From Thermodesulfovibrio sp. 3907-1M (GTDB lineage: Bacteria > Nitrospirota > Thermodesulfovibrionia > Thermodesulfovibrionales > Thermodesulfovibrionaceae): a DNA stretch of 64,000 nt. Numbering within the stretch: the stretch's first letter is position 1; the number at the start of each line of letters is the position of its first letter. The position numbers were made by a program, and so were the translations under genes. The notes beneath the pieces were generated by a model. The model saw only the letters and a list, made by a program, of their open reading frames with translations. It made no database searches and was not told the origin of the DNA. This document shows positions 1 to 64,000 of this stretch, piece after piece. The stretch covers positions 1,840,486 through 1,904,485 of the forward strand of contig NZ_CP144373.1 in NCBI RefSeq assembly GCF_040450955.1. The letters run 5' to 3'.

Positions 1-184
1 TAGCCTGAGGGATGGGGACTGCCAAGTCCGTATGATGCTGCTATAAGTTCTCCTCCATCACCTGTTGAAAGAACAGGAGGAAGGGAGAAAATATAAAGAG
101 ACATAATGAGAAAAAGAGAGATGGAGAGAGGAAAGTTTTTAGAACTCATTGAGAACAATTTTTGAGGGATATGAAAACTGAAAA

Positions 185-204
185 GGGCAGGCATAAGCCT
201 GCCC
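185..204 (-). terminator. Intrinsic terminator of pilA
   Basis: A perfect 8-bp stem (GGGCAGGC/GCCTGCCC) with an ATAA loop starts 8 bases past the pilA stop. On the minus strand it is followed by TTTT and further T-rich sequence. This is the expected form of a Rho-independent terminator for pilA. Confidence 0.85.
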
Positions 205-211
205 TATTAAA

Positions 212-649
212 CTATTTAACTTCACACTTAAATCCACCAGCAGAAACAGAGCAGTATGCTTGATAGGCAGTAACACCAGCTAAAGAGCCTGTTACAGCTC
301 CAGCGGTAATTGAACCTGTAGAATCACATGTAATATTATCATTTCCAGACAATATAACTGCTCCACCGGGAGTTGTAATTGTAATATTTGCTTGTGAGCA
401 GTTTTTAAGACTTGCCACAGGAATGGTGTAACCGTTTCCTGAAGTATCAGGATTTTCAACGCAGTATGCAGTTGCATCCATCATGCATGCTCTTGCCATT
501 GGTTCTGCATAAGAGGATACCTTTGCTTTTTGCTGATACTTCATATACTGAGGAATGGCAATTGAGGCAAGAATTGCAATAATTGCGATGACGATTAGTA
601 GTTCAATCAGGGTAAAACCTTTCTGGTCTCTTAAAAATACTCTTTTCAT
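212..649 (-). CDS. pilA: Type IV major pilin (prepilin)
   Basis: Structural subunit of the type IV pilus, 145 residues. It has a short basic leader (MKRVFLRDQKG) cut by the prepilin peptidase between Gly11 and Phe12. The mature end begins FTLIELLIV, with the conserved Glu5 of the mature protein, and continues as the hydrophobic assembly helix. The C-terminal globular part has several Cys, including a pair near the end that could form the usual D-region disulphide. The ATG at 649 is chosen because GGAGG lies just upstream. A longer frame opens at a TTG (682) but adds residues unlike a pilin leader. The gene has its own TATAAT upstream and its own terminator, and lies just after the pilMNOPQ-two-component operon. 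Minor pilins and the PilB/PilC/PilT motor are not in the window. Confidence 0.93.
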   Translation of the reverse strand: MKRVFLRDQKGFTLIELLIVIAIIAILASIAIPQYMKYQQKAKVSSYAEPMARACMMDATAYCVENPDTSGNGYTIPVASLKNCSQANITITTPGGAVILSGNDNITCDSTGSITAGAVTGSLAGVTAYQAYCSVSAGGFKCEVK

Positions 650-673
650 AGTTAAACCTCCATAAGATTTTTC

Positions 674-690
674 AGGCTTCAAGGAAGCCT
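674..690 (-). other. Hairpin in the pilA leader
   Basis: A 7-bp perfect stem (AGGCTTC/GAAGCCT) with a 3-nt loop lies about 25 nt before the pilA ATG, between the likely -10 box and the ribosome binding site. On the minus strand it is not followed by a T tract, so it is not a good terminator for the upstream kinase gene. It would sit in the 5' end of the pilA mRNA and might protect the message or control translation. Confidence 0.5.
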
Positions 691-699
691 TTTAAAGAA

Positions 700-705
700 A
701 TTATA
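700..705 (-). promoter_or_regulatory. Likely pilA -10 box
   Basis: A perfect TATAAT on the minus strand, 50 nt before the pilA ATG. No convincing -35 hexamer or sigma-54 site is visible at the right distance. The box supports separate transcription of pilA from the upstream pil operon. Confidence 0.4.
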
Positions 706-733
706 AACAAAAAGTTTAAATAAGTTGTGAAAA

Positions 734-1546
734 CTATGTGAATTTTAAAACTACAATAAATTTATTCTCCTTTGCTCGGTATTTTAGTTTAAATCCCTGT
801 TTTTTTGCAAGAGCCTCTGTAATTTTCAAACCTACTCCAGAGCCTTTTTCTTTCTCTGAAATGTCATTTCCTATTGCAAGAAAGTTTTTTGTCAGCCTTA
901 TATGAATTTTTTCGTCGGAATACCTTATAGCATTATCTATAAGTGAAAATACAATATTGTCCACCATCTGCCTGTTTGCATAGATAAAAACATCTTTTAG
1001 ATTAAGTATGAGTTTTTGATTTATCTCAAATATTGAAAGATTTTTTTCTACTGTTTCCTTTAAATTAACTTTTTCTTTGCTGGATGAAAAGCTTTTAAAA
1101 CGATTTATTGTTTCTAAAATTTTACAAAAATCATTTTGAATGTAGTTATAACTGGTCTCAAGTCTTTGAATGGCTTTTTCATCGTATCTGATTTTTAAAA
1201 TCTCTATATTGCCTTTATGAGTGGCTAAAAAATTGCCAAATTTGTGAGAGATATTTAAAAGAATTAACTCTAAAAAATCCATGTAGTCTCTTTCCTGCTT
1301 AAGCATTTTCTCAATAATCTTGTATAAAATGAGCATTAAACTTAAAACAAGCAAAAACTCCCATAACAGTATATTCTTTACATATTCCTGAAACTTCTGC
1401 TCAACAAAATTTTTTCCAGTTAAAGATTGCAATGCATACTCCTCTTTAAAAGAATCCAGAAAACTCAACACCACTGTGTTTAAATAGAAAAGAATCAAGG
1501 CTAAAACCAGAGAAAAAACGATGATTATTTTAATCTGGAATTTCAA
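734..1546 (-). CDS. Membrane sensor histidine kinase
   Basis: Sensor kinase of a two-component pair, 270 residues. Two membrane segments (about 6-26 and 59-77) flank a periplasmic loop of only about 30 residues, so there is no large input domain. The phosphoacceptor is probably His101 in ISHKFGN. The ATPase half has a recognisable N box (SLIDNAIRYS, Asn205) and a G2 box (GSGVGL, about 235-240), but the region between them is very short. The usual D-x-G-x-G G1 box is reduced to IGNDIS. The ATG overlaps the stop of the response regulator by 4 bp (ATGA), so the pair is translationally coupled. It follows pilMNOPQ and precedes pilA, so pilus control is the natural guess, but PilS orthology is not supported. 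Confidence 0.85.
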   Translation of the reverse strand: MKFQIKIIIVFSLVLALILFYLNTVVLSFLDSFKEEYALQSLTGKNFVEQKFQEYVKNILLWEFLLVLSLMLILYKIIEKMLKQERDYMDFLELILLNISHKFGNFLATHKGNIEILKIRYDEKAIQRLETSYNYIQNDFCKILETINRFKSFSSSKEKVNLKETVEKNLSIFEINQKLILNLKDVFIYANRQMVDNIVFSLIDNAIRYSDEKIHIRLTKNFLAIGNDISEKEKGSGVGLKITEALAKKQGFKLKYRAKENKFIVVLKFT

Positions 1547-2187
1547 CGGATTCTGTATCCCCTTCCTGGATAGGTTATTATGCTGTCTGGTGGTAGTGCT
1601 TTTCTCAGTTCTTTAATATAGGCTCTCACAATCTCATCTCCCACTGCTTTTTCTGGCCAGACATAGTTCAGGATTTTTTCAGAACTTACAATTTCTCCTC
1701 TATTTTTAAGAAGAAACTCAAGAAGTTGCCATGCTTTTTTTGAAATCTTTATTTCTTCACTGCCTCTGTAGATTGTTTTTGCATCAATATTTACAGTAAC
1801 ATCACCAATGGTAAAAACACTGGGTAAATGCTTTCTCTTGCTTAGTGCTTTTAGCCTGAGAACAAATTCTTTGAATTCAAAAGGTTTTGTAAGATAGTCA
1901 TCTGCTCCTCTCAGGAAACATTCTTCTTTGTCATTTAGAGTTTTTTTCGCAGTAATTACTAAAATCGGAGTTTTAATGCCTGCTTTTCTCAATGCAGCGA
2001 TAATTTCTTCGCCGGAAGTAAACTTTAATATAAGGTCTATAACTATTACATCAAACTCATATTTGGTGATAATTTTAGGAAGCTGTCTTTCATCCCATAG
2101 CCATACTGTCTCTACATTTTCAATTTTAAGATAATCCTTGAGTGTTTCGCCGAAAATTCTATCATCTTCTATAAGAAGAATCCTCAT
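1543..2187 (-). CDS. OmpR-family response regulator
   Basis: DNA-binding response regulator, 214 residues. The receiver domain (1-115) has the acidic pair ED-D at 7-9, the phosphoacceptor Asp51 (VIVIDLI), Thr79 and Lys101 (TKPF). The C-terminal half (about 122-214) is a winged-helix Trans_reg_C domain ending in YPGRGYRIR, typical of the OmpR/PhoB group. Its start codon overlaps the pilQ stop (TAATG) and its end overlaps the kinase gene, so it is part of the pil operon. The usual pilin regulator PilR is a sigma-54-dependent NtrC-type protein; this one has no AAA+ domain and belongs to a different class. Confidence 0.93.
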   Translation of the reverse strand: MRILLIEDDRIFGETLKDYLKIENVETVWLWDERQLPKIITKYEFDVIVIDLILKFTSGEEIIAALRKAGIKTPILVITAKKTLNDKEECFLRGADDYLTKPFEFKEFVLRLKALSKRKHLPSVFTIGDVTVNIDAKTIYRGSEEIKISKKAWQLLEFLLKNRGEIVSSEKILNYVWPEKAVGDEIVRAYIKELRKALPPDSIITYPGRGYRIR

Positions 2188-4184
2188 TACTCATACTTCA
2201 TTATTCTTGGAGTTATGAAAATCATAACTTCATAAAGTGTTTCATCCCTTCCACGACTTTTAAACAACTCACCAAGCACAGGAACATCTCCAAGCCCTGG
2301 AACCTTTGATTCTGTAGTGCTGTCAGTTTTTTTGTATATTCCACCTATGACAAGAGTTTCACCATCTTTTAAAGCAACCTTTGTATTTCCTTCTATCTTT
2401 TGAGTTCTCGGTGCATAAACTCCTCCAATATTTACAAACTCAACAAGGTCTTCCTTTACAACATTGACATCAAGAAGCATTGATTTATCGTCAATAAGAT
2501 GGGGAGTTGCCTCAACTGTTATGGCAACATCTTTAAACTTGGTTGATATCTGCCCGCTCTGAACATCTTTTTCTCCGTAGGGAATACTGGCTCCCTGAAC
2601 TATTTTTGCCTTCTGATTGTCAAGAGTGATAACCTTAGGATTTGATATGACCTTGCCTTTTCCTGATTGTTGAAGCGCTGAAATTCTTAAATCAAGAGCA
2701 AATGTGCCAGCGGCATTAATATATCCAATGGTGAATGCAGTTGTTGGTGAGGTGACACTTCCTGTTGAAGCAGGTAGATTTACTCCAAGTGGAGTAACCC
2801 CACCTGGGACTCCGACAACATTAATGGACGGGTTTTGTAATGTGCCTGTGGTAGATGCTCCCACTGAACCCATTATTGTTGTTCTTGTATCAGGAGGCTG
2901 CCAGAAAATACCCCATTCAAATCCGAGAGCCTTTGAGAAACTGCTTGATATCTCTACAATTCTTGCTTCAAGAAGTATTTGCCTTGTGGGTTTATCAAGA
3001 TCTTGAATAAGGGAGGCTACCTGATTTAGCACTGACGGAATATCTCTCACAATTACTGTTCTGGTTCTTTCATCAGTGGAGATATTCCCTTTTGGTGAAA
3101 GAATTTTTGATGCCTCTATGGTTGTTTTTACCTTATCAACAGAGGCATATTTTAAAACAAATATACGAATCTGTTCATCCTCAGCTTTCTTGAAAAGGTC
3201 TTTTGTTTCTGCTTCAAGTTTTTTCTCCTCCTGGAAGACCTTAATTGGAGCAATTCTTATTATGTTTCCCTCAAAGGTCTTTTCAAGCTGAAAGGTTTTA
3301 CATATTACATCAATAGCCTGTATCCATGGAACATTTATAAGCTTAAGCGTTACTTTGCCCTTTACCTCAGGATGTATGACAACATTGTATCCTCCTATGT
3401 CTCCAAGAAGTCTAAAAACTCCTACAATGTCAGCATCCTGAAGGTCAAGGGAAACAGTTTTTTCACTGGAAATTTCTGGTTTAATTGCTTCTGCAGGCTT
3501 TTTTTCTTCTGATTTAGCAATTTTGAGTTCTTTAACTTTTTTTAAATTGAGGATTAATTCATCTCCAAGATAAACAGGCTCAACATCAAAATCTTTTCCA
3601 AAAAAGAAGCTTAATGTAAGCTCATCACCTTGTCTTTTTACAGAAACAGGAATGTTTCCAGTTTCTGCTTCAAAACTTACTCCTTGAAAATCCACATTGA
3701 TGTAATCATCAACTTTATTCACAGATGGCTGAGGAAGTTCGCTGTCTGCCTGGATTGATATTTCAAAGCCTTCTTCTGTTTCATCCATTGTCATTTCAAT
3801 AATTTTTGTAACTCTGGATGTTTGAGCAGGAGCAGAATTAAAAGAAACAGTAAGAATATTTTCTTCCATTTTAATTTCAGGTCTTACAGGTTCACTGACA
3901 AGAAGTTCTATCTCTGTGTTGTTGTCCTTTACTTGAGCGGAAACTTCACTTACAATGCCTTCTCTTAAGAACATTTTTTTCTCTAAAACTCCTGGCTTTG
4001 TATTTTTAAGCTCTATTTTTATTTTGAAGGGATCTTCACTTGGAAGAAGATTAAACTCGGTTTTTTCTGTAAGTTTTATTCTTAATGTATCTCCTTCAGG
4101 AGTTATACTGATGATCTCTACTGCCAGAGCATTTACTGCAAGAAGAAATATAAAGATTAAACTAAAGACAATTTTATTTATCAT
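2187..4184 (-). CDS. pilQ: Type IV pilus secretin PilQ
   Basis: Outer-membrane secretin through which the pilus leaves the cell, 665 residues. A Sec signal peptide (about 1-21, ending NALA) is followed by AMIN-like beta domains (about 22-215), which in this family bind peptidoglycan. A charged linker leads to an STN/N0 domain (about 243-310). N1-type repeats and the conserved C-terminal secretin barrel (about 430-665) follow, with the family signature VPGLGDVPVLGELF near the end. The ATG overlaps the pilP stop by 4 bp. The length is close to that of other PilQ proteins. It lies last in the pilMNOPQ set, and the response regulator gene begins at its stop codon. Confidence 0.95.
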   Translation of the reverse strand: MINKIVFSLIFIFLLAVNALAVEIISITPEGDTLRIKLTEKTEFNLLPSEDPFKIKIELKNTKPGVLEKKMFLREGIVSEVSAQVKDNNTEIELLVSEPVRPEIKMEENILTVSFNSAPAQTSRVTKIIEMTMDETEEGFEISIQADSELPQPSVNKVDDYINVDFQGVSFEAETGNIPVSVKRQGDELTLSFFFGKDFDVEPVYLGDELILNLKKVKELKIAKSEEKKPAEAIKPEISSEKTVSLDLQDADIVGVFRLLGDIGGYNVVIHPEVKGKVTLKLINVPWIQAIDVICKTFQLEKTFEGNIIRIAPIKVFQEEKKLEAETKDLFKKAEDEQIRIFVLKYASVDKVKTTIEASKILSPKGNISTDERTRTVIVRDIPSVLNQVASLIQDLDKPTRQILLEARIVEISSSFSKALGFEWGIFWQPPDTRTTIMGSVGASTTGTLQNPSINVVGVPGGVTPLGVNLPASTGSVTSPTTAFTIGYINAAGTFALDLRISALQQSGKGKVISNPKVITLDNQKAKIVQGASIPYGEKDVQSGQISTKFKDVAITVEATPHLIDDKSMLLDVNVVKEDLVEFVNIGGVYAPRTQKIEGNTKVALKDGETLVIGGIYKKTDSTTESKVPGLGDVPVLGELFKSRGRDETLYEVMIFITPRIMKYE

Positions 4185-4660
4185 CTGTCTTCCTCCGTCT
4201 TGAGTTTTAAATATTTAACTTTGTTGTTCTCTCTGATTTCAATGCTGTCATTTAGAATTTTAATTACTTTTCCTCCGCTATATCCTATTCTATCGTTTTC
4301 CCTCACAATATAAAATCTTCCATCAGGTGCCTGAAGGAGTGCTAAAGAGCCTTTTTTATCCTTAGCAATTCCAGTAAGTTTAAGTTCTTCTATCTCGTAA
4401 GTCTCAAGAGGTGAGGCACCTTTTTTTCTTGCCTCTCTTTTTACAATCAGTGGTGCGAATGGATCTCTTAGTTGTTGAGCATCATAGTTGTATGTGGGGA
4501 ATACAATCTCAGGTTGATTTATCTGAACTGGTTGTTTTTTTGGAGTTTTTGTGACTGTCTGTTTGGTTTCCTCTTTGTTAAGCAAGAAATACCCAGCTAT
4601 CAGCAAAACTGCTAATAATACCAATGCTCCAGTAATAATTAAAATCCTTTTTCTTCCCAT
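4181..4660 (-). CDS. pilP: Pilus assembly protein PilP
   Basis: Inner-membrane/periplasmic protein linking PilNO to the PilQ secretin, 159 residues. It has one N-terminal membrane helix (about 6-27) rather than the lipobox of pseudomonad PilP. A Lys/Thr/Pro-rich linker follows, then the family hallmark RDPFAP (about 66-71) and a small beta domain with GIAKDKKGSLALL and YIVRENDRIG motifs. It is coupled on both sides: 1-bp overlap with pilO (TAATG) and 4-bp overlap with pilQ. The assignment rests on the RDPFAP motif and on gene order. Confidence 0.88.
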   Translation of the reverse strand: MGRKRILIITGALVLLAVLLIAGYFLLNKEETKQTVTKTPKKQPVQINQPEIVFPTYNYDAQQLRDPFAPLIVKREARKKGASPLETYEIEELKLTGIAKDKKGSLALLQAPDGRFYIVRENDRIGYSGGKVIKILNDSIEIRENNKVKYLKLKTEEDR

Positions 4661-5247
4661 TATTTTTTCTTTTTTTGTATTTTTTTCTTTTCCTCTTCAG
4701 GTATCAATGAATAGGTTACTGCAGTTAAATTTGCATTAAGCATTGTTGTATCCTTGTCTCCCTTTTTTATTTCCATCTTTTTTATGTTAATTATTCTTTC
4801 TATTTTTGTAATATCGGCGAAAAATGTTCCAAATGTATGATATTTTCCTCTCATGGATACTTCAACAGGAATTTCATAAACTTCATTTGATGAATGGGGT
4901 ACTTTTTCCTTAGGTTTCCATGATGTTACAACAAGTCCTTTCTGTAGTCCTATCTCAGAGACCTTTTTTAATACATCGGAAACTTCTGTTTCTTTTGGAA
5001 GAAGAGTTTTTAAAAACTCCATTTTTTTCTGAAGTTGCTCATTCAGAGCTTTTAAGTCTTCATATTTATTGACAATCATATTGGCTTTGTCTATTTCCTC
5101 TTTCAGGATCTTTTTTTCAGAGTTTAACTTATTAATATTTTCAACAGCTGGCAATAAATAAACAGAACTGAAAAGAACAGATAGAACAAGACATGGTAGA
5201 ATCATTAAAAGAACTCTGTTGCTCTTTGAAAGTCTTTCCCAGTCCAT
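4660..5247 (-). CDS. pilO: Pilus assembly protein PilO
   Basis: Bitopic inner-membrane protein of the pilus alignment complex, 195 residues. A membrane helix (about 12-31) follows a short cytoplasmic end. A coiled coil (about 35-80) comes next, then a ferredoxin-like periplasmic domain with a Lys-rich C-terminus. In this family it forms a heterodimer with PilN and docks PilP. It starts 1 base after pilN ends and overlaps pilP by one base. Sequence similarity within PilO proteins is low, so the call depends on architecture and on its place in pilMNOPQ. Confidence 0.88.
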   Translation of the reverse strand: MDWERLSKSNRVLLMILPCLVLSVLFSSVYLLPAVENINKLNSEKKILKEEIDKANMIVNKYEDLKALNEQLQKKMEFLKTLLPKETEVSDVLKKVSEIGLQKGLVVTSWKPKEKVPHSSNEVYEIPVEVSMRGKYHTFGTFFADITKIERIINIKKMEIKKGDKDTTMLNANLTAVTYSLIPEEEKKKIQKKKK

Positions 5248-5248
5248 A

Positions 5249-5803
5249 TCACACCTTTAACTTGAATTTTACGGTGAATTTGTAAACAGCCTGTTTTTCA
5301 AACTCAGTTTGTTGTGATTCTACAAGATAAACATCCTGCAGCTCTGGTGTTGCTTTAAGATTATCAACAAACTGGACAACATTCAGATTTGAAAATCCTA
5401 TTCCTTCCACTGTAATTGTGTTATCAAATGTAAGCGCTGTAAGCCATACTCCATCGGGAAGTCTTTTTACCACAATACTTAAAATACTAACCGGTGCTGA
5501 CTGCATTTTTTTAAGGTTTTCAATTAATTTTGCCTTTGCTTCTATATCTTTATTCATTGCTTCAAATTTTTTAACTTCCTGTATTTTTTTCTGAAGCCCT
5601 TCAATGGTTCTTTTTTGAAGCTGAATATCTTTTTCAAGGGCTGATTTTGTAATCTCACAGTAGACTAAAATAGCTACCAGGACGATCAAAGTTAAACCTA
5701 CGGGAATTGCCAGTTTTTTAACAATCTCTCCTGATAATTTGATTTCAATTTTTTTGCCTGCTTTTTTTATCTCTTTTTTGGGTAGAAGATTTATCTTTAT
5801 CAT
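5249..5803 (-). CDS. pilN: Pilus assembly protein PilN
   Basis: Bitopic inner-membrane partner of PilO, 184 residues. The cytoplasmic tail begins MIKINLLPKKE; this NLLP stretch is the conserved PilM-binding motif of PilN. One membrane helix (about 33-51), a coiled coil (about 55-95) and a periplasmic ferredoxin-like domain follow. The start overlaps the pilM stop by 4 bp, so the two interacting proteins are translationally coupled. Confidence 0.92.
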   Translation of the reverse strand: MIKINLLPKKEIKKAGKKIEIKLSGEIVKKLAIPVGLTLIVLVAILVYCEITKSALEKDIQLQKRTIEGLQKKIQEVKKFEAMNKDIEAKAKLIENLKKMQSAPVSILSIVVKRLPDGVWLTALTFDNTITVEGIGFSNLNVVQFVDNLKATPELQDVYLVESQQTEFEKQAVYKFTVKFKLKV

Positions 5804-6738
5804 TTTATCTTCTCCGTTCCCCTGAGAGACAATCCGATTGATATGGCAGCTATATGTGAATATTTATGCATCTTTGATGCAATTTTTTTATTTATTTTGA
5901 TTTTTCTAAAGGGATTCAATATAAGGATTTCCTGATCAAGTCTTTCTTCAATTGATGAAATAAAAATGGGAGAAATCACTGGATAGCCTGTAAGATATAT
6001 CTTTTTTACGGGTCTTTCTGTTAAAAAAGATTTAAAGTATTCAATCTGTCTATAGATTTCTGCAGAAACATCATCGGCAAAATTCCTTATTTCTTCTTCC
6101 TTAGCTTCATTTATGTTAATCTTAACAGTAATTATGCTATCTCTTACATAAAGAGGTTTATTGTCTCTGGCAATAATGAAGTTAATAACACTTTCTCCCA
6201 CATTTACAATGAGATTTGTATCATTCTCTCTGTAATTCAATTCATATATATTATAAAGAGCTAAGGATCCAATATCTACAACCTGAGGAGTTATGCCTGC
6301 TTTTTCAAAAACATTAACATATTCATTCACGATCTGTTTGTTTGCCACCGCCACAATAAGTTCTGTTAAATTTTTATCTTTTACTGTTTCAACTATGTGA
6401 AAATCGTGGTAAACTTCTTTCACATTAAATGGAATATATTTGTCAAGCTCCATTGGAAGATTTAAAATAATTTCATCTTTATCAATAAAAGGAACCTGAA
6501 TTATTCTTACTGCTGTGTAAGCAGGTCCTGAAACTGCAAATGCTGCTTTCGGGTTTTTCATATTAAATTTAGATGGGATTTTTATAAGAGTTTTTACGAC
6601 ACTGTCAGCATCCACTATTCCTTCAGAACTGATTGCTCCTTCTGGAAGTTCAAAGCTCTCCCATTCAGTAAGTTCATACTTTTTCCCTATGTAAGCAACC
6701 CTCACAGAAGAAGTTTCTATTTCTATGCCGAGCATCAT
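5800..6738 (-). CDS. pilM: Pilus assembly ATPase-fold protein PilM
   Basis: Cytoplasmic actin-like (FtsA/MreB fold) protein that binds the PilN tail and organises the pilus machine on the inner membrane, 312 residues. It begins MMLGIEIETSSVRVA, which is the first phosphate-binding strand pair of the actin fold. Further fold motifs are VDIGSLALYN and LIVNVGESVINFI. It is somewhat shorter than the roughly 350-residue family norm. Two ATG codons lie in tandem (6738 and 6735). Neither has a ribosome binding site, because a consensus promoter ends 8 nt before the first ATG, suggesting a leaderless message. This is the first gene of the pilMNOPQ operon. Confidence 0.92.
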   Translation of the reverse strand: MMLGIEIETSSVRVAYIGKKYELTEWESFELPEGAISSEGIVDADSVVKTLIKIPSKFNMKNPKAAFAVSGPAYTAVRIIQVPFIDKDEIILNLPMELDKYIPFNVKEVYHDFHIVETVKDKNLTELIVAVANKQIVNEYVNVFEKAGITPQVVDIGSLALYNIYELNYRENDTNLIVNVGESVINFIIARDNKPLYVRDSIITVKININEAKEEEIRNFADDVSAEIYRQIEYFKSFLTERPVKKIYLTGYPVISPIFISSIEERLDQEILILNPFRKIKINKKIASKMHKYSHIAAISIGLSLRGTEKIK

Positions 6739-6746
6739 TTTTAAGT

Positions 6747-6775
6747 TTTATAATAAAAAATTATTATTTTGTCAA
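6747..6775 (-). promoter_or_regulatory. Sigma-70 promoter of pilMNOPQ
   Basis: TTGACA (6775-6770), a 17-bp spacer and TATAAA (6752-6747) on the minus strand. The -35 box lies inside the last codons of aroE. Only 8 nt (ACTTAAAA) separate the -10 box from the first pilM ATG, so transcription should start at or within a base or two of the start codon. Confidence 0.75.
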
Positions 6776-7591
6776 TACTTTATATAGAGTTTTTTTCATA
6801 ATTTCAACAGGTGCCTGCAATGCGGTCCATATTTCAAAGGCAGCTATAGCCTGCCAAAGTAGCATTCCAGTGCCTCCAATAACTTTGCATCCAATTTTTT
6901 CCGCCTCCTTCATTAAAGGAGTTTCAGGATAAACAATATCACAATAAATATGCTCTGATAATAATAGTTCTGGACTTAAGGGCATAGGATCGTCCTTTTT
7001 TAACCCAAGAGAAGTGGCATTTACTATTACCTGCATTCTTTCAGTAACAGATTTGTCAATGGTGTTTACTACCTCTATAAGTCCTAAGTTATTAAATCTT
7101 TCTTTTGTTGCCCATGCTTTAGACAGGGTTCTATTGTAGATATAAACTTCCCCACCTTCTTTTAAAACTCCGTAAACTACGGCTTTTGCAGCACCTCCTG
7201 CACCAAGCACCAGAAATTTTTTATCTTTAATCAATATTCCTTCATCCTTAAGTGATAAAACAAAGCCCTGTGAATCTGTATTGAACCCTTTCAGAGTCCC
7301 TTCATTATTTAGAATCGTATTGACTGCTCCAATATATTTAGCTTCCTCTGAAACTTCATCAAGATATTGAATTACTACCTCTTTGTGGGGAACTGTTATA
7401 TTCACACCCTTTATATTCAAGGCTTTGATGGCAAAAACAGCATCTTTTAAATATTCTTTTTTTACATGAAATGGCACATAACAGTAGTCAAGCCCGAGAT
7501 ATTGAAAAGCTTCATTATGAATTAAGGGAGAAAGGGTATGCTCAACGGGATCACCAAATATCCCGATTATTTTCGTTTTTCCTGTAATCAT
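6764..7591 (-). CDS. aroE: Shikimate dehydrogenase
   Basis: NADP-dependent reduction of 3-dehydroshikimate to shikimate in the chorismate pathway, 275 residues. The N-terminal substrate domain has [14 protein letters not shown] and NITVPHKE with catalytic Lys70. NTDSQGF supplies the partner Asp106. The Rossmann domain has the nucleotide loop GAGGAAKA (130-137), a short basic stretch YNRTLSKA for NADP, and NATSLGL. Length and motifs are those of full AroE. It lies between the LPS cluster and the pil genes and has no evident functional link to either. A TGnTAAAAT box 7 nt before the ATG, with no ribosome binding site, suggests its own leaderless transcript. Confidence 0.96.
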
Positions 7592-7598
7592 GGTAAGT

Positions 7599-7607
7599 AT
7601 TTTAACA
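7599..7607 (-). promoter_or_regulatory. Extended -10 promoter of aroE
   Basis: TGTTAAAAT on the minus strand (TGn plus TAAAAT), followed by ACTTACC and then the aroE ATG. The 7-nt distance puts the expected transcription start on the start codon. No clear -35 box is seen. Confidence 0.45.
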
Positions 7608-7640
7608 AAATATAAAAATTTTTGCTTCCAAAATTTTGTT

Positions 7641-8732
7641 TTAAAGCTTCTTTAAATTTTTTAGATAAACTTCAAGCATTCCATTGCACATTTTTTTTAT
7701 TGTGTATTTGTTTTCAACCTTTTTCCTTCCCTGAACTCCAAAATCCCTTGCTTTTTGTCTGTTATTAAGAAGCTCTATGATTCTTTCTGCTAAGGCTAAG
7801 GAATTCTCACAAGGCACAAGATAGCCATTTACTCCGTCATCAATTACTTCCCTTACGCCATCCACATCAGAGCCTATGACAGGCTTTCCCATTGCCATTG
7901 CTTCAATGAATGATGTGCCCAGTGCCTCCTGAAGCGTTGGAAGGACAAATATATCAATGGATTTAAGAATTTGTGGAATGTCATCCCTGTGTCCGAGCAT
8001 GATAACATTTTGAGATAAGCCATGCTGCTTTATTTTATCTTCAATGTTTTTTCTCTGAGGACCATCACCAGCAAAAATAAAAACTGCTTGAGGAAACTTC
8101 TTTAAAACATTTGGGATTGCCTCAATTAAAATATGATGTCCCTTTTTCTTTCTTAAAACTGATATGGTCCCGATGAGTGGGATGTTTTCACTAAGTCCGA
8201 GTTCTTCTCTTAAAGAGGCTTTTACTCTGTCTGGATTGAATTTTTCAATGTCAATGCCTGTCGGAACTGCAAAGACTTTTTCAGGATTAATACCCTTGCT
8301 TATGAGATACTCTCTTACATATTTGCTTACTGTAACGATAATGTCTGCAAGATATTTATATGAAAAAGTTGAAGTTATGGGTAATGCAAGATGCCGTGTT
8401 CTTACAATTAAAGCACGCTTTTTTGAAAGTTTACCAGCAAATCCAGCAATGTAGCTATCTTTACCGCTGTGAGTGTTTACAACATCAATATTTAATTTAT
8501 TGATAAGCCTTGCTGTATAGTAAATTGCCTTAAAATCGTAACTTTTTTGCATGGGATAGGTGAAAACCTCAATTCCTGCTTCTTCTGCTTTTTCAGCAAG
8601 CCTGCTTTCAGGCTGAGATAAAATGTAAACCTTTGCTCCAAGCCTTTGTATCCCTAATGCTTCATTTAGAATCCTGTTTTCCTGCCCTCCCCATCCAGGT
8701 GAGGCTTCTGTATGAAGTATTTTAAGTGACAT
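7641..8732 (-). CDS. GT4-family glycosyltransferase
   Basis: Retaining GT-B glycosyltransferase of LPS/polysaccharide synthesis, 363 residues. The acceptor-side domain opens [17 protein letters not shown], with the glycine-rich loop of GT4 enzymes. The donor domain (about 185-345) has [15 protein letters not shown] and FAGDGP, and the E-x7-E signature [10 protein letters not shown] followed by [15 protein letters not shown]. No signal peptide or membrane helix, so it acts at the cytoplasmic membrane face. It abuts the upstream GT9 gene with no spacer. The donor and acceptor sugars cannot be read from the sequence. Confidence 0.9.
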
Positions 8733-9824
8733 TTATCTGGTAATCTCCTTAAGAAATTGCTTAATTGCGTCAAAAACAGTCTCAACATTAACATTTTCAG
8801 CTTTCCTATCACTTCCCTGTAAAATAGTATGCTTTACTCCCCACGGTCTCCATCTATGTGGGTCTGTAGAGCCCCATATTGTTACAATGGGTTTTTCAAG
8901 TGCTGCTGCTATGTGCATTGTGCCACCATCAAGACAGACAACCAGATTAGCAAGACTCAGGGCAGCAATAAGCTCTCTTAAATGATTTGTTTTGTATGGA
9001 ATAATTTGAGGCACTGCTTTAATAATTAACTCTGCCTTTTCATCGTCTCCGGGATGATAAGGATTTTTTTCACTTCCTGGGGACCACAAAAGCATTATTT
9101 CTGCATTTTTTTGTTTCAAAATAAGTTCTGCAAGGCTTATAAATTTTTCAGCAGACCATCTATTTTCAGGCTTTCTACTGCTTATATGGAAGGCGATTAG
9201 AAGCTCGCCATTCTGAAATGGTATACCTGAAGTAGCTGATAATAGTCTGTCATCCCGAGCGTTAGCGAGGGATCTTCTCCTTTGTAAAAATTCCCGCACT
9301 CTTTGAATCTCAGTGGTTGAAGGGAATACCCTCAATTTATCAGGTAAACCATCAATTCCCAGAGGTGATAGTAGATTAAAAACTCTTTCAACTTCATGCA
9401 TTGGCTTTTCAGCTTCTTTTAAAGACATATTGTAAAACAGGGATTTATTAACATTTTTAGGTGAATATCCGATTCTTATTCTTGCTTGAGTCATATATGT
9501 ATATCTTGCAAGTCTTGGCGAGTATGAACCACAGGCAATTGCCATATCATATTTTTCTTTGCGAATTTTTATGAGAATCTTTGAATTATTCAGCCAGACA
9601 GAAAGCTTATTTTTTTCAGGCACATGCTTGGCTTTTTCATAAATGTAAACTTCATCAATATCTGGATTATTCATTACAACCTCTGCATTATAGCTGTTTA
9701 CAAGAATACCAATTTTTGCATTAGGACAATGCTTTCTTACTGCATGAATTGCAGGCGTTGTGCATATAAGATCACCAATATTATCCCGGCGAATGAAAAG
9801 GATTTTGTTTAGCATTTTAGACAT
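8733..9824 (-). CDS. GT9 heptosyltransferase-type enzyme
   Basis: Member of the ADP-heptose:LPS heptosyltransferase family (WaaC/WaaF/WaaQ fold), 363 residues. N-terminal motif ILFIRRDNIGDLICTTPAI; C-terminal donor site AFHISSRKPENRW and CLDGGTMHIAAALEKP. About 16 residues in the linker between the two domains (about 181-196, QRRRSLANARDDRLLS) are encoded by a palindromic repeat element and match nothing in the third GT9 paralogue. The start may be the ATG at 9824 or the in-frame ATG at 9815; neither has a clear ribosome binding site, and both overlap the upstream GT4 gene. Which heptose is added is not known. Confidence 0.9.
   Translation of the reverse strand: MSKMLNKILFIRRDNIGDLICTTPAIHAVRKHCPNAKIGILVNSYNAEVVMNNPDIDEVYIYEKAKHVPEKNKLSVWLNNSKILIKIRKEKYDMAIACGSYSPRLARYTYMTQARIRIGYSPKNVNKSLFYNMSLKEAEKPMHEVERVFNLLSPLGIDGLPDKLRVFPSTTEIQRVREFLQRRRSLANARDDRLLSATSGIPFQNGELLIAFHISSRKPENRWSAEKFISLAELILKQKNAEIMLLWSPGSEKNPYHPGDDEKAELIIKAVPQIIPYKTNHLRELIAALSLANLVVCLDGGTMHIAAALEKPIVTIWGSTDPHRWRPWGVKHTILQGSDRKAENVNVETVFDAIKQFLKEITR
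9249..9280 (+). repeat. Palindromic repeat copy inside a GT9 gene
   Basis: GTCATCCCGAG, a GC-rich centre (CGTTAGCG) and AGGGATCTTCTCC. This is a slightly diverged copy of the dispersed element seen at 16.2, 23.1, 29.6 and 51.4 kb. It lies in frame within the GT9 coding sequence, on the opposite strand to the gene. Confidence 0.75.
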
Positions 9825-10966
9825 TTAAGACATATTTCAAGAATTTTCTCAGCCCTCTTTTCGTATGTATAATGTTTAGCAATTTTTTTTGCATTGTAAC
9901 TTAATTTTTCTGCTAAACTTTTTGAATCTGAAATTTTTTTTATTGCATCCGCCAGAGATTTAGGATTCCCAGCTTCAAAAAATATAGTAGTTTCATTATT
10001 TTGTAGTATTTCTTTAAAAACTGGTAAATCAGAAGCTACAATCGGGATTCCTGCAGCCATATACTCAAATAATTTTAAAGGCGATGAAAACTCTGACGGT
10101 CCTTCTGCTAAGTTAGGTAACACAGCAATTTTAGCTTTAGAAAGATATTCAGGTATAAGAGAGTGAGGGATATCTCCTGTAAAAATTACTCTATTATCTA
10201 TGTTTTCTTCCATAGCAAGCTCTTTTAATTCATTTAATCTATCCCCTCCTCCAATTATCACTAATTTTTCATCTTGAAGATATTTCATGGCAGAAATTAA
10301 AACATCTACTCCTTTCCATTTATATAAACTTCCTGTATAACATATATAGGAATTTTCATGATTTCTCTCTGTTTCAAACCATTCATTTCTAACAGCATCG
10401 TGTACCACTGAAATTTTTTTCTCATCAATTTTAAAATTATCTATCAGGAATTCTTTAAGTTTGAAAGATATGCATATTAGAGCATCCATGTTTTTGTAAA
10501 CCTCTATTTCAGTTTGCTTTAATTTGTTCTGTTTTTTTTTGTTTAAAGTATTTAAATGAAATATTTCATGAACCTCAAAAATCATAGGGATTTTGAAAAA
10601 TCTTTTAAAATTCAGCAAAAAACTGGCAAGTTTAACATGTCTTAAAAATACTAAGGATTTTTGCTTTTTTGCTCTATTTGATAAAAATTTCAAAAAAAAT
10701 AAATAAAATAATCCATTCCACGAAATCTTTAAATATTTCGCCTTTTCTCTTCTTAATACAGGTAGATTTATAATTTTAAAAGTCTCACAGGACTCTATAT
10801 CATAAAATTGATATAAATCTCTCATGGAATATCCACTCTTAATTCCCGTTACCAGAGTAATATTTAGTCCTTTTTTGGCAAGAGCATAACAGGTATTGAT
10901 TATCTGAATAAATCTTGCTCTACTGTCTGGAAATACTTCTGGAACAGGATATATAACTTCAATCAT
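9809..10966 (-). CDS. GT4-family glycosyltransferase
   Basis: GT-B glycosyltransferase of the polysaccharide cluster, 385 residues. It begins MIEVIYPVPEVFPDSRARFIQ. The donor domain (about 195-365) has ICYTGSLYKWKGVDVLI, IIGGGD and the GT4 signature PSEFSSPLKLFEYMAAGIPIVASD. No membrane helix or signal peptide. The ATG overlaps the upstream polymerase/ligase gene by 4 bp. The C-terminus has three Cys in eight residues (CLKCLKC), which is unusual but of unknown meaning. Substrates cannot be assigned. Confidence 0.88.
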   Translation of the reverse strand: MIEVIYPVPEVFPDSRARFIQIINTCYALAKKGLNITLVTGIKSGYSMRDLYQFYDIESCETFKIINLPVLRREKAKYLKISWNGLFYLFFLKFLSNRAKKQKSLVFLRHVKLASFLLNFKRFFKIPMIFEVHEIFHLNTLNKKKQNKLKQTEIEVYKNMDALICISFKLKEFLIDNFKIDEKKISVVHDAVRNEWFETERNHENSYICYTGSLYKWKGVDVLISAMKYLQDEKLVIIGGGDRLNELKELAMEENIDNRVIFTGDIPHSLIPEYLSKAKIAVLPNLAEGPSEFSSPLKLFEYMAAGIPIVASDLPVFKEILQNNETTIFFEAGNPKSLADAIKKISDSKSLAEKLSYNAKKIAKHYTYEKRAEKILEICLKCLKC

Positions 10967-12189
10967 TTTTTTATTTTCTCCACAAAATTAACATAAGCTC
11001 CAATTAATGGAATTATCAATATCAATTGAATAAATCTTGTATCTTCTACTATTCCGTGAACAAGCAATATTGTTAAAACAGATATTAATGACAGACTAAA
11101 AAGTTTCATTGATAAAATTTGTTCAGTTGTCAAATTTGCTATGAAATATTTAAAAGAAAAATATATCAACAATAAAAATATGCTAATACCGAGTATGCCT
11201 TGCTTATATAGAATAGAAAGATAGACATTATGAGGTGAATAAAGTTCTTCAGGTTCTTTACCGAACTTATTCAGGTACCATTTTTTGAAATCTTCAAGAT
11301 ATGTCATTCGTCCAAGTCCATTGCCAAATATCTTATTAATAAGAGAAAGATTATAATATGAATCTATTGCTGCTGGCCAGACCATTTCTTTTCTTAAAGA
11401 AGTATATCCTTCCAAAAGCTCTTTAAAATTTCCCTTTACATAAGGAGGCGATATTACTGTAAGTAAAATTACTATTACTACAATGATTCCACTTATTATA
11501 GGTAAAATTTTAATAAATTTCTTTTTAGTAATCAGCAGGTAACCAATTAACCAAATAAATAAGCTTAAGCTAACACTTATCCAACCACCTCTACTTCCAG
11601 TAAGAATAATTGCTATTATTCCTAATAATAAAATAACGAAGCCTATAACTTTCAAAAGCTTTGTTTTTTGAGTAGTAATGAAAAACGGAATAAAAGGTAA
11701 GAAAAATTCTAATGGAACTATATATTTTCTCACAAATTTTCCATAATTATAGGAGTTTGGTAGAACTTTGGTGTAAAAGTCGTAAAATGTAAAAATTGTG
11801 AATAGAACACTAAGAAAAACGAATAATCTACTCAATTTTTCAAGTTTTTGTTGAGTTTGGAAAACATAAGAAATACTTAGGTATACTAAAAAAAGTTTGA
11901 GATATGTTCTTTGAAACCATTTTAAAGAGTATAATGGGTCAGGGGCAAAAATTGAGGAAATGATTCCAGACAAACATAAAAAAATCGTTAAAATAGAAAT
12001 AATATTTTTAAAATTTAATGGATTTTCTTTTAGAAAAATAGCTCTTACAAAAATAAGAAGTGGAGGAATATAAATTCCGATTGCCCGTAGTGTTTCTCCC
12101 TTGTCCATAAATAAAAAAAGTATTAAAAGATATGTTCCATATTCAGTTAATAAAAGTAATTTATTTGATAATTGTAAGTTTTTATTCAT
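10963..12189 (-). CDS. O-antigen polymerase/ligase membrane protein
   Basis: Polytopic inner-membrane protein, 408 residues, with about ten to eleven hydrophobic segments. It contains the Wzy_C/WaaL family core: GSRGGW before a run of membrane helices, and a large periplasmic loop ending in SPHNVYLSILYKQG with a conserved His. Such proteins either polymerise O-units (Wzy) or join O-antigen to lipid A-core (WaaL), and the two cannot be told apart from this sequence. It is coupled by 4-bp overlaps to GT4 genes on both sides. The first ATG is kept; there is no strong ribosome binding site. Confidence 0.85.
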   Translation of the reverse strand: MNKNLQLSNKLLLLTEYGTYLLILFLFMDKGETLRAIGIYIPPLLIFVRAIFLKENPLNFKNIISILTIFLCLSGIISSIFAPDPLYSLKWFQRTYLKLFLVYLSISYVFQTQQKLEKLSRLFVFLSVLFTIFTFYDFYTKVLPNSYNYGKFVRKYIVPLEFFLPFIPFFITTQKTKLLKVIGFVILLLGIIAIILTGSRGGWISVSLSLFIWLIGYLLITKKKFIKILPIISGIIVVIVILLTVISPPYVKGNFKELLEGYTSLRKEMVWPAAIDSYYNLSLINKIFGNGLGRMTYLEDFKKWYLNKFGKEPEELYSPHNVYLSILYKQGILGISIFLLLIYFSFKYFIANLTTEQILSMKLFSLSLISVLTILLVHGIVEDTRFIQLILIIPLIGAYVNFVEKIKK

Positions 12190-13337
12190 TTTTCTAATAT
12201 TTCGTTATAAAATATTTCCAATTCTTCAGAAATATAAAGCCAATCAAATTTTTCCGCTGTTTTTCTCGCTTCTTTACTAATTTTTTGATGTAGTTGTTTA
12301 TCTATCATTAAGGTTTTAACAAGTTCGGCTCCATTATTGAGTAAGTTATCCTCTTTTAAAAAAAATCCATTTATCCCATGATAAATATATTCTTTTAATC
12401 CTCCTCGGGCTCTTGTTATAACAGGAAGTCCTGTTGCCATGGCTTCTAAAGCCACCATACCGAATGGTTCATTAAATTCAGATGGTATAAGTACTACATC
12501 GCCTATTAAATAAATTTGGTGAATTTTAGATGGTGGGAAAACATCTGTAAAAGTTATTTTATTGTTTAGCTTTCTGGAAAGTTCAAATATTTTTTTGGCG
12601 TAATCAAATCTATCTCCTCTTTTTGCAATTTCTCCAACTACAACAAATTTAATATTTTCAAATTCCTTTAAATTGATCGCTACTTTAACGAAATGTTCTA
12701 CTCCTTTTTCTGGTGAGATTCTGCCAACAAATAAAACTACAAATTCATTTTCATTAATTTTAAATCTTCTTCTGATAGTTTTTCTTAACTCAGCAAGCTC
12801 CCAATAAGGAGAGAATTTTTGAGAATCAACTCCATTGTATATACATTTAAACTGTTTAGCTTTAATTTTTTCATTGTTTTTATAAATATTGACAATATAA
12901 TTACTGCATCCGATGAAAGCATCTACTTCTAAGGGAGTACTTATGGAAATTTCATTATGAAAATGTAAAATCTTTTTTATTTTCGTGTCTAACTCTTTAA
13001 TGATAGGAAAAAACCACTTTACAGTATTATGTACATGAATTATATCTGGCTTTACTTCGTTTATAATTTTTAGTATTCTTTTTGGATATGATAAAGGATC
13101 AAGTTTTGTCATTTTTTGAAAAAATCTTTTATAAAGTTTACCAAAATTAATTCTGTAAAAATAAATATTATCTTTATATTGTCTTTCAGCATAAAATGGA
13201 TTACCTATGGAAACAATATGAGGTTCAAAATTGATCAATCTTTTTGCTGTTTCAAACATCCATGTTTCCACAGCTGCTCCTTTAAGAGGAGGATTAGGAT
13301 GAACAGGTCCGGCAAAAATTAAAACTTTTTTAGGCAT
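12186..13337 (-). CDS. GT4-family glycosyltransferase
   Basis: GT-B glycosyltransferase, 383 residues. The N-terminus reads VLIFAGPVHPNPPLKGAAVE, with the small-residue loop of GT4 enzymes. The donor half has VVLFVGRISPEKGVEHFV and the E-x7-E motif NEPFGMVALEAMATGLPVI followed by RGGLKEYI. Soluble. It overlaps its upstream neighbour by 8 bp and the polymerase/ligase gene by 4 bp. Sugar specificity is unknown. Confidence 0.9.
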   Translation of the reverse strand: MPKKVLIFAGPVHPNPPLKGAAVETWMFETAKRLINFEPHIVSIGNPFYAERQYKDNIYFYRINFGKLYKRFFQKMTKLDPLSYPKRILKIINEVKPDIIHVHNTVKWFFPIIKELDTKIKKILHFHNEISISTPLEVDAFIGCSNYIVNIYKNNEKIKAKQFKCIYNGVDSQKFSPYWELAELRKTIRRRFKINENEFVVLFVGRISPEKGVEHFVKVAINLKEFENIKFVVVGEIAKRGDRFDYAKKIFELSRKLNNKITFTDVFPPSKIHQIYLIGDVVLIPSEFNEPFGMVALEAMATGLPVITRARGGLKEYIYHGINGFFLKEDNLLNNGAELVKTLMIDKQLHQKISKEARKTAEKFDWLYISEELEIFYNEILEK

Positions 13338-14427
13338 AAAGATGTCTCCAAAATTTTTTTATTACTATATCCCAGCTAAAATTCTGTACTACTCTCTGTC
13401 TACCTTTAGAACCTAATTCAATCCTGAGATTTTCATTGTTAATCAAAAGTTTTATTTTATCTAAAATCGCATTTTTATCACAAGGTGGCACTAAAAAACC
13501 AGTATCTCCTATTACTTCGGGAATTCCTCCTACAGTTGTTGATATTACAGGAATCCCACATGCCATAGCCTCTGCAATAGATATCCCAAATGTTTCATCT
13601 GCTACGCTCGGAAATATTGCAATATCTGCTATTGAATAATATCTTGGGAGTTCAAAATTGCTTTTATTCCCTAAAAAAATAACTTTATTATTAATTTTGA
13701 GACTATTTACCAATCTTTCAAGATTTTTTCTATATTCTCCTTCTCCAATTATTAAATATTTTACATTATATCCTTCTTTAATGGCTTTATTTACAGCTTT
13801 AATGCTGTATTGAATACCTTTCCAACCTACAAGTCTGCAAACACTTATTATAACTTTTTCATTTTTTATTCCAAGAGAATTTTTTATTTCTAAATCGGGC
13901 TGAAGAGGTTTAAAAACTTGTGTATCAATTCCATTTGGGAGCACTACAGGCTTAATATTACAATATTTTTCTATTTGAGAAGCATTAAAATTGCTACAGG
14001 AGAAAAAATAATCTAATTTTTTAACAAAATAACCATATCCTGGGTAAAACTCTGTTCCTCCAGAGAAAAATATTATTTTGCACTTATTCATCTTTTTAAT
14101 AAATAAAGCGACAGGTAAATCATAGGGCTTAAAAATACAGAAAAAATCATATCTATTCTTTTTTAAAGTCGGCAATGCGGCATAAGCAAAAGACAGTCTT
14201 TCCATGAATTTTCTAAATCTTGAACCAAAATCAGGGAATTTTTTTCTTGGTATAAAAGGAAAAGTTAAAAAATTTAGATTATCAGGCAGTTCAATATTTA
14301 TTGGGAAACCACCACAAACAGTCACATCCCATCCTGAAATTGCAAGATTTTTTGCTAAGCCTAAACAAAAGCTTTCTATTCCTCCATGTTTTATGGTAGT
14401 TGTGACATTATAAAAAAGTATTTTCAT
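13330..14427 (-). CDS. GT4-family glycosyltransferase
   Basis: GT-B glycosyltransferase, 365 residues from the ATG at 14427. That start is preferred because it forms an ATGA overlap with the upstream GT9 stop and begins MKILFYNVTTTIKHGGIE, the usual GT4 opening. A 19-residue upstream extension of the frame lies inside the GT9 gene and looks like read-through. The donor domain has ISVCRLVGWKGIQYSI and the E-x7-E motif DETFGISIAEAMACGIPVIS, then VGGIPEVIG. Soluble; substrates unknown. Confidence 0.9.
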   Translation of the reverse strand: MKILFYNVTTTIKHGGIESFCLGLAKNLAISGWDVTVCGGFPINIELPDNLNFLTFPFIPRKKFPDFGSRFRKFMERLSFAYAALPTLKKNRYDFFCIFKPYDLPVALFIKKMNKCKIIFFSGGTEFYPGYGYFVKKLDYFFSCSNFNASQIEKYCNIKPVVLPNGIDTQVFKPLQPDLEIKNSLGIKNEKVIISVCRLVGWKGIQYSIKAVNKAIKEGYNVKYLIIGEGEYRKNLERLVNSLKINNKVIFLGNKSNFELPRYYSIADIAIFPSVADETFGISIAEAMACGIPVISTTVGGIPEVIGDTGFLVPPCDKNAILDKIKLLINNENLRIELGSKGRQRVVQNFSWDIVIKKFWRHLYA

Positions 14428-15536
14428 GATAACATCTCTTGAGCAGATGTTAAAACTTCTTCTACTTTTATAAGATTCATACAATATGGATTTTTACACT
14501 TTTTTGTAATGCAGGGATTACATGGTCTATGTTTTTCTATTACTTTATGAAGATGGAAGTCCTGTAAGGGACCAACTCCCCAAGCATAGGTTGGACAAAA
14601 TAAAGATAATGTTTTGGTCTTAAGAGCAATAGCTATATGCATTGTGCCTGTATCATTTGTTATCAATAAATGAGTTTTTTCTATTAAAGCTCTCAATTCT
14701 CTCAATGATAATTTGCCTGCTAAGGAAATAGCATTTTCTCCTATTTTTTTTGCAATACTTTCACAGAGTTTTTTTTCTTCTTTTGAGCCTAAGATCAAAA
14801 TTACAACATTTTTATTGTTATCAATAAGTTTTTTACCTAATTGTATGAAATTTTCTTTTGGCCACATTTTAAATTTGGTAGCTGCCGCTACCTGGAAACA
14901 CACTATTTTTCTGCCATTTCTTATTTTTATGTTTTTTAGTAATTTTTTAATTTTCTCTCTGTCTTCTTCATCTACTAAAAGAACCATTTCTTTGTTATTA
15001 ATCTGACAATCAATAAAAGATGCTGCCTTAAGCCTTACATCTATTCCATGATGTTTCCATGGGTCATCAAATCCGTTTGTTTTATTACTGAGTAAAAAGC
15101 CAAAATCTTTGGGGATTGGCACTTTTACAATAAATCTTGCACCGCCGAGGTATGCCATTGGAGTTGCCTGTGGTTCATTTCCGTGAAGGATTAACGCTAC
15201 ATCAAACTTGTGTTTACGGAACTCCCTGATTGTTTTAAAAAATTTTTTCCATCCACCGTAATAAGGAATAATTCCATCAATATGGGGATTGTTTTCAAAA
15301 AGCTCCATATTTTTCACATTAAAATGAGCGATTATTTTTGCATCAGGATATCTTTCTCTTACTGCTCTTATTGCAGGCGTTGCCATGAGAGTATCTCCAA
15401 TTGCAGTTGAAGACACAACAAGTATATTTTTAACCTCATCGGGATTAAAATATTTTAAATCTGTTTGTCTTTTATCAAATTTTTTAATTATTTTTAATGC
15501 TATATAAAGCAAATTTTCCCTTATCTTCAACCTCAT
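14424..15536 (-). CDS. GT9 heptosyltransferase-type enzyme
   Basis: ADP-heptose:LPS heptosyltransferase family, 370 residues. Motifs: ILVVSSTAIGDTLMATPAIRAV, then CFQVAAATKFKMWP, and LLITNDTGTMHIAIALKTKT. The C-terminus has a Cys cluster (PCNPCITKKCKNPYC), common in this family. Unlike the two paralogues at 8.7 and 15.6 kb, it has no repeat-derived insert between the two GT-B domains. It begins about 40 residues later than the ATG because of a short basic N-terminal helix. A TGATATAAT box 12 nt before the start suggests an internal promoter. Confidence 0.9.
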   Translation of the reverse strand: MRLKIRENLLYIALKIIKKFDKRQTDLKYFNPDEVKNILVVSSTAIGDTLMATPAIRAVRERYPDAKIIAHFNVKNMELFENNPHIDGIIPYYGGWKKFFKTIREFRKHKFDVALILHGNEPQATPMAYLGGARFIVKVPIPKDFGFLLSNKTNGFDDPWKHHGIDVRLKAASFIDCQINNKEMVLLVDEEDREKIKKLLKNIKIRNGRKIVCFQVAAATKFKMWPKENFIQLGKKLIDNNKNVVILILGSKEEKKLCESIAKKIGENAISLAGKLSLRELRALIEKTHLLITNDTGTMHIAIALKTKTLSLFCPTYAWGVGPLQDFHLHKVIEKHRPCNPCITKKCKNPYCMNLIKVEEVLTSAQEMLS

Positions 15537-15548
15537 CTATATCCTTGA

Positions 15549-15557
15549 ATTATATCA
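15549..15557 (-). promoter_or_regulatory. Internal promoter (extended -10) in the LPS cluster
   Basis: TGATATAAT on the minus strand, in the 32-bp gap between two GT9 genes and 12 nt before the ATG at 15536. AAGGA lies between the box and the ATG and could act as a weak ribosome binding site. Confidence 0.4.
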
Positions 15558-15568
15558 CATCTCTGTTG

Positions 15569-16750
15569 TTATTGAATATTTCCACTCAATACTGTTTTTA
15601 AAATCTCAATCACTTCATCAGGTTTTATGTCAAAGAGGCATTTGCTTATTTTTGAGCCTCCGCAGCCATCCTGTCCGCAGGGAATGCAACTCCAGTTTCT
15701 CTGGATTACTATGTTTTTGCCGAATCTTTGAATGCCATTTTTTTGTGAATAGGGATTTTCAACTGCTTCATTATCCCATGGACCCCAATGGAATGCTCCA
15801 CTTGGACCAAAAAGTGCTACAACAGGTTTCCCTAAGGCTGCTGCTATGTGCATTGGTGCTGTGTCTATGCCAAAGTATATGTCACAGAGGGCTGCTACTG
15901 CTATGAGTTGTCTAAGTGTTAGTTTTCCTGCAAGATTGATTATAGAAGAACCATCCTGAGAGTAGCCGAAAGGCTCATAATGGCAGGAGGGAATATATGA
16001 AAGAATTGACTCTATTTTTTTAAGTTCCCTTTCATCTGCCGATGAAGTAAGAACAACTCTGTGTCCATTGGAAATCAGCCATTTTATAACTTCTGCCATG
16101 TATTCGTCCTTCCAGCATTTAAAAAGCCATCGGGATGTAGGATGAATATGGATAATTTTTTTATTAGAGGAGGGGATTCCTCGCATTTGCTCGGAATGAC
16201 ATAAATGAGGCTCGGAATGACGAGGAAAAATCAGGTTTTTTGCCAAAGTTTTTTCATCTTCTGTAACATTGAGAAATAATTCAGGCTTTCCGATTTTTAA
16301 TCCTATTTTTTCAAGAACTTCAAGATTTTGAAGCAATGTATGTTTATGCCCGTTTATTTCAAAAATTCTGGTATAAAGATGTTTTTTCCCAAAAAATCCT
16401 TTTGATTTTATGCCAATTCTTGTTTTAGCTCCTGAAAAATAGGATATTACCGCTGCTCTGTCTCCTCCTGTAAGGTCTATGGTGGTATCAAACCCAATCT
16501 TTTTTATATTCCTTAGAAATCGAATCTCATCAATATATCTTTTAAAAGCAGGTAATTTTTTTATTTCCCTGTCATAGGTGATAATCTGGTCAATGTAAGG
16601 ATTTTTCTCAAGAACAGCCTCTGTGCCTTTGTTTACCAGTGCAGCAATAAAGGAATTCGGAAGATTTTCTTTTAAAGTCTTGAAAACAGGTGTTGTAAGT
16701 AAAACATCTCCTATATGACGAAGCTTTATGACAAGAAATTTTTTATACAC
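15569..16750 (-). CDS. GT9 heptosyltransferase-type enzyme
   Basis: ADP-heptose:LPS heptosyltransferase family, 393 residues, the longest of the three here. It opens FLVIKLRHIGDVLLTTPVF; the donor site has IHIHPTSRWLFKCW and FGIDTAPMHIAAALGKPVV; it ends with a Cys-rich segment (CIPCGQDGCGGSKISKC). The extra length comes from two repeat-derived inserts. One is at about residues 176-197 (RHSEPHLCHSEQMRGIPSS) in the interdomain linker. The other is PSCHYEPFGYSQDGSS in the C-terminal domain, just before INLAGKLTLRQL. Both are in frame and free of stops. It overlaps the WaaG-like gene by 25 bp. Confidence 0.9.
   Translation of the reverse strand: MYKKFLVIKLRHIGDVLLTTPVFKTLKENLPNSFIAALVNKGTEAVLEKNPYIDQIITYDREIKKLPAFKRYIDEIRFLRNIKKIGFDTTIDLTGGDRAAVISYFSGAKTRIGIKSKGFFGKKHLYTRIFEINGHKHTLLQNLEVLEKIGLKIGKPELFLNVTEDEKTLAKNLIFPRHSEPHLCHSEQMRGIPSSNKKIIHIHPTSRWLFKCWKDEYMAEVIKWLISNGHRVVLTSSADERELKKIESILSYIPSCHYEPFGYSQDGSSIINLAGKLTLRQLIAVAALCDIYFGIDTAPMHIAAALGKPVVALFGPSGAFHWGPWDNEAVENPYSQKNGIQRFGKNIVIQRNWSCIPCGQDGCGGSKISKCLFDIKPDEVIEILKTVLSGNIQ
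15951..15983. repeat. Second-type palindromic repeat inside a GT9 gene
   Basis: An imperfect inverted repeat: CCAT...ATGG at the ends and AGCC-GAAA-GGCT in the middle. The CCATCCTGAG...GTAGCC text resembles another common class of bacterial dispersed repeat. It is translated in frame as the HYEPFGYSQDG part of the GT9 protein. Only this one copy is recognised in the window. Confidence 0.4.
16167..16221 (-). repeat. Palindromic repeat inside a GT9 gene
   Basis: One full copy (16167-16200), with arms GGATTCCTCG and CGGAATGAC around a GCATTTGC centre, plus an extra right arm GCTCGGAATGAC (to 16221). It lies in frame in the GT9 coding sequence and is read as the HSE-containing insert in the interdomain linker. 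Confidence 0.8.
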
Positions 16751-17829
16751 TCCATGAACTCCTCTACAGCTCTTTGAATTGTAAAATGTTCTGCTTTTTT
16801 CCTTGCAAACTCTCCCATTTTTTCAGTACTCTCCATGGCAGTATTTATCTTATCTGCAAGCTCCTCATGGGCAAAGGGATTTTTTATGGTAAAGCCCTCT
16901 TTTCCTTCTTCAATTAATTCTGCTACACCATTGTTTGTGGTTGTAATTACTGGAATTCCCGATGCCATTGCTTCAAGTGCTGCATTGCTGAAGGGATCAT
17001 AGATTGTTGGAAGAACAAACAGGTTCGCAATGGCATAAAAATTTTCAATCTCTTTTCTTGTGCCCATAAAAAATACTTTATTTTCAATACCAAGATTTTT
17101 AGATATCTTCATGTATTTTTTTATATCTCCTTTACCTATAACAAGAAGCAGATAAGGTTTGTGCTTCAAAATTGCCATTGCTTTAAGAAGAGTAAAAAGT
17201 CCCTTTCTTTTAAATCCTGAACCAACGAAAAGAATAATTTTTCTGTCCTCTGGCAAATTAAGTGCTTGCCTTAATTGACTATTTTTTTTTCTGTTTTTCG
17301 GTGAGAATTTCTCAGTATCAACGCCATTGTAAATTGCCTTTATTTTTGAAGAAGGGATTCCATAATAATTGATTATTTCATTTTTTACCATATGTGAGTT
17401 TGCAATAATTAATGGAGTTTTTTCAAAGATTTCCCTTTCAAGCCGTAGATAGTATCTATGAAGTGGATTCAGTTTAAATGATAGTTTTTTTATTTCAGAT
17501 TCAAAGGAAGAACGTAATTCAAGCCATCTTCTGTGGCATCCTTCTCCAGCTCTGTAAATATGTTGATTTGTGGTCCTCTCAAAGCTAATAACGCAGTCAA
17601 ACTCTTTAAGATTAATTTTAAGATTTCGGTTGAAGCTATAAGCCCTCAAAAATGATCCTAAAGGCAAAATTGGAATTTTATGAAATATTACTTCTTCATG
17701 TTTTAACCATTTGTTTGCAAATATATGAATTTCCCATTCTTTGTTTTTCAAAGCTTCTATGAGGGTGGAAAGATATCTTTCTGCACCACCATGATATGAG
17801 AAATTTCTTTTTACGAAAGCAATTTTCAT
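16726..17829 (-). CDS. waaG: WaaG-like LPS core glucosyltransferase
   Basis: GT4 enzyme, 367 residues, most like the UDP-glucose:(heptosyl)LPS alpha-1,3-glucosyltransferase WaaG. The supporting text is FVKRNFSYHGGAERYL at the start and IYRAGEGCHRRWLELR near residue 95, which is characteristic of WaaG. IIANSHMVKNEI and AIYNGVDTEKFSP follow. The donor motif is YDPFSNAALEAMASGIPVI, with Asp in place of the first Glu of E-x7-E as in WaaG. It acts on the cytoplasmic face, adding the first outer-core hexose to the heptose region, which fits the three GT9 genes nearby. Its start overlaps the deacetylase stop by one base. Confidence 0.8.
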   Translation of the reverse strand: MKIAFVKRNFSYHGGAERYLSTLIEALKNKEWEIHIFANKWLKHEEVIFHKIPILPLGSFLRAYSFNRNLKINLKEFDCVISFERTTNQHIYRAGEGCHRRWLELRSSFESEIKKLSFKLNPLHRYYLRLEREIFEKTPLIIANSHMVKNEIINYYGIPSSKIKAIYNGVDTEKFSPKNRKKNSQLRQALNLPEDRKIILFVGSGFKRKGLFTLLKAMAILKHKPYLLLVIGKGDIKKYMKISKNLGIENKVFFMGTRKEIENFYAIANLFVLPTIYDPFSNAALEAMASGIPVITTTNNGVAELIEEGKEGFTIKNPFAHEELADKINTAMESTEKMGEFARKKAEHFTIQRAVEEFMECIKNFLS

Positions 17830-18611
17830 TAAAGTCTTATTCTATAATATATTTTGCTTAACAGTGAAGAGCTGTAAATGATTAACTTTTTATTAAGCCA
17901 TCCCATGCCTTTGTTTTTTATAGCCAGTCTTTTAATATGAAAGGGATCATCTATGTTTGCTCCTCTTTGAGTTGTATAGAGAGCTTTAAATCCGAGTTTT
18001 TTTGCAACTTCTACTGTCTTGCTGTCATAAACTCCTCTGGGCCAGGCAAGATGAAGAGGCTGTTTCCCGAGATTTTTAATTAATAACTCTTTTCCCACTC
18101 TTAAATCATCCTGCAGCGCCTGATAATCAGCCCTTTCTATGAAATCAGGCGTTTTATGCGTGTGTCCATGACTCTGTATATCAAAAACGCCTTCATCCTG
18201 CATTTCCCTGAGTTCATTCCATGTGCACATTACCTCATGCTTTCTTTCTGAAAAAGCAATCTCCCACATCTCTTTATGGGTAAGTTTTAAGTTACTCCTT
18301 TTAATATCTAAATCAGTTATAAAATCTGTTGCCACAAATAACAATGCCTTCATTTTATATTTTTTGAGAACAGGATAAGCATAAATATAGTTATCAACAA
18401 AGCCATCATCAAAGGTGATAAGCACGCATTTTTTTCTTGACTCTTCAGGATTTTCCATGAGATATAAAAACTCTTTTGCTTCAAGGGTTTTCCAGCCCTT
18501 TGTTTTTAAGCCTCTCAGTTGTTCTTCAAAAATATCTGGAGTAACATTAAGGGCACTACTGCAGGGCATTACATGATGATACATCAAAACAGGGATACTG
18601 TCCTGAAACAA
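17829..18611 (-). CDS. Polysaccharide deacetylase family protein
   Basis: NodB-homology (CE4) deacetylase, 260 residues. It has VLMYHHV at the start, the metal/catalytic pair ITFDDGF (Asp68-Asp69), a zinc-binding His motif in IQSHGHTHKTP, and the LAWPRGVYD strand. The family removes N- or O-acetyl groups from cell-surface sugars. No signal peptide is evident, so it may act in the cytoplasm or be exported by another route. It begins 4 bp after the PD-(D/E)XK-like gene and leads into the WaaG-like gene, so a role in LPS/surface sugar modification is likely. The exact substrate is unknown. Confidence 0.88.
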   Translation of the reverse strand: MFQDSIPVLMYHHVMPCSSALNVTPDIFEEQLRGLKTKGWKTLEAKEFLYLMENPEESRKKCVLITFDDGFVDNYIYAYPVLKKYKMKALLFVATDFITDLDIKRSNLKLTHKEMWEIAFSERKHEVMCTWNELREMQDEGVFDIQSHGHTHKTPDFIERADYQALQDDLRVGKELLIKNLGKQPLHLAWPRGVYDSKTVEVAKKLGFKALYTTQRGANIDDPFHIKRLAIKNKGMGWLNKKLIIYSSSLLSKIYYRIRL

Positions 18612-18615
18612 TTTA

Positions 18616-19359
18616 CTATGCTATTTCGTTTATATTTTTTTCTTCTTTTTCTATAAATTCGTCTGAATGAGTATAGAGCTCTATCCCAAGTTTTTCTGCC
18701 GCAGGTTTTGCACGAGGATCAACCATTGGACAAATAGCAATGACTCTATCCACTTTTTTTTGATGTTTTTTCTCATAGAATTTTTTCTTTCTCCACAAAG
18801 TATACATGTCAGCTTTGCTCATGGAAGACTTAATCTCACACGCGATAACCACTCCGTTTCTTATTATCAAGTCAAGTTCTATCTGGTCAGGAGGTCCAAA
18901 TACTTCTCCTTTTTCATCATAATCAACATATCGCATAACTTCCACACCGAAGGAATCCTCAATGATTGCTTTAAGTCCATTACGAAATGATTCTTCTGAG
19001 TAAAGTCCCCATCTTGCACCAAGTGCACCAATTGTATAAAGATGTCTTCTGTCAATTTTGTCAAGCCTTTTAAGCATTTCATTTATAGTTTTTTGATTTT
19101 CTTCCCATTTTCTATTCCACTCAGCCTGAGTTTCATCCCATCTTTTGCTCCACTCTTGCCATCTTTTTTCAGATTGTTCCTGCATCTGCAAAAGCTGTTG
19201 ATAAAGTTGTTCTATTCTGTCTTCTGTTTTTTTCTTTGGAGGGTAATAAAGCTTTGTTATTTGAAGAATATATCTGCGAAAAGAAGGATCTGTTCTCAAA
19301 ATTGTTGGTAATTCAGTTTTAATTATTTTTTTTATTTCTTCAAGATTAGTGGACGCCAT
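18616..19359 (-). CDS. DUF3782-like PD-(D/E)XK nuclease-fold protein
   Basis: 247 residues. Residues about 40-95 form a long charged, Gln/Trp-rich coiled coil (QQLLQMQEQSEKRWQEWSKR and following). The C-terminal part resembles the PD-(D/E)XK nuclease fold: Glu in EESFRNGL, then ELDLII and VVIACEIKSS, matching the E...D...ExK order. Such proteins (DUF3782 type) are common in thermophiles and cyanobacteria. Their function is not established, and nuclease activity is inference. It lies between the CCA-transferase fusion and the deacetylase. A TGCTATTAT box 5 nt before the ATG and no ribosome binding site suggest a leaderless start. Confidence 0.7.
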   Translation of the reverse strand: MASTNLEEIKKIIKTELPTILRTDPSFRRYILQITKLYYPPKKKTEDRIEQLYQQLLQMQEQSEKRWQEWSKRWDETQAEWNRKWEENQKTINEMLKRLDKIDRRHLYTIGALGARWGLYSEESFRNGLKAIIEDSFGVEVMRYVDYDEKGEVFGPPDQIELDLIIRNGVVIACEIKSSMSKADMYTLWRKKKFYEKKHQKKVDRVIAICPMVDPRAKPAAEKLGIELYTHSDEFIEKEEKNINEIA

Positions 19360-19364
19360 AAACT

Positions 19365-19373
19365 ATAATAGCA
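19365..19373 (-). promoter_or_regulatory. Possible extended -10 box, leaderless start
   Basis: TGCTATTAT on the minus strand in the 25-bp gap after the CCA-transferase gene. It is only 5 nt from the ATG at 19359, with no ribosome binding site between. Confidence 0.35.
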
Positions 19374-19384
19374 TATAAAATTTT

Positions 19385-21997
19385 TTATTTTCCAAAATTT
19401 TTTGCAAACTCTATCTCCTCTTCTTTTGATAGGAGTCTCCCCTGGAGCTTTTCCTTTAAAATTTCATCAAAAATCTTTTTATAAATAGGTCCAGGCGGAA
19501 TTCCAAGAGTTTTTAGATCTTCTCCACGCAATAAGGGCTTTATTTCTTTAAGCTTAGTAAGATAGAAAGAAATTGCTTTTTTTTGCTGCTCCTGTGCATA
19601 AACCATCATCAAAATTATTATTTCTATGTTCAAACTGCTTAAGAGTGTATATATTTCTACAGGAGACTCTTCAGAAGGAAAAGCCTGCAGGGCTTTCTCA
19701 GCGGAGATAATATTTTCAATAACTTCCTTTTTTATATTCTCTGGAACGCATATTTTTTGAAGAAACTCCTGCCTTTCATGATCCTCCAGGTTCCAGAGCA
19801 TGACCATTAAATAGATTAATTCTTTTCTGTATTTTTCTTTTAAAAAAAGGAGTTCCATGGCTTGCACAGTTTCATAAGCTCTTGCAAGTTCACTGTAAAG
19901 TTTTTTTTCTTCTAAGGAAGGGTGAAGGATTTTGAGTAAACCATAATCTGCAAGTCTTTTTATTGAGTGATGAGGTTGAGTTTCCTTTAAAAGTAAAATG
20001 AGTTCCTCATAAAGTCTTGGTCCTTTAAGTTTCTCAAAAATGCTCATCTTAACCGCAAGTTTTATTAAATTTTCAGTGTGTTTTGATATTTTAAATCCCA
20101 ATTTCTCTGAAAATCTTATGGCTCTTATAGCTCTGGTAGGGTCTTCCACAAAGCTTAGGTTATGAAGCACTCTTATTTTTTTGTCTTTTATGTCTCTCTG
20201 TCCACCAAAAAAATCTATGAGCAATCCGAAGTTTTTTGAATTTAGTTTGACAGCCAGAGCATTTATTGTAAAATCTCTTCTATATAAATCTTTTTTGATG
20301 GATGAAGTTTCAACTTTTGGTAAAGCTGCTGGTGACTCATAGTATTCTGTTCGGGCTGTTGCAATATCTATGTAAAAGCTCTTTTTTTCACCATTTCTTA
20401 TGATTTCTTTTAAGATCTTGGCAGTAGCAAATCTTGGATGAGGAATTACCTTGCCATCTATTTTTTTTGAAAGCTCCTGTGCAAAAGCTATGCCATCTCC
20501 TTCAACTACAATATCTACATCAGGACTCGGTCTTCTCATAATAAGGTCTCTCACTGAGCCACCTACCAGATAGGCTCCATATCCCATTTCTTCAGCAAGT
20601 TTTCCAGCAGTAGTGAGAATTTCATAAATTTCTTCAGAGAAAAACTCTTTCATCAGCTTTGCTACATTTTTGCTTGATTCTTCGACCTCTACAGGCTTTG
20701 AAATCTTAAATTTTTTTATTAATTCTTCATATAAATTACGCAGTATATCGGTTCTGGTAATAACTCCCACCACTTTATCATCTTTGACAATTGGAACAAA
20801 TCTCTGATTAAGTTCAACCATGTTTTTTTCTACCTCCCATAATGGAGTGTCTTCCTCAGCAGTGTAGGCATCTGTTGTAGCAAAATCTCCAACTCTTGAT
20901 TGTTTCAGTCCATGAAAAATTGCTTTTTCAACCACACCTCTTGTGATTACTCCAATGTATTTATTATTTTTAATTACAGGCATGGCATTTATGCCATATT
21001 TTGTCATCATTCCTTCAACTTCTTTGATTGTTCTGTCCCATTGAACAGAGATTACCGGAGTTGTCATTAAATCTCTGGCAACTTTTTCTGGCTTTATTTG
21101 CTGTTTAATAACTTTGACAAGCTCATCAATAATTAAATTAACAGGTTTTTCTTTTAAAGTGGCACTTCCTGCAGCCCGGTGTCCGCCTCCTCCAAATTCA
21201 GTTAAAATTAAACCTACATCAACCTGCGGAGTGTTACTTCTTCCGATTATCAAAATTTTATCTTCCATTTCAATGATGACAAAAAGCGCATCTGTGTCAA
21301 TAATGTCCATTACTTTATGAGCAATGTGAGAGATGTCCTGAGGCTCTTCTTTTACAGCATGACCGATGTTAATTCTTATTCCATTAATTAAATGTTCCTG
21401 CAGGGAGTTAAGAATCTCATTAAGAAGAGATACTTCTTCCCGTGAAAGCTCTTCCTTAAGAAATTGTGAAACTATATTCAAATTTGCTCCTCTTTTAAGT
21501 AAATATGCCACTGATAGGACATCTCTTTCAGTTGTTGATGGGAAAAGAAGACATCCTGTTTCTTCATAAATTCCCAGACACAGAAGAGTTGCTTCAAGAG
21601 GGGTTATAGGAATATTCTTTTTACGGAAAATTTCTGTAAAAAGGGATGCAAGAGCACCAATCTGCTCTGTTATTTCAAAATCTGCTTTTATGTCATCTTC
21701 TCCCTTAGGATGATGATCATAAAGATGAACTTTTAGTTGTTTTTTTAATAGTTGGGCAAGTTCTCCAATTCTTTGAACGCTTCTTGTATCAACAACTATT
21801 AAGGTTTTCACTTTATCTAAATCAACTTCTTTTATTTTTTTTATTTCAAAGGGCTTGAAAGTTTCAAAAAAAAGCTTAACCTTCTTTTCCATTGAGCCAG
21901 GTAGCACGACAACTGCCTCTGGATAAAGTTTTTTTGCTGCCATACAAGAAGCAAGAGCGTCAAAATCAGCATTAAGATGGGTTGTTATTATCTGCAT
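19385..21997 (-). CDS. DHH-CBS-CCA tRNA nucleotidyltransferase fusion
   Basis: A 870-residue multidomain protein. Residues 1-290 form a DHH/DHHA1 phosphoesterase: THLNADFDA, VVDTR (Asp70), DHH at 94-96 and GGGGHRAAGS (269-278). Two CBS domains follow (about 307-425), which in other proteins bind adenyl nucleotides. Residues about 455-870 are a class II CCA-adding/poly(A) polymerase module, with head motif GGSVRD (479-484), the metal-binding DVD (493-495), RRDFTINALAV and the RNA-binding neck/body. No HD domain is seen. The CCA module would repair or add the tRNA 3' end; the DHH part may hydrolyse a small nucleotide or RNA. The fused arrangement is known in a limited set of bacteria. It is coupled to the regulator upstream (TAATG). 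Confidence 0.92.
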   Translation of the reverse strand: MQIITTHLNADFDALASCMAAKKLYPEAVVVLPGSMEKKVKLFFETFKPFEIKKIKEVDLDKVKTLIVVDTRSVQRIGELAQLLKKQLKVHLYDHHPKGEDDIKADFEITEQIGALASLFTEIFRKKNIPITPLEATLLCLGIYEETGCLLFPSTTERDVLSVAYLLKRGANLNIVSQFLKEELSREEVSLLNEILNSLQEHLINGIRINIGHAVKEEPQDISHIAHKVMDIIDTDALFVIIEMEDKILIIGRSNTPQVDVGLILTEFGGGGHRAAGSATLKEKPVNLIIDELVKVIKQQIKPEKVARDLMTTPVISVQWDRTIKEVEGMMTKYGINAMPVIKNNKYIGVITRGVVEKAIFHGLKQSRVGDFATTDAYTAEEDTPLWEVEKNMVELNQRFVPIVKDDKVVGVITRTDILRNLYEELIKKFKISKPVEVEESSKNVAKLMKEFFSEEIYEILTTAGKLAEEMGYGAYLVGGSVRDLIMRRPSPDVDIVVEGDGIAFAQELSKKIDGKVIPHPRFATAKILKEIIRNGEKKSFYIDIATARTEYYESPAALPKVETSSIKKDLYRRDFTINALAVKLNSKNFGLLIDFFGGQRDIKDKKIRVLHNLSFVEDPTRAIRAIRFSEKLGFKISKHTENLIKLAVKMSIFEKLKGPRLYEELILLLKETQPHHSIKRLADYGLLKILHPSLEEKKLYSELARAYETVQAMELLFLKEKYRKELIYLMVMLWNLEDHERQEFLQKICVPENIKKEVIENIISAEKALQAFPSEESPVEIYTLLSSLNIEIIILMMVYAQEQQKKAISFYLTKLKEIKPLLRGEDLKTLGIPPGPIYKKIFDEILKEKLQGRLLSKEEEIEFAKNFGK

Positions 21998-22977
21998 TAT
22001 TTCACAGTTTCGTTCAGTTCTTTAAAATCAATCATTGCCTGATAATCACAAAGTGTGGAGATAGCTGAAGTATATGTCTGAATGCCAGATTCTTCAACTG
22101 CTGCAATGGGATTCAGTCCTCCCACGACTATAATACCAACCCGGTCTATTCCAACAGGGATGTCAAGCAAAGACTGATTTGGCTCGCCAAACATAAGAAT
22201 TCCCTGAAATCCTTTGTCCTGCATTATTGCATAAATCTCTTTAACTTTATTTAGGCAAACAGTTGGAATCTCTCTAAAGCTTGCAAGAACTCTTCCATAA
22301 CCGTTTTTGATGGCACCTGAAACATCGGTCATCTTACCTCTTATAAATATTTCCAGTGGGTCAAGTGATGTTCCGTCATAACTTATGAGGGCATTAAATC
22401 TATAAGGCTGTCCATCCCTTATTTCAAGCACTCCACCAAACCTTGATATAACAGGTATTCCATGTTTTAATAAAATAGCGTTGAGCGTGACACTACATAT
22501 TGTTCCTATACAAACATGATCATCAGGGACAATAACAGTCTCATCATCTTTTTCTATAAAAAGAATTCTATTGCTCATTACGAGTGAAGAGTTAAAGACA
22601 TTTTCCATTGATTTGAGAGCTTTTTTAAGTTTGCTTTTTGGAATGTAGCTGAGATTGACAATAATCTTGCCTTTACATGAATTTATATCAAAATCAGAAA
22701 GATAACTCAGCGTTTCAATCTTATTTATGATAAATCCAACTTTTTCAACTGTGCTTACAGTTTCAAGCTCCTGCCTGCCTTTTTCAGTTATAACTCTGCC
22801 CTCTTTACCAAAGACTTTTGTCAAGCCTTTCTCATCAAGAATTTTCAGATGATATCTAACTGTTCTCTCTGATAAATTTACACCATACATCTTTAATTTT
22901 TTTGCAATTTCTTTTGAGCCTATTATTTTATTTTCCTTTGCAAGAATTTTCAAAATAGCTATAAGTGTGCGATTCAT
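21997..22977 (-). CDS. NrpR-like (DUF128) transcriptional regulator
   Basis: 326 residues. A winged-helix DNA-binding domain (about 1-70; SKEIAKKLKMYGVNLSERTV, RYHLKILDEKGL) is joined to one DUF128/NRD sensor domain (about 80-320; GTICSVTLNAILLKHGIPVI, GRVLASFREIP, VGIDRVGIIVVGGLNPI). In methanogens NrpR represses nitrogen-assimilation genes and responds to 2-oxoglutarate. Whether the bacterial protein does so is not shown. AAGGAGG precedes the ATG. It is divergent from the lactate permease gene across 261 bp and co-directional with the CCA-transferase fusion. A GGAA-N6-TTCC operator of the archaeal type was not found in the intergenic space. Confidence 0.85.
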   Translation of the reverse strand: MNRTLIAILKILAKENKIIGSKEIAKKLKMYGVNLSERTVRYHLKILDEKGLTKVFGKEGRVITEKGRQELETVSTVEKVGFIINKIETLSYLSDFDINSCKGKIIVNLSYIPKSKLKKALKSMENVFNSSLVMSNRILFIEKDDETVIVPDDHVCIGTICSVTLNAILLKHGIPVISRFGGVLEIRDGQPYRFNALISYDGTSLDPLEIFIRGKMTDVSGAIKNGYGRVLASFREIPTVCLNKVKEIYAIMQDKGFQGILMFGEPNQSLLDIPVGIDRVGIIVVGGLNPIAAVEESGIQTYTSAISTLCDYQAMIDFKELNETVK

Positions 22978-23085
22978 AAATCCTCCTTGTTTCGGTTTAT
23001 CCTAAGATTGCCGAATAGAATTAACAAAGCATTGCCTCTGCCGTGATTGTGAGTCCAACAAGCTCGGGCGTTGCAGTATTCTCAA

Positions 23086-23130
23086 ATTCCTCGCCTTTGG
23101 CTCGGAATGACAAGGCAAAGGCTCGAAATA
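23086..23130 (-). repeat. Palindromic repeat, intergenic
   Basis: A full copy (23086-23111), with arms ATTCCTCG and CGGAATGAC around a GCC-TTT-GGC centre, followed by a decayed right arm (GGCTCGAAAT). It lies between the NrpR-like gene and the lactate permease gene. Confidence 0.75.
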
Positions 23131-23173
23131 ATATTTTCTCTCAGCAACTTTAAAATTATACCATGTTGATTTT

Positions 23174-23203
23174 TATAATGAAAAATTGTTTAAAATATTA
23201 AAC
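23174..23203 (+). promoter_or_regulatory. Likely lldP promoter region with inverted repeat
   Basis: TATAAT at 23174-23179 is followed by a 16-bp inverted repeat GTTTAA-AATA-TTAAAC (23188-23203), about 35 bp before the permease ATG. The inverted repeat sits where a repressor site would be expected, at or just after the transcription start. No strong -35 box. The regulator binding it is unknown. Confidence 0.35.
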
Positions 23204-23238
23204 TTTTTTGAAATTTTCAACTCTAAAAGGAGGGTAAG

Positions 23239-24822
23239 ATGGATTTCTTTTTAGCTATTTTCCCGATTCTTGTGGTTTTAATAGGTATGCTCGTTTTTTA
23301 TCGTTCAGGGAGCTTTGTTTCTGTAGTAGGATGGGTTCTTGCTGTAATTGTAGCAGTTTACTATTTTAAAACTCCATGGAATGTTGTATGGGGTGCTACA
23401 CTTACGGGAATTGTGAAAGCCTTTGGAATATCCTTAGCTGTAGTATTTACAATGTTTTTGATATTTTTAATGAGAGAAACAGGGGCATTAAAGAAAATCA
23501 TTGAGTATGTAAAGGGAATTGCCAGAAATAAGGAGGAACAGACTCTTTTTATTGGAATGGGATTTGGTTCTTTAAGCACAGCACTGGGAATGGTAACTCC
23601 TGCAATGTTTCCACCAATTTTTTTATTACTCGGTTTTTCCCCTATTGCAGCCATTGGCGTAAGCATTCTGTGCTACGACCCTCTCACTTCCTTTGCTCTC
23701 TTTACAATCCCTTTGACTCTGCCTTCAAAAGTTGCAATGGCATTTGGCATTAAACCTCCTGGCATAGAAAGCCTTAATGAATTTATCTGGGATTACACTT
23801 TCAAGGTAACTGTTTTATTACCTGTAATCTCAGTAATTTTTGCTTTTTTAATGCTTAAAGTTGTGGGAGGGAAAGAAGCTATAAAGAAAAACTGGAAAGC
23901 GGCATTGATTTCAGGGCTTGTGCTTTCATTTTCTGCTCTGATAATAGCCGGTTTCAGAATTCTTCCAGTAGAGATTATAGGAATTATCTCTGGATTAATT
24001 ACCATGCTCACAGTTTATTTTATTTATCGCAGGAATAACAGCCAGGAGCAAAGCAGAGCTGTTTTTAATAAAGAAGTTTTTATAGCCTGCCTACCATTTA
24101 TTCTGCTAATAATAATCTCGCTCATTGTAAATATTCCTTCGTTAAAAACGAAGCTTGAAAATGTTCTGGGTCAGACAGAGGTAATTAGAATCATCGCCGA
24201 TAAAAGAGAAGATCTCAACATTCTTGGAAATGTCTGGTTCTGGATAATGTTTGTCTCTTTTATTTCAGTATTTATACTAAGACCATCAGGAAAGCAATTA
24301 AGCAATGTCTTTAAACTCTGGATAACAAGAATATGGGGACCATTTCTGGCTTACTCACTTTTTTTCGCTGTCGCATTCATTATGGCATGGTCTGCAATGG
24401 AAGTTTCTAATGGAAAGCTTGTTCCATCTCAATATTTTGCTCAGTATAATATGGACAGAATTATTGGAATCACCCTTGCAAATGTCTTTGGTCCTGCCTA
24501 TCCTTTCATTGCACCTTTTCTTGGTCTTTTTGGTGCCTTTGTGGGCGGAAGTGAAACAGCGTCAAATGTTCTTTTTGCAAAGATTCAATGGGAGGCAACA
24601 CTTTCAACAGTTGGAGCAAATGCTTTTATGTGGATTTATGCAGCCCACGCAGTTGGTGGAGGAATAGCCTCTGCAATAACTCCTTCTAAGATTACAAATG
24701 CGGCTGCAACAATTGGTGTTGGAGGAAAAGAGGAAGCACAGTTTATAAAAGCGGTTTTGATTCCAGTTTTACTCATGTGTGCCATAACAGGTGCAATGGT
24801 TATGGCAATTGTGTATTTATAG
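23239..24822 (+). CDS. lldP: L-lactate permease family transporter
   Basis: Polytopic inner-membrane protein, 527 residues, with about twelve to thirteen hydrophobic segments, of the LctP/LldP family that imports lactate or glycolate with protons. Family stretches include GMGFGSLSTALGMVTPAMFP, FGALGA-like FLGLFGAFVGGSETASN and AITPSKITNAAATIG near the end. A strong ribosome binding site (AAAGGAGGG) precedes the ATG. It is divergent from the NrpR-like gene. Lactate is a typical electron donor for anaerobic sulfate reducers, which fits the suggested lifestyle, but the substrate is inferred from family only. radA follows 22 bp downstream. Confidence 0.92.
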   Translation: MDFFLAIFPILVVLIGMLVFYRSGSFVSVVGWVLAVIVAVYYFKTPWNVVWGATLTGIVKAFGISLAVVFTMFLIFLMRETGALKKIIEYVKGIARNKEEQTLFIGMGFGSLSTALGMVTPAMFPPIFLLLGFSPIAAIGVSILCYDPLTSFALFTIPLTLPSKVAMAFGIKPPGIESLNEFIWDYTFKVTVLLPVISVIFAFLMLKVVGGKEAIKKNWKAALISGLVLSFSALIIAGFRILPVEIIGIISGLITMLTVYFIYRRNNSQEQSRAVFNKEVFIACLPFILLIIISLIVNIPSLKTKLENVLGQTEVIRIIADKREDLNILGNVWFWIMFVSFISVFILRPSGKQLSNVFKLWITRIWGPFLAYSLFFAVAFIMAWSAMEVSNGKLVPSQYFAQYNMDRIIGITLANVFGPAYPFIAPFLGLFGAFVGGSETASNVLFAKIQWEATLSTVGANAFMWIYAAHAVGGGIASAITPSKITNAAATIGVGGKEEAQFIKAVLIPVLLMCAITGAMVMAIVYL

Positions 24823-24844
24823 CAAAATAAATTATCATTAATGC

Positions 24845-26200
24845 ATGAAGGTAAAACTGAGAAGATTTTTTCAGTGCCAGAGCTGTGGATATATTTCACC
24901 AAAGTGGATTGGCCGATGCCCTGATTGTGGCGCATGGAATAGCTTTGTTGAGGAAACTATAGAAGCAGGAGCTGAAAGAAAAACTTTATCAGAAACTGTT
25001 CAGCCTGTCTCCATTAGTTCCATTGAAATTACAGTATCGGATAGGTTTTTAACTGGAATTGGTGAACTTGACAGAGTTCTTGGTGGCGGATTAGTTAAAG
25101 GCTCTCTTATTCTTATTGGAGGAGACCCTGGTATTGGAAAATCAACGCTACTGCTACAGGCATCCCTTAATCTTTCAGTGCAGTATGGTAAAGTTCTTTA
25201 TGTTTCAGCAGAAGAATCTCTTACCCAGATAAAACTTAGAGCAGAAAGGCTCGGAATTAGTTCAGAGGGAATTTTGCTTCTAAGTGAAACCCTTGTTGAG
25301 AAAATTATTGAATGTGCAAAAGAAACTCAACCAGCTGTGCTAATTGTTGATTCAATTCAGACAGTTTACACTGAAGAAGTAGTTTCAGCACCTGGTTCTG
25401 TAAGTCAGATTAGAGATTCTGCAGCAAAATTTATGAATTTTGCAAAATCCACGGGTGTGCCTGTCTTTCTAATTGGTCATGTGACAAAGGAAGGAGCAAT
25501 AGCAGGTCCAAGAGTGCTTGAGCATCTTGTAGATACAGTTCTTTATTTTGAAGGAGACAGAGGACATGCCTACAGAATCTTAAGAAGCGTAAAAAACCGT
25601 TTTGGACCAACCAATGAAATAGGTGTTTTTGAGATGACTTCGCAAGGACTCTCAGAGGTTGAAAATCCTTCCCTCATTTTTCTATCCGAACATGGAGTCT
25701 GCAGTGGCTCAGCCATTACGGCAACAATTGAGGGTACAAGGGCAATTCTTACAGAGATACAGGCTCTGGTGGCACCTTCTCAATTTGGCATGCCAAGAAG
25801 GAACTATATTGGAGTTGACTATCAGAGGGTAAATCTTCTGGTTGCAGTGCTGGAGAAGCGTGGAAGAGTGAATCTTGCAGGTGCAGATATATTCGTAAAT
25901 GTAGTTGGTGGACTCAAAATTACAGAGCCTGCTTCAGATTTAGCAATAATTTCTGCCATTGTTTCCTCTTTCAGAGATGTGCCTTTGCCTGAGAGAACTG
26001 TTATTTTTGGTGAAGTTGGATTAAGTGGTGAGGTTCGTGCGATATCTCAAACTGAGTTAAGATTAAAAGAAGCATACCGAATAGGTATGAAACAGGCAAT
26101 TATTCCTAAAAGCAACTTTGAAAGACTTAAAGAAGATTATAACTTAAACATAAAAGGAGTGAGGTCAATAAATGAACTTCTTGAGATTATTGACAATTAG
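24845..26200 (+). CDS. radA: DNA repair protein RadA (Sms)
   Basis: RecA-like ATPase that processes recombination intermediates, 451 residues. N-terminal zinc finger CQSCGY...CPDCGAW (Cys11, 14, 25, 28). Walker A GGDPGIGKS (92-100), Walker B VLIVDS, the RadA-specific KNRFG motif (250-254), and a C-terminal Lon-protease-like domain (about 300-451). Complete length for the family. There is no clear ribosome binding site before the ATG. The lipoprotein gene starts inside its last 29 bases. Confidence 0.95.
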   Translation: MKVKLRRFFQCQSCGYISPKWIGRCPDCGAWNSFVEETIEAGAERKTLSETVQPVSISSIEITVSDRFLTGIGELDRVLGGGLVKGSLILIGGDPGIGKSTLLLQASLNLSVQYGKVLYVSAEESLTQIKLRAERLGISSEGILLLSETLVEKIIECAKETQPAVLIVDSIQTVYTEEVVSAPGSVSQIRDSAAKFMNFAKSTGVPVFLIGHVTKEGAIAGPRVLEHLVDTVLYFEGDRGHAYRILRSVKNRFGPTNEIGVFEMTSQGLSEVENPSLIFLSEHGVCSGSAITATIEGTRAILTEIQALVAPSQFGMPRRNYIGVDYQRVNLLVAVLEKRGRVNLAGADIFVNVVGGLKITEPASDLAIISAIVSSFRDVPLPERTVIFGEVGLSGEVRAISQTELRLKEAYRIGMKQAIIPKSNFERLKEDYNLNIKGVRSINELLEIIDN

Positions 26201-26810
26201 TTTTGTGATACTTCTTATTTTGGGTTGTGCTGAGAAGAAGCCTGAGATTTTGAAAGAGTTTTATGCTGAGGATGTTCATGATTTTATAAAAAAAATGCAG
26301 AATTATCAGAGCATTGAGAGCTCCTTAGCTATTGATTACGAAAGCAAGGGAAATCTTCTCAGTGGAGATGCTTTACTTAAAATCAACAAAAATGAAACAC
26401 TTCTTCGCATTTATTACATAGGCTTTCCTGCAGGTGAAGTTTATCAGAAAGATGAAGAAGTATCATCGACCCTACCAATAGAAAAAGATAAGGTAAAGCA
26501 AATTTTAACCGGAGTAAGAAAGGGTTTTATGTGGTGGGTTGGTGATTTTGAGATTAATGAAAAAGACAATAACTTTATTTTGAAGGAAAAAAATAGCGAC
26601 AGAGAAGTTATGCTAAATAAAAAAGGATTTATACCCGTAAGCCAGAGCTTTACTTTTGAAAATCAGCAAATTTTAATAACTTATGATAATTTTAAAGAGT
26701 TTCAGACTGAGGATAAAACTTCACTTGTAATGCCTTCCAGAATTATTGTTTATTACAAAAATAGAACCTTAACAATCAATATAGAAAAGTTAAAGCTAAT
26801 AAATGGGTAA
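26172..26810 (+). CDS. LolB/DUF4292-like lipoprotein
   Basis: Exported lipoprotein, 212 residues. Signal peptide with lipobox LILGC (Cys19). The mature part is beta-rich (YESKGNLLSGDALLKINKNE, LRIYYIGFPAGEV), resembling LolB/LolA-type or DUF4292 lipid-binding half-barrels. This similarity is by eye and not certain. It overlaps radA by 29 bp and rsmA by 8 bp, so it is translated within that operon. An envelope role, perhaps in lipoprotein or lipid handling, is inferred. Confidence 0.75.
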   Translation: MNFLRLLTISFVILLILGCAEKKPEILKEFYAEDVHDFIKKMQNYQSIESSLAIDYESKGNLLSGDALLKINKNETLLRIYYIGFPAGEVYQKDEEVSSTLPIEKDKVKQILTGVRKGFMWWVGDFEINEKDNNFILKEKNSDREVMLNKKGFIPVSQSFTFENQQILITYDNFKEFQTEDKTSLVMPSRIIVYYKNRTLTINIEKLKLING

Positions 26811-27573
26811 AAAGCTTGGACAGCATTTCTTAAGAAATAAGGAGATTCTTCAAAGGATTGTTACGGTTTCAGAGATTAAACCTCAGGACAGAGTTGTTGA
26901 GATTGGTGCAGGAATGGGCGATTTAACAGATTTATTAATTCAGAATGCAAAGGAAGTTATAGCAATTGAGATTGATCCTGTGCTCTTTAAAATTTTAAAG
27001 GAAAGATTTGCTCAAAGGGAAAACTTAAAGATAGTAAATCAAAATGCTCTCAGATTTCCATATGAAGAAATTGGAGAGTTTAAAGTTGTTGCTAACATAC
27101 CCTACTACATAACAAAACCAATAATTTTCAGATTAATTGAAGCTAAGAATCTTATTTCAATGACTTTAACAGTTCAAAAGGAGGTTGCTCAAAGAGTTGT
27201 TGCAGTTCCTCACTCAAAGGCATACTCTGCCCTGAGTATTATTGTTCAGTATTATACTGTGCCTGAAATAAAATTTTATATTCCTCCTAAATTTTTCACT
27301 CCTCCACCAGAAGTAGATTCAGCAGTAATAAAGATGGACAGAAGACCCAGTCCAGCTGTAAAAGTAGCTGATAAACAGATGTTTTTTAAGATCGTTAAAT
27401 CAGCCTTTGGTCAGCGAAGAAAAATGATAGCAAACTCTTTAAAATTAGTTATTGAGAAGCCAAAAGAATTTTTAACTCAAATCGGTATAAATCCAATGAA
27501 AAGAGCAGAAGAACTTTCAATTGAGGATTTTGCTTACATTACCAATGAAGTTTGCAAATTTTGCAAAAAATAA
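26803..27573 (+). CDS. rsmA: 16S rRNA dimethyladenosine transferase
   Basis: KsgA/RsmA dimethylates two adjacent adenosines near the 3' end of 16S rRNA during 30S maturation, 256 residues. It starts MGKKLGQHFLRN, the family N-terminus. SAM-binding motif VEIGAGMGDLT (about 31-41), acidic Glu of IAIEIDP, and the catalytic NIPYYIT. The C-terminal helical domain has FFKIVKSAFGQRRKMIANSLK. Full length. The 21 bases holding its last codons and stop are nearly repeated right after the stop codon. Confidence 0.95.
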   Translation: MGKKLGQHFLRNKEILQRIVTVSEIKPQDRVVEIGAGMGDLTDLLIQNAKEVIAIEIDPVLFKILKERFAQRENLKIVNQNALRFPYEEIGEFKVVANIPYYITKPIIFRLIEAKNLISMTLTVQKEVAQRVVAVPHSKAYSALSIIVQYYTVPEIKFYIPPKFFTPPPEVDSAVIKMDRRPSPAVKVADKQMFFKIVKSAFGQRRKMIANSLKLVIEKPKEFLTQIGINPMKRAEELSIEDFAYITNEVCKFCKK

Positions 27574-27652
27574 TGCAAATTTTGTAAAAATAAAGGCTTT
27601 GGTTATCCACGGTTTCATAATAAAACCTAATAAAATCAATACATTTGAATTC

Positions 27653-27668
27653 TGGCATGGTAATTGAT
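27653..27668 (+). promoter_or_regulatory. Possible sigma-54-type promoter
   Basis: TGGCATG-GTAA-TTGAT resembles the -24/-12 consensus TGGCACG-N4-TTGCA, with GG at the right distance but GA instead of GC at -12. It lies 44 nt before the ATG of the first Spy-like gene, in the 139-bp gap after rsmA. No convincing sigma-70 boxes compete for the spot. Confidence 0.3.
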
Positions 27669-27712
27669 AACTAAAGAAGTAAAGAAAAGTAACAAAAAGG
27701 AGGTGAAAGAAG

Positions 27713-28093
27713 ATGAGGAAAACACTCATAATAGCTTTGGTTGCTCTGTTTGCAGTTGCTTTGGTTGGTGCAGCTTATGCATGGAGAGGTGGAGGACCTG
27801 GATATGGTGGATACGGTTATAATTGTCCTGGTTATGCTAATGTTGATCCTGAAAAGGCTCAAAAATTTTATAATGACACAGCATCACTCAGACAGAAGAT
27901 GCTTCAGTTACGAGGAGAGCTTGCACAGCTTTATGCACAGCCAAATCCAGATTGGAACGCTATTGGTAAGAAACAGCAGGAATTGACACAGCTCAGAGTA
28001 GAAATGAAGAAAAAGGCACAGGAGTATGGGACAGGATACGGATATGGATTTGGTAGAATGCAAGGATTTGGAAATTGTGGAAGATGCTGGTAA
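27713..28093 (+). CDS. Small Spy/ZraP-like periplasmic protein
   Basis: 126 residues with a clear Sec signal peptide (about 1-23, ending AYA). The mature protein starts with a Gly/Tyr-rich stretch and has a helical core with LQLRGELAQLYAQPNPDWNA and KKQQELTQLRVEMKKKA. It ends in a Gly/Tyr-rich tail with two Cys (NCGRCW). The helical core and size resemble the Spy/CpxP/ZraP group of periplasmic chaperones or metal-binding proteins. A very strong ribosome binding site (AGGAGGTGA) suggests high expression. A perfect terminator follows. It is a paralogue of the next gene, sharing the AQPNPDWNAI core. Confidence 0.75.
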   Translation: MRKTLIIALVALFAVALVGAAYAWRGGGPGYGGYGYNCPGYANVDPEKAQKFYNDTASLRQKMLQLRGELAQLYAQPNPDWNAIGKKQQELTQLRVEMKKKAQEYGTGYGYGFGRMQGFGNCGRCW

Positions 28094-28096
28094 AAC

Positions 28097-28117
28097 AAGA
28101 GGGGCATTGCCCCTCTT
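28097..28117 (+). terminator. Intrinsic terminator
   Basis: A 9-bp perfect stem (AAGAGGGGC/GCCCCTCTT) with a 3-nt loop, directly after the stop of the first Spy-like gene and followed by an A/T-rich run including TTTTT. Confidence 0.8.
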
Positions 28118-28154
28118 AATTAATATTATTATTTTTCATTAGGAGGTGTAAGAA

Positions 28155-28505
28155 ATGAAAAAGTTTTTAACAGTGGTTGCATTACTAACAGCACTAACAG
28201 TATTTGCAGGTGTATCTTTTGCTCAGAGAGGGATGGGACCACGGTATCCAGTAGGAGTTGACCCAGCCAAGGCACAGCAGTATTGTAAGGAAGTTCAGCC
28301 ACTTTATCAGAAGGATTTACAGCTAAGGGGTGAGCTTTTGACCCTCTGGGCACAACCAAACCCTGACTGGAATGCAATCAAGCAAAAAGAACAGGAAAGA
28401 GCAAGCTTAAAAGTTGAAATGCACAAGAAGGCTTATGAAATGGGACTTCCCTATGCACCAGGTGGTAAAAGAGGATTAAACATCAGAAGAATCTGTGGAT
28501 GGTAA
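28155..28505 (+). CDS. Small Spy/ZraP-like periplasmic protein
   Basis: 116 residues with a signal peptide (about 1-23, ending SFA). The mature part has DPAKAQQYCKEVQPLYQKDL, LQLRGELLTLWAQPNPDWNA and KQKEQERASLKVEMHKKA, clearly homologous to the gene before it. It lacks the Gly/Tyr-rich flanks and has a single internal Cys and a C-terminal Cys. A strong AGGAGGTG ribosome binding site precedes it. It is also closed by its own terminator. Periplasmic stress protection or metal binding is inferred from the family resemblance only. Confidence 0.75.
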   Translation: MKKFLTVVALLTALTVFAGVSFAQRGMGPRYPVGVDPAKAQQYCKEVQPLYQKDLQLRGELLTLWAQPNPDWNAIKQKEQERASLKVEMHKKAYEMGLPYAPGGKRGLNIRRICGW

Positions 28506-28512
28506 AAAATCA

Positions 28513-28530
28513 AGGGGGCCTATGCCCCCT
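28513..28530 (+). terminator. Intrinsic terminator
   Basis: A stem AGGGGGC/GCCCCCT with a CTAT loop ending in TTTT, right after the second Spy-like gene and before the OB-fold-like gene. Some read-through would be needed if the next gene has no promoter of its own. Confidence 0.75.
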
Positions 28531-28546
28531 TTTAAGGATTAATGCA

Positions 28547-28972
28547 ATGAAATGGAGTATTTTAATAATGATTTTTCTGATAACCATAGGTCAAGTTGCA
28601 GAAGCTCAAGAATGGGAGGAAAGTTATGATCCCAACACAGAAATTGCCATTAAAGGTAAAATTGCTGAAATTATCCAGAGGGACCGTGGACCTGTGGTGA
28701 TAGGAATCACAAAGCATGATAAAATTTACAATATTATCACAGCTCCAGGATGGTACATTGAGCAGGAAAAAATAGAACTCAATCTTGGAGATGAAGTGGT
28801 TGTTCATGGTGCTAAGTTTTTTTCAAAAAAGGGTGAATTTTTTATTATTGCAAGATCAATTCATAACATATCAACAGGCAAAATTTATTCATTTCGCGAT
28901 GAGAATATGAAGCCGTGCTGGAGAAGCGGACGACAGCACCAAAAGAGATACTGGAAGTTTATTACTCAATAG
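28547..28972 (+). CDS. Exported OB-fold-like protein
   Basis: 141 residues from the ATG at 28547, chosen because it begins a proper signal peptide (about 1-20, ending AEA). A longer frame from 28499 would read through the terminator hairpin. The mature part is a short beta-rich domain: IAIKGKIAEIIQRDRGPVVI, TAPGWYIEQ and LGDEVVVHGAKFF, like OB-fold periplasmic proteins. It ends in a basic tail. It follows the two Spy-like genes, so the three may serve one envelope function. Its last 11 bases overlap the end of cheW on the other strand. Confidence 0.65.
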   Translation: MKWSILIMIFLITIGQVAEAQEWEESYDPNTEIAIKGKIAEIIQRDRGPVVIGITKHDKIYNIITAPGWYIEQEKIELNLGDEVVVHGAKFFSKKGEFFIIARSIHNISTGKIYSFRDENMKPCWRSGRQHQKRYWKFITQ

Positions 28973-29477
28973 CTACCTTTTCTGCAGCTTCAACCATTCC
29001 TTCGCTTTCTTCTTTACCAATAAGCCTGTCCATATCAAGAAGTATAATAAGTCTGTCTTCAAGTTTTGCAATTCCCCATATAAACTCTGAACTTACAGAA
29101 TAAGTCATTGGTGGAGGTGGTTCAACTATATCAGTGGATATTCTTAGAACTTCAGAGACTGAGTCAACAATAAGTCCGATGGTTATACCCTGAATATCCA
29201 TTATCATAATTCTTTGTTTTGCCGTTTCTTCTTCCTCTGGAAGACCAAATTTTTTTCTCAGACTAACAACAGGAATAACTTTTCCACGAAGATTTATAAC
29301 GCCTTCAACATAGTATGGAGCATTGGGAACTCTTGTTATTTCTTTCATTCTGTTTATTTCCTGAACTTTGAGGATATCAACAGCATATTCTTCCCCACCA
29401 AGAGTAAATGTGACAAGCTGAAGAATTTTTGTATCTCCACCTGCTTTTTTTTCACTTACTACCAGTGCTGTATCCAT
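28962..29477 (-). CDS. cheW: Chemotaxis coupling protein CheW
   Basis: Adaptor that links chemoreceptors to the CheA kinase, 171 residues from the ATG at 29477. The start is placed there because GGAGGG lies just upstream; an ATG four codons earlier (29489) has none. Sandwiched SH3-like CheW fold: LVTFTLGGEEYAVDILKVQE, VEGVINLRGKVIPVVSLRKK and GLIVDSVSEVLRI. The gene stands alone, with no cheA, receptor or other che genes in the window. It has a consensus sigma-70 promoter. It could serve pilus-based or flagellar taxis encoded elsewhere. Confidence 0.95.
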   Translation of the reverse strand: MDTALVVSEKKAGGDTKILQLVTFTLGGEEYAVDILKVQEINRMKEITRVPNAPYYVEGVINLRGKVIPVVSLRKKFGLPEEEETAKQRIMIMDIQGITIGLIVDSVSEVLRISTDIVEPPPPMTYSVSSEFIWGIAKLEDRLIILLDMDRLIGKEESEGMVEAAEKVAIE

Positions 29478-29504
29478 CTCTCCCTCCATAAACTTTTTTA
29501 GTGA

Positions 29505-29533
29505 ATTATAATGAAGTGTAACCTATTTGTCAA
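29505..29533 (-). promoter_or_regulatory. Consensus sigma-70 promoter of cheW
   Basis: TTGACA (29533-29528), a 17-bp spacer and TATAAT (29510-29505) on the minus strand. This matches the full consensus and lies about 28 nt before the preferred cheW start. Confidence 0.85.
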
Positions 29534-29571
29534 TAACAGTTCAATTCTCTCTGAAATTGAAGATAGAAACT

Positions 29572-29731
29572 GTCATTCCGAGGGGCTCAATGCCATTTTC
29601 ATTGTCATTCCGAGGGTGGCATCCCACCCGAGGAATCTCTGAAATAGTGAGAAAGGAGGAGATTCCTCGCTTCGCTCGGAATGACAAAGTATGGGCAGGC
29701 TCGGAATGACAGAGAAGGAGCTCGGAATGAC
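29572..29731. repeat. Cluster of palindromic repeats, intergenic
   Basis: The 345-bp space between cheW and pgpA is filled by copies of the dispersed element. There is a partial copy at 29572-29594 (centre GGGCTCAATGCC). A full copy at 29604-29639 has centre GGGTGG-CATC-CCACCC. A full inverted copy at 29655-29685 is an exact reverse complement of the copy at 51471-51501. Lone right arms CTCGGAATGAC lie at 29698-29710 and 29718-29731. A short open frame through the region is only the translation of these repeats. Confidence 0.85.
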
Positions 29732-29799
29732 AAATCTATAAACCCCTTTGAAACATTAGTTTTCTATTTTTGTCAGCAAATTTAGATTCTTCTCAATTG

Positions 29800-29828
29800 T
29801 TGACTAAACTAAGACTGTTAAGCATAAT
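29800..29828 (+). promoter_or_regulatory. Promoter of pgpA, leaderless
   Basis: TTGACT (29800-29805), a 17-bp spacer and CATAAT (29823-29828). The GTG start of pgpA is 6 nt further on, so the transcript would begin at or near the start codon. Confidence 0.65.
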
Positions 29829-29834
29829 AAAAAA

Positions 29835-30281
29835 GTGAAATTTTTAATGCTTTCAAAGATTATTGCTACAGTTTTTTTTATTGGATACTGTCCTGTTGCA
29901 CCAGGCACACTGGCTTCTGCTTTTGCAATGGCTTTTTTATGGATTTTTAACCCCCATGATACGATTGTGTTATTCATGCTACTGAGTTCATTTATTCTGG
30001 GAACAATTTCTTCGGAAATACTGGCAAAGCATCTGGGTATTAAAGATCCTTCCTGTATTGTGATAGATGAGTTTGCAGGCTATCTCACAGCAGTGATTTT
30101 TCTTCCGTTAAACTTGAATGTTCTGATTACAGGATTTGTGCTTTTCAGATTTTTTGATATTGTAAAACCACCTCCCATAAGGCAGGCTGAAAGAATAGGT
30201 GGTGGATTTGGTATCATGATTGATGATTTTCTGGCAGGAGTCCTTAGCAATCTTTTAATAAGAGTTTTTCTTCTGTTATGA
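29835..30281 (+). CDS. pgpA: Phosphatidylglycerophosphatase A
   Basis: Removes phosphate from phosphatidylglycerol phosphate to give phosphatidylglycerol, at the inner membrane; 148 residues. Family motifs are YCPVAPGTLAS near the start, the metal-binding IVIDEFAGYL, and the C-terminal IRQAERIGGGFGIMIDD, with three to four hydrophobic segments. The GTG at 29835 fits the promoter position; an ATG at 29847 is the alternative and would drop four residues. Neither has a ribosome binding site. The thpR gene follows after 6 bp. Confidence 0.93.
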   Translation: MKFLMLSKIIATVFFIGYCPVAPGTLASAFAMAFLWIFNPHDTIVLFMLLSSFILGTISSEILAKHLGIKDPSCIVIDEFAGYLTAVIFLPLNLNVLITGFVLFRFFDIVKPPPIRQAERIGGGFGIMIDDFLAGVLSNLLIRVFLLL

Positions 30282-30282
30282 T
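30274..30282 (+). promoter_or_regulatory. Possible extended -10 box before thpR
   Basis: TGTTATGAT overlapping the pgpA stop, 5 nt before the thpR ATG, with no ribosome binding site. Weaker than the boxes at pilM, pgpA or trpB; chance is possible in AT-rich DNA. Confidence 0.25.
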
Positions 30283-30287
30283 ATTTT

Positions 30288-30848
30288 ATGCGTCTTTTCA
30301 TAGCAATACAACTTCCTCGAGAAATTAAAGAGTTTCTTGCAGAACTGACCAGTTTCAAATCAACAATTGATGGAGTTAATATTGTTCAGAAAGAAAACTT
30401 TCATATTACATTAAAATTTCTTGGTGAAGTTGAAGAAAAAATTATCCCTGATTTAATATCTACTTTGAAATCCTTATCAAGTGAGTTTTCTAATTTTACA
30501 TTGAAGATTACTACTCCTGGAGTTTTCCCGGATAAAATAAAACCAAGAGTCATATGGATTGGCACAGAAAATACAGAGACACTTAGGAGATTAGCAGAAA
30601 GGATTGACGAGGAGACCGCCAGTCTTGGTTTTCAAAGGGAAGAAAGACAGTTTAAGTCTCACATAACCTTAGCAAGAGTGAAGAATCACAGGAATGGGAA
30701 GTATTTTTTTGAGAAGATTTTAAAGAAGTTTTCTGAAAACTCTTTTAATTTCCAGTTTGAGGTTAAAGAGTTCGTTTTAATGAAAAGTACATTGACTGCA
30801 AAAGGTTCAATTTATTCGGTTCTGGAGAGGTTTCCTCTGCTCAAATAG
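30288..30848 (+). CDS. thpR: RNA 2',3'-cyclic phosphodiesterase
   Basis: 2H phosphoesterase family (LigT/ThpR), 186 residues. It hydrolyses 2',3'-cyclic phosphates at RNA ends to 2'-phosphates. The two catalytic H-x-T/S-x motifs are present: FHITLKFLGE (about 43-52) and SHITLARVK (about 124-132). Start MRLFIAIQLP is typical. Full length and soluble. It precedes recA by 39 bp, with a separate recA promoter in between. Confidence 0.93.
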   Translation: MRLFIAIQLPREIKEFLAELTSFKSTIDGVNIVQKENFHITLKFLGEVEEKIIPDLISTLKSLSSEFSNFTLKITTPGVFPDKIKPRVIWIGTENTETLRRLAERIDEETASLGFQREERQFKSHITLARVKNHRNGKYFFEKILKKFSENSFNFQFEVKEFVLMKSTLTAKGSIYSVLERFPLLK

Positions 30849-30853
30849 TTTAA

Positions 30854-30862
30854 TGGTATAAT
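30854..30862 (+). promoter_or_regulatory. recA promoter (extended -10)
   Basis: TGGTATAAT, 25 nt before the recA ATG, followed by a leader with AAGAGGTG as ribosome binding site. No LexA-type palindrome is recognisable around it. Confidence 0.5.
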
Positions 30863-30887
30863 AAAAAAAAGCTTAAAGAGGTGTTTT

Positions 30888-31913
30888 ATGAATAAGGAAA
30901 AATTAAAGGCATTGGAGATTGCCATATCTCAGATTGAGAGAAATTTTGGCAAAGGCGCAATAATGCGTCTTGGAACCAAAGCTCAGGCAGAGGGAATAAG
31001 CGTAATTCCAACAGGTTCAATATCTCTTGATATAGCAACAGGTGTTGGAGGATATCCCCGTGGAAGGGTTATAGAAATCTTTGGACCTGAGTCTTCAGGG
31101 AAAACAACCCTTGCTCTTCATGCAATTGCAGAGGCTCAGAGACTTGGCGGTGTGGCAGCATTTATAGATGCTGAGCATGCTCTTGATGTCAGTTACGCTT
31201 CAAAATTAGGTGTTGATGTGGAAAATTTGCTGATAAGCCAGCCTGATACAGGAGAGCAGGCTCTGGAAGTAACAGAAACCCTTGTCCGAAGCGGAGCAGT
31301 TGACATTATTGTTATTGACTCAGTGGCTGCTCTTGTTCCAAAGGCTGAGATTGAAGGAGAGATGGGTGACAGCCTTCCCGGGCTTCAGGCAAGACTTATG
31401 AGTCAGGCATTGAGAAAGCTTACAGCAGCCATATCAAAATCTCAAACAGTGGTAATATTTATAAATCAACTGAGACAGAAAATTGGAGTAATGTTTGGAA
31501 ATCCAGAGACAACACCCGGTGGCACTGCTCTGAAATTTTATGCTTCAATGAGGCTGGATATAAGAAAGACAGACACATTGAAGGAAGGGCAGGATACAAC
31601 AGGTGGTAGAGTGAGAGTTAAAATCGTGAAAAATAAAGTAGCACCACCATTCAAAGAAGCTCACTTTGATATCTACTTTAATGAAGGAATATCAAGGACA
31701 GGCGAGGTTCTTGATCTTGCAGTGGAAAAAGGAATTATTGAAAAATCCGGAGCATGGTACAACTACAACGGAGCAAGATTTGCCCAGGGCAGAGAAAATG
31801 CCAAGGAATATCTAAAAATTCATTCTGAAATCTTCAATGAAATTTACTCCAAAGTTATGGATGCTTATGGATTAAAGCCAAAGGTTATGGAAGGTGAAAA
31901 AGCAGAACAATGA
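30888..31913 (+). CDS. recA: Recombinase RecA
   Basis: DNA strand-exchange ATPase and SOS co-protease, 341 residues. The N-terminal helix begins [20 protein letters not shown]. Walker [10 protein letters not shown] (66-74), [20 protein letters not shown], the L2-region stretch [20 protein letters not shown], and a normal C-terminal domain with a short acidic tail. No intein. recX begins inside its last 20 bases, the common recA-recX arrangement. Confidence 0.98.
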
Positions 31914-32388
31914 AGCAGTGAAGTATGCATTGAGGTTAATTACTAAAAAAGATAGAACAGAGGCTGAATTAAGAGATAGACTTCACAGAAAAGGATTTTC
32001 TCAAATGGACATTGATGAGGCAGTTGCTTATCTAAAGCAGAATGGATTTATAGATGACAGTAGATTTATCCAGAAAGCAGAAAAAATTGCACAGGACAGA
32101 TTTCTAGGCAATATGGGTTTAAAAAACTACTTTGCAAAAAAAGGTATTGATAAAGAATTACTTGACAGTATCCCAGAGATAGAAGAATTTTCCCTTGCTC
32201 AGAAACTTATCCAGAGAAAAATTCATTTAATCAAGCATGACTCTTCAGAGAAAAAAAAGGTTAAAATAGCAGGATATCTTCTCAGAAGAGGATTTTCATG
32301 GGACACTATAAATAAATGCTTAAGTGAGAAATTCCCCGGAGACACAGAGTCTCCAGAGAATGACAATTTAAAGGAGGAACTGCAATGA
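31894..32388 (+). CDS. recX: RecA regulator RecX
   Basis: Small helical modulator that limits RecA filament growth, 164 residues. Three-helix repeats are visible: [14 protein letters not shown]-type text ([20 protein letters not shown]), [12 protein letters not shown] and [15 protein letters not shown]. The start is a GTG, either at 31894 (20-bp overlap with recA) or at 31918, which gives the more usual [13 protein letters not shown] opening. Choice between them is not settled. Its end overlaps the next lipoprotein gene by 4 bp. Confidence 0.9.
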
Positions 32389-32720
32389 GAGTTTTAATTG
32401 CTTTATTTATCGCATTATTTATCTTTGGATGTGCTTCTCAGGGTGTGAGATATACCTATGATGAGATTAAAAACTATCCACCAGATATTCAGGAAAGAAT
32501 TGCTAAAGGAGAGATAGCACTTGGAATGACAAAGGAGCAGGTAAGACTTTCATGGGGGAATCCTTCTTCGGTGAGGATTCTTACTCCTGAAAAAGGAAAG
32601 CAAAGAGAGGAATGGGTTTATTCTTCCTCTTTAGGGCTCTTAAAATCAAGGCTTATTTTTGTTGATGGTAAGCTCACTTACATAATAAGCAATGAGCAGA
32701 GAATAATAGGTGAGGAGTAG
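32385..32720 (+). CDS. BamE/SmpA-like small lipoprotein
   Basis: 111 residues. Signal peptide with lipobox IFGC (Cys16). The mature part has GEIALGMTKEQVRLSWGNPS, the alpha-alpha-beta signature of the SmpA/OmlA (BamE) domain, then EEWVYSSS and LIFVDGKL. BamE helps outer-membrane barrel assembly, but many lipoproteins share this fold, so the exact role is open. An AAGGAGG ribosome binding site lies within the recX end. alaS begins 3 bp after its stop. Confidence 0.78.
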   Translation: MRVLIALFIALFIFGCASQGVRYTYDEIKNYPPDIQERIAKGEIALGMTKEQVRLSWGNPSSVRILTPEKGKQREEWVYSSSLGLLKSRLIFVDGKLTYIISNEQRIIGEE

Positions 32721-32723
32721 TAA

Positions 32724-35345
32724 ATGCAAAGTTCTGAAATAAGGAATCTATTTCTGGAATACTTTGTCTCCCATGGACATGAACTTGTAAAGAGTTCTCC
32801 ACTCATTCCTAAGGATGATCCATCGTTGTTATTTACAAATGCAGGCATGGTTCAGTTTAAAAGAGTTTTTCTTGGTGAAGAACAGAAACCTTACAGCAGA
32901 GCCACAAGCTGTCAGAAATGTATGCGTGCAGGCGGAAAACACAGTGATCTTGAAAATGTTGGATTTACTGCAAGACATCATACTTTCTTTGAGATGCTTG
33001 GAAATTTTTCCTTTGGTGATTATTTTAAAAGGGAAGCAATAGTTTTTGCATGGGAGCTTTTAACAGAACATTTTAAACTACCGAAAGAAAAACTCTGGGT
33101 TTCAATCTATAAAGACGATGACGAGGCTGCATATATATGGGAGAAAGAGATAGGGATTCCTTCAGATAAAATTGTTCGTTTAGGTGAAAAGGATAACTTC
33201 TGGCAGATGGGAGATACAGGACCCTGTGGACCATGCTCTGAGATAATAATTGATCAGGGAGAGGATTTTGGATGCGGAAAGCCTGACTGTTCAGTAGGTT
33301 GTGACTGTGACAGATTTCTTGAACTGTGGAATCTTGTTTTCATGCAGTACAACAAAGACGAAGAAGGAAAATTGACAGCTCTTCCAAAGCCAAGCATTGA
33401 CACAGGAATGGGACTTGAAAGAATTACAGCAGTATTGCAGGGAAAGAAAACAAATTTTGATACAGACCTTTTTCAGCCAATTATTTCTGAAGTTTGCTCT
33501 GTTTTAAATGTAAGTTACGGTAAAGAAAGGAAAACTGACATTTCAATAAAAGTTATTGCAGACCACATCAGAGCTTCCACATTTTTGATAGCTGAAGGAC
33601 TAATTCCTTCCAATGAAGGAAGAGGCTATGTCTTAAGAAGAATTATAAGAAGAGCATTAAGACACATTAAGCTACTTCAGTATGATAGAGTGGCTTTTTA
33701 TAAATTTGTTGAACCTGTTATTGTAACTCTTGGAACAGTTTATCCTGAGATTGTTTCTGAAAGAAAGAGAATTGAAAAGGTTATAAAAGTGGAGGAAGAA
33801 AGATTTCTTAGAAGTCTTGAAAGGGCGCAGCAGATTTTTGATGGAATTCTTGAAAATCTTAAAAAATCAGGCTCAAAGGTTCTTCCTGGAGAAGAAATTT
33901 TCAGACTTTATGATACCTTTGGTTTGCCCTTTGACTTAATAAAGGAGATGGCAGAGGATTCTTGCTTGGAGCTTGATGAGATAGGCTTTCACAGACAGCT
34001 GAATAAACAGCGTGAGCGGGCAAGGGCAGCTTCAAAGGCTCAGGAAATCGGAGTAGATGAAGTATATAAAGAGTTAAGAAGCGGGGCTTATGAGTTTAAA
34101 TTTACAGGTTACACTGATTATGAAGCAGAAACAAACATTCATTCCATCGTAAAAAATGGAAAGACTGTAAAGATACTTGAAAAAGGTGAGGAAGGAGAAG
34201 TTTTTCTCTATGAAACACCCTTTTATGCAGAGTCAGGTGGACAGGTAGGAGATACAGGAATAATAATTTCAGGTTCAGGTAAAGCAGAGGTTTTTGATAC
34301 CAAGAAGATAGCAGGACTTCACTGTCACAAAGTAAGAGTTATTGAAGGAAACATAACAGAAGGTGACAAAGTTTTTGCAAAGATTGACATAGAAAGAAGA
34401 AAGGCAATTGCGAGAAATCATACAGCAACTCATCTTCTTCACACTGCCTTAAGAGCTGTTCTTGGTGAGCATGTAAAGCAGGCTGGAAGCCTTGTTGCAC
34501 CAGACAGACTTCGTTTTGATTTTACCCATTTTGATGCCTTGAGTGATACGGAGTTACAGGAAATTGAGAGCATTGTCAATGAGAAAATAGTTGAAAATTT
34601 ACCCGTCATAGTAGAGATAAAGTCCCTTAATGAGGCTTTGAATGAGGGTGTTATAGCCCTTTTTGAAGATAAATATGAAGATACTGTTAGAGTTGTAAAA
34701 ATTCTCGGATTCAGTAAAGAACTCTGCGGTGGCACTCACTGTAAATCTACTGGTGAAATAGGAAGTTTTTATATTGTTTCAGAAGGCTCTGTTGCCTCAG
34801 GAATCAGGAGAGTTGAAGCTGTTACAGGGCTCCATGCCTTTGAATATGCTAACAGGTATAGAGAGCAGATAAGAAATATCTCCCAGATTCTTAAATCAGC
34901 AGAACCTGTACAAGCAGTAGAAAGACTTATCAGTGAATTAAAGGCAAAGCAACAGGAAATTGAAGCCTTAAAGGAGAAACTAATCAGTCAGAATATTGAT
35001 GAATTTGTAAAACAGGCAAGAGAAATAGACGGAGTTAAAGCCTTGGCAATAAAACTTGAAGGCGTTGATACAAAATCCTTAAGAACACTTTCAGACAAAC
35101 TTAGAGAGAGACTCCATCCAGCAGTAATTTTAGTTGCATCAAAGACTGATGGGCAGGGAATTCTGCTTCTTTCAGTTACAAAAGATGCCACAGCTAAATA
35201 TGATGCTGGTAAACTCTTAAAAAACATAACTCAGGCTGTTGGTGGTAAGGGTGGAGGAAGGGCTGATTCTGCTCAGGGTGGGTGTCCTGATGCTGCAAGC
35301 ATTGACAAAGCAGTAGAAGTATTTTATGAATTAATTAAAAAATAA
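32724..35345 (+). CDS. alaS: Alanyl-tRNA synthetase
   Basis: Charges tRNA-Ala and edits mischarged Ser/Gly, 873 residues, full length. The class II aminoacylation core (about 1-240) begins with EIRNLFLEYFVSHGHEL and has FEMLGNFSFGDYFK. The tRNA-recognition domain is followed by the editing domain with NHTATHLLH (His566) and the zinc site CGGTHC (Cys668). The C-terminal C-Ala domain has GGKGGGRADSAQGG. Fits between the recA-recX-lipoprotein group and selA. Confidence 0.98.
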   Translation: MQSSEIRNLFLEYFVSHGHELVKSSPLIPKDDPSLLFTNAGMVQFKRVFLGEEQKPYSRATSCQKCMRAGGKHSDLENVGFTARHHTFFEMLGNFSFGDYFKREAIVFAWELLTEHFKLPKEKLWVSIYKDDDEAAYIWEKEIGIPSDKIVRLGEKDNFWQMGDTGPCGPCSEIIIDQGEDFGCGKPDCSVGCDCDRFLELWNLVFMQYNKDEEGKLTALPKPSIDTGMGLERITAVLQGKKTNFDTDLFQPIISEVCSVLNVSYGKERKTDISIKVIADHIRASTFLIAEGLIPSNEGRGYVLRRIIRRALRHIKLLQYDRVAFYKFVEPVIVTLGTVYPEIVSERKRIEKVIKVEEERFLRSLERAQQIFDGILENLKKSGSKVLPGEEIFRLYDTFGLPFDLIKEMAEDSCLELDEIGFHRQLNKQRERARAASKAQEIGVDEVYKELRSGAYEFKFTGYTDYEAETNIHSIVKNGKTVKILEKGEEGEVFLYETPFYAESGGQVGDTGIIISGSGKAEVFDTKKIAGLHCHKVRVIEGNITEGDKVFAKIDIERRKAIARNHTATHLLHTALRAVLGEHVKQAGSLVAPDRLRFDFTHFDALSDTELQEIESIVNEKIVENLPVIVEIKSLNEALNEGVIALFEDKYEDTVRVVKILGFSKELCGGTHCKSTGEIGSFYIVSEGSVASGIRRVEAVTGLHAFEYANRYREQIRNISQILKSAEPVQAVERLISELKAKQQEIEALKEKLISQNIDEFVKQAREIDGVKALAIKLEGVDTKSLRTLSDKLRERLHPAVILVASKTDGQGILLLSVTKDATAKYDAGKLLKNITQAVGGKGGGRADSAQGGCPDAASIDKAVEVFYELIKK

Positions 35346-35357
35346 CAGGAGGGAAGA

Positions 35358-35666
35358 ATGTTTCAGGATTTATTTAAAAATATGATTTTTGCCTGTCTTG
35401 GAATGCAGGAGATACTTAAAGAATTTCTCAATGATCTTGTAAAAAAAGGAAAGATGAGCGAGTCTGAGGCTGCAAAGATAGTTAATGAATTCATCTCAAA
35501 ATCTGAGGAAGCAAAGGAGGGCTTTAAAGAGAGCTTTAAAGAGATGATTCAGAAAACACTTCAGGGAATGAACTTAGCCACAAAAGACGAGATTGAAAAC
35601 CTGAAATCTCTCATAAATGAAATGAATCTAAGGATTACAAAGATTGAAGAAAAATTGAAAGAATAA
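35358..35666 (+). CDS. Phasin-like small coiled-coil protein
   Basis: 102 residues, entirely helical. The centre resembles polyhydroxyalkanoate-regulator phasins: EILKEFLNDLVKKGKMSESE, then EFISKSEEAKEGFKESFKEM. The C-terminus (about 75-102) is a coiled coil (EIENLKSLINEMNLRITKIE). No signal peptide. AGGAGGG ribosome binding site. It lies between alaS and selA with short gaps. Function is not known; PHA-binding is not implied by this sequence alone. Confidence 0.65.
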   Translation: MFQDLFKNMIFACLGMQEILKEFLNDLVKKGKMSESEAAKIVNEFISKSEEAKEGFKESFKEMIQKTLQGMNLATKDEIENLKSLINEMNLRITKIEEKLKE

Positions 35667-35679
35667 TTGAAAATCTATT

Positions 35680-37050
35680 ATGGATAAAGCCAAGGTTTTA
35701 AGAGAGATTCCCTCAGTTGACAGAATTTTGAAAAATGAAAAAATAAAAGCTCTCCTCAAAGATTACTCTTACTCAATGGTCAGAGAATCAGTAAGGAATG
35801 TTATTGATAGTTTGAGGACTAAGGTTTTGAAAGGCAGTTTTTCAGAAATTAATGAAGAAAGCTTAATTGAAGAGATAAAGAACTCCTTGAATAAAAGGTA
35901 TTCTCTTCAGCCTGTCATAAATGCAACAGGAGTGGTGATTCACACAAACCTTGGAAGAGCGATACTTCCACAAGAGGCAATCAAGCATGTTGTGGAGATT
36001 GCTCAGAGTTATTCAAATCTTGAGTATGACCTTGAGATGGGTAAAAGAGGAAAAAGATATGCTCACATTATTGATGCTGTGAAAAAGATTGTGAATGTAG
36101 AGGCAGCAGTAGTTGTAAATAACAATGCAGGTGCGGTTTTCCTGTCTCTTAATACACTTGCTCATGGTAAAGAGGTAGTTGTTTCTCGTGGAGAATTGGT
36201 TGAAATAGGAGGTTCTTTCAGGATTCCTGATGTTATGGCTCAATCAGGCGCCATCTTAAGGGAAGTGGGAACAACAAATAAAACCAGATTAAGCGATTAT
36301 GAAAGAGCAATAAATGAAAATACAGCTCTGTTACTTAAAGTGCACAGATCAAACTTCAAGATTACAGGCTTTACCGAAGAAGTTTCAGTAAAAGAGCTCT
36401 GTGAACTTGGAAAACAGAGAGGCATTCCAGTAATGGTTGATCTCGGCAGTGGATGTTTTATTGATCTAAAAAAATACGGATTCTATGGAGAACCTTCAGT
36501 TCAGGAAGTGGTAGATGAAGGAGCTGATATTGTTACTTTCAGTGGGGATAAACTTCTCGGAGGAGCTCAGGCAGGATTTATAATTGGCAGATCTGCGATT
36601 ATTGAGAGAATATCAAAAAATCCTCTTATGAGGGCATTAAGAGTTGACAAACTCACTCTTTCAGCTCTTGAGGCAACTTTAATGCTTTATCTTGACGAAA
36701 AAGAAGCCATTGAAAAAATTCCCACACTGAGAATGATTCTTGAACCACCGGAAAAAATCAAAAAAAGAGCAGCTAAGATATTAAAAATGTTTAAAAAACA
36801 CGGGATTGAGGCAATGCTCAGAGAAGATGTATCAATGCCAGGAGGAGGTTCACTTCCTGAAAGTGGAGTTAGAACATATGTTGTTGCTATTAAGACAGAT
36901 AAGCCTGATGAATTCTCAGAAAAATTAAGACAAACTCAGCCTCCGGTTATTGGGAGAATAAAGGACGATTTTGTTATTTTTGACGCGAGAACCATACAGG
37001 AAAGAGAGATTCCATTACTTGTGAAAGCTGTAAAACAAATCATGGAATAA
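35680..37050 (+). CDS. selA: L-seryl-tRNA(Sec) selenium transferase
   Basis: PLP enzyme that converts Ser-tRNA(Sec) to Sec-tRNA(Sec) with selenophosphate, 456 residues. N-terminal tRNA-binding domain ([11 protein letters not shown]), PLP site [14 protein letters not shown] with Lys291, and [22 protein letters not shown] and GSGCFIDL. Full length. Its presence implies that the organism makes selenoproteins. selB, selD and the tRNA(Sec) gene are not in the window, and no in-frame UGA selenoprotein was found here. Confidence 0.95.
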
Positions 37051-37057
37051 TGCTTGT

Positions 37058-38077
37058 ATGAACCTTAGAAAACAATACGAGGAGATAGAAAAAACTGTTC
37101 TACATTCCAGAGCATGTTTAAGCTGTCAAACAAAGGGAAGGCTTAAGCCTGAACCAGAGGATGATATCAGAACACCTTTTCAGCGTGACAGAGACAGAAT
37201 CATCCACAGCAAAGCTTTTCGTAGGCTGAAGCATAAAACTCAGGTTTTCTTTTCTCCTCAGGGTGACCACTACAGAACCAGACTTACTCATGTGCTTGAA
37301 GTCTCTCAAATAGCCAGAACAATTGCAAGAGCATTAAGACTTAATGAAGACCTTACAGAAGCCATTGCACTTGGACATGATCTGGGGCATACTCCTTTTG
37401 GACATGCAGGAGAAGCAATTCTAAGAGAACTTCATCCAGGAGGATTTGAACACTATGAGCAGAGCCTGAGAGTAGTTGATGTTCTTGAAAAAAATGGAGA
37501 AGGACTTAATCTTACTTTTGAGGTAAGGGACGGAATACTTAAACATTCAAAAGGTCGGGGAAGGATTTTAAGTGATGAGCCAGTTACTTTAGAAGGTCAG
37601 ATTGTGAGAGTAGGAGATGTTATTGCCTATCTGAATCATGATATTGATGATGCACTGAGAGCTGGAATTATCAAAAAAAGTGATATTCCGCAAAGGTTTT
37701 TAAAATTTTTTGGTGACAGGCACTCAAAAAGAATTGACAAAATGGTCAGAGATGTTATTTTTACGACTATAAAAGAAGACTATAAAAAAATTTCCATGTC
37801 TTCTGAAATGGAAGAAATGGTTTATGAGTTTAGGGATTTTCTCTTTGAAAAAGTTTATTACAATGAGAGGGTTATTCAGGAGTTTAAAAAGGCAAAAAGA
37901 ATACTTGAAAGTCTTTATAATTATTATCTTGAGAATCCTCATGCAATAGATGCTCAAGCCCTTGAAGAAAAGGAACTTCACAGAAAAATATGTGATTTTA
38001 TTGCAGGAATGACAGACAGATATGCCCTTTATACTTTTGAGAAAATATTTATACCAAGGAGCTGGGCAGTGCCGTGA
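37058..38077 (+). CDS. dgt: dGTPase-like HD triphosphohydrolase
   Basis: Deoxyguanosinetriphosphate triphosphohydrolase-like protein, 339 residues, splitting dNTPs to deoxynucleosides and triphosphate. Metal-binding HD motifs: [12 protein letters not shown] (His78), [14 protein letters not shown] (His107-Asp108) and [12 protein letters not shown]. The N-terminus carries [15 protein letters not shown], typical of the short (about 340-residue) bacterial branch. The ATG 7 bp after selA has no ribosome binding site. acpS starts within its stop codon. Confidence 0.9.
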
Positions 38078-38415
38078 TTGAAGGGATTGGTGTTGATATT
38101 GTTTCTGTTGATAGAATAAAAAGAGTCTATGAAAGATTTGGAAGAAAGTTTTTAGATAGAGTTTTTACTGAAGGAGAGATTGCTTATAGCTTTAGTTATT
38201 CAAATCCCTTTTGCCATCTTGCAGCTCGTTTTGCTGTAAAGGAAGCAGTGATTAAGGCACTGAAAAAGCCTTCAGGTTTAACTTTAAAGCATATTGAAGT
38301 AAAAAACAATTCTGATGGCTCACCAGAGGTTAAAATAGAGGGATTGAATAGGAAAATTTTTGTATCCCTCTCTCATGAAAAAAAATACAGTGTAGCAATG
38401 GTCATTGTTATTTAG
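38074..38415 (+). CDS. acpS: Holo-[acyl-carrier-protein] synthase
   Basis: Transfers 4'-phosphopantetheine from CoA to acyl carrier protein, 113 residues. Motifs: [17 protein letters not shown] with the metal ligand Asp8, and [12 protein letters not shown] with Glu57. The GTG start overlaps the dgt stop by 4 bp (GTGA). Full length. The frame after it is broken and looks like a decayed gene. Confidence 0.93.
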
Positions 38416-38484
38416 CTTTATTTCCTCTGGAGAACTACACATATTTAAATTCAGGAGCAATTGCTCAGAAAGCACTAAAATTTA

Positions 38485-38698
38485 ATTGCCACTACATATT
38501 TAAAGGTTGCAGAAAAAATCCTTGAGATTTTATGTCATTTGGAAATACTTAAGAGAAAAAGCTGACGAAGAAAGAGTAAAGCAGTTGCTTGAAAAATTTA
38601 TAGGAGAGATTGAAGATGAAAGAAATAACTTCAAAGTAACTTCACGAGCTGAAGAAATCCTCTCAGGAAAGGCATTTAAAAAATTATGCAAGCCTTAA
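38485..38698 (+). pseudogene. Frameshifted remnant of an unknown small gene
   Basis: Two overlapping frames look like one broken protein. The frame from about 38485 reads ATTYLKVAEKILEILCHLEI and then stops. The next frame gives ADEERVKQLLEKFIGEIEDE and ends in KAFKKLCKP at 38698. Removing one A from the A5 run at 38556-38560 joins them without a stop. There is no start codon or ribosome binding site upstream, and a third frame before it may hold an earlier part (SGAIAQKALK). I do not recognise the family. A real short gene using the TTG at 38507 is possible but less likely. Confidence 0.4.
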
Positions 38699-38760
38699 AA
38701 CTTCATGATAGACTGAGGCAGAGTTTCTCCTGGTATCAAATGAAAAACTTAAAATCTTCA

Positions 38761-38769
38761 TGCTATAAT
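38761..38769 (+). promoter_or_regulatory. trpB promoter (extended -10), leaderless
   Basis: TGCTATAAT, then ACTTTTC (7 nt), then the trpB ATG. There is no ribosome binding site. Transcription should begin at the start codon. The -35 region is weak, as expected for an extended -10 promoter. Confidence 0.55.
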
Positions 38770-38776
38770 ACTTTTC

Positions 38777-39964
38777 ATGGGCAAAAAAAGAGGATACTTT
38801 GGAGAATATGGAGGCTGTTTTGTTCCTGAAACCTTAATGCCAGCTCTTGAAGAGCTTGAGAGAGCTTTTCAAAGAGCAAAAAGAGATAAAAATTTTAATG
38901 CTGAATTTGAATCCTTGCTTAAAGACTATGTGGGTCGACCGACACCTCTTTACTTTGCCCGGAGATTAACGGAACATCTTGGTGGAGCAAAGATATATCT
39001 CAAAAGAGAAGACCTTGCCCATACAGGAGCTCACAAAATAAACAATGCTCTTGGGCAGGCACTTCTTGCCAGTAGATTAATGAAAAAGCAAAGAATTATT
39101 GCTGAAACAGGAGCAGGGCAACACGGTGTAGCCACTGCAACAGGTGCTGCTCTTGCAGGATTGAGCTGTGACATATACATGGGAACTGAGGATATAAGAA
39201 GGCAAAAGCTCAATGTCTTTAGAATGAATCTTCTCGGTGCAAGGGTTATTCCCGTTGATACAGGTTCAAAAACACTAAAGGATGCCATAAATGAAGCTTT
39301 AAGAGACTGGACAACAAATGTACGGACTACTCACTATGTTTTAGGCACTGTTTTTGGACCTCATCCATATCCACTTCTTGTTAGATACTTTCAGAGTGTT
39401 ATTGGTAGAGAGGCAAAAAAGCAGATAATTCAGAAAGAAGGCAAACTTCCAGAGGTTTTAATTGCCTGCGTTGGAGGTGGCAGTAACTCCATAGGACTTT
39501 TCAGTGCTTTTTTAGACGATAAAGATGTAAAAATGATTGGCGTTGAAGCAGGAGGCAAGGGTATTGACACAGGGCTCCATGCAGCAAGATTTGCAGGTGG
39601 TGCGAAGGGAATTTTTCAGGGCTGCCTTAGCTATGTTCTTGAAAATAAAGATGGGAATATTCTTCAGACTCACTCTGTCAGTGCTGGACTTGATTATGCC
39701 TCTGTTGGTCCTGAACATGCCTATCTAAAAGATACAGGCAGAGTAACCTATACCTATGCAACAGATGAAGAGGCTTTGCAGTCTTTTGAGCTTTTAAGCA
39801 GACTTGAAGGAATTATCCCTGCTTTGGAGTCTGCCCATGCAGTGGCTTTAGCAGTAAAGATTGCACCTAAGATGCCAAAAGATTCAGTAGTCATCGTAAA
39901 CCTCTCTGGAAGAGGAGACAAGGATGTTCAGGAAGTAGCAAGGATAAAGGGAATTTCTTTATGA
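38777..39964 (+). CDS. trpB: Tryptophan synthase beta chain
   Basis: PLP enzyme joining indole and serine to tryptophan, 395 residues. It starts [15 protein letters not shown], has [20 protein letters not shown] with PLP Lys87, and [24 protein letters not shown] and LSGRGDKD. This is the TrpB1 type that pairs with TrpA. trpA overlaps it by 4 bp. Other trp genes are not near, so trpBA lead a mixed run with accD and folC. The start is likely leaderless. Confidence 0.97.
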
Positions 39965-40737
39965 AAGGGTTTGCTGTAAGAGGAAAGCTTGAATATATAA
40001 AAAAACAGGGTAAAAAAGCATTTATACCCTATATCATGGCAGGAGATCCCAGCCTTGATGAAACTGCAAAAAGGCTAAAACTTTTACATGAGGCAGGTGC
40101 TGATCTTATTGAGCTTGGTGTGCCCTTTACAGATCCCCTTGCTGACGGACCAACAATACAGAGAGCAGCAGAAAGAGCATTAAACTCTGGAACAACTTTA
40201 AGAAAAATAATCAGTTTCTTACATGATTTCAAAGGAAGTATAGATACACCAATAATTCTGATGACCTATCTAAATCCTGTTTTCTGCTACGGGATAGAAA
40301 AGTTTTTTCATGATGCCAGTGAAGCAAATGTAGCAGGAGTAATTTTCCCTGACCTTACAGTGGAAGAATCAGACAGTTACAGAGATTTTGCCAAAGCATA
40401 TGGTATTGATACGATTTTCCTCGTAGCACCAACATCAACTCCTCAAAGAGTTAAAAAAGTTGTAAGGTCCTCAACTGGATTTGTTTACTATGTCTCAATA
40501 ACAGGCATAACAGGCACTGAACTTAGACTTGAAAGCACCTTCAATGAGCATATAAATTTCGTTAAAAGTTTTGGGAAACCTGTTTGCGTTGGCTTTGGAG
40601 TAAGTACCCCTCAAGAAGCTAAATATGTAGCCAAATTTGCTGATGGAGTAATTGTGGGAAGCGCCATTGTAAAAATTTTCCATGAAGCACCTGAAAGGGC
40701 TTATGAGTTTATTAAATCACTTAGAGAGGCAGTGTAA
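39961..40737 (+). CDS. trpA: Tryptophan synthase alpha chain
   Basis: Cleaves indole-3-glycerol phosphate to indole and glyceraldehyde 3-phosphate, 258 residues, a TIM barrel. Catalytic Glu51 and Asp62 in [28 protein letters not shown] before them; and the phosphate-binding [11 protein letters not shown] and [10 protein letters not shown]. Its ATG overlaps the trpB stop (ATGA), and its stop overlaps the accD start by one base. The product indole is channelled to TrpB in the heterotetramer. Confidence 0.97.
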
Positions 40738-41633
40738 TGGCATGGTTTAAAAGAAAAGAGCCAAAAATAGAAAAGAAAGTAAAAATTCCTGAAGGATTGT
40801 GGGTAAAGTGTGAAAACTGTAAGGAAATAATTTATCGCAAAGAGCTTGAAAACAATCTTAAGGTTTGTCCGAAATGTCAGTATCACTTCAGAATTTCAGC
40901 AAAAGAGAGAATCTCTCTCATAACTGACAATGGAACCTTTATAGAATTAGATCCTGAACTTAAAAGCCCTGATCCTCTTGAATTTAAAGATACAGTGTCT
41001 TATAAAGAAAGGCTTACTGAAAATGAAAAAAAGACAGGGCTTAAAGAAGCAGCCATATACGGGGAGGCAAAAATCAATGGAAGAGATGTGGTAATCGCTG
41101 TTCTTGATTTTTCTTTCATGGGTGGAAGCATGGGAACAGTTGTTGGAGAAAAGATTACAAGAGCTGCTGAAAAAGCATTAGAGAGAAGAGTTCCGTTAAT
41201 TATCATATCTTCATCGGGTGGAGCAAGAATGCAGGAAGGAATGTTTTCACTTATGCAGATGGCTAAAACAGCACAGGCAATCGGTAAACTTAAAGAAGCA
41301 GGCATACTGTATATTTCTGTATTAGCTGATCCCACCTTTGGAGGAGTTACAGCATCTTTTGCCATGCTCGGTGACATAATCATTGCAGAACCCCGCAGTC
41401 TTATAGGCTTTGCAGGACCGAGAGTTATTCAGGAAACCATAAAGCAGCAACTTCCCGAAGGATTTCAGAGAGCTGAGTTTCTGCTTGAACACGGAATGGT
41501 TGATATTGTTGTGGAAAGAAAGGAACTGAAAAATACTATTTACAGGCTAATTGAAATTATCATGCCAGCATCAAGCTCTTATAATCTTAACAGTTTGTCA
41601 AACCTTCCTCAGAGCAGTCCTCCTGAAGTATGA
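40737..41633 (+). CDS. accD: Acetyl-CoA carboxylase beta subunit
   Basis: Carboxyltransferase beta subunit for malonyl-CoA formation in fatty-acid synthesis, 298 residues. Zinc ribbon Cys25, 28, 44, 47 (CENC...CPKC). Crotonase-fold core: FSFMGGSMGTVVGEK, IIISSSGGARMQEG and DPTFGGVTASFAMLGD. The C-terminal stretch after LIEI is a low-complexity Ser/Leu tail. It pairs with AccA encoded elsewhere. The accD-folC order next to trp genes is common in bacteria. Confidence 0.96.
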   Translation: MAWFKRKEPKIEKKVKIPEGLWVKCENCKEIIYRKELENNLKVCPKCQYHFRISAKERISLITDNGTFIELDPELKSPDPLEFKDTVSYKERLTENEKKTGLKEAAIYGEAKINGRDVVIAVLDFSFMGGSMGTVVGEKITRAAEKALERRVPLIIISSSGGARMQEGMFSLMQMAKTAQAIGKLKEAGILYISVLADPTFGGVTASFAMLGDIIIAEPRSLIGFAGPRVIQETIKQQLPEGFQRAEFLLEHGMVDIVVERKELKNTIYRLIEIIMPASSSYNLNSLSNLPQSSPPEV

Positions 41634-42922
41634 CAGAGACAAAGAAATATAAAGAATTGATAAATGAGCTTTATAGAAAAAGAACAAATGGCATAAAATT
41701 GGGACTTGAAAGAGTCTTCTCAGTGCTGGAAAAACTTGGCAATCCTCATCAAAGTTTTAAATCAATTCATATTGCAGGTACAAATGGAAAGGGCTCGGTT
41801 TCTAAAATAATTTACACTCTTTTAAGGACGCACGGATTAAATACAGGACTTTTCACTTCTCCACATCTTACAAGATTTACAGAGAGAATAGTTGTTAATG
41901 ATAGGGAAATTTCTGAAGAGGAAGTTGTAGAATTAATTGAAAAAATTAAACCCTTTGCAGAGGAGCTTACCTTTTTTGAGTATGTTACAATAATGGCTTT
42001 TCTTTACTTTAAAGAAAAAAGCATTGAATACGCAGTTGTTGAAACAGGTATGGGAGGAAGACTTGATGCTACAAATGTGGTAATACCTCAGGTTTCTGTA
42101 ATTACCAGTATTGGACCTGATCATCAGGATTTTCTCGGACATGATATAAGCTCCATTGCCAGAGAGAAAGCAGGGATTATAAAAAAAGGAGTTCCTGTTG
42201 TTACATCAAAGCAAAATCCCTATGTAGAAGAAGAGATTTATAAAAAAGCCAGTGAGCTTGACTGTTCGGTCTTTACATATGGGAAAGAGTTTTCCGCCGA
42301 GCTTAAATCAATGAATTTAGAGGGAATTAGTTTTGTTTTTAACTCTTCAGCATTAAGCCTATCCTTATTCTTGCCTCTTACAGGAGTTCATCAACTTGAA
42401 AATGCTTCTGTAGCATTAAAAGCTTTTATGAACGCATATCCTCAATGGAATGAAAATTTTATTAAGGAAGGACTTAAAAATGTCAGATTACAGGGAAGAC
42501 TTGAAGTCATGTCAAAGCATCCTCTTATAATCTTTGACATAGCTCATAATCCACCTGCTGCGGAGGCTTTAGTAAAATCCCTGAAAGCTCTTACAGATGA
42601 AAGACCTGTGATAGTTTTTGGGATGATGCGAGATAAAGATGTATGTGGATTTATTGATTGCTTTAAAACTTATGCTCATAAATTAATCTTTACAGTGCCT
42701 CACTATGAAAGAGCTATCACATATGAAGAACTAAATAAAAATTGTGCTTCAATGATTGACTGCTTTATACATGATCCTGTGGAAGCGTTTAACCAAGGGC
42801 TTTCCATATGTAAAAATAGCCATAAGTTTCTTCTCTGTACAGGCTCAACTTATCTGATTGGTGAACTGAAAGAGTATCTTGGTGAGAAAACATTGCATAG
42901 AAAACTTGGAGAGCTTATATGA
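41630..42922 (+). CDS. folC: Folylpolyglutamate/dihydrofolate synthase
   Basis: Mur-ligase-family enzyme adding glutamate to folates (and dihydropteroate), 430 residues. ATP loop HIAGTNGKGSVSK (about 47-59), TSPHLTRFTERI, VETGMGGRLDATNV, LQGRLEVMS and the late DIAHNPPAA. Full length. It overlaps accD and lptD by 4 bp each, so it is part of one transcription unit. Confidence 0.95.
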   Translation: MTETKKYKELINELYRKRTNGIKLGLERVFSVLEKLGNPHQSFKSIHIAGTNGKGSVSKIIYTLLRTHGLNTGLFTSPHLTRFTERIVVNDREISEEEVVELIEKIKPFAEELTFFEYVTIMAFLYFKEKSIEYAVVETGMGGRLDATNVVIPQVSVITSIGPDHQDFLGHDISSIAREKAGIIKKGVPVVTSKQNPYVEEEIYKKASELDCSVFTYGKEFSAELKSMNLEGISFVFNSSALSLSLFLPLTGVHQLENASVALKAFMNAYPQWNENFIKEGLKNVRLQGRLEVMSKHPLIIFDIAHNPPAAEALVKSLKALTDERPVIVFGMMRDKDVCGFIDCFKTYAHKLIFTVPHYERAITYEELNKNCASMIDCFIHDPVEAFNQGLSICKNSHKFLLCTGSTYLIGELKEYLGEKTLHRKLGELI

Positions 42923-45033
42923 AATGCGACTCAAGAGGATTCAAAGGATGGTCAATAATAAGCAGTTCATTGATCGTCTTGATTATTCTTTTAAAAGCTA
43001 CTGTTTCATTTGCTATGGAGATAATTTCTGACACACTGGAACGATTTGAAGAAGAAAAAAAATTTATTGCAATCGGTGATGTTTATATGAGTGACGGAAC
43101 ATTTGATCTTAAAGCTCAGAAGGTAATTTATTATGAAAATACTGGTGAAATAGAAGCCTTTGGAGATCTATATTACGATGACGATGAAATAACAACATGG
43201 GCAGAAGAAGGAAAATTTAATAGAGATAAAAAAACAGGAATTTTAAAAAACGCTCTTCTTCATATAAAAAAGCAGGATATGTGGATAAAGGCAGCAGAGA
43301 TTGAAAGATTAAGTGAAATTAAATACAAAGCTAAAAAAGCCACATTCTCCACATGTGAACCAGAACCAGACAGTGCTCAACCATGGTGTTTTACAGGAGA
43401 GTTTGTTGACCTTGTAGTTGATGATAAATTAACATCAAAAATTACCACCTTTAAAGTAAAAGATGTGCCTATTCTTTTTTCTCCTGTGTTCTGGGGACCG
43501 GGAGGAAGCACAAAAAAATCAGGATTTCTACCGTTTAAATTTGGCAATTCAAATACTCGTGGATTTCGTTTTAGCCCAGCCTATTATCTTGTAGTTGATA
43601 GCAATAAAGATGCAACATTTTATCTTGATTATTTTTCAAAAGTTGGACTCGGCAAAGGAATTGAATACAGATACCTTGACTTTGATACAAAGGGAATGTG
43701 GTATGGATATCAGATTAAAGACAGAAAACTTAACAAAGATTATATTGAGTTAAGGGGTATTCATCTTCAAAAATTTAAAGGAGTTGATCTACTCGCAGAT
43801 ATAAACTATGTGAATAAAAATGATTTTTACAGAGAATATGGAGATGTGCGCTCAGCTTCAAATACGTATCTTTTTAAGGAATACAGTAAAGACCTCTCAG
43901 CAAGATATGACAGATTTTTACAGTCCTCTGTAGAGCTTTCTGTTCCTGGAGTTCAATCAAGATTTTATTTGCTTGGACAGGGATGGAAGGATTTAAAAGA
44001 GGGGAGCACGAGTCCTCCAGTGAAAACAGAGCTTGGATATGTAGTTTATCCATACAGACTCGGACAGTTTAATGTAAATTTTAATACCAATGTGGCTGAG
44101 TTTTATAAAGAAGATGGAGTTAAAGGGCAGAGATTTGAGATAGCTCCTCAGATAAGTCATACATCAGGAGATGCTATTAAATTAACCCAAATGCTCGGAT
44201 TAAATGAAATTTTTTACAATCTTGAAAAAACTTTTCCCTATGAGGATACTTCTCACAGAGAAATGATTCAGTATAATGCAAAAACTTTTATCAGGCTTTA
44301 TAAAAGAGGAGAAAATTTTACCCATTTAATTGAGCCTTTTGTAGAAGGAGTTTTTATTGGAGTCAATGGTAAGCCGCCAATTTTAAAGAGTTCTGAGGTA
44401 ATTGACGATACCGCACTTCTAAGGGCTGGAGTTTATAATAAAATTAATTTTAAAACTTTGACTGCAGAAGCGAGAATTACGCAGGTATATGACTTAAGGG
44501 CAAAAAATGAGTGGGACAAACTTTATCCTGTTCTTCTTGAAGGAAGAATCTCATTCTGGAAAATAAGCTTAGGATTTGATACATATCAGAATATTGTGAA
44601 AAAAAGAATGGAAAGATTTAACAGTGATATAAGCTTTTCTCCTGATGAAACAACATCTCTGTCGTTCAGTGAGCGATATACAAGAAACGAAGCTCTTTCC
44701 CCTGCCTATCTATGGTCTCCTACATTGAGAGACCAGTACAATGTTCAGGAAAAAGAAGGTGGCATAAAAACCTATGCTCTGACATTGGTTAAAAAACTAT
44801 CAGAAAAGTGGTCATTTACAGCAAATGTAAACTATGATGCCAAAGGAGCTGGATTAAGGGATAGTTCATTAAATGTAAGATATGCTGAGAAATGCTGGGC
44901 AGCAAATATTTCAGTAACGAGAAGACCTGTGGAAATTCAGGGAAGAAAAACTTCTGAATTCAGTTTCCTTGTAATTTTTGAATTAAAGGGGATAGGACCA
45001 ATAAGGGTTTATGAACGCAGTGGTAGTTCTTAA
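42919..45033 (+). CDS. lptD: LPS-assembly outer-membrane protein LptD
   Basis: Outer-membrane barrel that inserts LPS into the outer leaflet, 704 residues. Signal peptide about 1-32. The N-terminal OstA/LptA-like domain has repeated EAFGDLYYDDDE-type strands and EIERLSEIKYKAKKATFSTC. The C-terminal barrel (about 200-704) is rich in alternating aromatic beta strands (FSPAYYLVVDSNKDATFYLD) and ends in a strand-like YERSGSS. Cys residues are few compared with the four of E. coli LptD. It confirms an LPS-bearing envelope and supports the role of the glycosyltransferase cluster. The truB start lies 23 bp inside its end. Confidence 0.92.
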   Translation: MKCDSRGFKGWSIISSSLIVLIILLKATVSFAMEIISDTLERFEEEKKFIAIGDVYMSDGTFDLKAQKVIYYENTGEIEAFGDLYYDDDEITTWAEEGKFNRDKKTGILKNALLHIKKQDMWIKAAEIERLSEIKYKAKKATFSTCEPEPDSAQPWCFTGEFVDLVVDDKLTSKITTFKVKDVPILFSPVFWGPGGSTKKSGFLPFKFGNSNTRGFRFSPAYYLVVDSNKDATFYLDYFSKVGLGKGIEYRYLDFDTKGMWYGYQIKDRKLNKDYIELRGIHLQKFKGVDLLADINYVNKNDFYREYGDVRSASNTYLFKEYSKDLSARYDRFLQSSVELSVPGVQSRFYLLGQGWKDLKEGSTSPPVKTELGYVVYPYRLGQFNVNFNTNVAEFYKEDGVKGQRFEIAPQISHTSGDAIKLTQMLGLNEIFYNLEKTFPYEDTSHREMIQYNAKTFIRLYKRGENFTHLIEPFVEGVFIGVNGKPPILKSSEVIDDTALLRAGVYNKINFKTLTAEARITQVYDLRAKNEWDKLYPVLLEGRISFWKISLGFDTYQNIVKKRMERFNSDISFSPDETTSLSFSERYTRNEALSPAYLWSPTLRDQYNVQEKEGGIKTYALTLVKKLSEKWSFTANVNYDAKGAGLRDSSLNVRYAEKCWAANISVTRRPVEIQGRKTSEFSFLVIFELKGIGPIRVYERSGSS

Positions 45034-45904
45034 TAAATCAAAGGGATTTACAAGTCAGGATGCTGTTACAAAAGTAAAAAGGATTTTAAAAGCTAAAAAA
45101 GCAGGTCATGCCGGTGCACTTGATCCAATGGCAACGGGAGTTTTGCTTGTTTGTCTTAATGAGGCAACAAAGATCTCTGCTTTACTAATGGAACTTGAAA
45201 AGGAGTATGTTTTTAAAGCAAGATTTGGGATTTCAACAGATACCTATGATGCTGAAGGAAGAGTTATAAGAGAGGTTGATAATTTTGAACTTAAAACAAC
45301 AGAATTAGAAAAAATACTTAAAAAATACACAGGTGAAATCATACAGACTCCGCCAATGTATTCAGCAGTCAAAGTGGAAGGAAAGCCTCTTCATAAACTT
45401 GCAAGAAAAGGTATTGAAGTGGAAAGAAAACCGAAAAAAGTTTTCATACACTCATTTAACATTGAAGAATTCTCTCCTCCATTTGTCAGATTCAGGGTAG
45501 TATGTAGCAAAGGCACATATGTAAGGGCTCTGTGTCATGACGTTGGTGAAGAGCTTGGAATGGGTGCTCACATAGTAGAACTTGAGAGAACAAGAGTAGG
45601 ACAGTTTAAGATTGAAGATTCAATTGATATTGATGGATTGAGAGCCTTATGTGAGAAGGGGTTAGATGATTCAGTCTCATCCATATTAAATATTGACAGG
45701 GCTTTATACTTTATTTCCTCTGTGACAGTAGATGATACGCTTGTTAGACGATTTATTAATGGCAACTCTGTAAAAATTCTCTCAGGCATTGTTCCAGCAG
45801 GATGGGTAAAGGTTAAGGATAAAACAGGAAAAATAGTTGGAATAGGCTTTGGCAATGGCGTAATCATAAAACCAGAAAGAATTATCTGGGAGGAGGTATC
45901 ATGA
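45011..45904 (+). CDS. truB: tRNA pseudouridine-55 synthase
   Basis: Makes pseudouridine 55 in the T-loop of tRNAs, 297 residues. It starts VVVLNKSKGFTSQDAV. The catalytic motif is GHAGALDPMATGVLLVC with Asp38. YEFKAR-type strand (KEYVFKARFG), GEIIQTPPMYSAVKVEGKPL and CSKGTYVRALCHDVG follow. A short C-terminal PUA-like segment ends the protein. Overlaps: 23 bp with lptD and 4 bp with purB. Confidence 0.96.
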   Translation: MNAVVVLNKSKGFTSQDAVTKVKRILKAKKAGHAGALDPMATGVLLVCLNEATKISALLMELEKEYVFKARFGISTDTYDAEGRVIREVDNFELKTTELEKILKKYTGEIIQTPPMYSAVKVEGKPLHKLARKGIEVERKPKKVFIHSFNIEEFSPPFVRFRVVCSKGTYVRALCHDVGEELGMGAHIVELERTRVGQFKIEDSIDIDGLRALCEKGLDDSVSSILNIDRALYFISSVTVDDTLVRRFINGNSVKILSGIVPAGWVKVKDKTGKIVGIGFGNGVIIKPERIIWEEVS

Positions 45905-47205
45905 TAGAAAGGTACACAAGAAAAGAGATGGGTAATATATGGAGTATGGAAAACAAATTCAGAAAATGGCTTGAGGTGGAGATTGCTGTTTGCGAGGCAT
46001 GGGCAGAGCTCGGCAAAATTCCTCAGGATGCTTTAAAGGAGATAAAAGAAAAAGCTGACTTTGACATTAAAAGAATTGATGAGATTGAAGCAACTGTCAA
46101 GCACGATGTAATAGCCTTTTTAACTTCTGTGGCTGAAAAAGTTGGACCTGTATCTCGTTACATTCATATGGGACTTACCTCTTCTGATGTTGTTGATACT
46201 GCATTGGCTTTACAGATGAGGCAGGCAGCAGAACTCATAATGAACGATCTTGAGAAAATCAAAGAGCTTTTCCGTGAAAAGGCATTTCAATACAAAGACA
46301 CAATATGCATGGGTCGTAGCCACGGAGTTCATGCTGAGCCAACTTCTTTTGGATTGAGATTTGCTCTGTGGTATGAAGAAGCAAAAAGAAACATTGAGAG
46401 GCTTAACTCAGCAATTGATAGAATCTCTGTAGGTAAAATCTCTGGCGCTGTTGGCACATTTTCAAATATTCCGCCAGAGATTGAAGAGATTGCACTCAAC
46501 AAACTCGGGCTTAAACCAGAGCCTGTGGCAACTCAGGTGGTTCAGAGGGACAGACATGCTGAATTCTTAAGTGTTCTTGCATTGATTGCTGCAATGATTG
46601 AAAAGATTGCTGTTGAGATAAGGCATCTTCAGAGAACAGAGGTGCTTGAGGCAGAAGAACCCTTCACAGAAGGGCAGAAAGGCTCCTCAGCAATGCCCCA
46701 CAAAAGAAATCCAGTGGGATGTGAAAATCTGTCAGGGCTTGCAAGACTTGTCCGCAGTAATGCCTTTGCAAGCTTTGAAAACATAGCACTCTGGCATGAC
46801 AGAGACATTTCCCACTCATCTGTGGAAAGAGTGATAATTCCAGACAACTGCATTCTTGTTGATTACATGCTTAACAGGCTTTATGGAATAATCAAGGATT
46901 TAAGGGTCTATCCTGAAAGAATGCTTAAAAACATTGAACTTAGTTTCGGTCTTTATAATTCTCAGCGTGTGCTACTTGCTCTGGTTGACAAAGGACTTAC
47001 CCGGGAGGCAGCATACAGAGTTGTTCAGTCAAATGCCATGAAAAGCTGGAAAGATGGTAGGCCTTTCATGGAGCTTTTACTTAATGATAGTGATGTAAGA
47101 AAATATCTTACTGAAGATGAAATAAAGAGCATTTTTGAGCTAAACTATTACACAAGAAATATTGAGCATATTTACAGGAGAGCTTTTGGAAATGAGCAAT
47201 GCTAA
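45901..47205 (+). CDS. purB: Adenylosuccinate lyase
   Basis: Splits SAICAR and adenylosuccinate in purine synthesis, 434 residues. Fumarase/aspartase superfamily signature KGSSAMPHKRNPV (about 260-271). MGLTSSDVVDTALALQ and GRSHGVHAEPTSFG carry the catalytic His region. The last block has ISHSSVERVIIPD. Full length, of the roughly 430-residue bacterial type. It sits between truB and a methyltransferase-like gene with 4- and 7-bp overlaps. Confidence 0.96.
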   Translation: MIERYTRKEMGNIWSMENKFRKWLEVEIAVCEAWAELGKIPQDALKEIKEKADFDIKRIDEIEATVKHDVIAFLTSVAEKVGPVSRYIHMGLTSSDVVDTALALQMRQAAELIMNDLEKIKELFREKAFQYKDTICMGRSHGVHAEPTSFGLRFALWYEEAKRNIERLNSAIDRISVGKISGAVGTFSNIPPEIEEIALNKLGLKPEPVATQVVQRDRHAEFLSVLALIAAMIEKIAVEIRHLQRTEVLEAEEPFTEGQKGSSAMPHKRNPVGCENLSGLARLVRSNAFASFENIALWHDRDISHSSVERVIIPDNCILVDYMLNRLYGIIKDLRVYPERMLKNIELSFGLYNSQRVLLALVDKGLTREAAYRVVQSNAMKSWKDGRPFMELLLNDSDVRKYLTEDEIKSIFELNYYTRNIEHIYRRAFGNEQC

Positions 47206-47804
47206 AATTAAAAAAAAGATTAGAAGAGCTTGAGACAACTAAGGTCTGGATATTTCCTGAAAAGGATTTTGAGGAGAGATTGAATAAAAATATAATTGAA
47301 AGATATTCTCAAAAAGGCAGTTATAGCATTATTAACTTTTTTACACATTCAGGCTTTATTCCAGAAATTAAAAGTAGAACAGGAAAAAGGCAAATTAAAA
47401 ATAAATATGAGCTTATGATAATAAAAGCCAATGTTCAAGAGGCTGCCTGGTTTGAACCTGAGCAATACTTTGGGAGTTTAAAAGAAATGATTGAGAGAGT
47501 ATTACCAGACCTAAAAGATAAGGGATTTTTAGTAATTCAAACTAATGATGTGAGAATAAATGGATATGTAGAACCTCTTGCAAAAAAAATTGTGGATTTA
47601 ATAACACATGAAAATTTATGGCTTAAGGAGATTGTGTTAGTAACAAATAATAAATCTCAAGAAGAATCAAATTCTTTAATAGGTTATCTAAAAATAGTTC
47701 ATGAATATCTCTTAGTGTATAATGTTGCAAATGGCACACATCCCGTAGAAGCATTACTTAAGGCAAATTTGGATATAAGTCCAAAAGGAAAATTTAAAAA
47801 ATAA
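47199..47804 (+). CDS. Methyltransferase-like protein without catalytic motif
   Basis: 201 residues, not firmly recognised. The middle and end read like the later strands of a DNA amino-methyltransferase (N4/N6 type): LKEMIERVLPDLKDKGFLVI, QTNDVRINGYVEPLAKKIVD, LKEIVLV and LKIVHEYLLVYNV, the usual place of a conserved HEY/HEYxLV. The position where a (D/N/S)PP(Y/F) motif is expected reads KANVQEAAWFEPEQYF. No SAM-binding FxGxG is seen. It may be a degenerate or partial methyltransferase, or an unrelated look-alike. It overlaps purB by 7 bp and ends 13 bp before the EF-G paralogue. Confidence 0.45.
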   Translation: MLKLKKRLEELETTKVWIFPEKDFEERLNKNIIERYSQKGSYSIINFFTHSGFIPEIKSRTGKRQIKNKYELMIIKANVQEAAWFEPEQYFGSLKEMIERVLPDLKDKGFLVIQTNDVRINGYVEPLAKKIVDLITHENLWLKEIVLVTNNKSQEESNSLIGYLKIVHEYLLVYNVANGTHPVEALLKANLDISPKGKFKK

Positions 47805-47817
47805 AAGGAGGCAGAGT

Positions 47818-49914
47818 ATGAGTAGAGATATCACTAAAATCAGAAACATTGCAATTGTTGCCCATGCAGGTGCAGGTAACACAAAACTTGCAGAGCAGAT
47901 ACTTTTTAAAACAGGCCAGATTGATAGGGTCACAACTGGAGAGACAACAGGTAAGGTGATTGATTATGAACCAGAAGAACTTGCAAGAAACATGACATTA
48001 AGCTGTAAAGTTGCTTACTGCGATTACAGGGATTACAGAATCAATATTATAGATACACCGGGATTCGTGAACTTTCTTGAAGATACAAAGAATGCACTGA
48101 GAGTGGTGGATGGTGCTGTGGTAATTGTAAGTGCCATCTCTGGAGTTAAAGCTGAAACAGAAAGAATATGGAAATACTGCGATGACTATGACCTTCCAAG
48201 AGTTGTTTTTGTAAACAAGCTTGACAAGGAAAATGCTTCCTTTGATAGAGCTGTTGCCGAGATTGAAAAGGTCTTTGGACAAGAAGCAATCCCTCTTACT
48301 TTACCAATAGGAGAAGGCCCAGACCTTAAAGGAATTGTAGATTTAATTTCTTTAAAAGCCTACATTCAGGATGGAAAATCATTAAAAGAAGTTGAGATTC
48401 CCTCTGATTTGATGGGCAGGGTTGAAGAATACAGGAAAAAATTCGTAGAAAAGATTGCAGAGCTTGATGACAGCCTTCTTGAGAAATATCTTGAAGGTGG
48501 AGAGCTTACTGAAGAGGAGTTAAGAAAGGGATTGCATGATGCCTCTTTAGCAAGAAGATTCATACCTGTGCTTGCAGGTTCTGCACTTCTTGGAGTTGGT
48601 GTGGAAGCGTTGCTTGACAGCATCATACTTGCTCTGCCTGATCCAAAGGAAAGAGCAAATATCTATCCTGTAAAAGGCATTAATCCAAAAGATGGAAGCG
48701 AGGTTACAAGACAACCATCTGAAACTGAACCACTTGCTGCCTATGTTTTCAAAACTACGATTGACCCATTTGCTGGAAAAATTTCCTACATAAGAGTTTT
48801 TTCTGGCGTGCTTAAAGCTGACTCAACAGTTCTTAATCCAAATACAGGGACAAAGGAAAGAATTGGTCAGATTTATTATATTCTCGGCAAAACTCAAACA
48901 CCTTGTCAGAAAGCAGGTCCTGGAGAGATTGTGGCAACAGTTAAACTTAAGGATACACTTACAGGGCATACTCTATGCGATGAGAATAATCCAGTTCAGC
49001 TTCCAGAGGTTAGATTTTCTGAGCCCATTATATCCTATGCTATTGCGCCAAAAACAAGAGGTGATGAGGAAAAGGTAAGTGCAGGACTTCACAAGCTTCT
49101 TGAAGAAGACCCGACTCTTAAGTTTTCAAGAGATGAGGAATCAAAGGATATGATACTGAGCGGCATGGGACAGGTTCACATTGAAGTTGCTCTTGAAAAA
49201 CTGAAGAGAAAATTCGGAGTAGAAGTTAACCTTATGGCACCAAAAGTTCCTTATAGAGAGACAATAAAAGCCACTGCAAGAGCACAGGGTAAGTATAAAA
49301 AGCAGTCAGGTGGAAGAGGTCAGTATGGTGACTGCTGGATTCAGATTGAACCACTTCCAAGAGGTGGAGGCTATGAGTTTGTTGACAAAATTGTTGGCGG
49401 AGTAATCCCTCAGCAGTATCGTCCTGCAGTTGAAAAGGGAATAATTGAAACAATGAAAGAGGGAATCCTTGCATACTATCCCATTATTGACATAAGGGTA
49501 ACCCTTTATGATGGTTCCTATCATCCAGTGGATTCCTCAGAAATGGCTTTTAAAATAGCTGGTGCACTTGCACTTAAAAAAGCATTCATGGATGCAAAAC
49601 CGGTTCTTCTTGAGCCAATTATGAAGGCTGAAATAGTTGTTCCCGATGAAACTCTTGGAACAATAATTGGAGACCTTAACTCCCGCAGGGGAAAAGTTCA
49701 GGGAGTAGAGCCTCAGGCAGGTGGAAATCAGAAAATAATTGCCCTTGTTCCAATGGCAGAGATGCTTACATATGCAAACCAGCTACATAGCATGACATCA
49801 GGAAGGGGAATTTATTCAATGGAGTTTTCACACTATGAAGAAGTTCCATCACATATAGCTCAGAAAATAATTGAACAAAGACAGAAAGAGCGTCAGGCGA
49901 AGGCAGAGGAGTGA
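47818..49914 (+). CDS. EF-G-like GTPase with altered P-loop
   Basis: 698-residue elongation factor G family protein with all five domains: G domain (1-280), domain II, III, IV (SGGRGQYGDCWIQIEPL, YHPVDSSEMAFK) and V (LNSRRGKVQGVEPQAG). The G domain has DTPGFVNF and NKLD. The P-loop reads AHAGAGNT, with Asn21 in place of the Lys that binds the nucleotide phosphates in EF-G (AHIDAGKT). The codon is AAC, so a single base change from Lys would suffice. The sequence resembles the EF-G-like/FusA2 paralogue group more than the str-operon EF-G. A strong AAGGAGG ribosome binding site suggests real expression. GTPase activity is doubtful. Confidence 0.85.
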   Translation: MSRDITKIRNIAIVAHAGAGNTKLAEQILFKTGQIDRVTTGETTGKVIDYEPEELARNMTLSCKVAYCDYRDYRINIIDTPGFVNFLEDTKNALRVVDGAVVIVSAISGVKAETERIWKYCDDYDLPRVVFVNKLDKENASFDRAVAEIEKVFGQEAIPLTLPIGEGPDLKGIVDLISLKAYIQDGKSLKEVEIPSDLMGRVEEYRKKFVEKIAELDDSLLEKYLEGGELTEEELRKGLHDASLARRFIPVLAGSALLGVGVEALLDSIILALPDPKERANIYPVKGINPKDGSEVTRQPSETEPLAAYVFKTTIDPFAGKISYIRVFSGVLKADSTVLNPNTGTKERIGQIYYILGKTQTPCQKAGPGEIVATVKLKDTLTGHTLCDENNPVQLPEVRFSEPIISYAIAPKTRGDEEKVSAGLHKLLEEDPTLKFSRDEESKDMILSGMGQVHIEVALEKLKRKFGVEVNLMAPKVPYRETIKATARAQGKYKKQSGGRGQYGDCWIQIEPLPRGGGYEFVDKIVGGVIPQQYRPAVEKGIIETMKEGILAYYPIIDIRVTLYDGSYHPVDSSEMAFKIAGALALKKAFMDAKPVLLEPIMKAEIVVPDETLGTIIGDLNSRRGKVQGVEPQAGGNQKIIALVPMAEMLTYANQLHSMTSGRGIYSMEFSHYEEVPSHIAQKIIEQRQKERQAKAEE

Positions 49915-49924
49915 GGATAAATAA

Positions 49925-51301
49925 ATGAAAAAGCCGTGGGGTGGGAGGTTTAAGGAAGGGACAGCAAAGACTCTTGAGGAGTTTTCCCAGTCCATCTCCT
50001 TTGACCATAAACTCTGGAGAGAGGACATAGAGACAAGCTCTGCCCATGCAAAGATGCTTCATAAACAGGGCATTATTGATGCCTTTGAGCTTGAGCAGAT
50101 ACTTCAGGGACTTAAAGAGATTGCGAAAGAGATTGAGCAGGGCAGATTTCAGTTTAAAGAGGAGCTTGAAGATGTTCATATGAACATTGAAAAAGCACTC
50201 ATTGAAAAGATCGGCTCTGCAGGTGCAAAGCTTCATACTGCCCGTTCAAGGAATGATCAGGTAGCAACAGACTTGAGACTTTATCTGAGAAAAAAAGTCT
50301 CTAAAATTATTGAACAGCTTACAGAACTTGAGAAAATCTTCATCTCCATTGCTGAAAAACATATTGATACAATTATGCCCGGCTATACCCATCTTCAGAA
50401 AGCTCAGCCAGTGCTTCTTGCTCATCATCTTCTTGCCTATGCATGGATGTTTGAAAGAGACCGTGAAAGATTTAAAGAAGCATTAAAAAGAATAAATCAC
50501 TGCCCCCTTGGTGCCTGTGCAATAGCTGGTAGCAGCCTTCCAATTGACAGGGAATTCACTGCAAGAGAGCTTGGATTTGAAGGAGTTATTCCAAACAGCA
50601 TGGATGCTGTATCAGATAGAGATTTTGTGCTTGATGTTTTATACTGCGGAGCAATGGTGATGATGCATTTAAGCAGACTTGCTGAAGAGTTAATAGTTTG
50701 GGCAACTGATGAGTTCAGATTCATAGAGCTTCCCGATAGATTCTCAACAGGCTCAAGTATGATGCCTCAGAAGAAAAATCCAGACCCGGCAGAGTTAATC
50801 AGGGGAAAAACAGGCAGAGTTTATGGAAATCTGCTCTCCCTTCTTACAACAATGAAAGGACTTCCGCTTACATACAACAGAGACATGCAGGAGGATAAAG
50901 AACCTGTTTTTGATACAGTTGAAACAGTGAACGTGAGCCTTAAGATAGTCAATGAGATGCTTCCAGAGATAAAGTTCAACAAAGACAAGATGAAAGAAGC
51001 TTCAGAGAAAGGCTTTACCACTGCTACAGACCTTGCAGAGTATCTTGTAAAAAAAGGTGTTCCCTTTAGAAATGCCCATGAAATAACAGGCAAGATTGTG
51101 CTTTACTGCATTGAAAAGGGAAAGAATCTCACAGATTTGAGCATGAAGGAGTTTAAAAAGTTTTCCAGAAAAATTGAAAGAGATGTTTACGAAATACTTA
51201 CTCCAGAAGGTTCAATTAAGGTAAAAATCTCCTATGGAAGCAGTTCAAAAAAGAGTGTAAAGGAGCAGATAAAGCTACTGAGAAAGAGATTGAGGGGATG
51301 A
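49925..51301 (+). CDS. argH: Argininosuccinate lyase
   Basis: Last step of arginine synthesis, giving arginine and fumarate, 458 residues. It starts KPWGGRFKEGTAKTLEEFSQ. HTARSRNDQVATDLRLYLR and TIMPGYTHLQKAQPV carry the active-site His/Thr. The superfamily signature is GSSMMPQKKNPDPAELIRGK (Gly276 on). Full length. The downstream lipoprotein gene starts within its stop codon. Confidence 0.97.
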   Translation: MKKPWGGRFKEGTAKTLEEFSQSISFDHKLWREDIETSSAHAKMLHKQGIIDAFELEQILQGLKEIAKEIEQGRFQFKEELEDVHMNIEKALIEKIGSAGAKLHTARSRNDQVATDLRLYLRKKVSKIIEQLTELEKIFISIAEKHIDTIMPGYTHLQKAQPVLLAHHLLAYAWMFERDRERFKEALKRINHCPLGACAIAGSSLPIDREFTARELGFEGVIPNSMDAVSDRDFVLDVLYCGAMVMMHLSRLAEELIVWATDEFRFIELPDRFSTGSSMMPQKKNPDPAELIRGKTGRVYGNLLSLLTTMKGLPLTYNRDMQEDKEPVFDTVETVNVSLKIVNEMLPEIKFNKDKMKEASEKGFTTATDLAEYLVKKGVPFRNAHEITGKIVLYCIEKGKNLTDLSMKEFKKFSRKIERDVYEILTPEGSIKVKISYGSSSKKSVKEQIKLLRKRLRG

Positions 51302-52455
51302 AGAAAGGAAAATTGAATATTTACATAGAGATTCCTCGGGGCATTGAGCCCCTCGGAATGACAAAAAATAGGTCATTCCGAGCCTTTTCCTTGTCATCGT
51401 ATATTAGATCATTCCGAGCTTTTTTATTGTCATTCCGAGCTTTTTTATTGTCATTCCGAGCTTTTTTATTGTCATTCCGAGCGAAGCGAGGAATCTCCTC
51501 CTTCTTAGTAATTTTCATCTCATTGTTGTTCCTCCTTACAGGCTGTGGAAGAAAGATGGATCCTACCCTGGAAGATTATCTTCAACCAGAACCTGCTCAG
51601 AACATAACATTATCAGCTTCTTATGACAAAATTGTGATTTCATGGAGCTACTCTGAAAAAAAGAAAGCAAAAATTGGAAGTTTTCTTCTGGAAAGAGAAA
51701 ATTCAGGCCAGGTAAAATCTTTAGGATATTTTGATAATCAGACTAACTCATATGAAGATAAAGAGTTTGTACTTGGTGAAACCTATAAATATCGTCTGAT
51801 TGCAATAAGTGGAAAGGGTGTTTACAGTAAACCGGTTGAGGCAAGTATAACCCCAAAAAAACTGCCTGAGGTTGAAAATATCCAGTATAAGATTACAGAT
51901 GAAGGAGTGATGCTTTCATGGCATAGTTCAGACTCTGTTATGTATAACATTTATACGATCAATCATAAAGGAGAAAGGTCAAAAAAAGGCTCAACGGATA
52001 AAGATTTTTTCCTGGATAAAATAAGTTTTTTCACTTTAAGTTCTTTTATTTCTTTTGAGGATGTTACTGCTTCTGGATATTTAACCTATCTTATTTCTCC
52101 ATATATTTCTGAAGGCGCAGCGTACATTGAAGGACCTGGCAGACAGATAAAGATTCCCATTGAAGATTTTATTCCATCAAAACCCAAAGAAGTATTCTGG
52201 ACAATCAATGAAAACGGTGTTTATATCTCCTGGAAAGAAGTTCCTGAAAAATGGATTAAGGGATACAAAATTTACAGAAAAACAGCCAGTGATTCAGAGT
52301 TTATCCTGATTGGTGAAACTATGATTCCATTGTTTTTTGATGTGCAGTATAATATAAATAATTTGAAAGCACCAGTTTTTTATAGAATTTCTTCAGCAGC
52401 TCCTTTAAAGGAAAGCGAACCTATTGAAATAAAAGTGGAGGTTCAGAATGGATAG
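51298..52455 (+). CDS. FN3-domain lipoprotein with repeat-encoded N-terminus
   Basis: 385 residues from the ATG at 51298. The first 66 or so are encoded by copies of the palindromic repeat: IEIPRGIEPLGMTKN, then SFRAFLL three times (38-58), then SFRAKRGISS. A lipoprotein signal follows (FLVIFISLLFLLTGC, Cys83). The mature protein has about three fibronectin-III-like domains (SYDKIVISWSYSEKKKAKIG, DEGVMLSWHSSDS, NENGVYISWKEVPEKWIKGY). A 60-residue n-region is not normal for a lipoprotein signal. The true start may be the TTG at 51469, which would leave a 25-residue signal (SFRAKRG then the hydrophobic core). It is coupled to argH (4 bp) and hypE (8 bp). Confidence 0.75.
   Translation: MKKGKLNIYIEIPRGIEPLGMTKNRSFRAFSLSSYIRSFRAFLLSFRAFLLSFRAFLLSFRAKRGISSFLVIFISLLFLLTGCGRKMDPTLEDYLQPEPAQNITLSASYDKIVISWSYSEKKKAKIGSFLLERENSGQVKSLGYFDNQTNSYEDKEFVLGETYKYRLIAISGKGVYSKPVEASITPKKLPEVENIQYKITDEGVMLSWHSSDSVMYNIYTINHKGERSKKGSTDKDFFLDKISFFTLSSFISFEDVTASGYLTYLISPYISEGAAYIEGPGRQIKIPIEDFIPSKPKEVFWTINENGVYISWKEVPEKWIKGYKIYRKTASDSEFILIGETMIPLFFDVQYNINNLKAPVFYRISSAAPLKESEPIEIKVEVQNG
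51330..51501 (+). repeat. Array of palindromic repeats inside a lipoprotein gene
   Basis: From left: a full copy at 51330-51362 with centre GGGC-ATTGA-GCCC; a left arm at 51372-51383; a decayed arm near 51393. Three exact tandem 21-bp units follow at 51409-51429, 51430-51450 and 51451-51471 (TCATTCCGAGC then TTTTTTATTG). A full copy ends the array at 51471-51501. The tandem period is 7 codons and is in phase with the lipoprotein reading frame. Confidence 0.9.
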
Positions 52456-53446
52456 AATTCTTCTTGGACATGGAAGTGGTGGAAAGCTTATGCATGAGCT
52501 TATAAAAAAATATATTGCTCCTGTATTTGAGCTGCCTTCTTTAATGGATTCTGCCATAGTCTCAATTAGTCACTCAGGTAAATTGGCAATAACAACTGAC
52601 TCCTACACAGTCTCACCGATATTTTTCCCTGGTGGTGACATTGGAGACCTGGCAATTAATGGAACAGTGAATGACCTTGCTGTTGTTGGTGCTATTCCTC
52701 TTTATCTTACTGTTGGTTTTATTCTTGAAGAAGGCTTTCCAATATCTGATTTTGAAAGAGTTTTAAATAGTATCTCAAATGCAGCTAAAAAGGCAGGAGT
52801 AAAAATAGTTGCAGGAGATACAAAGGTCGTTGACAAAGGAAAGGGAGATGGAATTTTTATAAATACCTCAGGCATTGGTATAGTGCCTGAAGGAGTTGAG
52901 CTTTCACCTCTTAAAATAGAAGTTGGTGATAAAGTAATAATAAGTGGTTCCATTGGAAATCACGGAATTGCTGTGATGAGCGAGAGAAACGGCTTTGTTT
53001 TTGAGCCTCCTGTGCTAAGTGACTCAAGGGCTTTAAATGGATTAATATCAGAAATCTTAAAAGAATTTGCTTGCTATGTTAAAGTAATGCGTGATCCAAC
53101 TCGTGGAGGAGTGGCAACAACACTTAAAGAGCTTGCTCTTGAGTCAGGGAAAGACATCTTAATTTATGAAAATACAATTCCCCTTCATGATACAGTAAGA
53201 GGTGCCTGTGAACTATTAGGACTTGACCCTCTATATGTGGCAAACGAAGGGATTTTTATAGCTATTGTGAAATCCCATATGGCTGAAAAATTGATTGAAT
53301 TAATGAAATCACATCCTTTTGGGAAGGAATCTGCTATAATTGGAGAGGTTACTGGTGAGGGGGGTAAAGTCTTACTTAAGACATCCATCGGAGGCACAAG
53401 AATAGTTGATATGCTTCCGGGAGAGCAATTACCAAGAATATGTTAA
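52448..53446 (+). CDS. hypE: [NiFe]-hydrogenase maturation protein HypE
   Basis: Dehydrates the carbamoylated C-terminal Cys to a thiocyanate for the cyanide ligands of [NiFe]-hydrogenase, 332 residues. AIRS/PurM fold: LLGHGSGGKLMHELI, VAGDTKVVDKGKGDGIFI, MRDPTRGGVATTLKEL. The C-terminal PRIC with the acceptor Cys332 is diagnostic. GGAGG precedes the ATG. The other hyp and hydrogenase genes are not in the window. Confidence 0.96.
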   Translation: MDRILLGHGSGGKLMHELIKKYIAPVFELPSLMDSAIVSISHSGKLAITTDSYTVSPIFFPGGDIGDLAINGTVNDLAVVGAIPLYLTVGFILEEGFPISDFERVLNSISNAAKKAGVKIVAGDTKVVDKGKGDGIFINTSGIGIVPEGVELSPLKIEVGDKVIISGSIGNHGIAVMSERNGFVFEPPVLSDSRALNGLISEILKEFACYVKVMRDPTRGGVATTLKELALESGKDILIYENTIPLHDTVRGACELLGLDPLYVANEGIFIAIVKSHMAEKLIELMKSHPFGKESAIIGEVTGEGGKVLLKTSIGGTRIVDMLPGEQLPRIC

Positions 53447-53472
53447 ATTTAAAGATTAAGGAGGAGTTAAAA

Positions 53473-54426
53473 TTGTTCAAATTTTTTGTCTTTTTTATTT
53501 TATCGCTGAGTTTCTTAATTAAATCAGTCTGGGCAGAGGAAAATAAATTTTTTGTTGACAAAGTAGTAGCTGTGGTTAATAAGGAAGTTATTACATGGAG
53601 TGAACTTTACAAATTTATGGAGTTCAATGCAAAGGATGAGTTTAAAGCATTAAATCCTGATGAAAAATTCAAATACTTCAAAGCTCATGAGGAAGAGTTC
53701 CTTGAAAAACTTATTGATACAAAACTTCAGATTGAGGAAGCAGAAAGATACGGAATTTTTGTTAGTGATAGTGAGATAGAAGGAGCAATAAATGATATAA
53801 AGAAAAAATACAATCTCACTGAAGAAGGCTTCATAGAAATACTTAAAAAGGAAGGAATGACTCTTAATGATTACAAAAAGATGCTTAAGGAACAGATAAT
53901 AATCGGAAGAGCATTGAACTCACTTGTAAGGAGCAAGATCATTGTTACTGATGCTGAGATAAATGGATACATCGGAGCTCATCCTGAACTAAGTTGTGAT
54001 AATGATGGATACTATGTGAGTCAGATATTTATCAAAAAAAGAGAAAATCCAGAGGAATTAAAGGCAAAAATCAATGAGATTTTTAAAAGACTTATTCAGG
54101 GAGAATCCTTTAGCAAAGTTGCCTCTCAGATGAGTGAGGATGTATCAGCGAGATCAGGAGGAGCAATCGGAGTTTTGAAAAAAAATGAAATTGCCCGAGA
54201 ACTTTCAAATCTTTTTTCCAAAATGAGTGTAGGGCAAATAAGCGAACCAATGATGACAGAGCAGGGAGTTTTTATTTTTAAGCTTGATGGAGTATGTTTC
54301 AGCAAAGGCTCACAAGAGCTTGTAAATTATGTGAGAAATCTTTTAGAAGATGAAAAATTTAAAAAAGAATATAAACTCTGGACAAGAGGGCTTCGTCAGA
54401 GAGCTTACATTGAAATTATGGATTAG
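53473..54426 (+). CDS. SurA/PpiC-type periplasmic peptidyl-prolyl isomerase
   Basis: 317 residues from a TTG at 53473. That start is preferred because AGGAGG lies 8 nt upstream and it gives a clean signal peptide (about 1-20, ending VWA). An ATG at 53440 would add an 11-residue acidic/basic extension. The N-terminal SurA-like chaperone part has VDKVVAVVNKEVITWSEL and LIDTKLQIEEAERYGI. One parvulin domain follows (YVSQIFIKKRENPEELKAKI, FSKVASQMSEDVSARSGGAI, LFSKMSVGQISEPM). It helps outer-membrane protein folding, which fits with LptD in the same run. Confidence 0.88.
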   Translation: MFKFFVFFILSLSFLIKSVWAEENKFFVDKVVAVVNKEVITWSELYKFMEFNAKDEFKALNPDEKFKYFKAHEEEFLEKLIDTKLQIEEAERYGIFVSDSEIEGAINDIKKKYNLTEEGFIEILKKEGMTLNDYKKMLKEQIIIGRALNSLVRSKIIVTDAEINGYIGAHPELSCDNDGYYVSQIFIKKRENPEELKAKINEIFKRLIQGESFSKVASQMSEDVSARSGGAIGVLKKNEIARELSNLFSKMSVGQISEPMMTEQGVFIFKLDGVCFSKGSQELVNYVRNLLEDEKFKKEYKLWTRGLRQRAYIEIMD

Positions 54427-54429
54427 TCT

Positions 54430-55167
54430 ATGATGAAAAGATTGCAAAAAATTCTCTCTGACTTTGGAATTGCTTCCAGAAGAAAAGCAGAAGAATTAAT
54501 TAAAGAAGGAAGAGTTACTGTAAATGGTGAGATTGCTCATCTTGGACAGAAGGCAGACCCTGAAAAAGACTACATAAAAGTTGATGGAAAACTTCTCATA
54601 AGACCTGAACCAAAAGTTTATTATGCTTTTTACAAGCCGAGAAAAGTAATAACTTCACTGATTGATCCACAAGGAAGACCAACAATAAAAAATTTTTTAA
54701 AAGGTATTAAATTCAGGGTTTATCCAGTTGGCAGGCTTGACTATGACTCTGAAGGCTTACTAATTCTTACCAATGATGGAGAGCTTGCCTATCGCATAAT
54801 GCATCCAAGTTCAGAGATTGAAAAAACCTATCTAGTAAAAGTTGACGGAATAATTGAACCTGAAACAATTGAAAAACTGAGAAAAGGTATAAAAATTGAG
54901 GGAAAACTTGCAGTTCCTGTAAGTGTTAATTTTGTCAAAAAACTTAAAGCAAACTCTTGGATAAGAATTACGCTTCATGAAGGAAGAAAGCGTCAGATTC
55001 GTAAAATGCTGGAAAAAGTAGGACATCCTGTGATAAGACTTATAAGAGTTTCTATTGACGGTATTAAATTGGGAGAACTTAAACCAGGGCAATACAGAGC
55101 ATTGACGAAAGAAGAAGTAGAGGAGTTAAAAAAGAGAGCCGGATTGATAAAAAAATCTCAAAAATAA
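54430..55167 (+). CDS. rluB: 23S rRNA pseudouridine synthase, RluB type
   Basis: RsuA/RluB/RluE/RluF family, 245 residues. N-terminal S4 RNA-binding domain (about 3-55; LQKILSDFGIASRRKAEELI). The catalytic domain has PVGRLDYDSEGLLILTNDG with Asp104 and HEGRKRQIRKML near the end. The family splits by target, and RluB (23S rRNA helix 89) is the likeliest. RsuA-like or RluF-like action cannot be excluded. ATG ATG at the start with no strong ribosome binding site. Confidence 0.88.
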   Translation: MMKRLQKILSDFGIASRRKAEELIKEGRVTVNGEIAHLGQKADPEKDYIKVDGKLLIRPEPKVYYAFYKPRKVITSLIDPQGRPTIKNFLKGIKFRVYPVGRLDYDSEGLLILTNDGELAYRIMHPSSEIEKTYLVKVDGIIEPETIEKLRKGIKIEGKLAVPVSVNFVKKLKANSWIRITLHEGRKRQIRKMLEKVGHPVIRLIRVSIDGIKLGELKPGQYRALTKEEVEELKKRAGLIKKSQK

Positions 55168-55177
55168 AATTCAAAGA

Positions 55178-56350
55178 ATGAAATATAAAATTAAAGTAAA
55201 ACCTGAAGACTTTATTGTAAAAGAGATAAGTTCAATACCATTGAAAGAAGAAGGTCCATACAGTGTTTTTATTTTAAAGAAGACAGGATGGAATACCTTT
55301 GATCTATTAAAAAAAATTGCACGAAAGTTGAAAATTCCCCTTGACAACATCTCCTATGGAGGTAAAAAAGACAGACACGGCATTACAGAACAGTTCATAA
55401 CAATAAAGAATCCACCTCGTAAGATTAATCTAAAAGAAGACCACTTTGAACTCAAACATGTTGGATTTTCAGATCAACCGATGACTCCACTGCTAATTGA
55501 TTGCAATGTATTTAAACTAACTGTAAGAGCCATACCAGAAAAAATGATTGATCTTATCATGCAGCGCATAGAAAAAGTTAAAACACAAGGATTTATAAAC
55601 TACTTTGATGATCAGCGTTTTGGAAGCTATGATCCAGACCAGGGCTTTATTGCTGAAAAAATCGTTAAAGGGCATTACAATGGAGCACTAAAAATTTATC
55701 TTACTCACATATATCCTGAAGATAAAAAATTAGCAAAGGAAAGAAAAAGAAAGATTTTTGAAAACTGGGGAAACTGGAGCGTCTGCCTGAGTTTAGCAAA
55801 AACAAAGTTTGAAAAATTTACATTCAGATATCTTAAAGAGCATCCAAAGGATTATCTTTTACCTCTGCAGAAAATTCCTAAAGAGGAAATGTCAATGTTT
55901 TTTGCTGCCTATCAAAGCTTTATATGGAATGAAACAGTAAAAAGGCTTATCAAAAAATTGCTACCACAGGAGAATCTCCTTTATCATAAAGGAGTTGCAG
56001 GAGAATACATATTTTTTGATGAAATTGATGACAAAATTTTTGAATATCTTAAAAACCTGGAAATTCCCTTAATCTCTTCAAAAACAGAAATATCAGATAC
56101 TGTCGTTGAAGAAATATATAATGAGATAGTTTCAGAAAGGCAGATAAGACCTGCACAGTTTAATCTAAAGAAAATAAGGCAGGCATTCTTTAAATCAGTT
56201 CCCAGAGTAATTCTTGTTATTCCAAAACTACAGTATAAAATTGGAGATGACGAGGTTTATGAAGGCAAAAAGAAACTCATTGTTGGATTTATTCTTCCCA
56301 GAGGTTCCTATGCCACAATGGTTATTAAAAGAATTTTTGCAAAGAAATAG
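55178..56350 (+). CDS. truD: tRNA pseudouridine-13 synthase TruD
   Basis: TruD family enzyme, 390 residues. It begins YKIKVKPEDFIVKEIS; the catalytic Asp65 lies in YGGKKDRHGITEQ. Further motifs: FINYFDDQRFGSY and AAYQSFIWNETVKRLI, and the C-terminal YATMVIKRIF. The TRUD insertion domain is present. Full length. It follows two other RNA-modifying or chaperone genes; the LigD-type phosphoesterase follows after 8 bp. Confidence 0.94.
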   Translation: MKYKIKVKPEDFIVKEISSIPLKEEGPYSVFILKKTGWNTFDLLKKIARKLKIPLDNISYGGKKDRHGITEQFITIKNPPRKINLKEDHFELKHVGFSDQPMTPLLIDCNVFKLTVRAIPEKMIDLIMQRIEKVKTQGFINYFDDQRFGSYDPDQGFIAEKIVKGHYNGALKIYLTHIYPEDKKLAKERKRKIFENWGNWSVCLSLAKTKFEKFTFRYLKEHPKDYLLPLQKIPKEEMSMFFAAYQSFIWNETVKRLIKKLLPQENLLYHKGVAGEYIFFDEIDDKIFEYLKNLEIPLISSKTEISDTVVEEIYNEIVSERQIRPAQFNLKKIRQAFFKSVPRVILVIPKLQYKIGDDEVYEGKKKLIVGFILPRGSYATMVIKRIFAKK

Positions 56351-56358
56351 GAGGGAGC

Positions 56359-56775
56359 ATGCCCTATTTTGTTGTCCATGAGCATCATGCAAAAAAGCTT
56401 CACTTTGATTTAAGACTTGAAAAGGATGGAGTACTCAAATCATGGGCAATTCCAAAAGGTCCTTCAATGAACCCTAAGGATAAGCGTCTTGCCATTCAGG
56501 TGGAAGACCATGCACTGGAGTATGGTAATTTTGAAGGAGTTATTCCCGAAGGGCAGTATGGAGCTGGAGAAGTCTATATCTGGGATAGAGGTAGTTACAG
56601 CACTGTAAAAGGCTCTCCTGAAGAGGGGCAGTGGGAGATTTTTATGGAAGGTGAGATTTTAAAGGGAAACTTTGTTTTAGTGAGACTTAAAGGAAAATCA
56701 GATGAGTGGCTTTTTATTAAGAAAAAGGACAGATTTGCTGATTACAATTTTAAACTGAAGCTTAAATCTCCATGA
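56359..56775 (+). CDS. Stand-alone LigD-type 3'-phosphoesterase
   Basis: 138 residues, consisting only of the PE domain of bacterial LigD, which trims 3'-phosphates and ribonucleotides at DNA ends. Diagnostic text: FVVHEHHAKKLHFDLRLE (His9, His15, Asp17), VEDHALEYGNFEGVIPEGQY (His51) and YIWDRGSY. No polymerase or ligase domain, and no Ku gene, is present in the window. AGGAGGG precedes the ATG. Its end overlaps the convergent hslO gene by 14 bp. Confidence 0.9.
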   Translation: MPYFVVHEHHAKKLHFDLRLEKDGVLKSWAIPKGPSMNPKDKRLAIQVEDHALEYGNFEGVIPEGQYGAGEVYIWDRGSYSTVKGSPEEGQWEIFMEGEILKGNFVLVRLKGKSDEWLFIKKKDRFADYNFKLKLKSP

Positions 56776-57625
56776 GAAGACTCTGTAATTCTTCTACAGT
56801 TACCTTATATTTTTTCTTACAGAAATAGCATTCAACCTCAACTGTTTCACCTTCATCAATCATTTTTTGAATTTCTTCTCTTCCAAGAGTAATAATTGCA
56901 CTGATAACTCTATCTTTTGTACATGGACAGAAGTATGCCACACTGCCTCTATGAAGAACCTCAATGGGAAGTCCTACGGCTTCTTCAAGAATTCTTAGAC
57001 AATCCATTCCCTGCAGTATCATTGATGAAGCTGATGGAGTTTGATAAAGCTTTCTTTCAAGAAAATCAATTATCTCAGCCCTTGTTTCAGGCATTGTCTG
57101 AATCATAAATCCACCTGCTGCCTTAACTGAATTGTCTGGTTCTACATAAACTCCAAGAGAGACTGCTGAAGGAATTTGTTCAGAAACATTCAAATAATAG
57201 GCAAGGTCTCTTGCAATCTCACCTGTTTGAAGTGCCACACTGCTCTGGTAGTATTCTCTTAAACCAAGGTCTCTTATCACATTTAAAAAGCCTTTACCTA
57301 TTGCCCTTCCCACATCAATCTTCTCATTTTTCAATCCCATGTAAATATGAGGTCTTTTAACATAGGCACGAACTCTGTAAAGAAAGTCTGCTTCAGCAAC
57401 AACTTCTTTAAGAGGTCCGTCACCTTTTATCTGAATCATTACTTTTTGTCTGTCCTTAAGTGTTGATGCCAAAAGAAGGCTTCCCGCAATAACCCTTCCC
57501 ATAGCTGCAGTTGCTGTGGGCCAGGTATCATGAATTTTTCTTGCATACTCAACTGTTTCTGTGCAAATCGTTGCTACAACTAAAACATGCTCATCCTTTA
57601 TTAATCCCTTTAGGACTTCATCCAT
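56762..57625 (-). CDS. hslO: Redox-regulated chaperone Hsp33
   Basis: Holdase activated by oxidation, 287 residues. The C-terminal zinc site has C-x-C at 233-235 (YFCPCTKDRV) and C-x2-C at 266-269 (ECYFCKKKY), which release zinc and form disulphides under oxidative stress. The N-terminal core reads EYARKIHDTWPTATAAMGRV and IQTMPETRAEII. Full length. It overlaps the adenosyltransferase gene by 8 bp. Confidence 0.95.
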   Translation of the reverse strand: MDEVLKGLIKDEHVLVVATICTETVEYARKIHDTWPTATAAMGRVIAGSLLLASTLKDRQKVMIQIKGDGPLKEVVAEADFLYRVRAYVKRPHIYMGLKNEKIDVGRAIGKGFLNVIRDLGLREYYQSSVALQTGEIARDLAYYLNVSEQIPSAVSLGVYVEPDNSVKAAGGFMIQTMPETRAEIIDFLERKLYQTPSASSMILQGMDCLRILEEAVGLPIEVLHRGSVAYFCPCTKDRVISAIITLGREEIQKMIDEGETVEVECYFCKKKYKVTVEELQSLLMEI

Positions 57626-58400
57626 CTAAAAAAGCCTCCACAGTCTGTTTTTTCTCTAAGCTTAGAGTTTTTTTAGCATTACCCATGTAAATGAATATCT
57701 CAATAAATCCATCACTGTTTATAACTGCTGCAGGTTTATGGGGATACTGTGAATAAAAGCTTACCACTGGAAGTATTAACTCATTAATTTTTATTTGCCT
57801 TATTTTTTTACCCTCTGGCTTTATATTGGTTATCGCGTTGCCGAATCTGTCAATGTAAACTATTTTACCAACAATTTTGTCATCAAAGCCCTGAATATCA
57901 TAAAGAGTTTTGAAGACTTTAATATCCTTTGCAGGACCTCCGAATTCATTTATTTCAATACCCTTTGAAAGCCATGCAGCAGCTGGTGCAAAAACATCTC
58001 TACCCTGAAAAGTAGGACTTTTTCTTAAAAAGTATTTTTCATTTTCAATGGACACAGCATAGAAAGGCTCCTTTAAAATATAACTGAGAATACCATTATC
58101 AGGTGCAACAAAGTAGTGCCCCTGTGATTTCACTATTAAAGCTTTTCTCTGAGATCCCACTTCTGGATCAACAACTGCTATGTGAATGCTTCCTTCAGGA
58201 AAATACTGAAAACTCTCATACAGAACAAAAGCAGCATCTTCAACTGACTGAGGTTCAATTTCATGAGTAATGTCAACTATTCTTACATGCGGGTTTATAC
58301 TTAAAATAACTCCTTTCATCTGTCCAACAAAAGGATCTTTTAAACCAAAATCTGTCAGAATCGTAATTATTTTACTGGATGAAGCTTCCAATGATTTCAT
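57618..58400 (-). CDS. SAM hydroxide adenosyltransferase (DUF62)
   Basis: 260 residues, of the fluorinase/chlorinase-like family that hydrolyses SAM to adenosine and methionine. Motifs: IITILTDFGLKDPFVGQMKG, VDITHEIEPQSVEDAAFVL, VDPEVGSQRKALIV, APDNGILSYI and IDRFGNAITNI. The halogenase-specific loop is absent, as expected for the hydroxide type. The ATG at 58400 overlaps pyrD by 29 bp; a shorter start is possible because the first eight residues look non-conserved. Confidence 0.9.
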   Translation of the reverse strand: MKSLEASSSKIITILTDFGLKDPFVGQMKGVILSINPHVRIVDITHEIEPQSVEDAAFVLYESFQYFPEGSIHIAVVDPEVGSQRKALIVKSQGHYFVAPDNGILSYILKEPFYAVSIENEKYFLRKSPTFQGRDVFAPAAAWLSKGIEINEFGGPAKDIKVFKTLYDIQGFDDKIVGKIVYIDRFGNAITNIKPEGKKIRQIKINELILPVVSFYSQYPHKPAAVINSDGFIEIFIYMGNAKKTLSLEKKQTVEAFLDG

Positions 58401-59283
58401 TTACATCTTTTATTTTTTCTTCAATCAAAAACTGTTTGATTCCCTCAATTATTTCAACTGTTGCCTGAGGATTTATAAAATTAGCTGTTCCCACCTGAAT
58501 AGCTCTTGCTCCAACAATTAAAAACTGTAATGCATCCTCTGCAGTAACAATTCCTCCTATTCCAATCACTGGAATTTTAATAGTCTGTGAAGCTTCCCAT
58601 ACTGCTCTTAATGCTATGGGCTTTATTGCAGGACCTGAGAGACCTCCTGTGGAAGTTCCTAACATACTTCTACGGGTTTTTATATCAATAACCATTGCAG
58701 GAATTGTGTTAATCAGAGAAACAGCATCGGCACCTTCATCTTCACAGATTTTTGCCATTAAAGCAACATCTCCTTGAGGACTTAGTTTTACAATTAATGT
58801 TTTTTTTGTAATGGCTCTAACTTCCTTTACAGCTTTTTTCAGCAGCTCGGGTTCCAGCCCCATTCTTCTCCACTCACTGTCTTTGTTAGGGCATGAAACA
58901 TTCATCTCAAGAGCATTAATCTCTTGCAGGGAATCAAGTAAACGAGCCATTTCAATATATTCTTCAAGATTTTCACCGAAAAAATTAACTATTATGTTAG
59001 TGTTAAACTTTTTCAAAAATGGAAGTTTTTCTTTCTTGAATTCTTCAAATCCTATGTTTTGTAATCCGATGGAGTTAATCATTCCACAGGCAGTCTCATA
59101 AATTCTTGGAGGAGGATTTCCCTGTTTTGGCTGCAGGGAAAGCCCTTTTACAACAACTCCGCCTAAAAGATTGAGATCAACAAACTGGGAATACTCAAGT
59201 CCGTATCCAAATGTGCCAGAAGCTGTTAAAACAGGATTTTTAAAAGTAAGATTACCTATTTTAACTTCTAAGGATGGCATCAT
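58372..59283 (-). CDS. pyrD: Dihydroorotate dehydrogenase, class 1B
   Basis: FMN enzyme oxidising dihydroorotate to orotate in pyrimidine synthesis, 303 residues. Motifs: VLTASGTFGYGLEY, VVKGLSLQPKQGNPPPR, and EMNVSCPN with catalytic Cys131. GLSGPAIKPIALRAV and VGIGGIVTAEDALQFL-like text bind FMN. The class 1B type works with the Fe-S/FAD subunit PyrK, encoded immediately upstream with a 4-bp overlap. Confidence 0.96.
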   Translation of the reverse strand: MMPSLEVKIGNLTFKNPVLTASGTFGYGLEYSQFVDLNLLGGVVVKGLSLQPKQGNPPPRIYETACGMINSIGLQNIGFEEFKKEKLPFLKKFNTNIIVNFFGENLEEYIEMARLLDSLQEINALEMNVSCPNKDSEWRRMGLEPELLKKAVKEVRAITKKTLIVKLSPQGDVALMAKICEDEGADAVSLINTIPAMVIDIKTRRSMLGTSTGGLSGPAIKPIALRAVWEASQTIKIPVIGIGGIVTAEDALQFLIVGARAIQVGTANFINPQATVEIIEGIKQFLIEEKIKDVNEIIGSFIQ

Positions 59284-60026
59284 AACAAAAGCTCCTTAAT
59301 CTCAAAAACAGGTCCATCCGTACAAACTCTTTTAAATCCCTGCTTTGTTTCTATTACGCAGCCAAGACATGCACCAACTCCGCAAGCCATTCTCTCCTCA
59401 GTAGCTACATAACATGGTTGAGCTTCGTTAACTATCTTTTTAAGCTCTTTTAGCATTACCATAGGTCCGCACGCATAAATGGGCAAGGATAAACTTTTGC
59501 CTTTTTCTTTAAATAGCTCTGTAACAACGCCTCTGTACGTATATGATGTTTCTTTTTCTGTGGAAATATAAACATGCTTTGCAAGCTCTTTTAACTCTTC
59601 ATAAAAGAGTATCTCGTTTTCGTTTCTTACTCCGTAAAAAAGATGCGCCTTTTTAGGAAATTTTTTAATTAGATAATAAACTGAAGCAAGTCCGATTCCT
59701 CCTGCAATTACTATAAAGTCTCCCTGAGGAAAGGGATACCATTTTCCAAACGGACCTGTAACAGTCAGAAGCTCATCTTTTTTAAGTTGACTCAGTATCT
59801 TTGTTCCCTTTCCTTTTACTCTGTATAAAAATTTTATTTCACCACAGACATGGTCAAAAATGCTAAACGGCCTTCCAAGAAGGGGGTCAAGTCTGTGATT
59901 TAACCTTAGAATGCAGAACTGTCCTGGTTTTGTTTCAATGTTCTCAGGAATTTCAAGGGATATTAAATAAATCTCCTCTGTAACTGCTTCGTTAGTTATT
60001 ATTTTTGATTTAAATAACTTATTCAA
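59280..60026 (-). CDS. pyrK: Dihydroorotate dehydrogenase electron-transfer subunit
   Basis: FAD and [2Fe-2S] subunit passing electrons from PyrD to NAD, 248 residues. FAD-binding text GRPFSIFD (51-58); NAD-binding domain with VIAGGIGLASVYYL. The C-terminal iron-sulfur cluster has Cys215, Cys220, Cys223 and Cys235 (CGVGACLGC...C). Its start overlaps the greA stop region by 8 bp. Confidence 0.95.
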   Translation of the reverse strand: MNKLFKSKIITNEAVTEEIYLISLEIPENIETKPGQFCILRLNHRLDPLLGRPFSIFDHVCGEIKFLYRVKGKGTKILSQLKKDELLTVTGPFGKWYPFPQGDFIVIAGGIGLASVYYLIKKFPKKAHLFYGVRNENEILFYEELKELAKHVYISTEKETSYTYRGVVTELFKEKGKSLSLPIYACGPMVMLKELKKIVNEAQPCYVATEERMACGVGACLGCVIETKQGFKRVCTDGPVFEIKELLL

Positions 60027-60492
60027 AGCTTATAGAGATAATTTCGTAATTAATTGTTCTTGCAGGAGCCTTTATTGTAACCTGATCGCCAACTTCCTTC
60101 CCTATTAAAGCCTTTCCTACAGGTGAAGTAATTGAAATTTTTCCATTTTTTACATCTGCTTCATCAGGACCAACAAGATGAAACTCTTTTTCTTCATCTG
60201 TATCAAGGTCAACCACCTTTACTTTTGCACCAAAGGCAACTTTGTTTTGATTTATCTTTGATGGCTCAATTACATAAGCACGGGAAAGCTTTGCCTGAAG
60301 TTCTTGAATTCTTCCTTCAATAAAAGATTGTTTTTCACGGGCAGCATGATACTCGGCATTTTCTGATAAATCTCCGTGAGCACGGGCTTCTGAAATTGCC
60401 TTTATTATTGCAGGACGCTCAATTTTTATCAGTCTGTCAAGCTCACTTTTGAGTTTTTCATAACCCTCAGGTGTCATTGGAATTCTATCCAT
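60019..60492 (-). CDS. greA: Transcription elongation factor GreA
   Basis: Stimulates transcript cleavage by stalled RNA polymerase, 157 residues. N-terminal coiled coil (about 1-75; MTPEGYEKLKSELDRLIK, SENAEYHAAREKQSFIEGRI) with the acidic tip DLSENAEY. C-terminal FKBP-like domain with ISITSPVGKALIGKEVGD. GGAGG lies upstream of the ATG. It leads the greA-pyrK-pyrD-adenosyltransferase-hslO transcription unit. Confidence 0.97.
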   Translation of the reverse strand: MDRIPMTPEGYEKLKSELDRLIKIERPAIIKAISEARAHGDLSENAEYHAAREKQSFIEGRIQELQAKLSRAYVIEPSKINQNKVAFGAKVKVVDLDTDEEKEFHLVGPDEADVKNGKISITSPVGKALIGKEVGDQVTIKAPARTINYEIISISFE

Positions 60493-60548
60493 TATTCAAG
60501 AGTCCTCCGTCAGTGTTCATTTTATTTTACATTATTTAATTTAGCAAA

Positions 60549-60557
60549 ATTATAACA
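60549..60557 (-). promoter_or_regulatory. greA operon promoter (extended -10)
   Basis: TGTTATAAT on the minus strand, 56 nt before the greA ATG, within the 104-bp gap after the cupin gene. The -35 region (TTCTTA) is weak. A normal leader with GGAGG follows. Confidence 0.5.
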
Positions 60558-60596
60558 TTTCAGTAAAGCATTAAGAATTCTCAAGTTATTACAGTT

Positions 60597-60932
60597 TTAC
60601 CACAGAGCTGGAGCGTGAACAACATAGCATTTCAGTAGAGTTTTAGCCTTCAGTCCGTGTAGTTCCCTGCTACCAATGGCTATGATATCACCTTTTTTTA
60701 CTGGTTGCCAGTCATTGTTAATATACATATCACCTTCACCTTCAATTATAAAAATGCTGTCTACTTCTTTTTCATGGGTGTGCAAAGGGATTTCAACTCC
60801 TGAATCAAGTTCAAGTATTATGATGCTTAACTCCGGATACCTGTCCTTTGTAACTACATAACCAACTTTTACTCCACTAAACTTAGGATGGGGATTCATC
60901 TGAACTTCACTTAAATTAATTTTTAATGCCAT
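60597..60932 (-). CDS. Small cupin-domain protein
   Basis: 111 residues from the ATG at 60932, chosen because GGAGG lies just upstream; a longer frame from 60953 overlaps rlmD. Single cupin_2 barrel: GVEIPLHTHEKEVDSIFIIE with a metal-binding H-x-H and Glu, then VKKGDIIAIGSRELHGL. Such small cupins bind a metal and vary in activity, so no substrate is assigned. It is the last gene of the run from hslU and is followed by the greA promoter. Confidence 0.85.
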   Translation of the reverse strand: MALKINLSEVQMNPHPKFSGVKVGYVVTKDRYPELSIIILELDSGVEIPLHTHEKEVDSIFIIEGEGDMYINNDWQPVKKGDIIAIGSRELHGLKAKTLLKCYVVHAPALW

Positions 60933-60945
60933 GGTAATTCCTCCT

Positions 60946-62115
60946 TTATTCAATCTTCATTAAAGCCACATTTTCAATGTGATATGTCTGGGGAAACATG
61001 TCAACTGGTTGAACTTCTATGAGTTTGTATCCCTTTTCCCTTAAGTATTTCAAGTCTCTTGCAAGGGTGGATGGTTCGCAGGATACATAGATTATTTTTT
61101 TAATCTTTTTTTCAGAAATTGCTTCAAGGACTTCTTTCATACATCCAACTCTTGGTGGATCAAGAACTATAGCATCTGCATCAATGCTATGCTCATTTAA
61201 GGCTTCTTCAGTTTTTTTACAAAGATAGTTGATGTTATCAAAATTTTTAATGTTTATCTGAGCATCTTTATAAGCAGAGCGGCTTTCTTCAATGGCAATA
61301 ACTTTGTCTGCTTTTTTTGCTAAAAAAACTGTAAATGTTCCGACTCCAGCATAGGCATCTATAATTACTCTGTCATCTCTGTCTATGTATTTCAGAACTG
61401 TCTCAATAAGTTTTTCTGCTTGGTAGGTATTTACCTGAAAGAACGAAGGTGCTGATATAAGGAATTCATGTTCAAAAAGTTTTTCAGTATAATTTTTCTG
61501 TCCTGTTTCAATTTCTTCAGTATCCATTTCAGGCTGAACAAGCCACTGTCCTGTGTTTACTCCATATCTTATTGTAACATTGTGGGTTTTTCTCTTTGGT
61601 GTTTTACCCTGTAGAGTAGCAAGAATTTCATTTATTTTTTGATGCAGCAGGAAGCAGTGCTCTACATGAATAAATTTATGGCTTGCTCGCATTTTAAATC
61701 CCAGAAGCCTCTGTCTGTTTATGGAAAAATCAGCCCTATTACGGTAATTGTAAAAAGGCTCTGCTTTAATTGTAAGAAGTGTAAACTCTTCAGGATTTTC
61801 AAAACCTCCAATTCTTTTAAGCTGCTCCATCACAACAATTTCTTTCAATTTTATTTGATAGCTGTATGCCACGTGCTGAAAACTACAGCCACCACACACT
61901 CCAAAGAGTTTACACGGAGGGTCTTCTCTAAAAAATGATGGTTCAACTACATCAACAATCTCTGCTCTAAGATAGTCTCCTTCATCTTTTACTATTTTAG
62001 CTTTTACTGTTTCTCCTGGAATTGCGTAAGGAACAAATACCACTTTACCATCATACTTACCAATTGCCTCACCAAGATGTGCCATACCTGTAAGTTGAAT
62101 TTCTATCTCTTTCAT
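60946..62115 (-). CDS. rlmD: 23S rRNA (uracil-5-)-methyltransferase, RlmD/RumA type
   Basis: SAM-dependent m5U methyltransferase with an Fe-S cluster, 389 residues. TRAM domain (about 1-60). [4Fe-4S] ligands Cys68, Cys74, Cys77 and Cys154 (CKLFGVCGGC, HCFLL). SAM site VIDAYAGVGTF; VLDPPRVGC; nucleophile Cys346 in YVSCEPSTLARDL. The family includes TrmA, RlmC and RlmD, so the exact uridine is a best guess. It overlaps fmdE by 4 bp. Confidence 0.9.
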   Translation of the reverse strand: MKEIEIQLTGMAHLGEAIGKYDGKVVFVPYAIPGETVKAKIVKDEGDYLRAEIVDVVEPSFFREDPPCKLFGVCGGCSFQHVAYSYQIKLKEIVVMEQLKRIGGFENPEEFTLLTIKAEPFYNYRNRADFSINRQRLLGFKMRASHKFIHVEHCFLLHQKINEILATLQGKTPKRKTHNVTIRYGVNTGQWLVQPEMDTEEIETGQKNYTEKLFEHEFLISAPSFFQVNTYQAEKLIETVLKYIDRDDRVIIDAYAGVGTFTVFLAKKADKVIAIEESRSAYKDAQINIKNFDNINYLCKKTEEALNEHSIDADAIVLDPPRVGCMKEVLEAISEKKIKKIIYVSCEPSTLARDLKYLREKGYKLIEVQPVDMFPQTYHIENVALMKIE

Positions 62116-62696
62116 AAATATGCCTCAAAGCAGGGAATGCACAGGATTTTTCCATCCAGTATTCTTGCTTTTGCCTCTGCAACTTTTTCTCCGCAGTTTG
62201 CACATCTCAAGCTTTTAAAAATTCTTGCTTGCCTTGGTGGATCAATCTTAGGATAGGTAATTTTAAGAATTTTCTCTTTTTCTGCATTGAGAATCTGCTT
62301 TATTTTCTCTGCTTTTCTTTTATTTACGAATTCAACAACCTCAGTGGAGCTGTCTCCCTGCATAAATCTTTGCCATAGTGCTTTTTCATCTTCAGTTTCC
62401 TTGAATTCAAAATCAATTGAGATTCTTACAGTTTTACCATTTCTTCTGTTAAAGAATGTGTAAACCTGTTTTCCATAATCCTTAAAAATCAAGTTTCCCT
62501 TTCCAAAAGTGCATCCTGTGACAACCTGAATGGCATCAACAGCGCAGGAATCATTCTCCACTATGCATACAATTTCCTCATCACTGGAGCGGTCTTTGAC
62601 TCCAAGTTCTTCCAGCGCTGCAGTGGACACTCTATATCCAAGTGCAAGCCCTGGGCAGCTATGCCCGTGAAATTTTACTACATCTTCAAATTTCAT
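62112..62696 (-). CDS. FmdE-like protein with zinc ribbon
   Basis: 194 residues. The N-terminal FmdE domain has FHGHSCPGLALGYR (Cys14), ENDSCAVDAIQVVTGCTFGK and LIFKDYGKQVYTFF. A C-terminal zinc ribbon has LRCANCGEKV and LCIPCFEAYL. In methanogens the family is linked to the molybdenum formylmethanofuran dehydrogenase, and in bacteria often to molybdo- or tungsto-enzyme formation. The exact role is unknown. It overlaps rlpA by 11 bp and rlmD by 4 bp. Confidence 0.85.
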   Translation of the reverse strand: MKFEDVVKFHGHSCPGLALGYRVSTAALEELGVKDRSSDEEIVCIVENDSCAVDAIQVVTGCTFGKGNLIFKDYGKQVYTFFNRRNGKTVRISIDFEFKETEDEKALWQRFMQGDSSTEVVEFVNKRKAEKIKQILNAEKEKILKITYPKIDPPRQARIFKSLRCANCGEKVAEAKARILDGKILCIPCFEAYL

Positions 62697-63375
62697 CTTT
62701 CCCTCCTGTAAAATTGGTGATGATTACCTTATATCCTTCCTGTCCCATTAATTTTGCTAAGCTGTATGCTTCGTCATAGTTTGTAAACTTTCCAACTCTG
62801 ACTCTATAAAAGGTTTCTCCTCTCAGCAGTACTTTATTTATGTAAACATTTTGATATTTAAGATTCAAAGCCTGCTTTAGTCTCATTGCATTTTCAATTT
62901 CACGAAAAGCTCCTACCTGAATTGTTAACAGCCCGGATGTAGGAGTATATTTTACATATCTTACATAGCTCATGTCTCGTCCAATAGGTTGCATTAAGAC
63001 TTCTGCTGTGCCTGGTCCGATTAGACCAATTTTTTTTGCCGATGCATAGGACAAATCAAGATCTCTTCCCGGGATAAAAGGACCTCTGTCATTTACTGTG
63101 CATACAACATCTTTTCCATTCTGAAGATTTACAACCCTCAGCCTTGTTCCAAAAGGATATTCTCTGTGCGCACATGTGTAATCATACATGTTATATGTTT
63201 CTCCTGATGCTGTTGGTCTTCCGTGAAAATCTGCTCCATACCAGGATGCAATTCCTTTCAGTGATCCCTCTGGCACATATTCTATTTCAGGAGGCTTTTT
63301 AGGAGTGCAGGAAAACAGTATAAATACCAGCAGTACTATTTTTAACTTATAAAATGTATCTGCTGAGATCCTCAC
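62686..63375 (-). CDS. rlpA: Septal-ring lytic transglycosylase-type lipoprotein RlpA
   Basis: 229 residues. Signal with lipobox LFSC (Cys23). Double-psi beta-barrel domain (about 38-135): [56 protein letters not shown]-terminal SPOR domain (about 148-225; [20 protein letters not shown]) that binds denuded glycan at division sites. In Pseudomonas the protein cleaves such strands. Its start lies 29 bp inside hslU; the N-region before the hydrophobic core is a little long (12 residues). Confidence 0.92.
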
Positions 63376-64000
63376 TTTTGATTATCTCACTCAGTTTTTC
63401 TCTTACAAACTTTGCATCAATCACTATTTTCTGTCCTCTTAGCTCTGAAGCATTAAAAGATATATCTTCAAGAAGTTTTTCCATTACTGTATGAAGCCTT
63501 CTTGCTCCAATATTTTCTGTTTTTTCATTTACCTGCTGGGCTATCTCTGCAATTTCTTCAATTCCATCACTGGTAAACTCAAGATGAACATCTTCTGTTC
63601 CCAGAAGGGCAATGTATTGCTTTATAAGTGCATTGTCAGGCTCTGTAAGAATTCTTACAAACTCCTCTTTACCAAGGGAGCTTAGCTCAACCCTTATTGG
63701 AAATCTTCCCTGCAATTCAGGTATAAGATCAGAGGGTTTTGCCACATGGAAAGCTCCAGCAGCAATAAAGAGAATATGATCAGTTCTTACAGGTCCATAT
63801 TTTGTTGTGACTGTGGAGCCTTCAACAATGGGAAGAAGGTCTCTCTGAACACCTTCCCTTGATACATCAGGACCGTAGGAGCTTCCACGAGAAGCAATTT
63901 TGTCAATTTCATCAATAAAGACGATTCCTGTTTGTTCAACTCTTTCAATTGCCTCCTTTGTCACCTTATCCATATCAATAAGTTTATTTGCCTCTTCCTG
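63347..64000 (-). CDS. hslU: HslU ATPase of the HslUV protease (partial)
   Basis: The C-terminal 217 residues of HslU/ClpY; the 5' part lies beyond the right edge of the window. Walker [13 protein letters not shown], then [38 protein letters not shown] with the sensor region, [14 protein letters not shown], and sensor-2 [17 protein letters not shown]. The C-terminal LSRYIL is the tail that inserts into HslV pockets. hslV would be expected just upstream. The start shown by an internal ATG is not the true one. Confidence 0.96.

Follow-up and report, generated by a model that had tools for sequence, protein, structure and literature searches.

The window, a stretch of 64,000 nucleotides from the genome of Thermodesulfovibrio sp. 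3907-1M (bases 1840486–1904485 of a single contig of 1,935,540 bp, 1.94 Mb), contains three GT9 genes, all recognised by PF01075 with E-values of 2e-30 to 2e-35. Two of them, referred to here as gene 1 and gene 2, carry a copy of a short repeat in the linker that joins the two domains of the protein; this had been predicted from the sequence and is borne out by PF01075, by a covariance model of the repeat (R1) and by AlphaFold models. The third paralogue had been described as lacking the repeat, and a search of this gene with R1 indeed gave no match. The features of the window are as follows.

8733–9824, minus strand: GT9 gene 1 (P0001, 363 residues; PF01075, E = 2.2e-30), which hosts an antisense copy of the repeat
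9246–9280, plus strand: full copy in gene 1, short GTTA-loop subtype (R1, 47.1 bits)
14424–15536, minus strand: third GT9 paralogue (P0003; PF01075, over the cut-off)
15569–16750, minus strand: GT9 gene 2 (P0002, 393 residues; PF01075, E = 2.1e-35), with copies at two sites
15951–15985, minus strand: second site of gene 2, a decayed long-loop copy giving the peptide CHYEPFGYSQDG
16169–16203, minus strand: full copy in gene 2, sense, at residues ∼183–194 (R1, 47.7 bits)
16210–16222, minus strand: extra half element with a CGTCATTCCGAGC head, immediately upstream of the full gene 2 copy
29571–29732, no strand assigned: intergenic cluster of intact copies (R1 matches)
51324–51501, no strand assigned: repeat-dense cluster of intact copies with a tandem array of half elements (R1 matches)

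The full copies in genes 1 and 2 lie in opposite orientation relative to their genes, as originally reported, and both open reading frames continue through their inserts. The original prediction also drew attention to the fact that two different frames of the repeat are open. This is true but unremarkable, because any given frame is open in ∼60% of shuffled units of the same length, compared with 36–95% of real units. That the repeat has been selected for its coding potential was rejected on the same grounds, its frames being about as open as those of shuffled units.

Both proteins gave confident AlphaFold models (pLDDT 90.9 for gene 1, from a 20-row alignment, and 87.4 for gene 2, from a 60-row alignment) in which the low-confidence regions fall at the inserts; pLDDT is below 50 at residues 196–205 of gene 1 and for most of residues 181–191 of gene 2. 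The best PDB matches found with Foldseek are the GT9 structure 3tov and WaaC for gene 1, and 3tov and WaaF (1psw) for gene 2. In both models the insert at this first site lies in the linker that leads from the final helix of the first GT-B domain to the first strand of the second. The copy in gene 1 corresponds to residues ∼181–193, between helix 170–190 and strand 208–213, and that in gene 2 lies between helix 164–174 and strand 199–203, the repeat-derived residues running from 177 to 194 when taken from the coordinates.

The second, decayed copy in gene 2 was missed in the earlier reading. It matches intact long-loop copies elsewhere in the genome (L186, L191 and L211) at 27 of 35 bases and occupies residues ∼256–267, in a donor-domain loop between helix 240–250 and strand 270–272. 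An exact search for TCGGCTACNCTCAGGA, from this second site, gave one match each in the present genome (G000), G010 and G020. The idea that the second-site insert is unrelated to the repeat was dropped, as long-loop units differing by one base in L186, L191 and L211 show its likely origin.

The repeat is dispersed throughout the genome in about 100–200 copies. Exact matches to TGTCATTCYGAG heads number 205 and those to TCATTCCGAGC number 118, with none for either reversed pattern. These counts are the independent evidence for the repeat; among the 14 sequences chosen for building R1 are both window copies, the gene 1 copy of G002 and the second-site copy of G015, so the scores of these four are high by construction. 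Each unit, of ∼28–45 bp, consists of a TGTC head, an ATTCC/GGAAT stem, a constant GA/GA internal mismatch, an interchangeable inner stem and a CTC tail. Among 119 units taken from the genome stretches surrounding pattern matches, 114 start with TGTC, the four head bases having been left free in the search, and the tails are CTCC in 63, CTCT in 44 and CCCC in 8. The stem opens with A-T and T-A pairs in all the model sequences and comprises 5 and at least 2 base pairs on either side of the GA/GA mismatch. Subtypes differ in their exchangeable inner stems and loops, which measure up to ∼16 nt (GAAG, GTGGCATTCCACC, CTGCCAGAGGCAGG, AGCGTTAGCGA, GGCTCAATGCCC and a long CCTTCG...CTCAGG loop); short loops such as GAAG or GTTA are present in about half of the units, and the remainder have long inner stems.

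The hairpin is evident from the alignment of the 14 sequences, in which 99% of cells are paired, compared with 90.5% in shuffles and at most 55% in slid versions. Three stem pairs are altered on both sides and so compensated; one such change, ATCCC/GGGAT, is present in the gene 1 copy and in six other units in the genome stretches that were read. Subtypes with a long inner stem fold much better than shuffled sequences (z = −3.5 and −4.6). Neighbouring units no more than 120 bp apart are arranged with heads outside in 40 cases, heads inside in 18 and in tandem in 8, the prevailing arrangement being head-outside pairs 19–20 bp apart.

Copies within genes are rare. A census of the stretches around matches gave 83 repeat islands, to which about a dozen more can be added (∼95 in total), yet confident in-frame copies were found in at least five genes, although a generous ORF count puts the coding coverage of the window near 97%. 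Because decayed copies are sampled less fully, five is a minimum; of the 874 candidates in the genome-wide R1 search, 150 were scored, and the two copies in the window were among those missed. Besides genes 1 and 2, the repeat is present in a MinD-like ATPase gene, between two 4Fe-4S motifs (L196), in an ABC-ABC fusion gene, where it separates the two ATPase domains (L211), and in a methylase-HemD fusion gene, inside HemD and before 'ILYPRSD' (L210). All five copies fall between domains or subdomains. GT9 genes make up two of these five, an observation made after the fact and of no weight as a test.

Comparison with orthologues, which had been suggested as a check, upholds the status of the inserts as insertions, the sites in other families being empty of the repeat. 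Gene 1 orthologues from other families (L034, L035 and L037–L041) and from G009 have a short linker with no insert. The gene 2 linker has 110 residues here, compared with 90–96 in G004, G008, G009 and G013, and mostly 96–98 in other families. Two origins had been put forward for the paired inserts, namely separate insertion, or a single ancestral insertion and a later inversion. The second, in which a common GT9 ancestor already holding the repeat would have duplicated before the repeat was inverted in one paralogue, would account for occupation of the homologous linker in both proteins. Both paralogue groups, however, already exist as separate groups in other families of the order, without the repeat, so that the two insertions in this genome must be separate events; moreover, the proteins of genes 1 and 2 are only ∼28% identical whereas their repeats are near perfect, at 47 bits each. 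We therefore regard a single ancestral insertion as extremely unlikely. A non-autonomous, REP-like repeat that inserted separately and in frame into the two paralogues, its inserts being carried as tolerated passengers, is in our judgement very probably the correct explanation. Transposition or copying would have placed the repeats at both sites.

Within the genus the sites have a more involved history. At the same codon as in G000, and in the same orientation and frame, gene 1 of G002 has a nearly perfect copy that belongs to a different subtype (46.7 bits), and gene 1 of G004 has a decayed copy of the G002 subtype; in G010 the site is empty. In the gene 1 tree, G002 groups with G004 (96/99) and, weakly, G000 with G010 (61/73). 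Because the G010 linker is shorter than those of the outgroups, these sequences fit either insertion on two occasions or a single insertion with later loss and a change of subtype, and the history of gene 1 may have been one of gain or of loss. In gene 2, the copy at the first site is common to G010 (L062, 28.4 bits). That genome holds one TGTCATTCYGAG and its gene 2 orthologue carries one, presumably the same. Related but decayed sequence occupies this site in G002 and G015, and the second-site loop is occupied in G015 by a short-loop copy that is intact (L071, 48.9 bits, a copy included in R1) and in G002 by a third subtype (L064). The nearest orthologues, at 76–88% identity, are too diverged to define target-site duplications or exact element ends.

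This recurrence could be taken to mean that the repeat, or the enzyme that mobilises it, recognises DNA at these sites, so that targeting rather than tolerance determines the position. Different loop subtypes at an identical codon, orientation and frame in gene 1 of G000 and G002, and different subtypes at the second site of gene 2 in three lineages of the genus, are what such a preference would produce. It does not sit well with the opposite orientations in the two paralogues, and a sequence-specific mechanism would not explain why unrelated repeats, heptamer arrays among them, occupy the same loops elsewhere. Target preference is very unlikely, and the shared linker site presumably reflects selection instead.

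The unrelated repeats come from a comparison of gene 2 orthologues in 89 distinct rows, which include the protein from the window as well as its counterpart from the same genome. At least six extra residues are present in 11 of the 89 rows at the first site, in 20 at the second and in 39 at a third loop, following GPWD; internal sites elsewhere in the protein have 4 or 2 such rows. The inserts in other families include a palindrome type with the peptides PPFDKGGLGG, SLSKGG and PPLVRG (CCCCTT/AAGGGG; L143, L082 and L102), heptamer arrays (L079, L083, L143 and L169) and a GDSPRFTG type. The palindrome type is dispersed in G054, with 35 matches against none for the control. The heptamers are likely to be dispersed in their genome as well, judging from a TCAC search whose control is weak, since reversed arrays also match. 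Matches to GATTTACGGGNGAAGC, from second-site inserts of other families, were confined to GT9 genes of three genomes, with no dispersal of the GDSPRFTG type seen. More generally, these GT9 loops may be landing sites that several unrelated repeat families have entered across the Thermodesulfovibrionales and neighbouring lineages, with subtypes replacing each other at the same codon within one genus and the linker length being steadily remodelled; we put this forward tentatively, as a possibility that is somewhat doubtful.

Substitution rates bear on whether the inserts have a role. Between G000 and G010, dN/dS for the core of gene 2 is 0.061/0.306 = 0.20, and for its inserts 0.258/0.344 = 0.75, the latter from 49 codons. 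For the core of gene 1, dN is 0.156 and dS near 1.1. On this measure both genes are under purifying selection, which supports the view that they encode functional enzymes, and the gene 2 inserts appear to drift almost neutrally, as far as so few codons can suggest. In GT-B enzymes the linker adjoins the inter-domain cleft, and the gene 2 insert has been kept in both G000 and G010; the peptides might thus have been recruited to serve the enzyme, for example as an acceptor-binding or partner-binding linker. Against this stand the raised dN/dS of the inserts relative to the core, their low pLDDT and the lack of conservation of the insert peptide among G000, G002 and G015, and we consider recruitment very unlikely. 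That the GT9 genes are pseudogenes, or that the insert is removed from the RNA, has nothing found in its favour and is scarcely credible given intact reading frames, confident GT-B models, purifying selection and the fact that the other genic copies are likewise open in frame. Both repeat-bearing proteins are probably active.

Separate insertion of tolerated passengers could be envisaged as follows. A short, non-autonomous hairpin family of REP-like type would have multiplied in the Thermodesulfovibrio genome, its copies landing widely and surviving nearly always outside genes. The few survivors within genes would be those that kept the frame and struck an exposed linker or loop. Two of these would have arisen as separate events, one antisense and one sense, where genes 1 and 2 encode their homologous inter-domain linkers, and a third, now decayed, in the donor-domain loop of gene 2. 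The insert peptides are probably no more than tolerated, drifting while the enzymes remain under purifying selection.

With these findings, the bacteria whose conserved proteins have taken up small palindromes include a lineage that is thermophilic and not parasitic, and there is a natural test of what governs the places in which insertions of this kind survive. The GT9 pair, whose orthologues in relatives have empty sites, provides a tractable system for measuring the cost of a repeat-encoded linker, and the repeat-collecting GT9 loops represent a broader pattern that deserves a systematic test. The repeat family, whose inner stems are interchangeable and for which no transposase is visible, also bears on how CGTC-type REPs spread.

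Literature searches with strings for the repeat returned nothing relevant. CGTC-type REPs have an unpaired CGTC (often TGTC) end, a stem of 8–9 bp beginning with complementary A-T pairs, a loop of 4–5 nt in few types and a short unpaired tail that is CCA in most but not all; they occur mostly as head-outside dimers, are predominantly intergenic with some intragenic copies, and have no known dedicated transposase (PMC3733652). The present repeat resembles them in its TGTC head variant, A-T stem start and small palindrome, in head-outside dimers being commonest, and in being mostly intergenic (five confident genic islands among ∼95). A profile search of the genome for the Y1 transposase (PF01797) gave no match, whereas 5 of 14 control genomes responded, and mobilisation by a Y1/RAYT transposase was rejected for this reason. 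The TGTC head and the missing PF01797 match likewise distinguish the repeat from the RAYT-mobilised (GTAG) REPs. It differs from the CGTC type in its CTC(C/T) tail, in a stem split by the constant GA/GA mismatch, in exchangeable inner stems and loops of up to ∼16 nt, and in its Thermodesulfovibrio-group host, whose phylum is outside the five listed (PMC3733652).

The likeness to Rickettsia palindromic elements that was first proposed is apt, in that R. conorii RPE-4 and RPE-6 belong, with Neisseria dRS3, to the CGTC-type superfamily (PMC3733652), whose TGTC variant and head-outside dimers the repeat shares. The Rickettsia elements are given as 105–146 bp long and, in the first report, were inserted within 19 reading frames (PMC2229807). 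Like RPE-1 and others, the present units are dispersed palindromes tolerated as in-frame fusions in conserved proteins; they differ in length, in having few genic copies and in lying mainly at domain boundaries. To our knowledge, the enterobacterial RU units are unrelated to the repeat in sequence, the likeness being that they too are read as part of annotated proteins. RU units are small mobile sequences of 103–168 bp (PMC2759123). The recB genes of X. campestris and X. oryzae, with different REPs at approximately the same site (PMC3733652), set a precedent for a tolerant site being used more than once; here, in contrast, the site is shared by two paralogues and holds unrelated repeat types in orthologues from other families. 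In-frame insertion of repeats is itself known from Rickettsia and elsewhere; the addition made here is that, in other bacteria, several unrelated repeats have accumulated in these same loops.

Matches to TGTCATTCYGAG, from the dispersed REP-like hairpin element, number 205 in the whole genome of Thermodesulfovibrio sp. 3907-1M and one in that of its closest relative as judged by the second GT9 gene (window 15569-16750). Either the element has expanded strongly in one of the two lineages, or the other has lost copies.

Large clusters in the 3907-1M genome comprise dozens of repeat units, for the most part arranged as head-outside dimers, and in the window half elements (TCATTCCGAGCTTTTTTATTG) form a tandem array of period 21 that adjoins full copies.

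Contig C1, 461-465 kb, 474 kb and 1824-1828 kb (L180, L181, L204): large repeat clusters
Window 51371-51482: tandem half-element array

Related inserts of the GDSPRFTG type occupy two different loops within a single GT9 gene; a 16-mer derived from them had no match outside GT9 genes in the three insert-bearing genomes searched.

L072, L080, L081: inserts in the second (donor-domain) loop
L080, L081, L104: inserts in the third loop, after GPWD

Repeat copies also lie within other genes of 3907-1M, on contig C1. An ABC-ABC fusion protein has a long-loop copy, in frame, precisely where one of its two ATPase domains gives way to the other. In a MinD-like ATPase another copy, through which the reading frame is open, separates two 4Fe-4S motifs, and in a methylase-HemD fusion a decayed copy lies inside the HemD portion.

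L211:3280-3420 (about 968.5 kb): long-loop copy, ABC-ABC fusion
L196:2510-2567 (about 1171.7 kb): copy, MinD-like ATPase
L210:2457-2493 (about 910.5 kb), antisense: decayed copy, methylase-HemD fusion

Follow-up and report, generated by a model that had tools for sequence, protein, structure and literature searches.

A REP-like palindromic repeat in frame at the predicted signal peptide of a lipoprotein gene coupled to argH in Thermodesulfovibrio

Palindromic repeats inserted in frame have been described in Rickettsia (PMC2229807, PMC10969869) and in enterobacteria (PMC2759123). RPE and Wolbachia palindromes are interspersed and intergenic and occur also in frame within conserved protein genes, often tolerated (PMC2229807, PMC10969869). 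T. yellowstonii was among the genomes scanned for REPs (PMC12306157). Among titles and abstract openings in the open-licence literature on Thermodesulfovibrio palindromic repeats and on palindromic or signal-peptide insertions, we found none that describes the case reported here, and six substrings of the repeat letters matched nothing in open-licence papers, which is weak evidence of novelty.

The window analysed is a 64,000-nucleotide stretch of the Thermodesulfovibrio sp. 3907-1M genome. It contains a repeat placed between the ATGA start at 51298 and the hydrophobic signal part of a lipoprotein gene that follows argH. The features of this junction, in window coordinates, are as follows.

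49925..51301, + strand: argH (argininosuccinate lyase; Pfam Lyase_1 and ASL_C2), the upstream partner of the lipoprotein gene
51298..52455, + strand: lipoprotein gene with fibronectin type III similarity (ORF, 385 aa from the coupled ATG; Pfam fn3, E 9.5e-10)
51298..51300, + strand: coupled start codon ATG, the best supported (ATGA overlap with the argH stop TGA; ribosome-site score -7.2)
51328..51363, - strand: inverted half-element GAGATTCCTCG-GGGCATTGAGCCC-CTCGGAATGACA, forming inverted repeats with the later units; such facing halves occur elsewhere in the genome
51373..51383, + strand: first core, TCATTCCGAGC, with a diverged stretch next (spacing 36)
51409..51471, + strand: three exact 21-bp units, TCATTCCGAGCTTTTTTATTG, in a tandem array
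51469..51471, + strand: TTG, the alternative start of an earlier sequence-only reading (25 residues before the Cys; ribosome-site score -2.2)
51472..51497, + strand: complete head, TCATTCCGAGCGAAGCGAGGAATCTC, translated SFRAKRGIS; the 25-mer head has 25 copies in the genome
51502..51546, + strand: hydrophobic signal segment and lipobox, from the translation (Cys codon 51544-51546)

The sequence-only reading had reported three exact 21-bp units encoding SFRAFLL three times, then SFRAKRGISS and the lipobox FLLTGC, with a period that preserves the frame. These observations hold. The units lie at 51409, 51430 and 51451, TRF returns 51409-51482 as a 21-bp array of 3.5 copies with 100% match (score 148), the peptide is present in the translated frame, and that frame runs uninterrupted from the ATG at 51298 to the TGA at 52455. 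A fourth core, at 51472, continues into GAAGCGAGGAATCTC. The array starts earlier than had been proposed, with the core at 51373 and the inverted half-element before it. The n-region, given as 60 residues, is longer than that: counted from the coupled ATG, 68 residues precede the hydrophobic segment FLVIF and 82 lie ahead of the Cys. The hydrophobic segment is followed by FLLTGC, a putative lipidation site. Rfam gave two sub-threshold matches only between 51000 and 51900, both to human lncRNA families.

The array is real, as had been said; what was missed is that its unit is a genome-wide repeat. An 11-mer core has 118 copies in the 1.94-Mb genome, while the reversed control has 0; the core search listed 100 of the 118 places, and the stretches read cover 114 of the 118 cores. 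Within the window, allowing at most one mismatch, the core has 17 matches, where shuffled sequences average 0.57 and reach 3 at most. Copies of the repeat consist of facing halves, TCATTCCGAG-hairpin-CGAGGAATCTCC and TCATTCCGAG-GGTGGCATTCCACCC-GAGGAATCTC, and tandem partial units, most commonly spaced by 25 or 32 bp, precede the halves. The head is predicted to fold as a hairpin.

The cores read fall into 58 clusters (114/118 cores). Two of these are clearly intragenic, one in the lipoprotein gene and one in a GT9 glycosyltransferase gene; several of the remainder overlap open frames that look spurious on inspection, and the rest touch no long ORF. Copies within ORFs at loci L001, L003, L014, L321 and L323 were rejected on this ground, their open frames appearing spurious by eye. 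Single cores in a TolC-like gene (L319, reverse strand) and in the linker of an NAD-synthetase-like protein (L333), both genes named by eye, are probably chance matches or remnants. More clusters stand outside long ORFs in the window at 23066-23135 and 29548-29755, with two facing arrays at 29.6 kb. Elsewhere in this genome dense clusters of facing halves occur at L002, where blocks recur about every 250 bp, at L009, and at L018, which has several near-identical copies; these clusters suggest recent local amplification.

The 25 copies of the 25-mer head compare with 0-2 per genome in 60 relatives, 56 of which have none, and this suggests that the head was amplified recently in this lineage. 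A 28-mer head occurs exactly in records of several phyla, mostly metagenome-assembled, in at least 118 stretches. Among the matches listed (80 of these stretches, the window's own genome being possibly absent), record titles name Nitrospirae, Bacteroidales, Acidobacteria, Chloroflexi, Fimbriimonadales, Kiritimatiellae, Gemmatimonadaceae, Verrucomicrobia and others. RAYT-bound REPs carry a 5' guide tetranucleotide. RAYT (Y1 transposase, PF01797) was rejected as the mobiliser of the repeat because PF01797 has 0 matches in this genome; it has matches in 2 of the 16 genus genomes.

The argH–lipoprotein junction was found in 13 of the 16 genus genomes, counting this one (G000). The three with no junction match are G003 and G011, whose completeness is 56-63%, and G009, at 94%. 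Six of the 13 are insert-free and start at the argH stop, which leaves a signal 15-29 residues long ahead of the Cys; five of these have the ATGA overlap (G014, G007, G013, G012 and G006), and G001 starts at a GTG that overlaps the argH stop by the stop's final base. The other seven carry inserts of at least three kinds, and all seven are open from the ATGA to the Cys. G000 and its nearest relative G010 have the present repeat in the frame SFRAKRGIS. G002 and G015 have a palindrome of about 157 nt in the frame CSLMRYLW, and G004 and G005 have the same palindrome family with other ends and in another frame (SFAHELF/SFAYELF-like). The insert of G008 is an array of TCATTCTGAGCC with spacing 21-21-21 in the frame HSE, which differs from the frame used in this genome.

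Three repeat kinds or frames imply at least three insertion events. Either each palindrome subtype goes back to an insertion of its own, or a single insertion underwent paired frameshifts. How many events there were is uncertain, because the G002-type subtypes are discordant with a weakly supported tree and G007, within that group, is insert-free; several nodes of the tree are weak (24 to 79), and for this reason the count of events relies on repeat kind and frame instead. The family of the 157-nt palindrome has matches in 8 of the 16 genus genomes. Of 15 of its alignments viewed in context, three are at the argH–lipoprotein junction, the others are by eye not in obviously conserved genes, and several overlap open frames. 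For the present repeat, the junction of G010 holds one head-like unit and a left-half remnant, in frame, against five cores in G000, also in frame. Expansion by slippage or recombination would fit this species-level difference in unit number.

We think it probable that a REP/BIME-like, RPE-like repeat is here tolerated in frame, with the peptide that it encodes discarded together with the signal peptide. A mosaic fold-back repeat of two facing REP-like halves would have inserted just after the coupled lipoprotein start, probably before this species and G010 diverged, and its 5' unit would then have multiplied here in 21-bp steps. The ribosome ending argH would restart at the ATG at 51298 and translate through the repeat, giving an n-region of about 68 residues before an unchanged, native-looking hydrophobic segment and lipobox. 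From what is known of lipoprotein export, signal peptidase II should cut off the whole repeat-encoded peptide. Because that peptide would be removed, the mature lipoprotein would be unchanged, and the site would tolerate insertions as long as they preserve length and frame. The direct basis is the identity of the repeat, its site, the start at the argH stop, the open frame, the recurrence of inserts and the five relatives without nearby starts (below); selection would be the reason why the frame is kept. N-regions this long are unusual in signal peptides, and the atypical length, with export itself a prediction, speaks against the proposal.

The frame is preserved in the spacing of the cores as well. 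With cores taken no more than 50 nt apart, the spacings inside the lipoprotein and GT9 genes are 21, 36, 21, 21 and 21, all five multiples of 3, compared with 11 of 71 elsewhere (Fisher P 0.00024, an optimistic value, since the units are in part duplicates of one another). Nor is a 21-bp unit peculiar to the lipoprotein gene, since 3 of the 71 spacings outside both genes are also 21. Among similar repeat clusters outside both genes (n=23), 23 of 138 frames are open, and among the palindrome copies 12 of 60. The second clear in-frame copy, also in the window, has these features.

15569-16750, - strand: GT9 glycosyltransferase gene (Pfam Glyco_transf_9, E 2.1e-35)
16155..16245, - strand: second in-frame repeat copy, within the GT9 gene, reading RHSEPHLCHSEQMRGIPSS; it lies between conserved blocks (16190-16220)

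Nine genus sequences were compared at this site. The repeat or a related insert is present in G000, G010, G002 and G015, and the other five (G004, G008, G009, G013 and G005) are insert-free; a single TGA interrupts the G010 match, and the G005 sequence, with 54%, is possibly a paralogue. A second site in the gene is length-variable, with a TCATTCTGAG unit in G015. In the window this second variable stretch (CHYEPFGYSQDG) lies downstream of the in-frame repeat. The GT9 copy shows that the lipoprotein is not the only gene to tolerate the repeat in frame, and it lies beyond what the discarded-peptide reasoning explains.

Neighbouring junctions of the operon served as controls. In 10 of 11 genomes the lipoprotein gene and the next one share an 8-nt overlap (129 in G004), and ahead of the next exported protein, which is SurA-like, the distance between the stop and the first aligned residue never exceeds 83 nt in 11 genomes. 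The EF-G to argH gap, which is outside reading frames, is 524 nt in G002, 1517 in G005, 191 in G004, 244 in G008 and 82 in G014; this widened junction shows that insertion is not restricted to the lipoprotein junction. At L294, L295, L297 and L303, loci of four relatives, the same gap is about 190-1500 nt and in three of these four it holds copies of the palindrome family; in the window it is 10 nt.

A broader version of the proposal can be offered tentatively, and we would not yet favour it: the n-region of a translationally coupled lipoprotein may be a general safe harbour that repeatedly receives unrelated fold-back repeats, since the peptide would be discarded by signal peptidase II, with the signals of such genes being rebuilt from repeat DNA and the added hairpin adjusting their output against that of the upstream gene. 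It is unlikely, in our judgement, that the function lies in the RNA, with a hairpin in the argH–lipoprotein mRNA that shields the argH mRNA or slows ribosomes, thereby uncoupling the levels of the two proteins, and with the open frame a by-product of coupling. REP elements are known to affect upstream mRNA, and long repeat-like inserts recur at this junction. An RNA role is possible because the inserts fold more strongly than shuffles (z -3.2 here, -4.9 in G005 and -8.1 in G002). However, palindromy is expected of such repeats at any location, and 6 of the 13 genus genomes do without any insert.

The junction was also surveyed across the order. Of 156 genomes, 120 match a profile of the mature protein, although in at least three the match is weak and lies in a larger protein, and 118 loci minus four duplicates (L022, L024, L025 and L027) left 114 loci that were read. 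The genomes that are profile-matched but uncounted at the junction include G018, G022 and G030, whose junctions were seen, and G020, G021, G086, G101 and G159. The Cys is near its expected place in 114 of 114 loci, the rule being the nearest Cys within 12 residues; the invariant C, G and K are partly so by construction, as the rows were chosen with the CG-x-K pattern and G006 (CARK) was omitted. argH lies within 420 nt upstream at 101 of the 114 loci, and at 89 of these 101 junctions there is an in-frame start between -14 and +12 nt from the argH stop.

At 29 of the 101 junctions the argH stop and the Cys are at least 100 nt apart, and 18 of the 29 are open and coupled. Among the 29, several (L075, L082, L087, L101 and L104) show palindromic repeats on visual inspection. 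In three of the 11 other long junctions no stop interrupts the gap, and an in-frame start follows the argH stop after 67 nt (L072), 39 nt (L104) or 27 nt (L116); in L104 there is an ATG 68 residues before the Cys. The remaining eight are stop-interrupted, which shows that beyond the genus the frame rule has exceptions. In seven of these eight a further in-frame start lies 25-37 residues ahead of the Cys (L074 has none), which means that downstream starts can arise; order-wide, where the frame breaks, a nearer start is usually available. In L104 and L116 the lipoprotein frame is the argH frame, open back to the argH stop, and one stop separates the two. At L074, L075, L098 and L099, from other families of the order, the hydrophobic segment is seemingly built of FTVYCLLFTVYC-like short repeats, as if repeat DNA had supplied the membrane-spanning part.

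These broken frames bear on where translation starts at the junction in the window. Between the coupled start and the Cys there are one in-frame ATG (62 residues before the Cys) and seven TTGs, so downstream initiation is possible in this genome. The sequence-only reading had left two options, that the element cut the gene off from its original start and brought along a new one at TTG 51469, or that it lengthened the protein and kept the coupling to argH. In its fuller form the first has the lipoprotein made mainly from TTG 51469, with the array as an untranslated spacer separating the gene from its old start. TTGs 25 and 32 residues before the Cys would indeed give a normal, positively charged n-region, and TTG 51469 is where it had been placed, at 25 residues; the seven broken-frame junctions with a nearer start also speak for this reading. 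Its anti-SD pairing score of -2.2, however, equals the background median of -2.2, and all four TTGs of the array score at background level. ATG 51298 scores -7.2, at the best-5% mark of the background, TTG 51313 scores -6.0 and ATG 51358 -4.7.

The upstream start is moreover retained along with the open frame, the repeat units preserve that frame, and genus genomes with and without inserts alike have a start at the argH stop. In five insert-bearing relatives (G002, G004, G005, G015 and G008) none of the 35 codons preceding the Cys is ATG, GTG or TTG; barring an unusual start codon, these genomes would need the coupled start or one nearby. Because five of the seven insert genomes thus have no nearer ATG, GTG or TTG, the coupled ATG is the most likely start. 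We consider main initiation at TTG 51469 quite improbable and the displacement claim unsupported, while extension of the protein with coupling kept is supported.

It had also been suggested that the unit number could shift by slippage and so switch or tune export or expression of the lipoprotein. The five cores here against one in G010 (a comparison at species level, with one genome per species) and the varying unit number of genome copies with a similar left flank would agree with such a contingency locus. We judge it very improbable all the same: the array has only 3.5 copies, and there would be no on/off switch because a 21-bp step cannot shift the frame. That the whole is a matter of chance or annotation, with the gene starting elsewhere or being a pseudogene, is hardly credible in spite of the long n-region and repeat-like peptide, given a mature protein intact across the order (120/156 genomes, at least three weak) and a conserved operon place and start.

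In-frame tolerance of a discarded peptide, if correct, extends protein-coding palindromic repeats to Nitrospirota, and the head of the repeat is found across several phyla. The discarded peptide is a testable reason for the different inserts at one junction in different species. Other repeats at this spot in related species hint at how genomes tolerate insertions inside genes. There is also a warning for annotation, in that gene starts annotated downstream of such repeats may be wrong.

Comparison with the known systems places the repeat near several of them. Like the RPE and Wolbachia palindromes, it is a palindromic repeat fused in frame in conserved genes (the lipoprotein junction and the GT9 loop). 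RPEs are given as 105-146 bp and described from Rickettsia (PMC2229807, PMC10969869), whereas the present element is a mosaic of facing halves and tandem 21-32 bp partial units in Nitrospirota, and in this case it is a signal-peptide n-region that is repeatedly hit. With REP and BIME elements it shares short imperfect palindromes, many copies (118 cores), facing halves, tandem arrays and apparently a location mostly outside long ORFs; unlike them, it has no RAYT match in the genome and two clear intragenic copies.

The enterobacterial RU-1/ERIC, RU-2 and RU-3 fusions are likewise small mobile repeats with open frames fused to genes (PMC2759123). There the RU repeat forms part of the predicted signal, whereas here the hydrophobic segment looks native and one site has different kinds of insert across species. 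PARCELs are tandem palindromic coding repeats too, some of them in surface lipoproteins, but they are 25-residue protein domains (PMC2996958), whereas the repeat described here is a 7-residue unit in a signal n-region.
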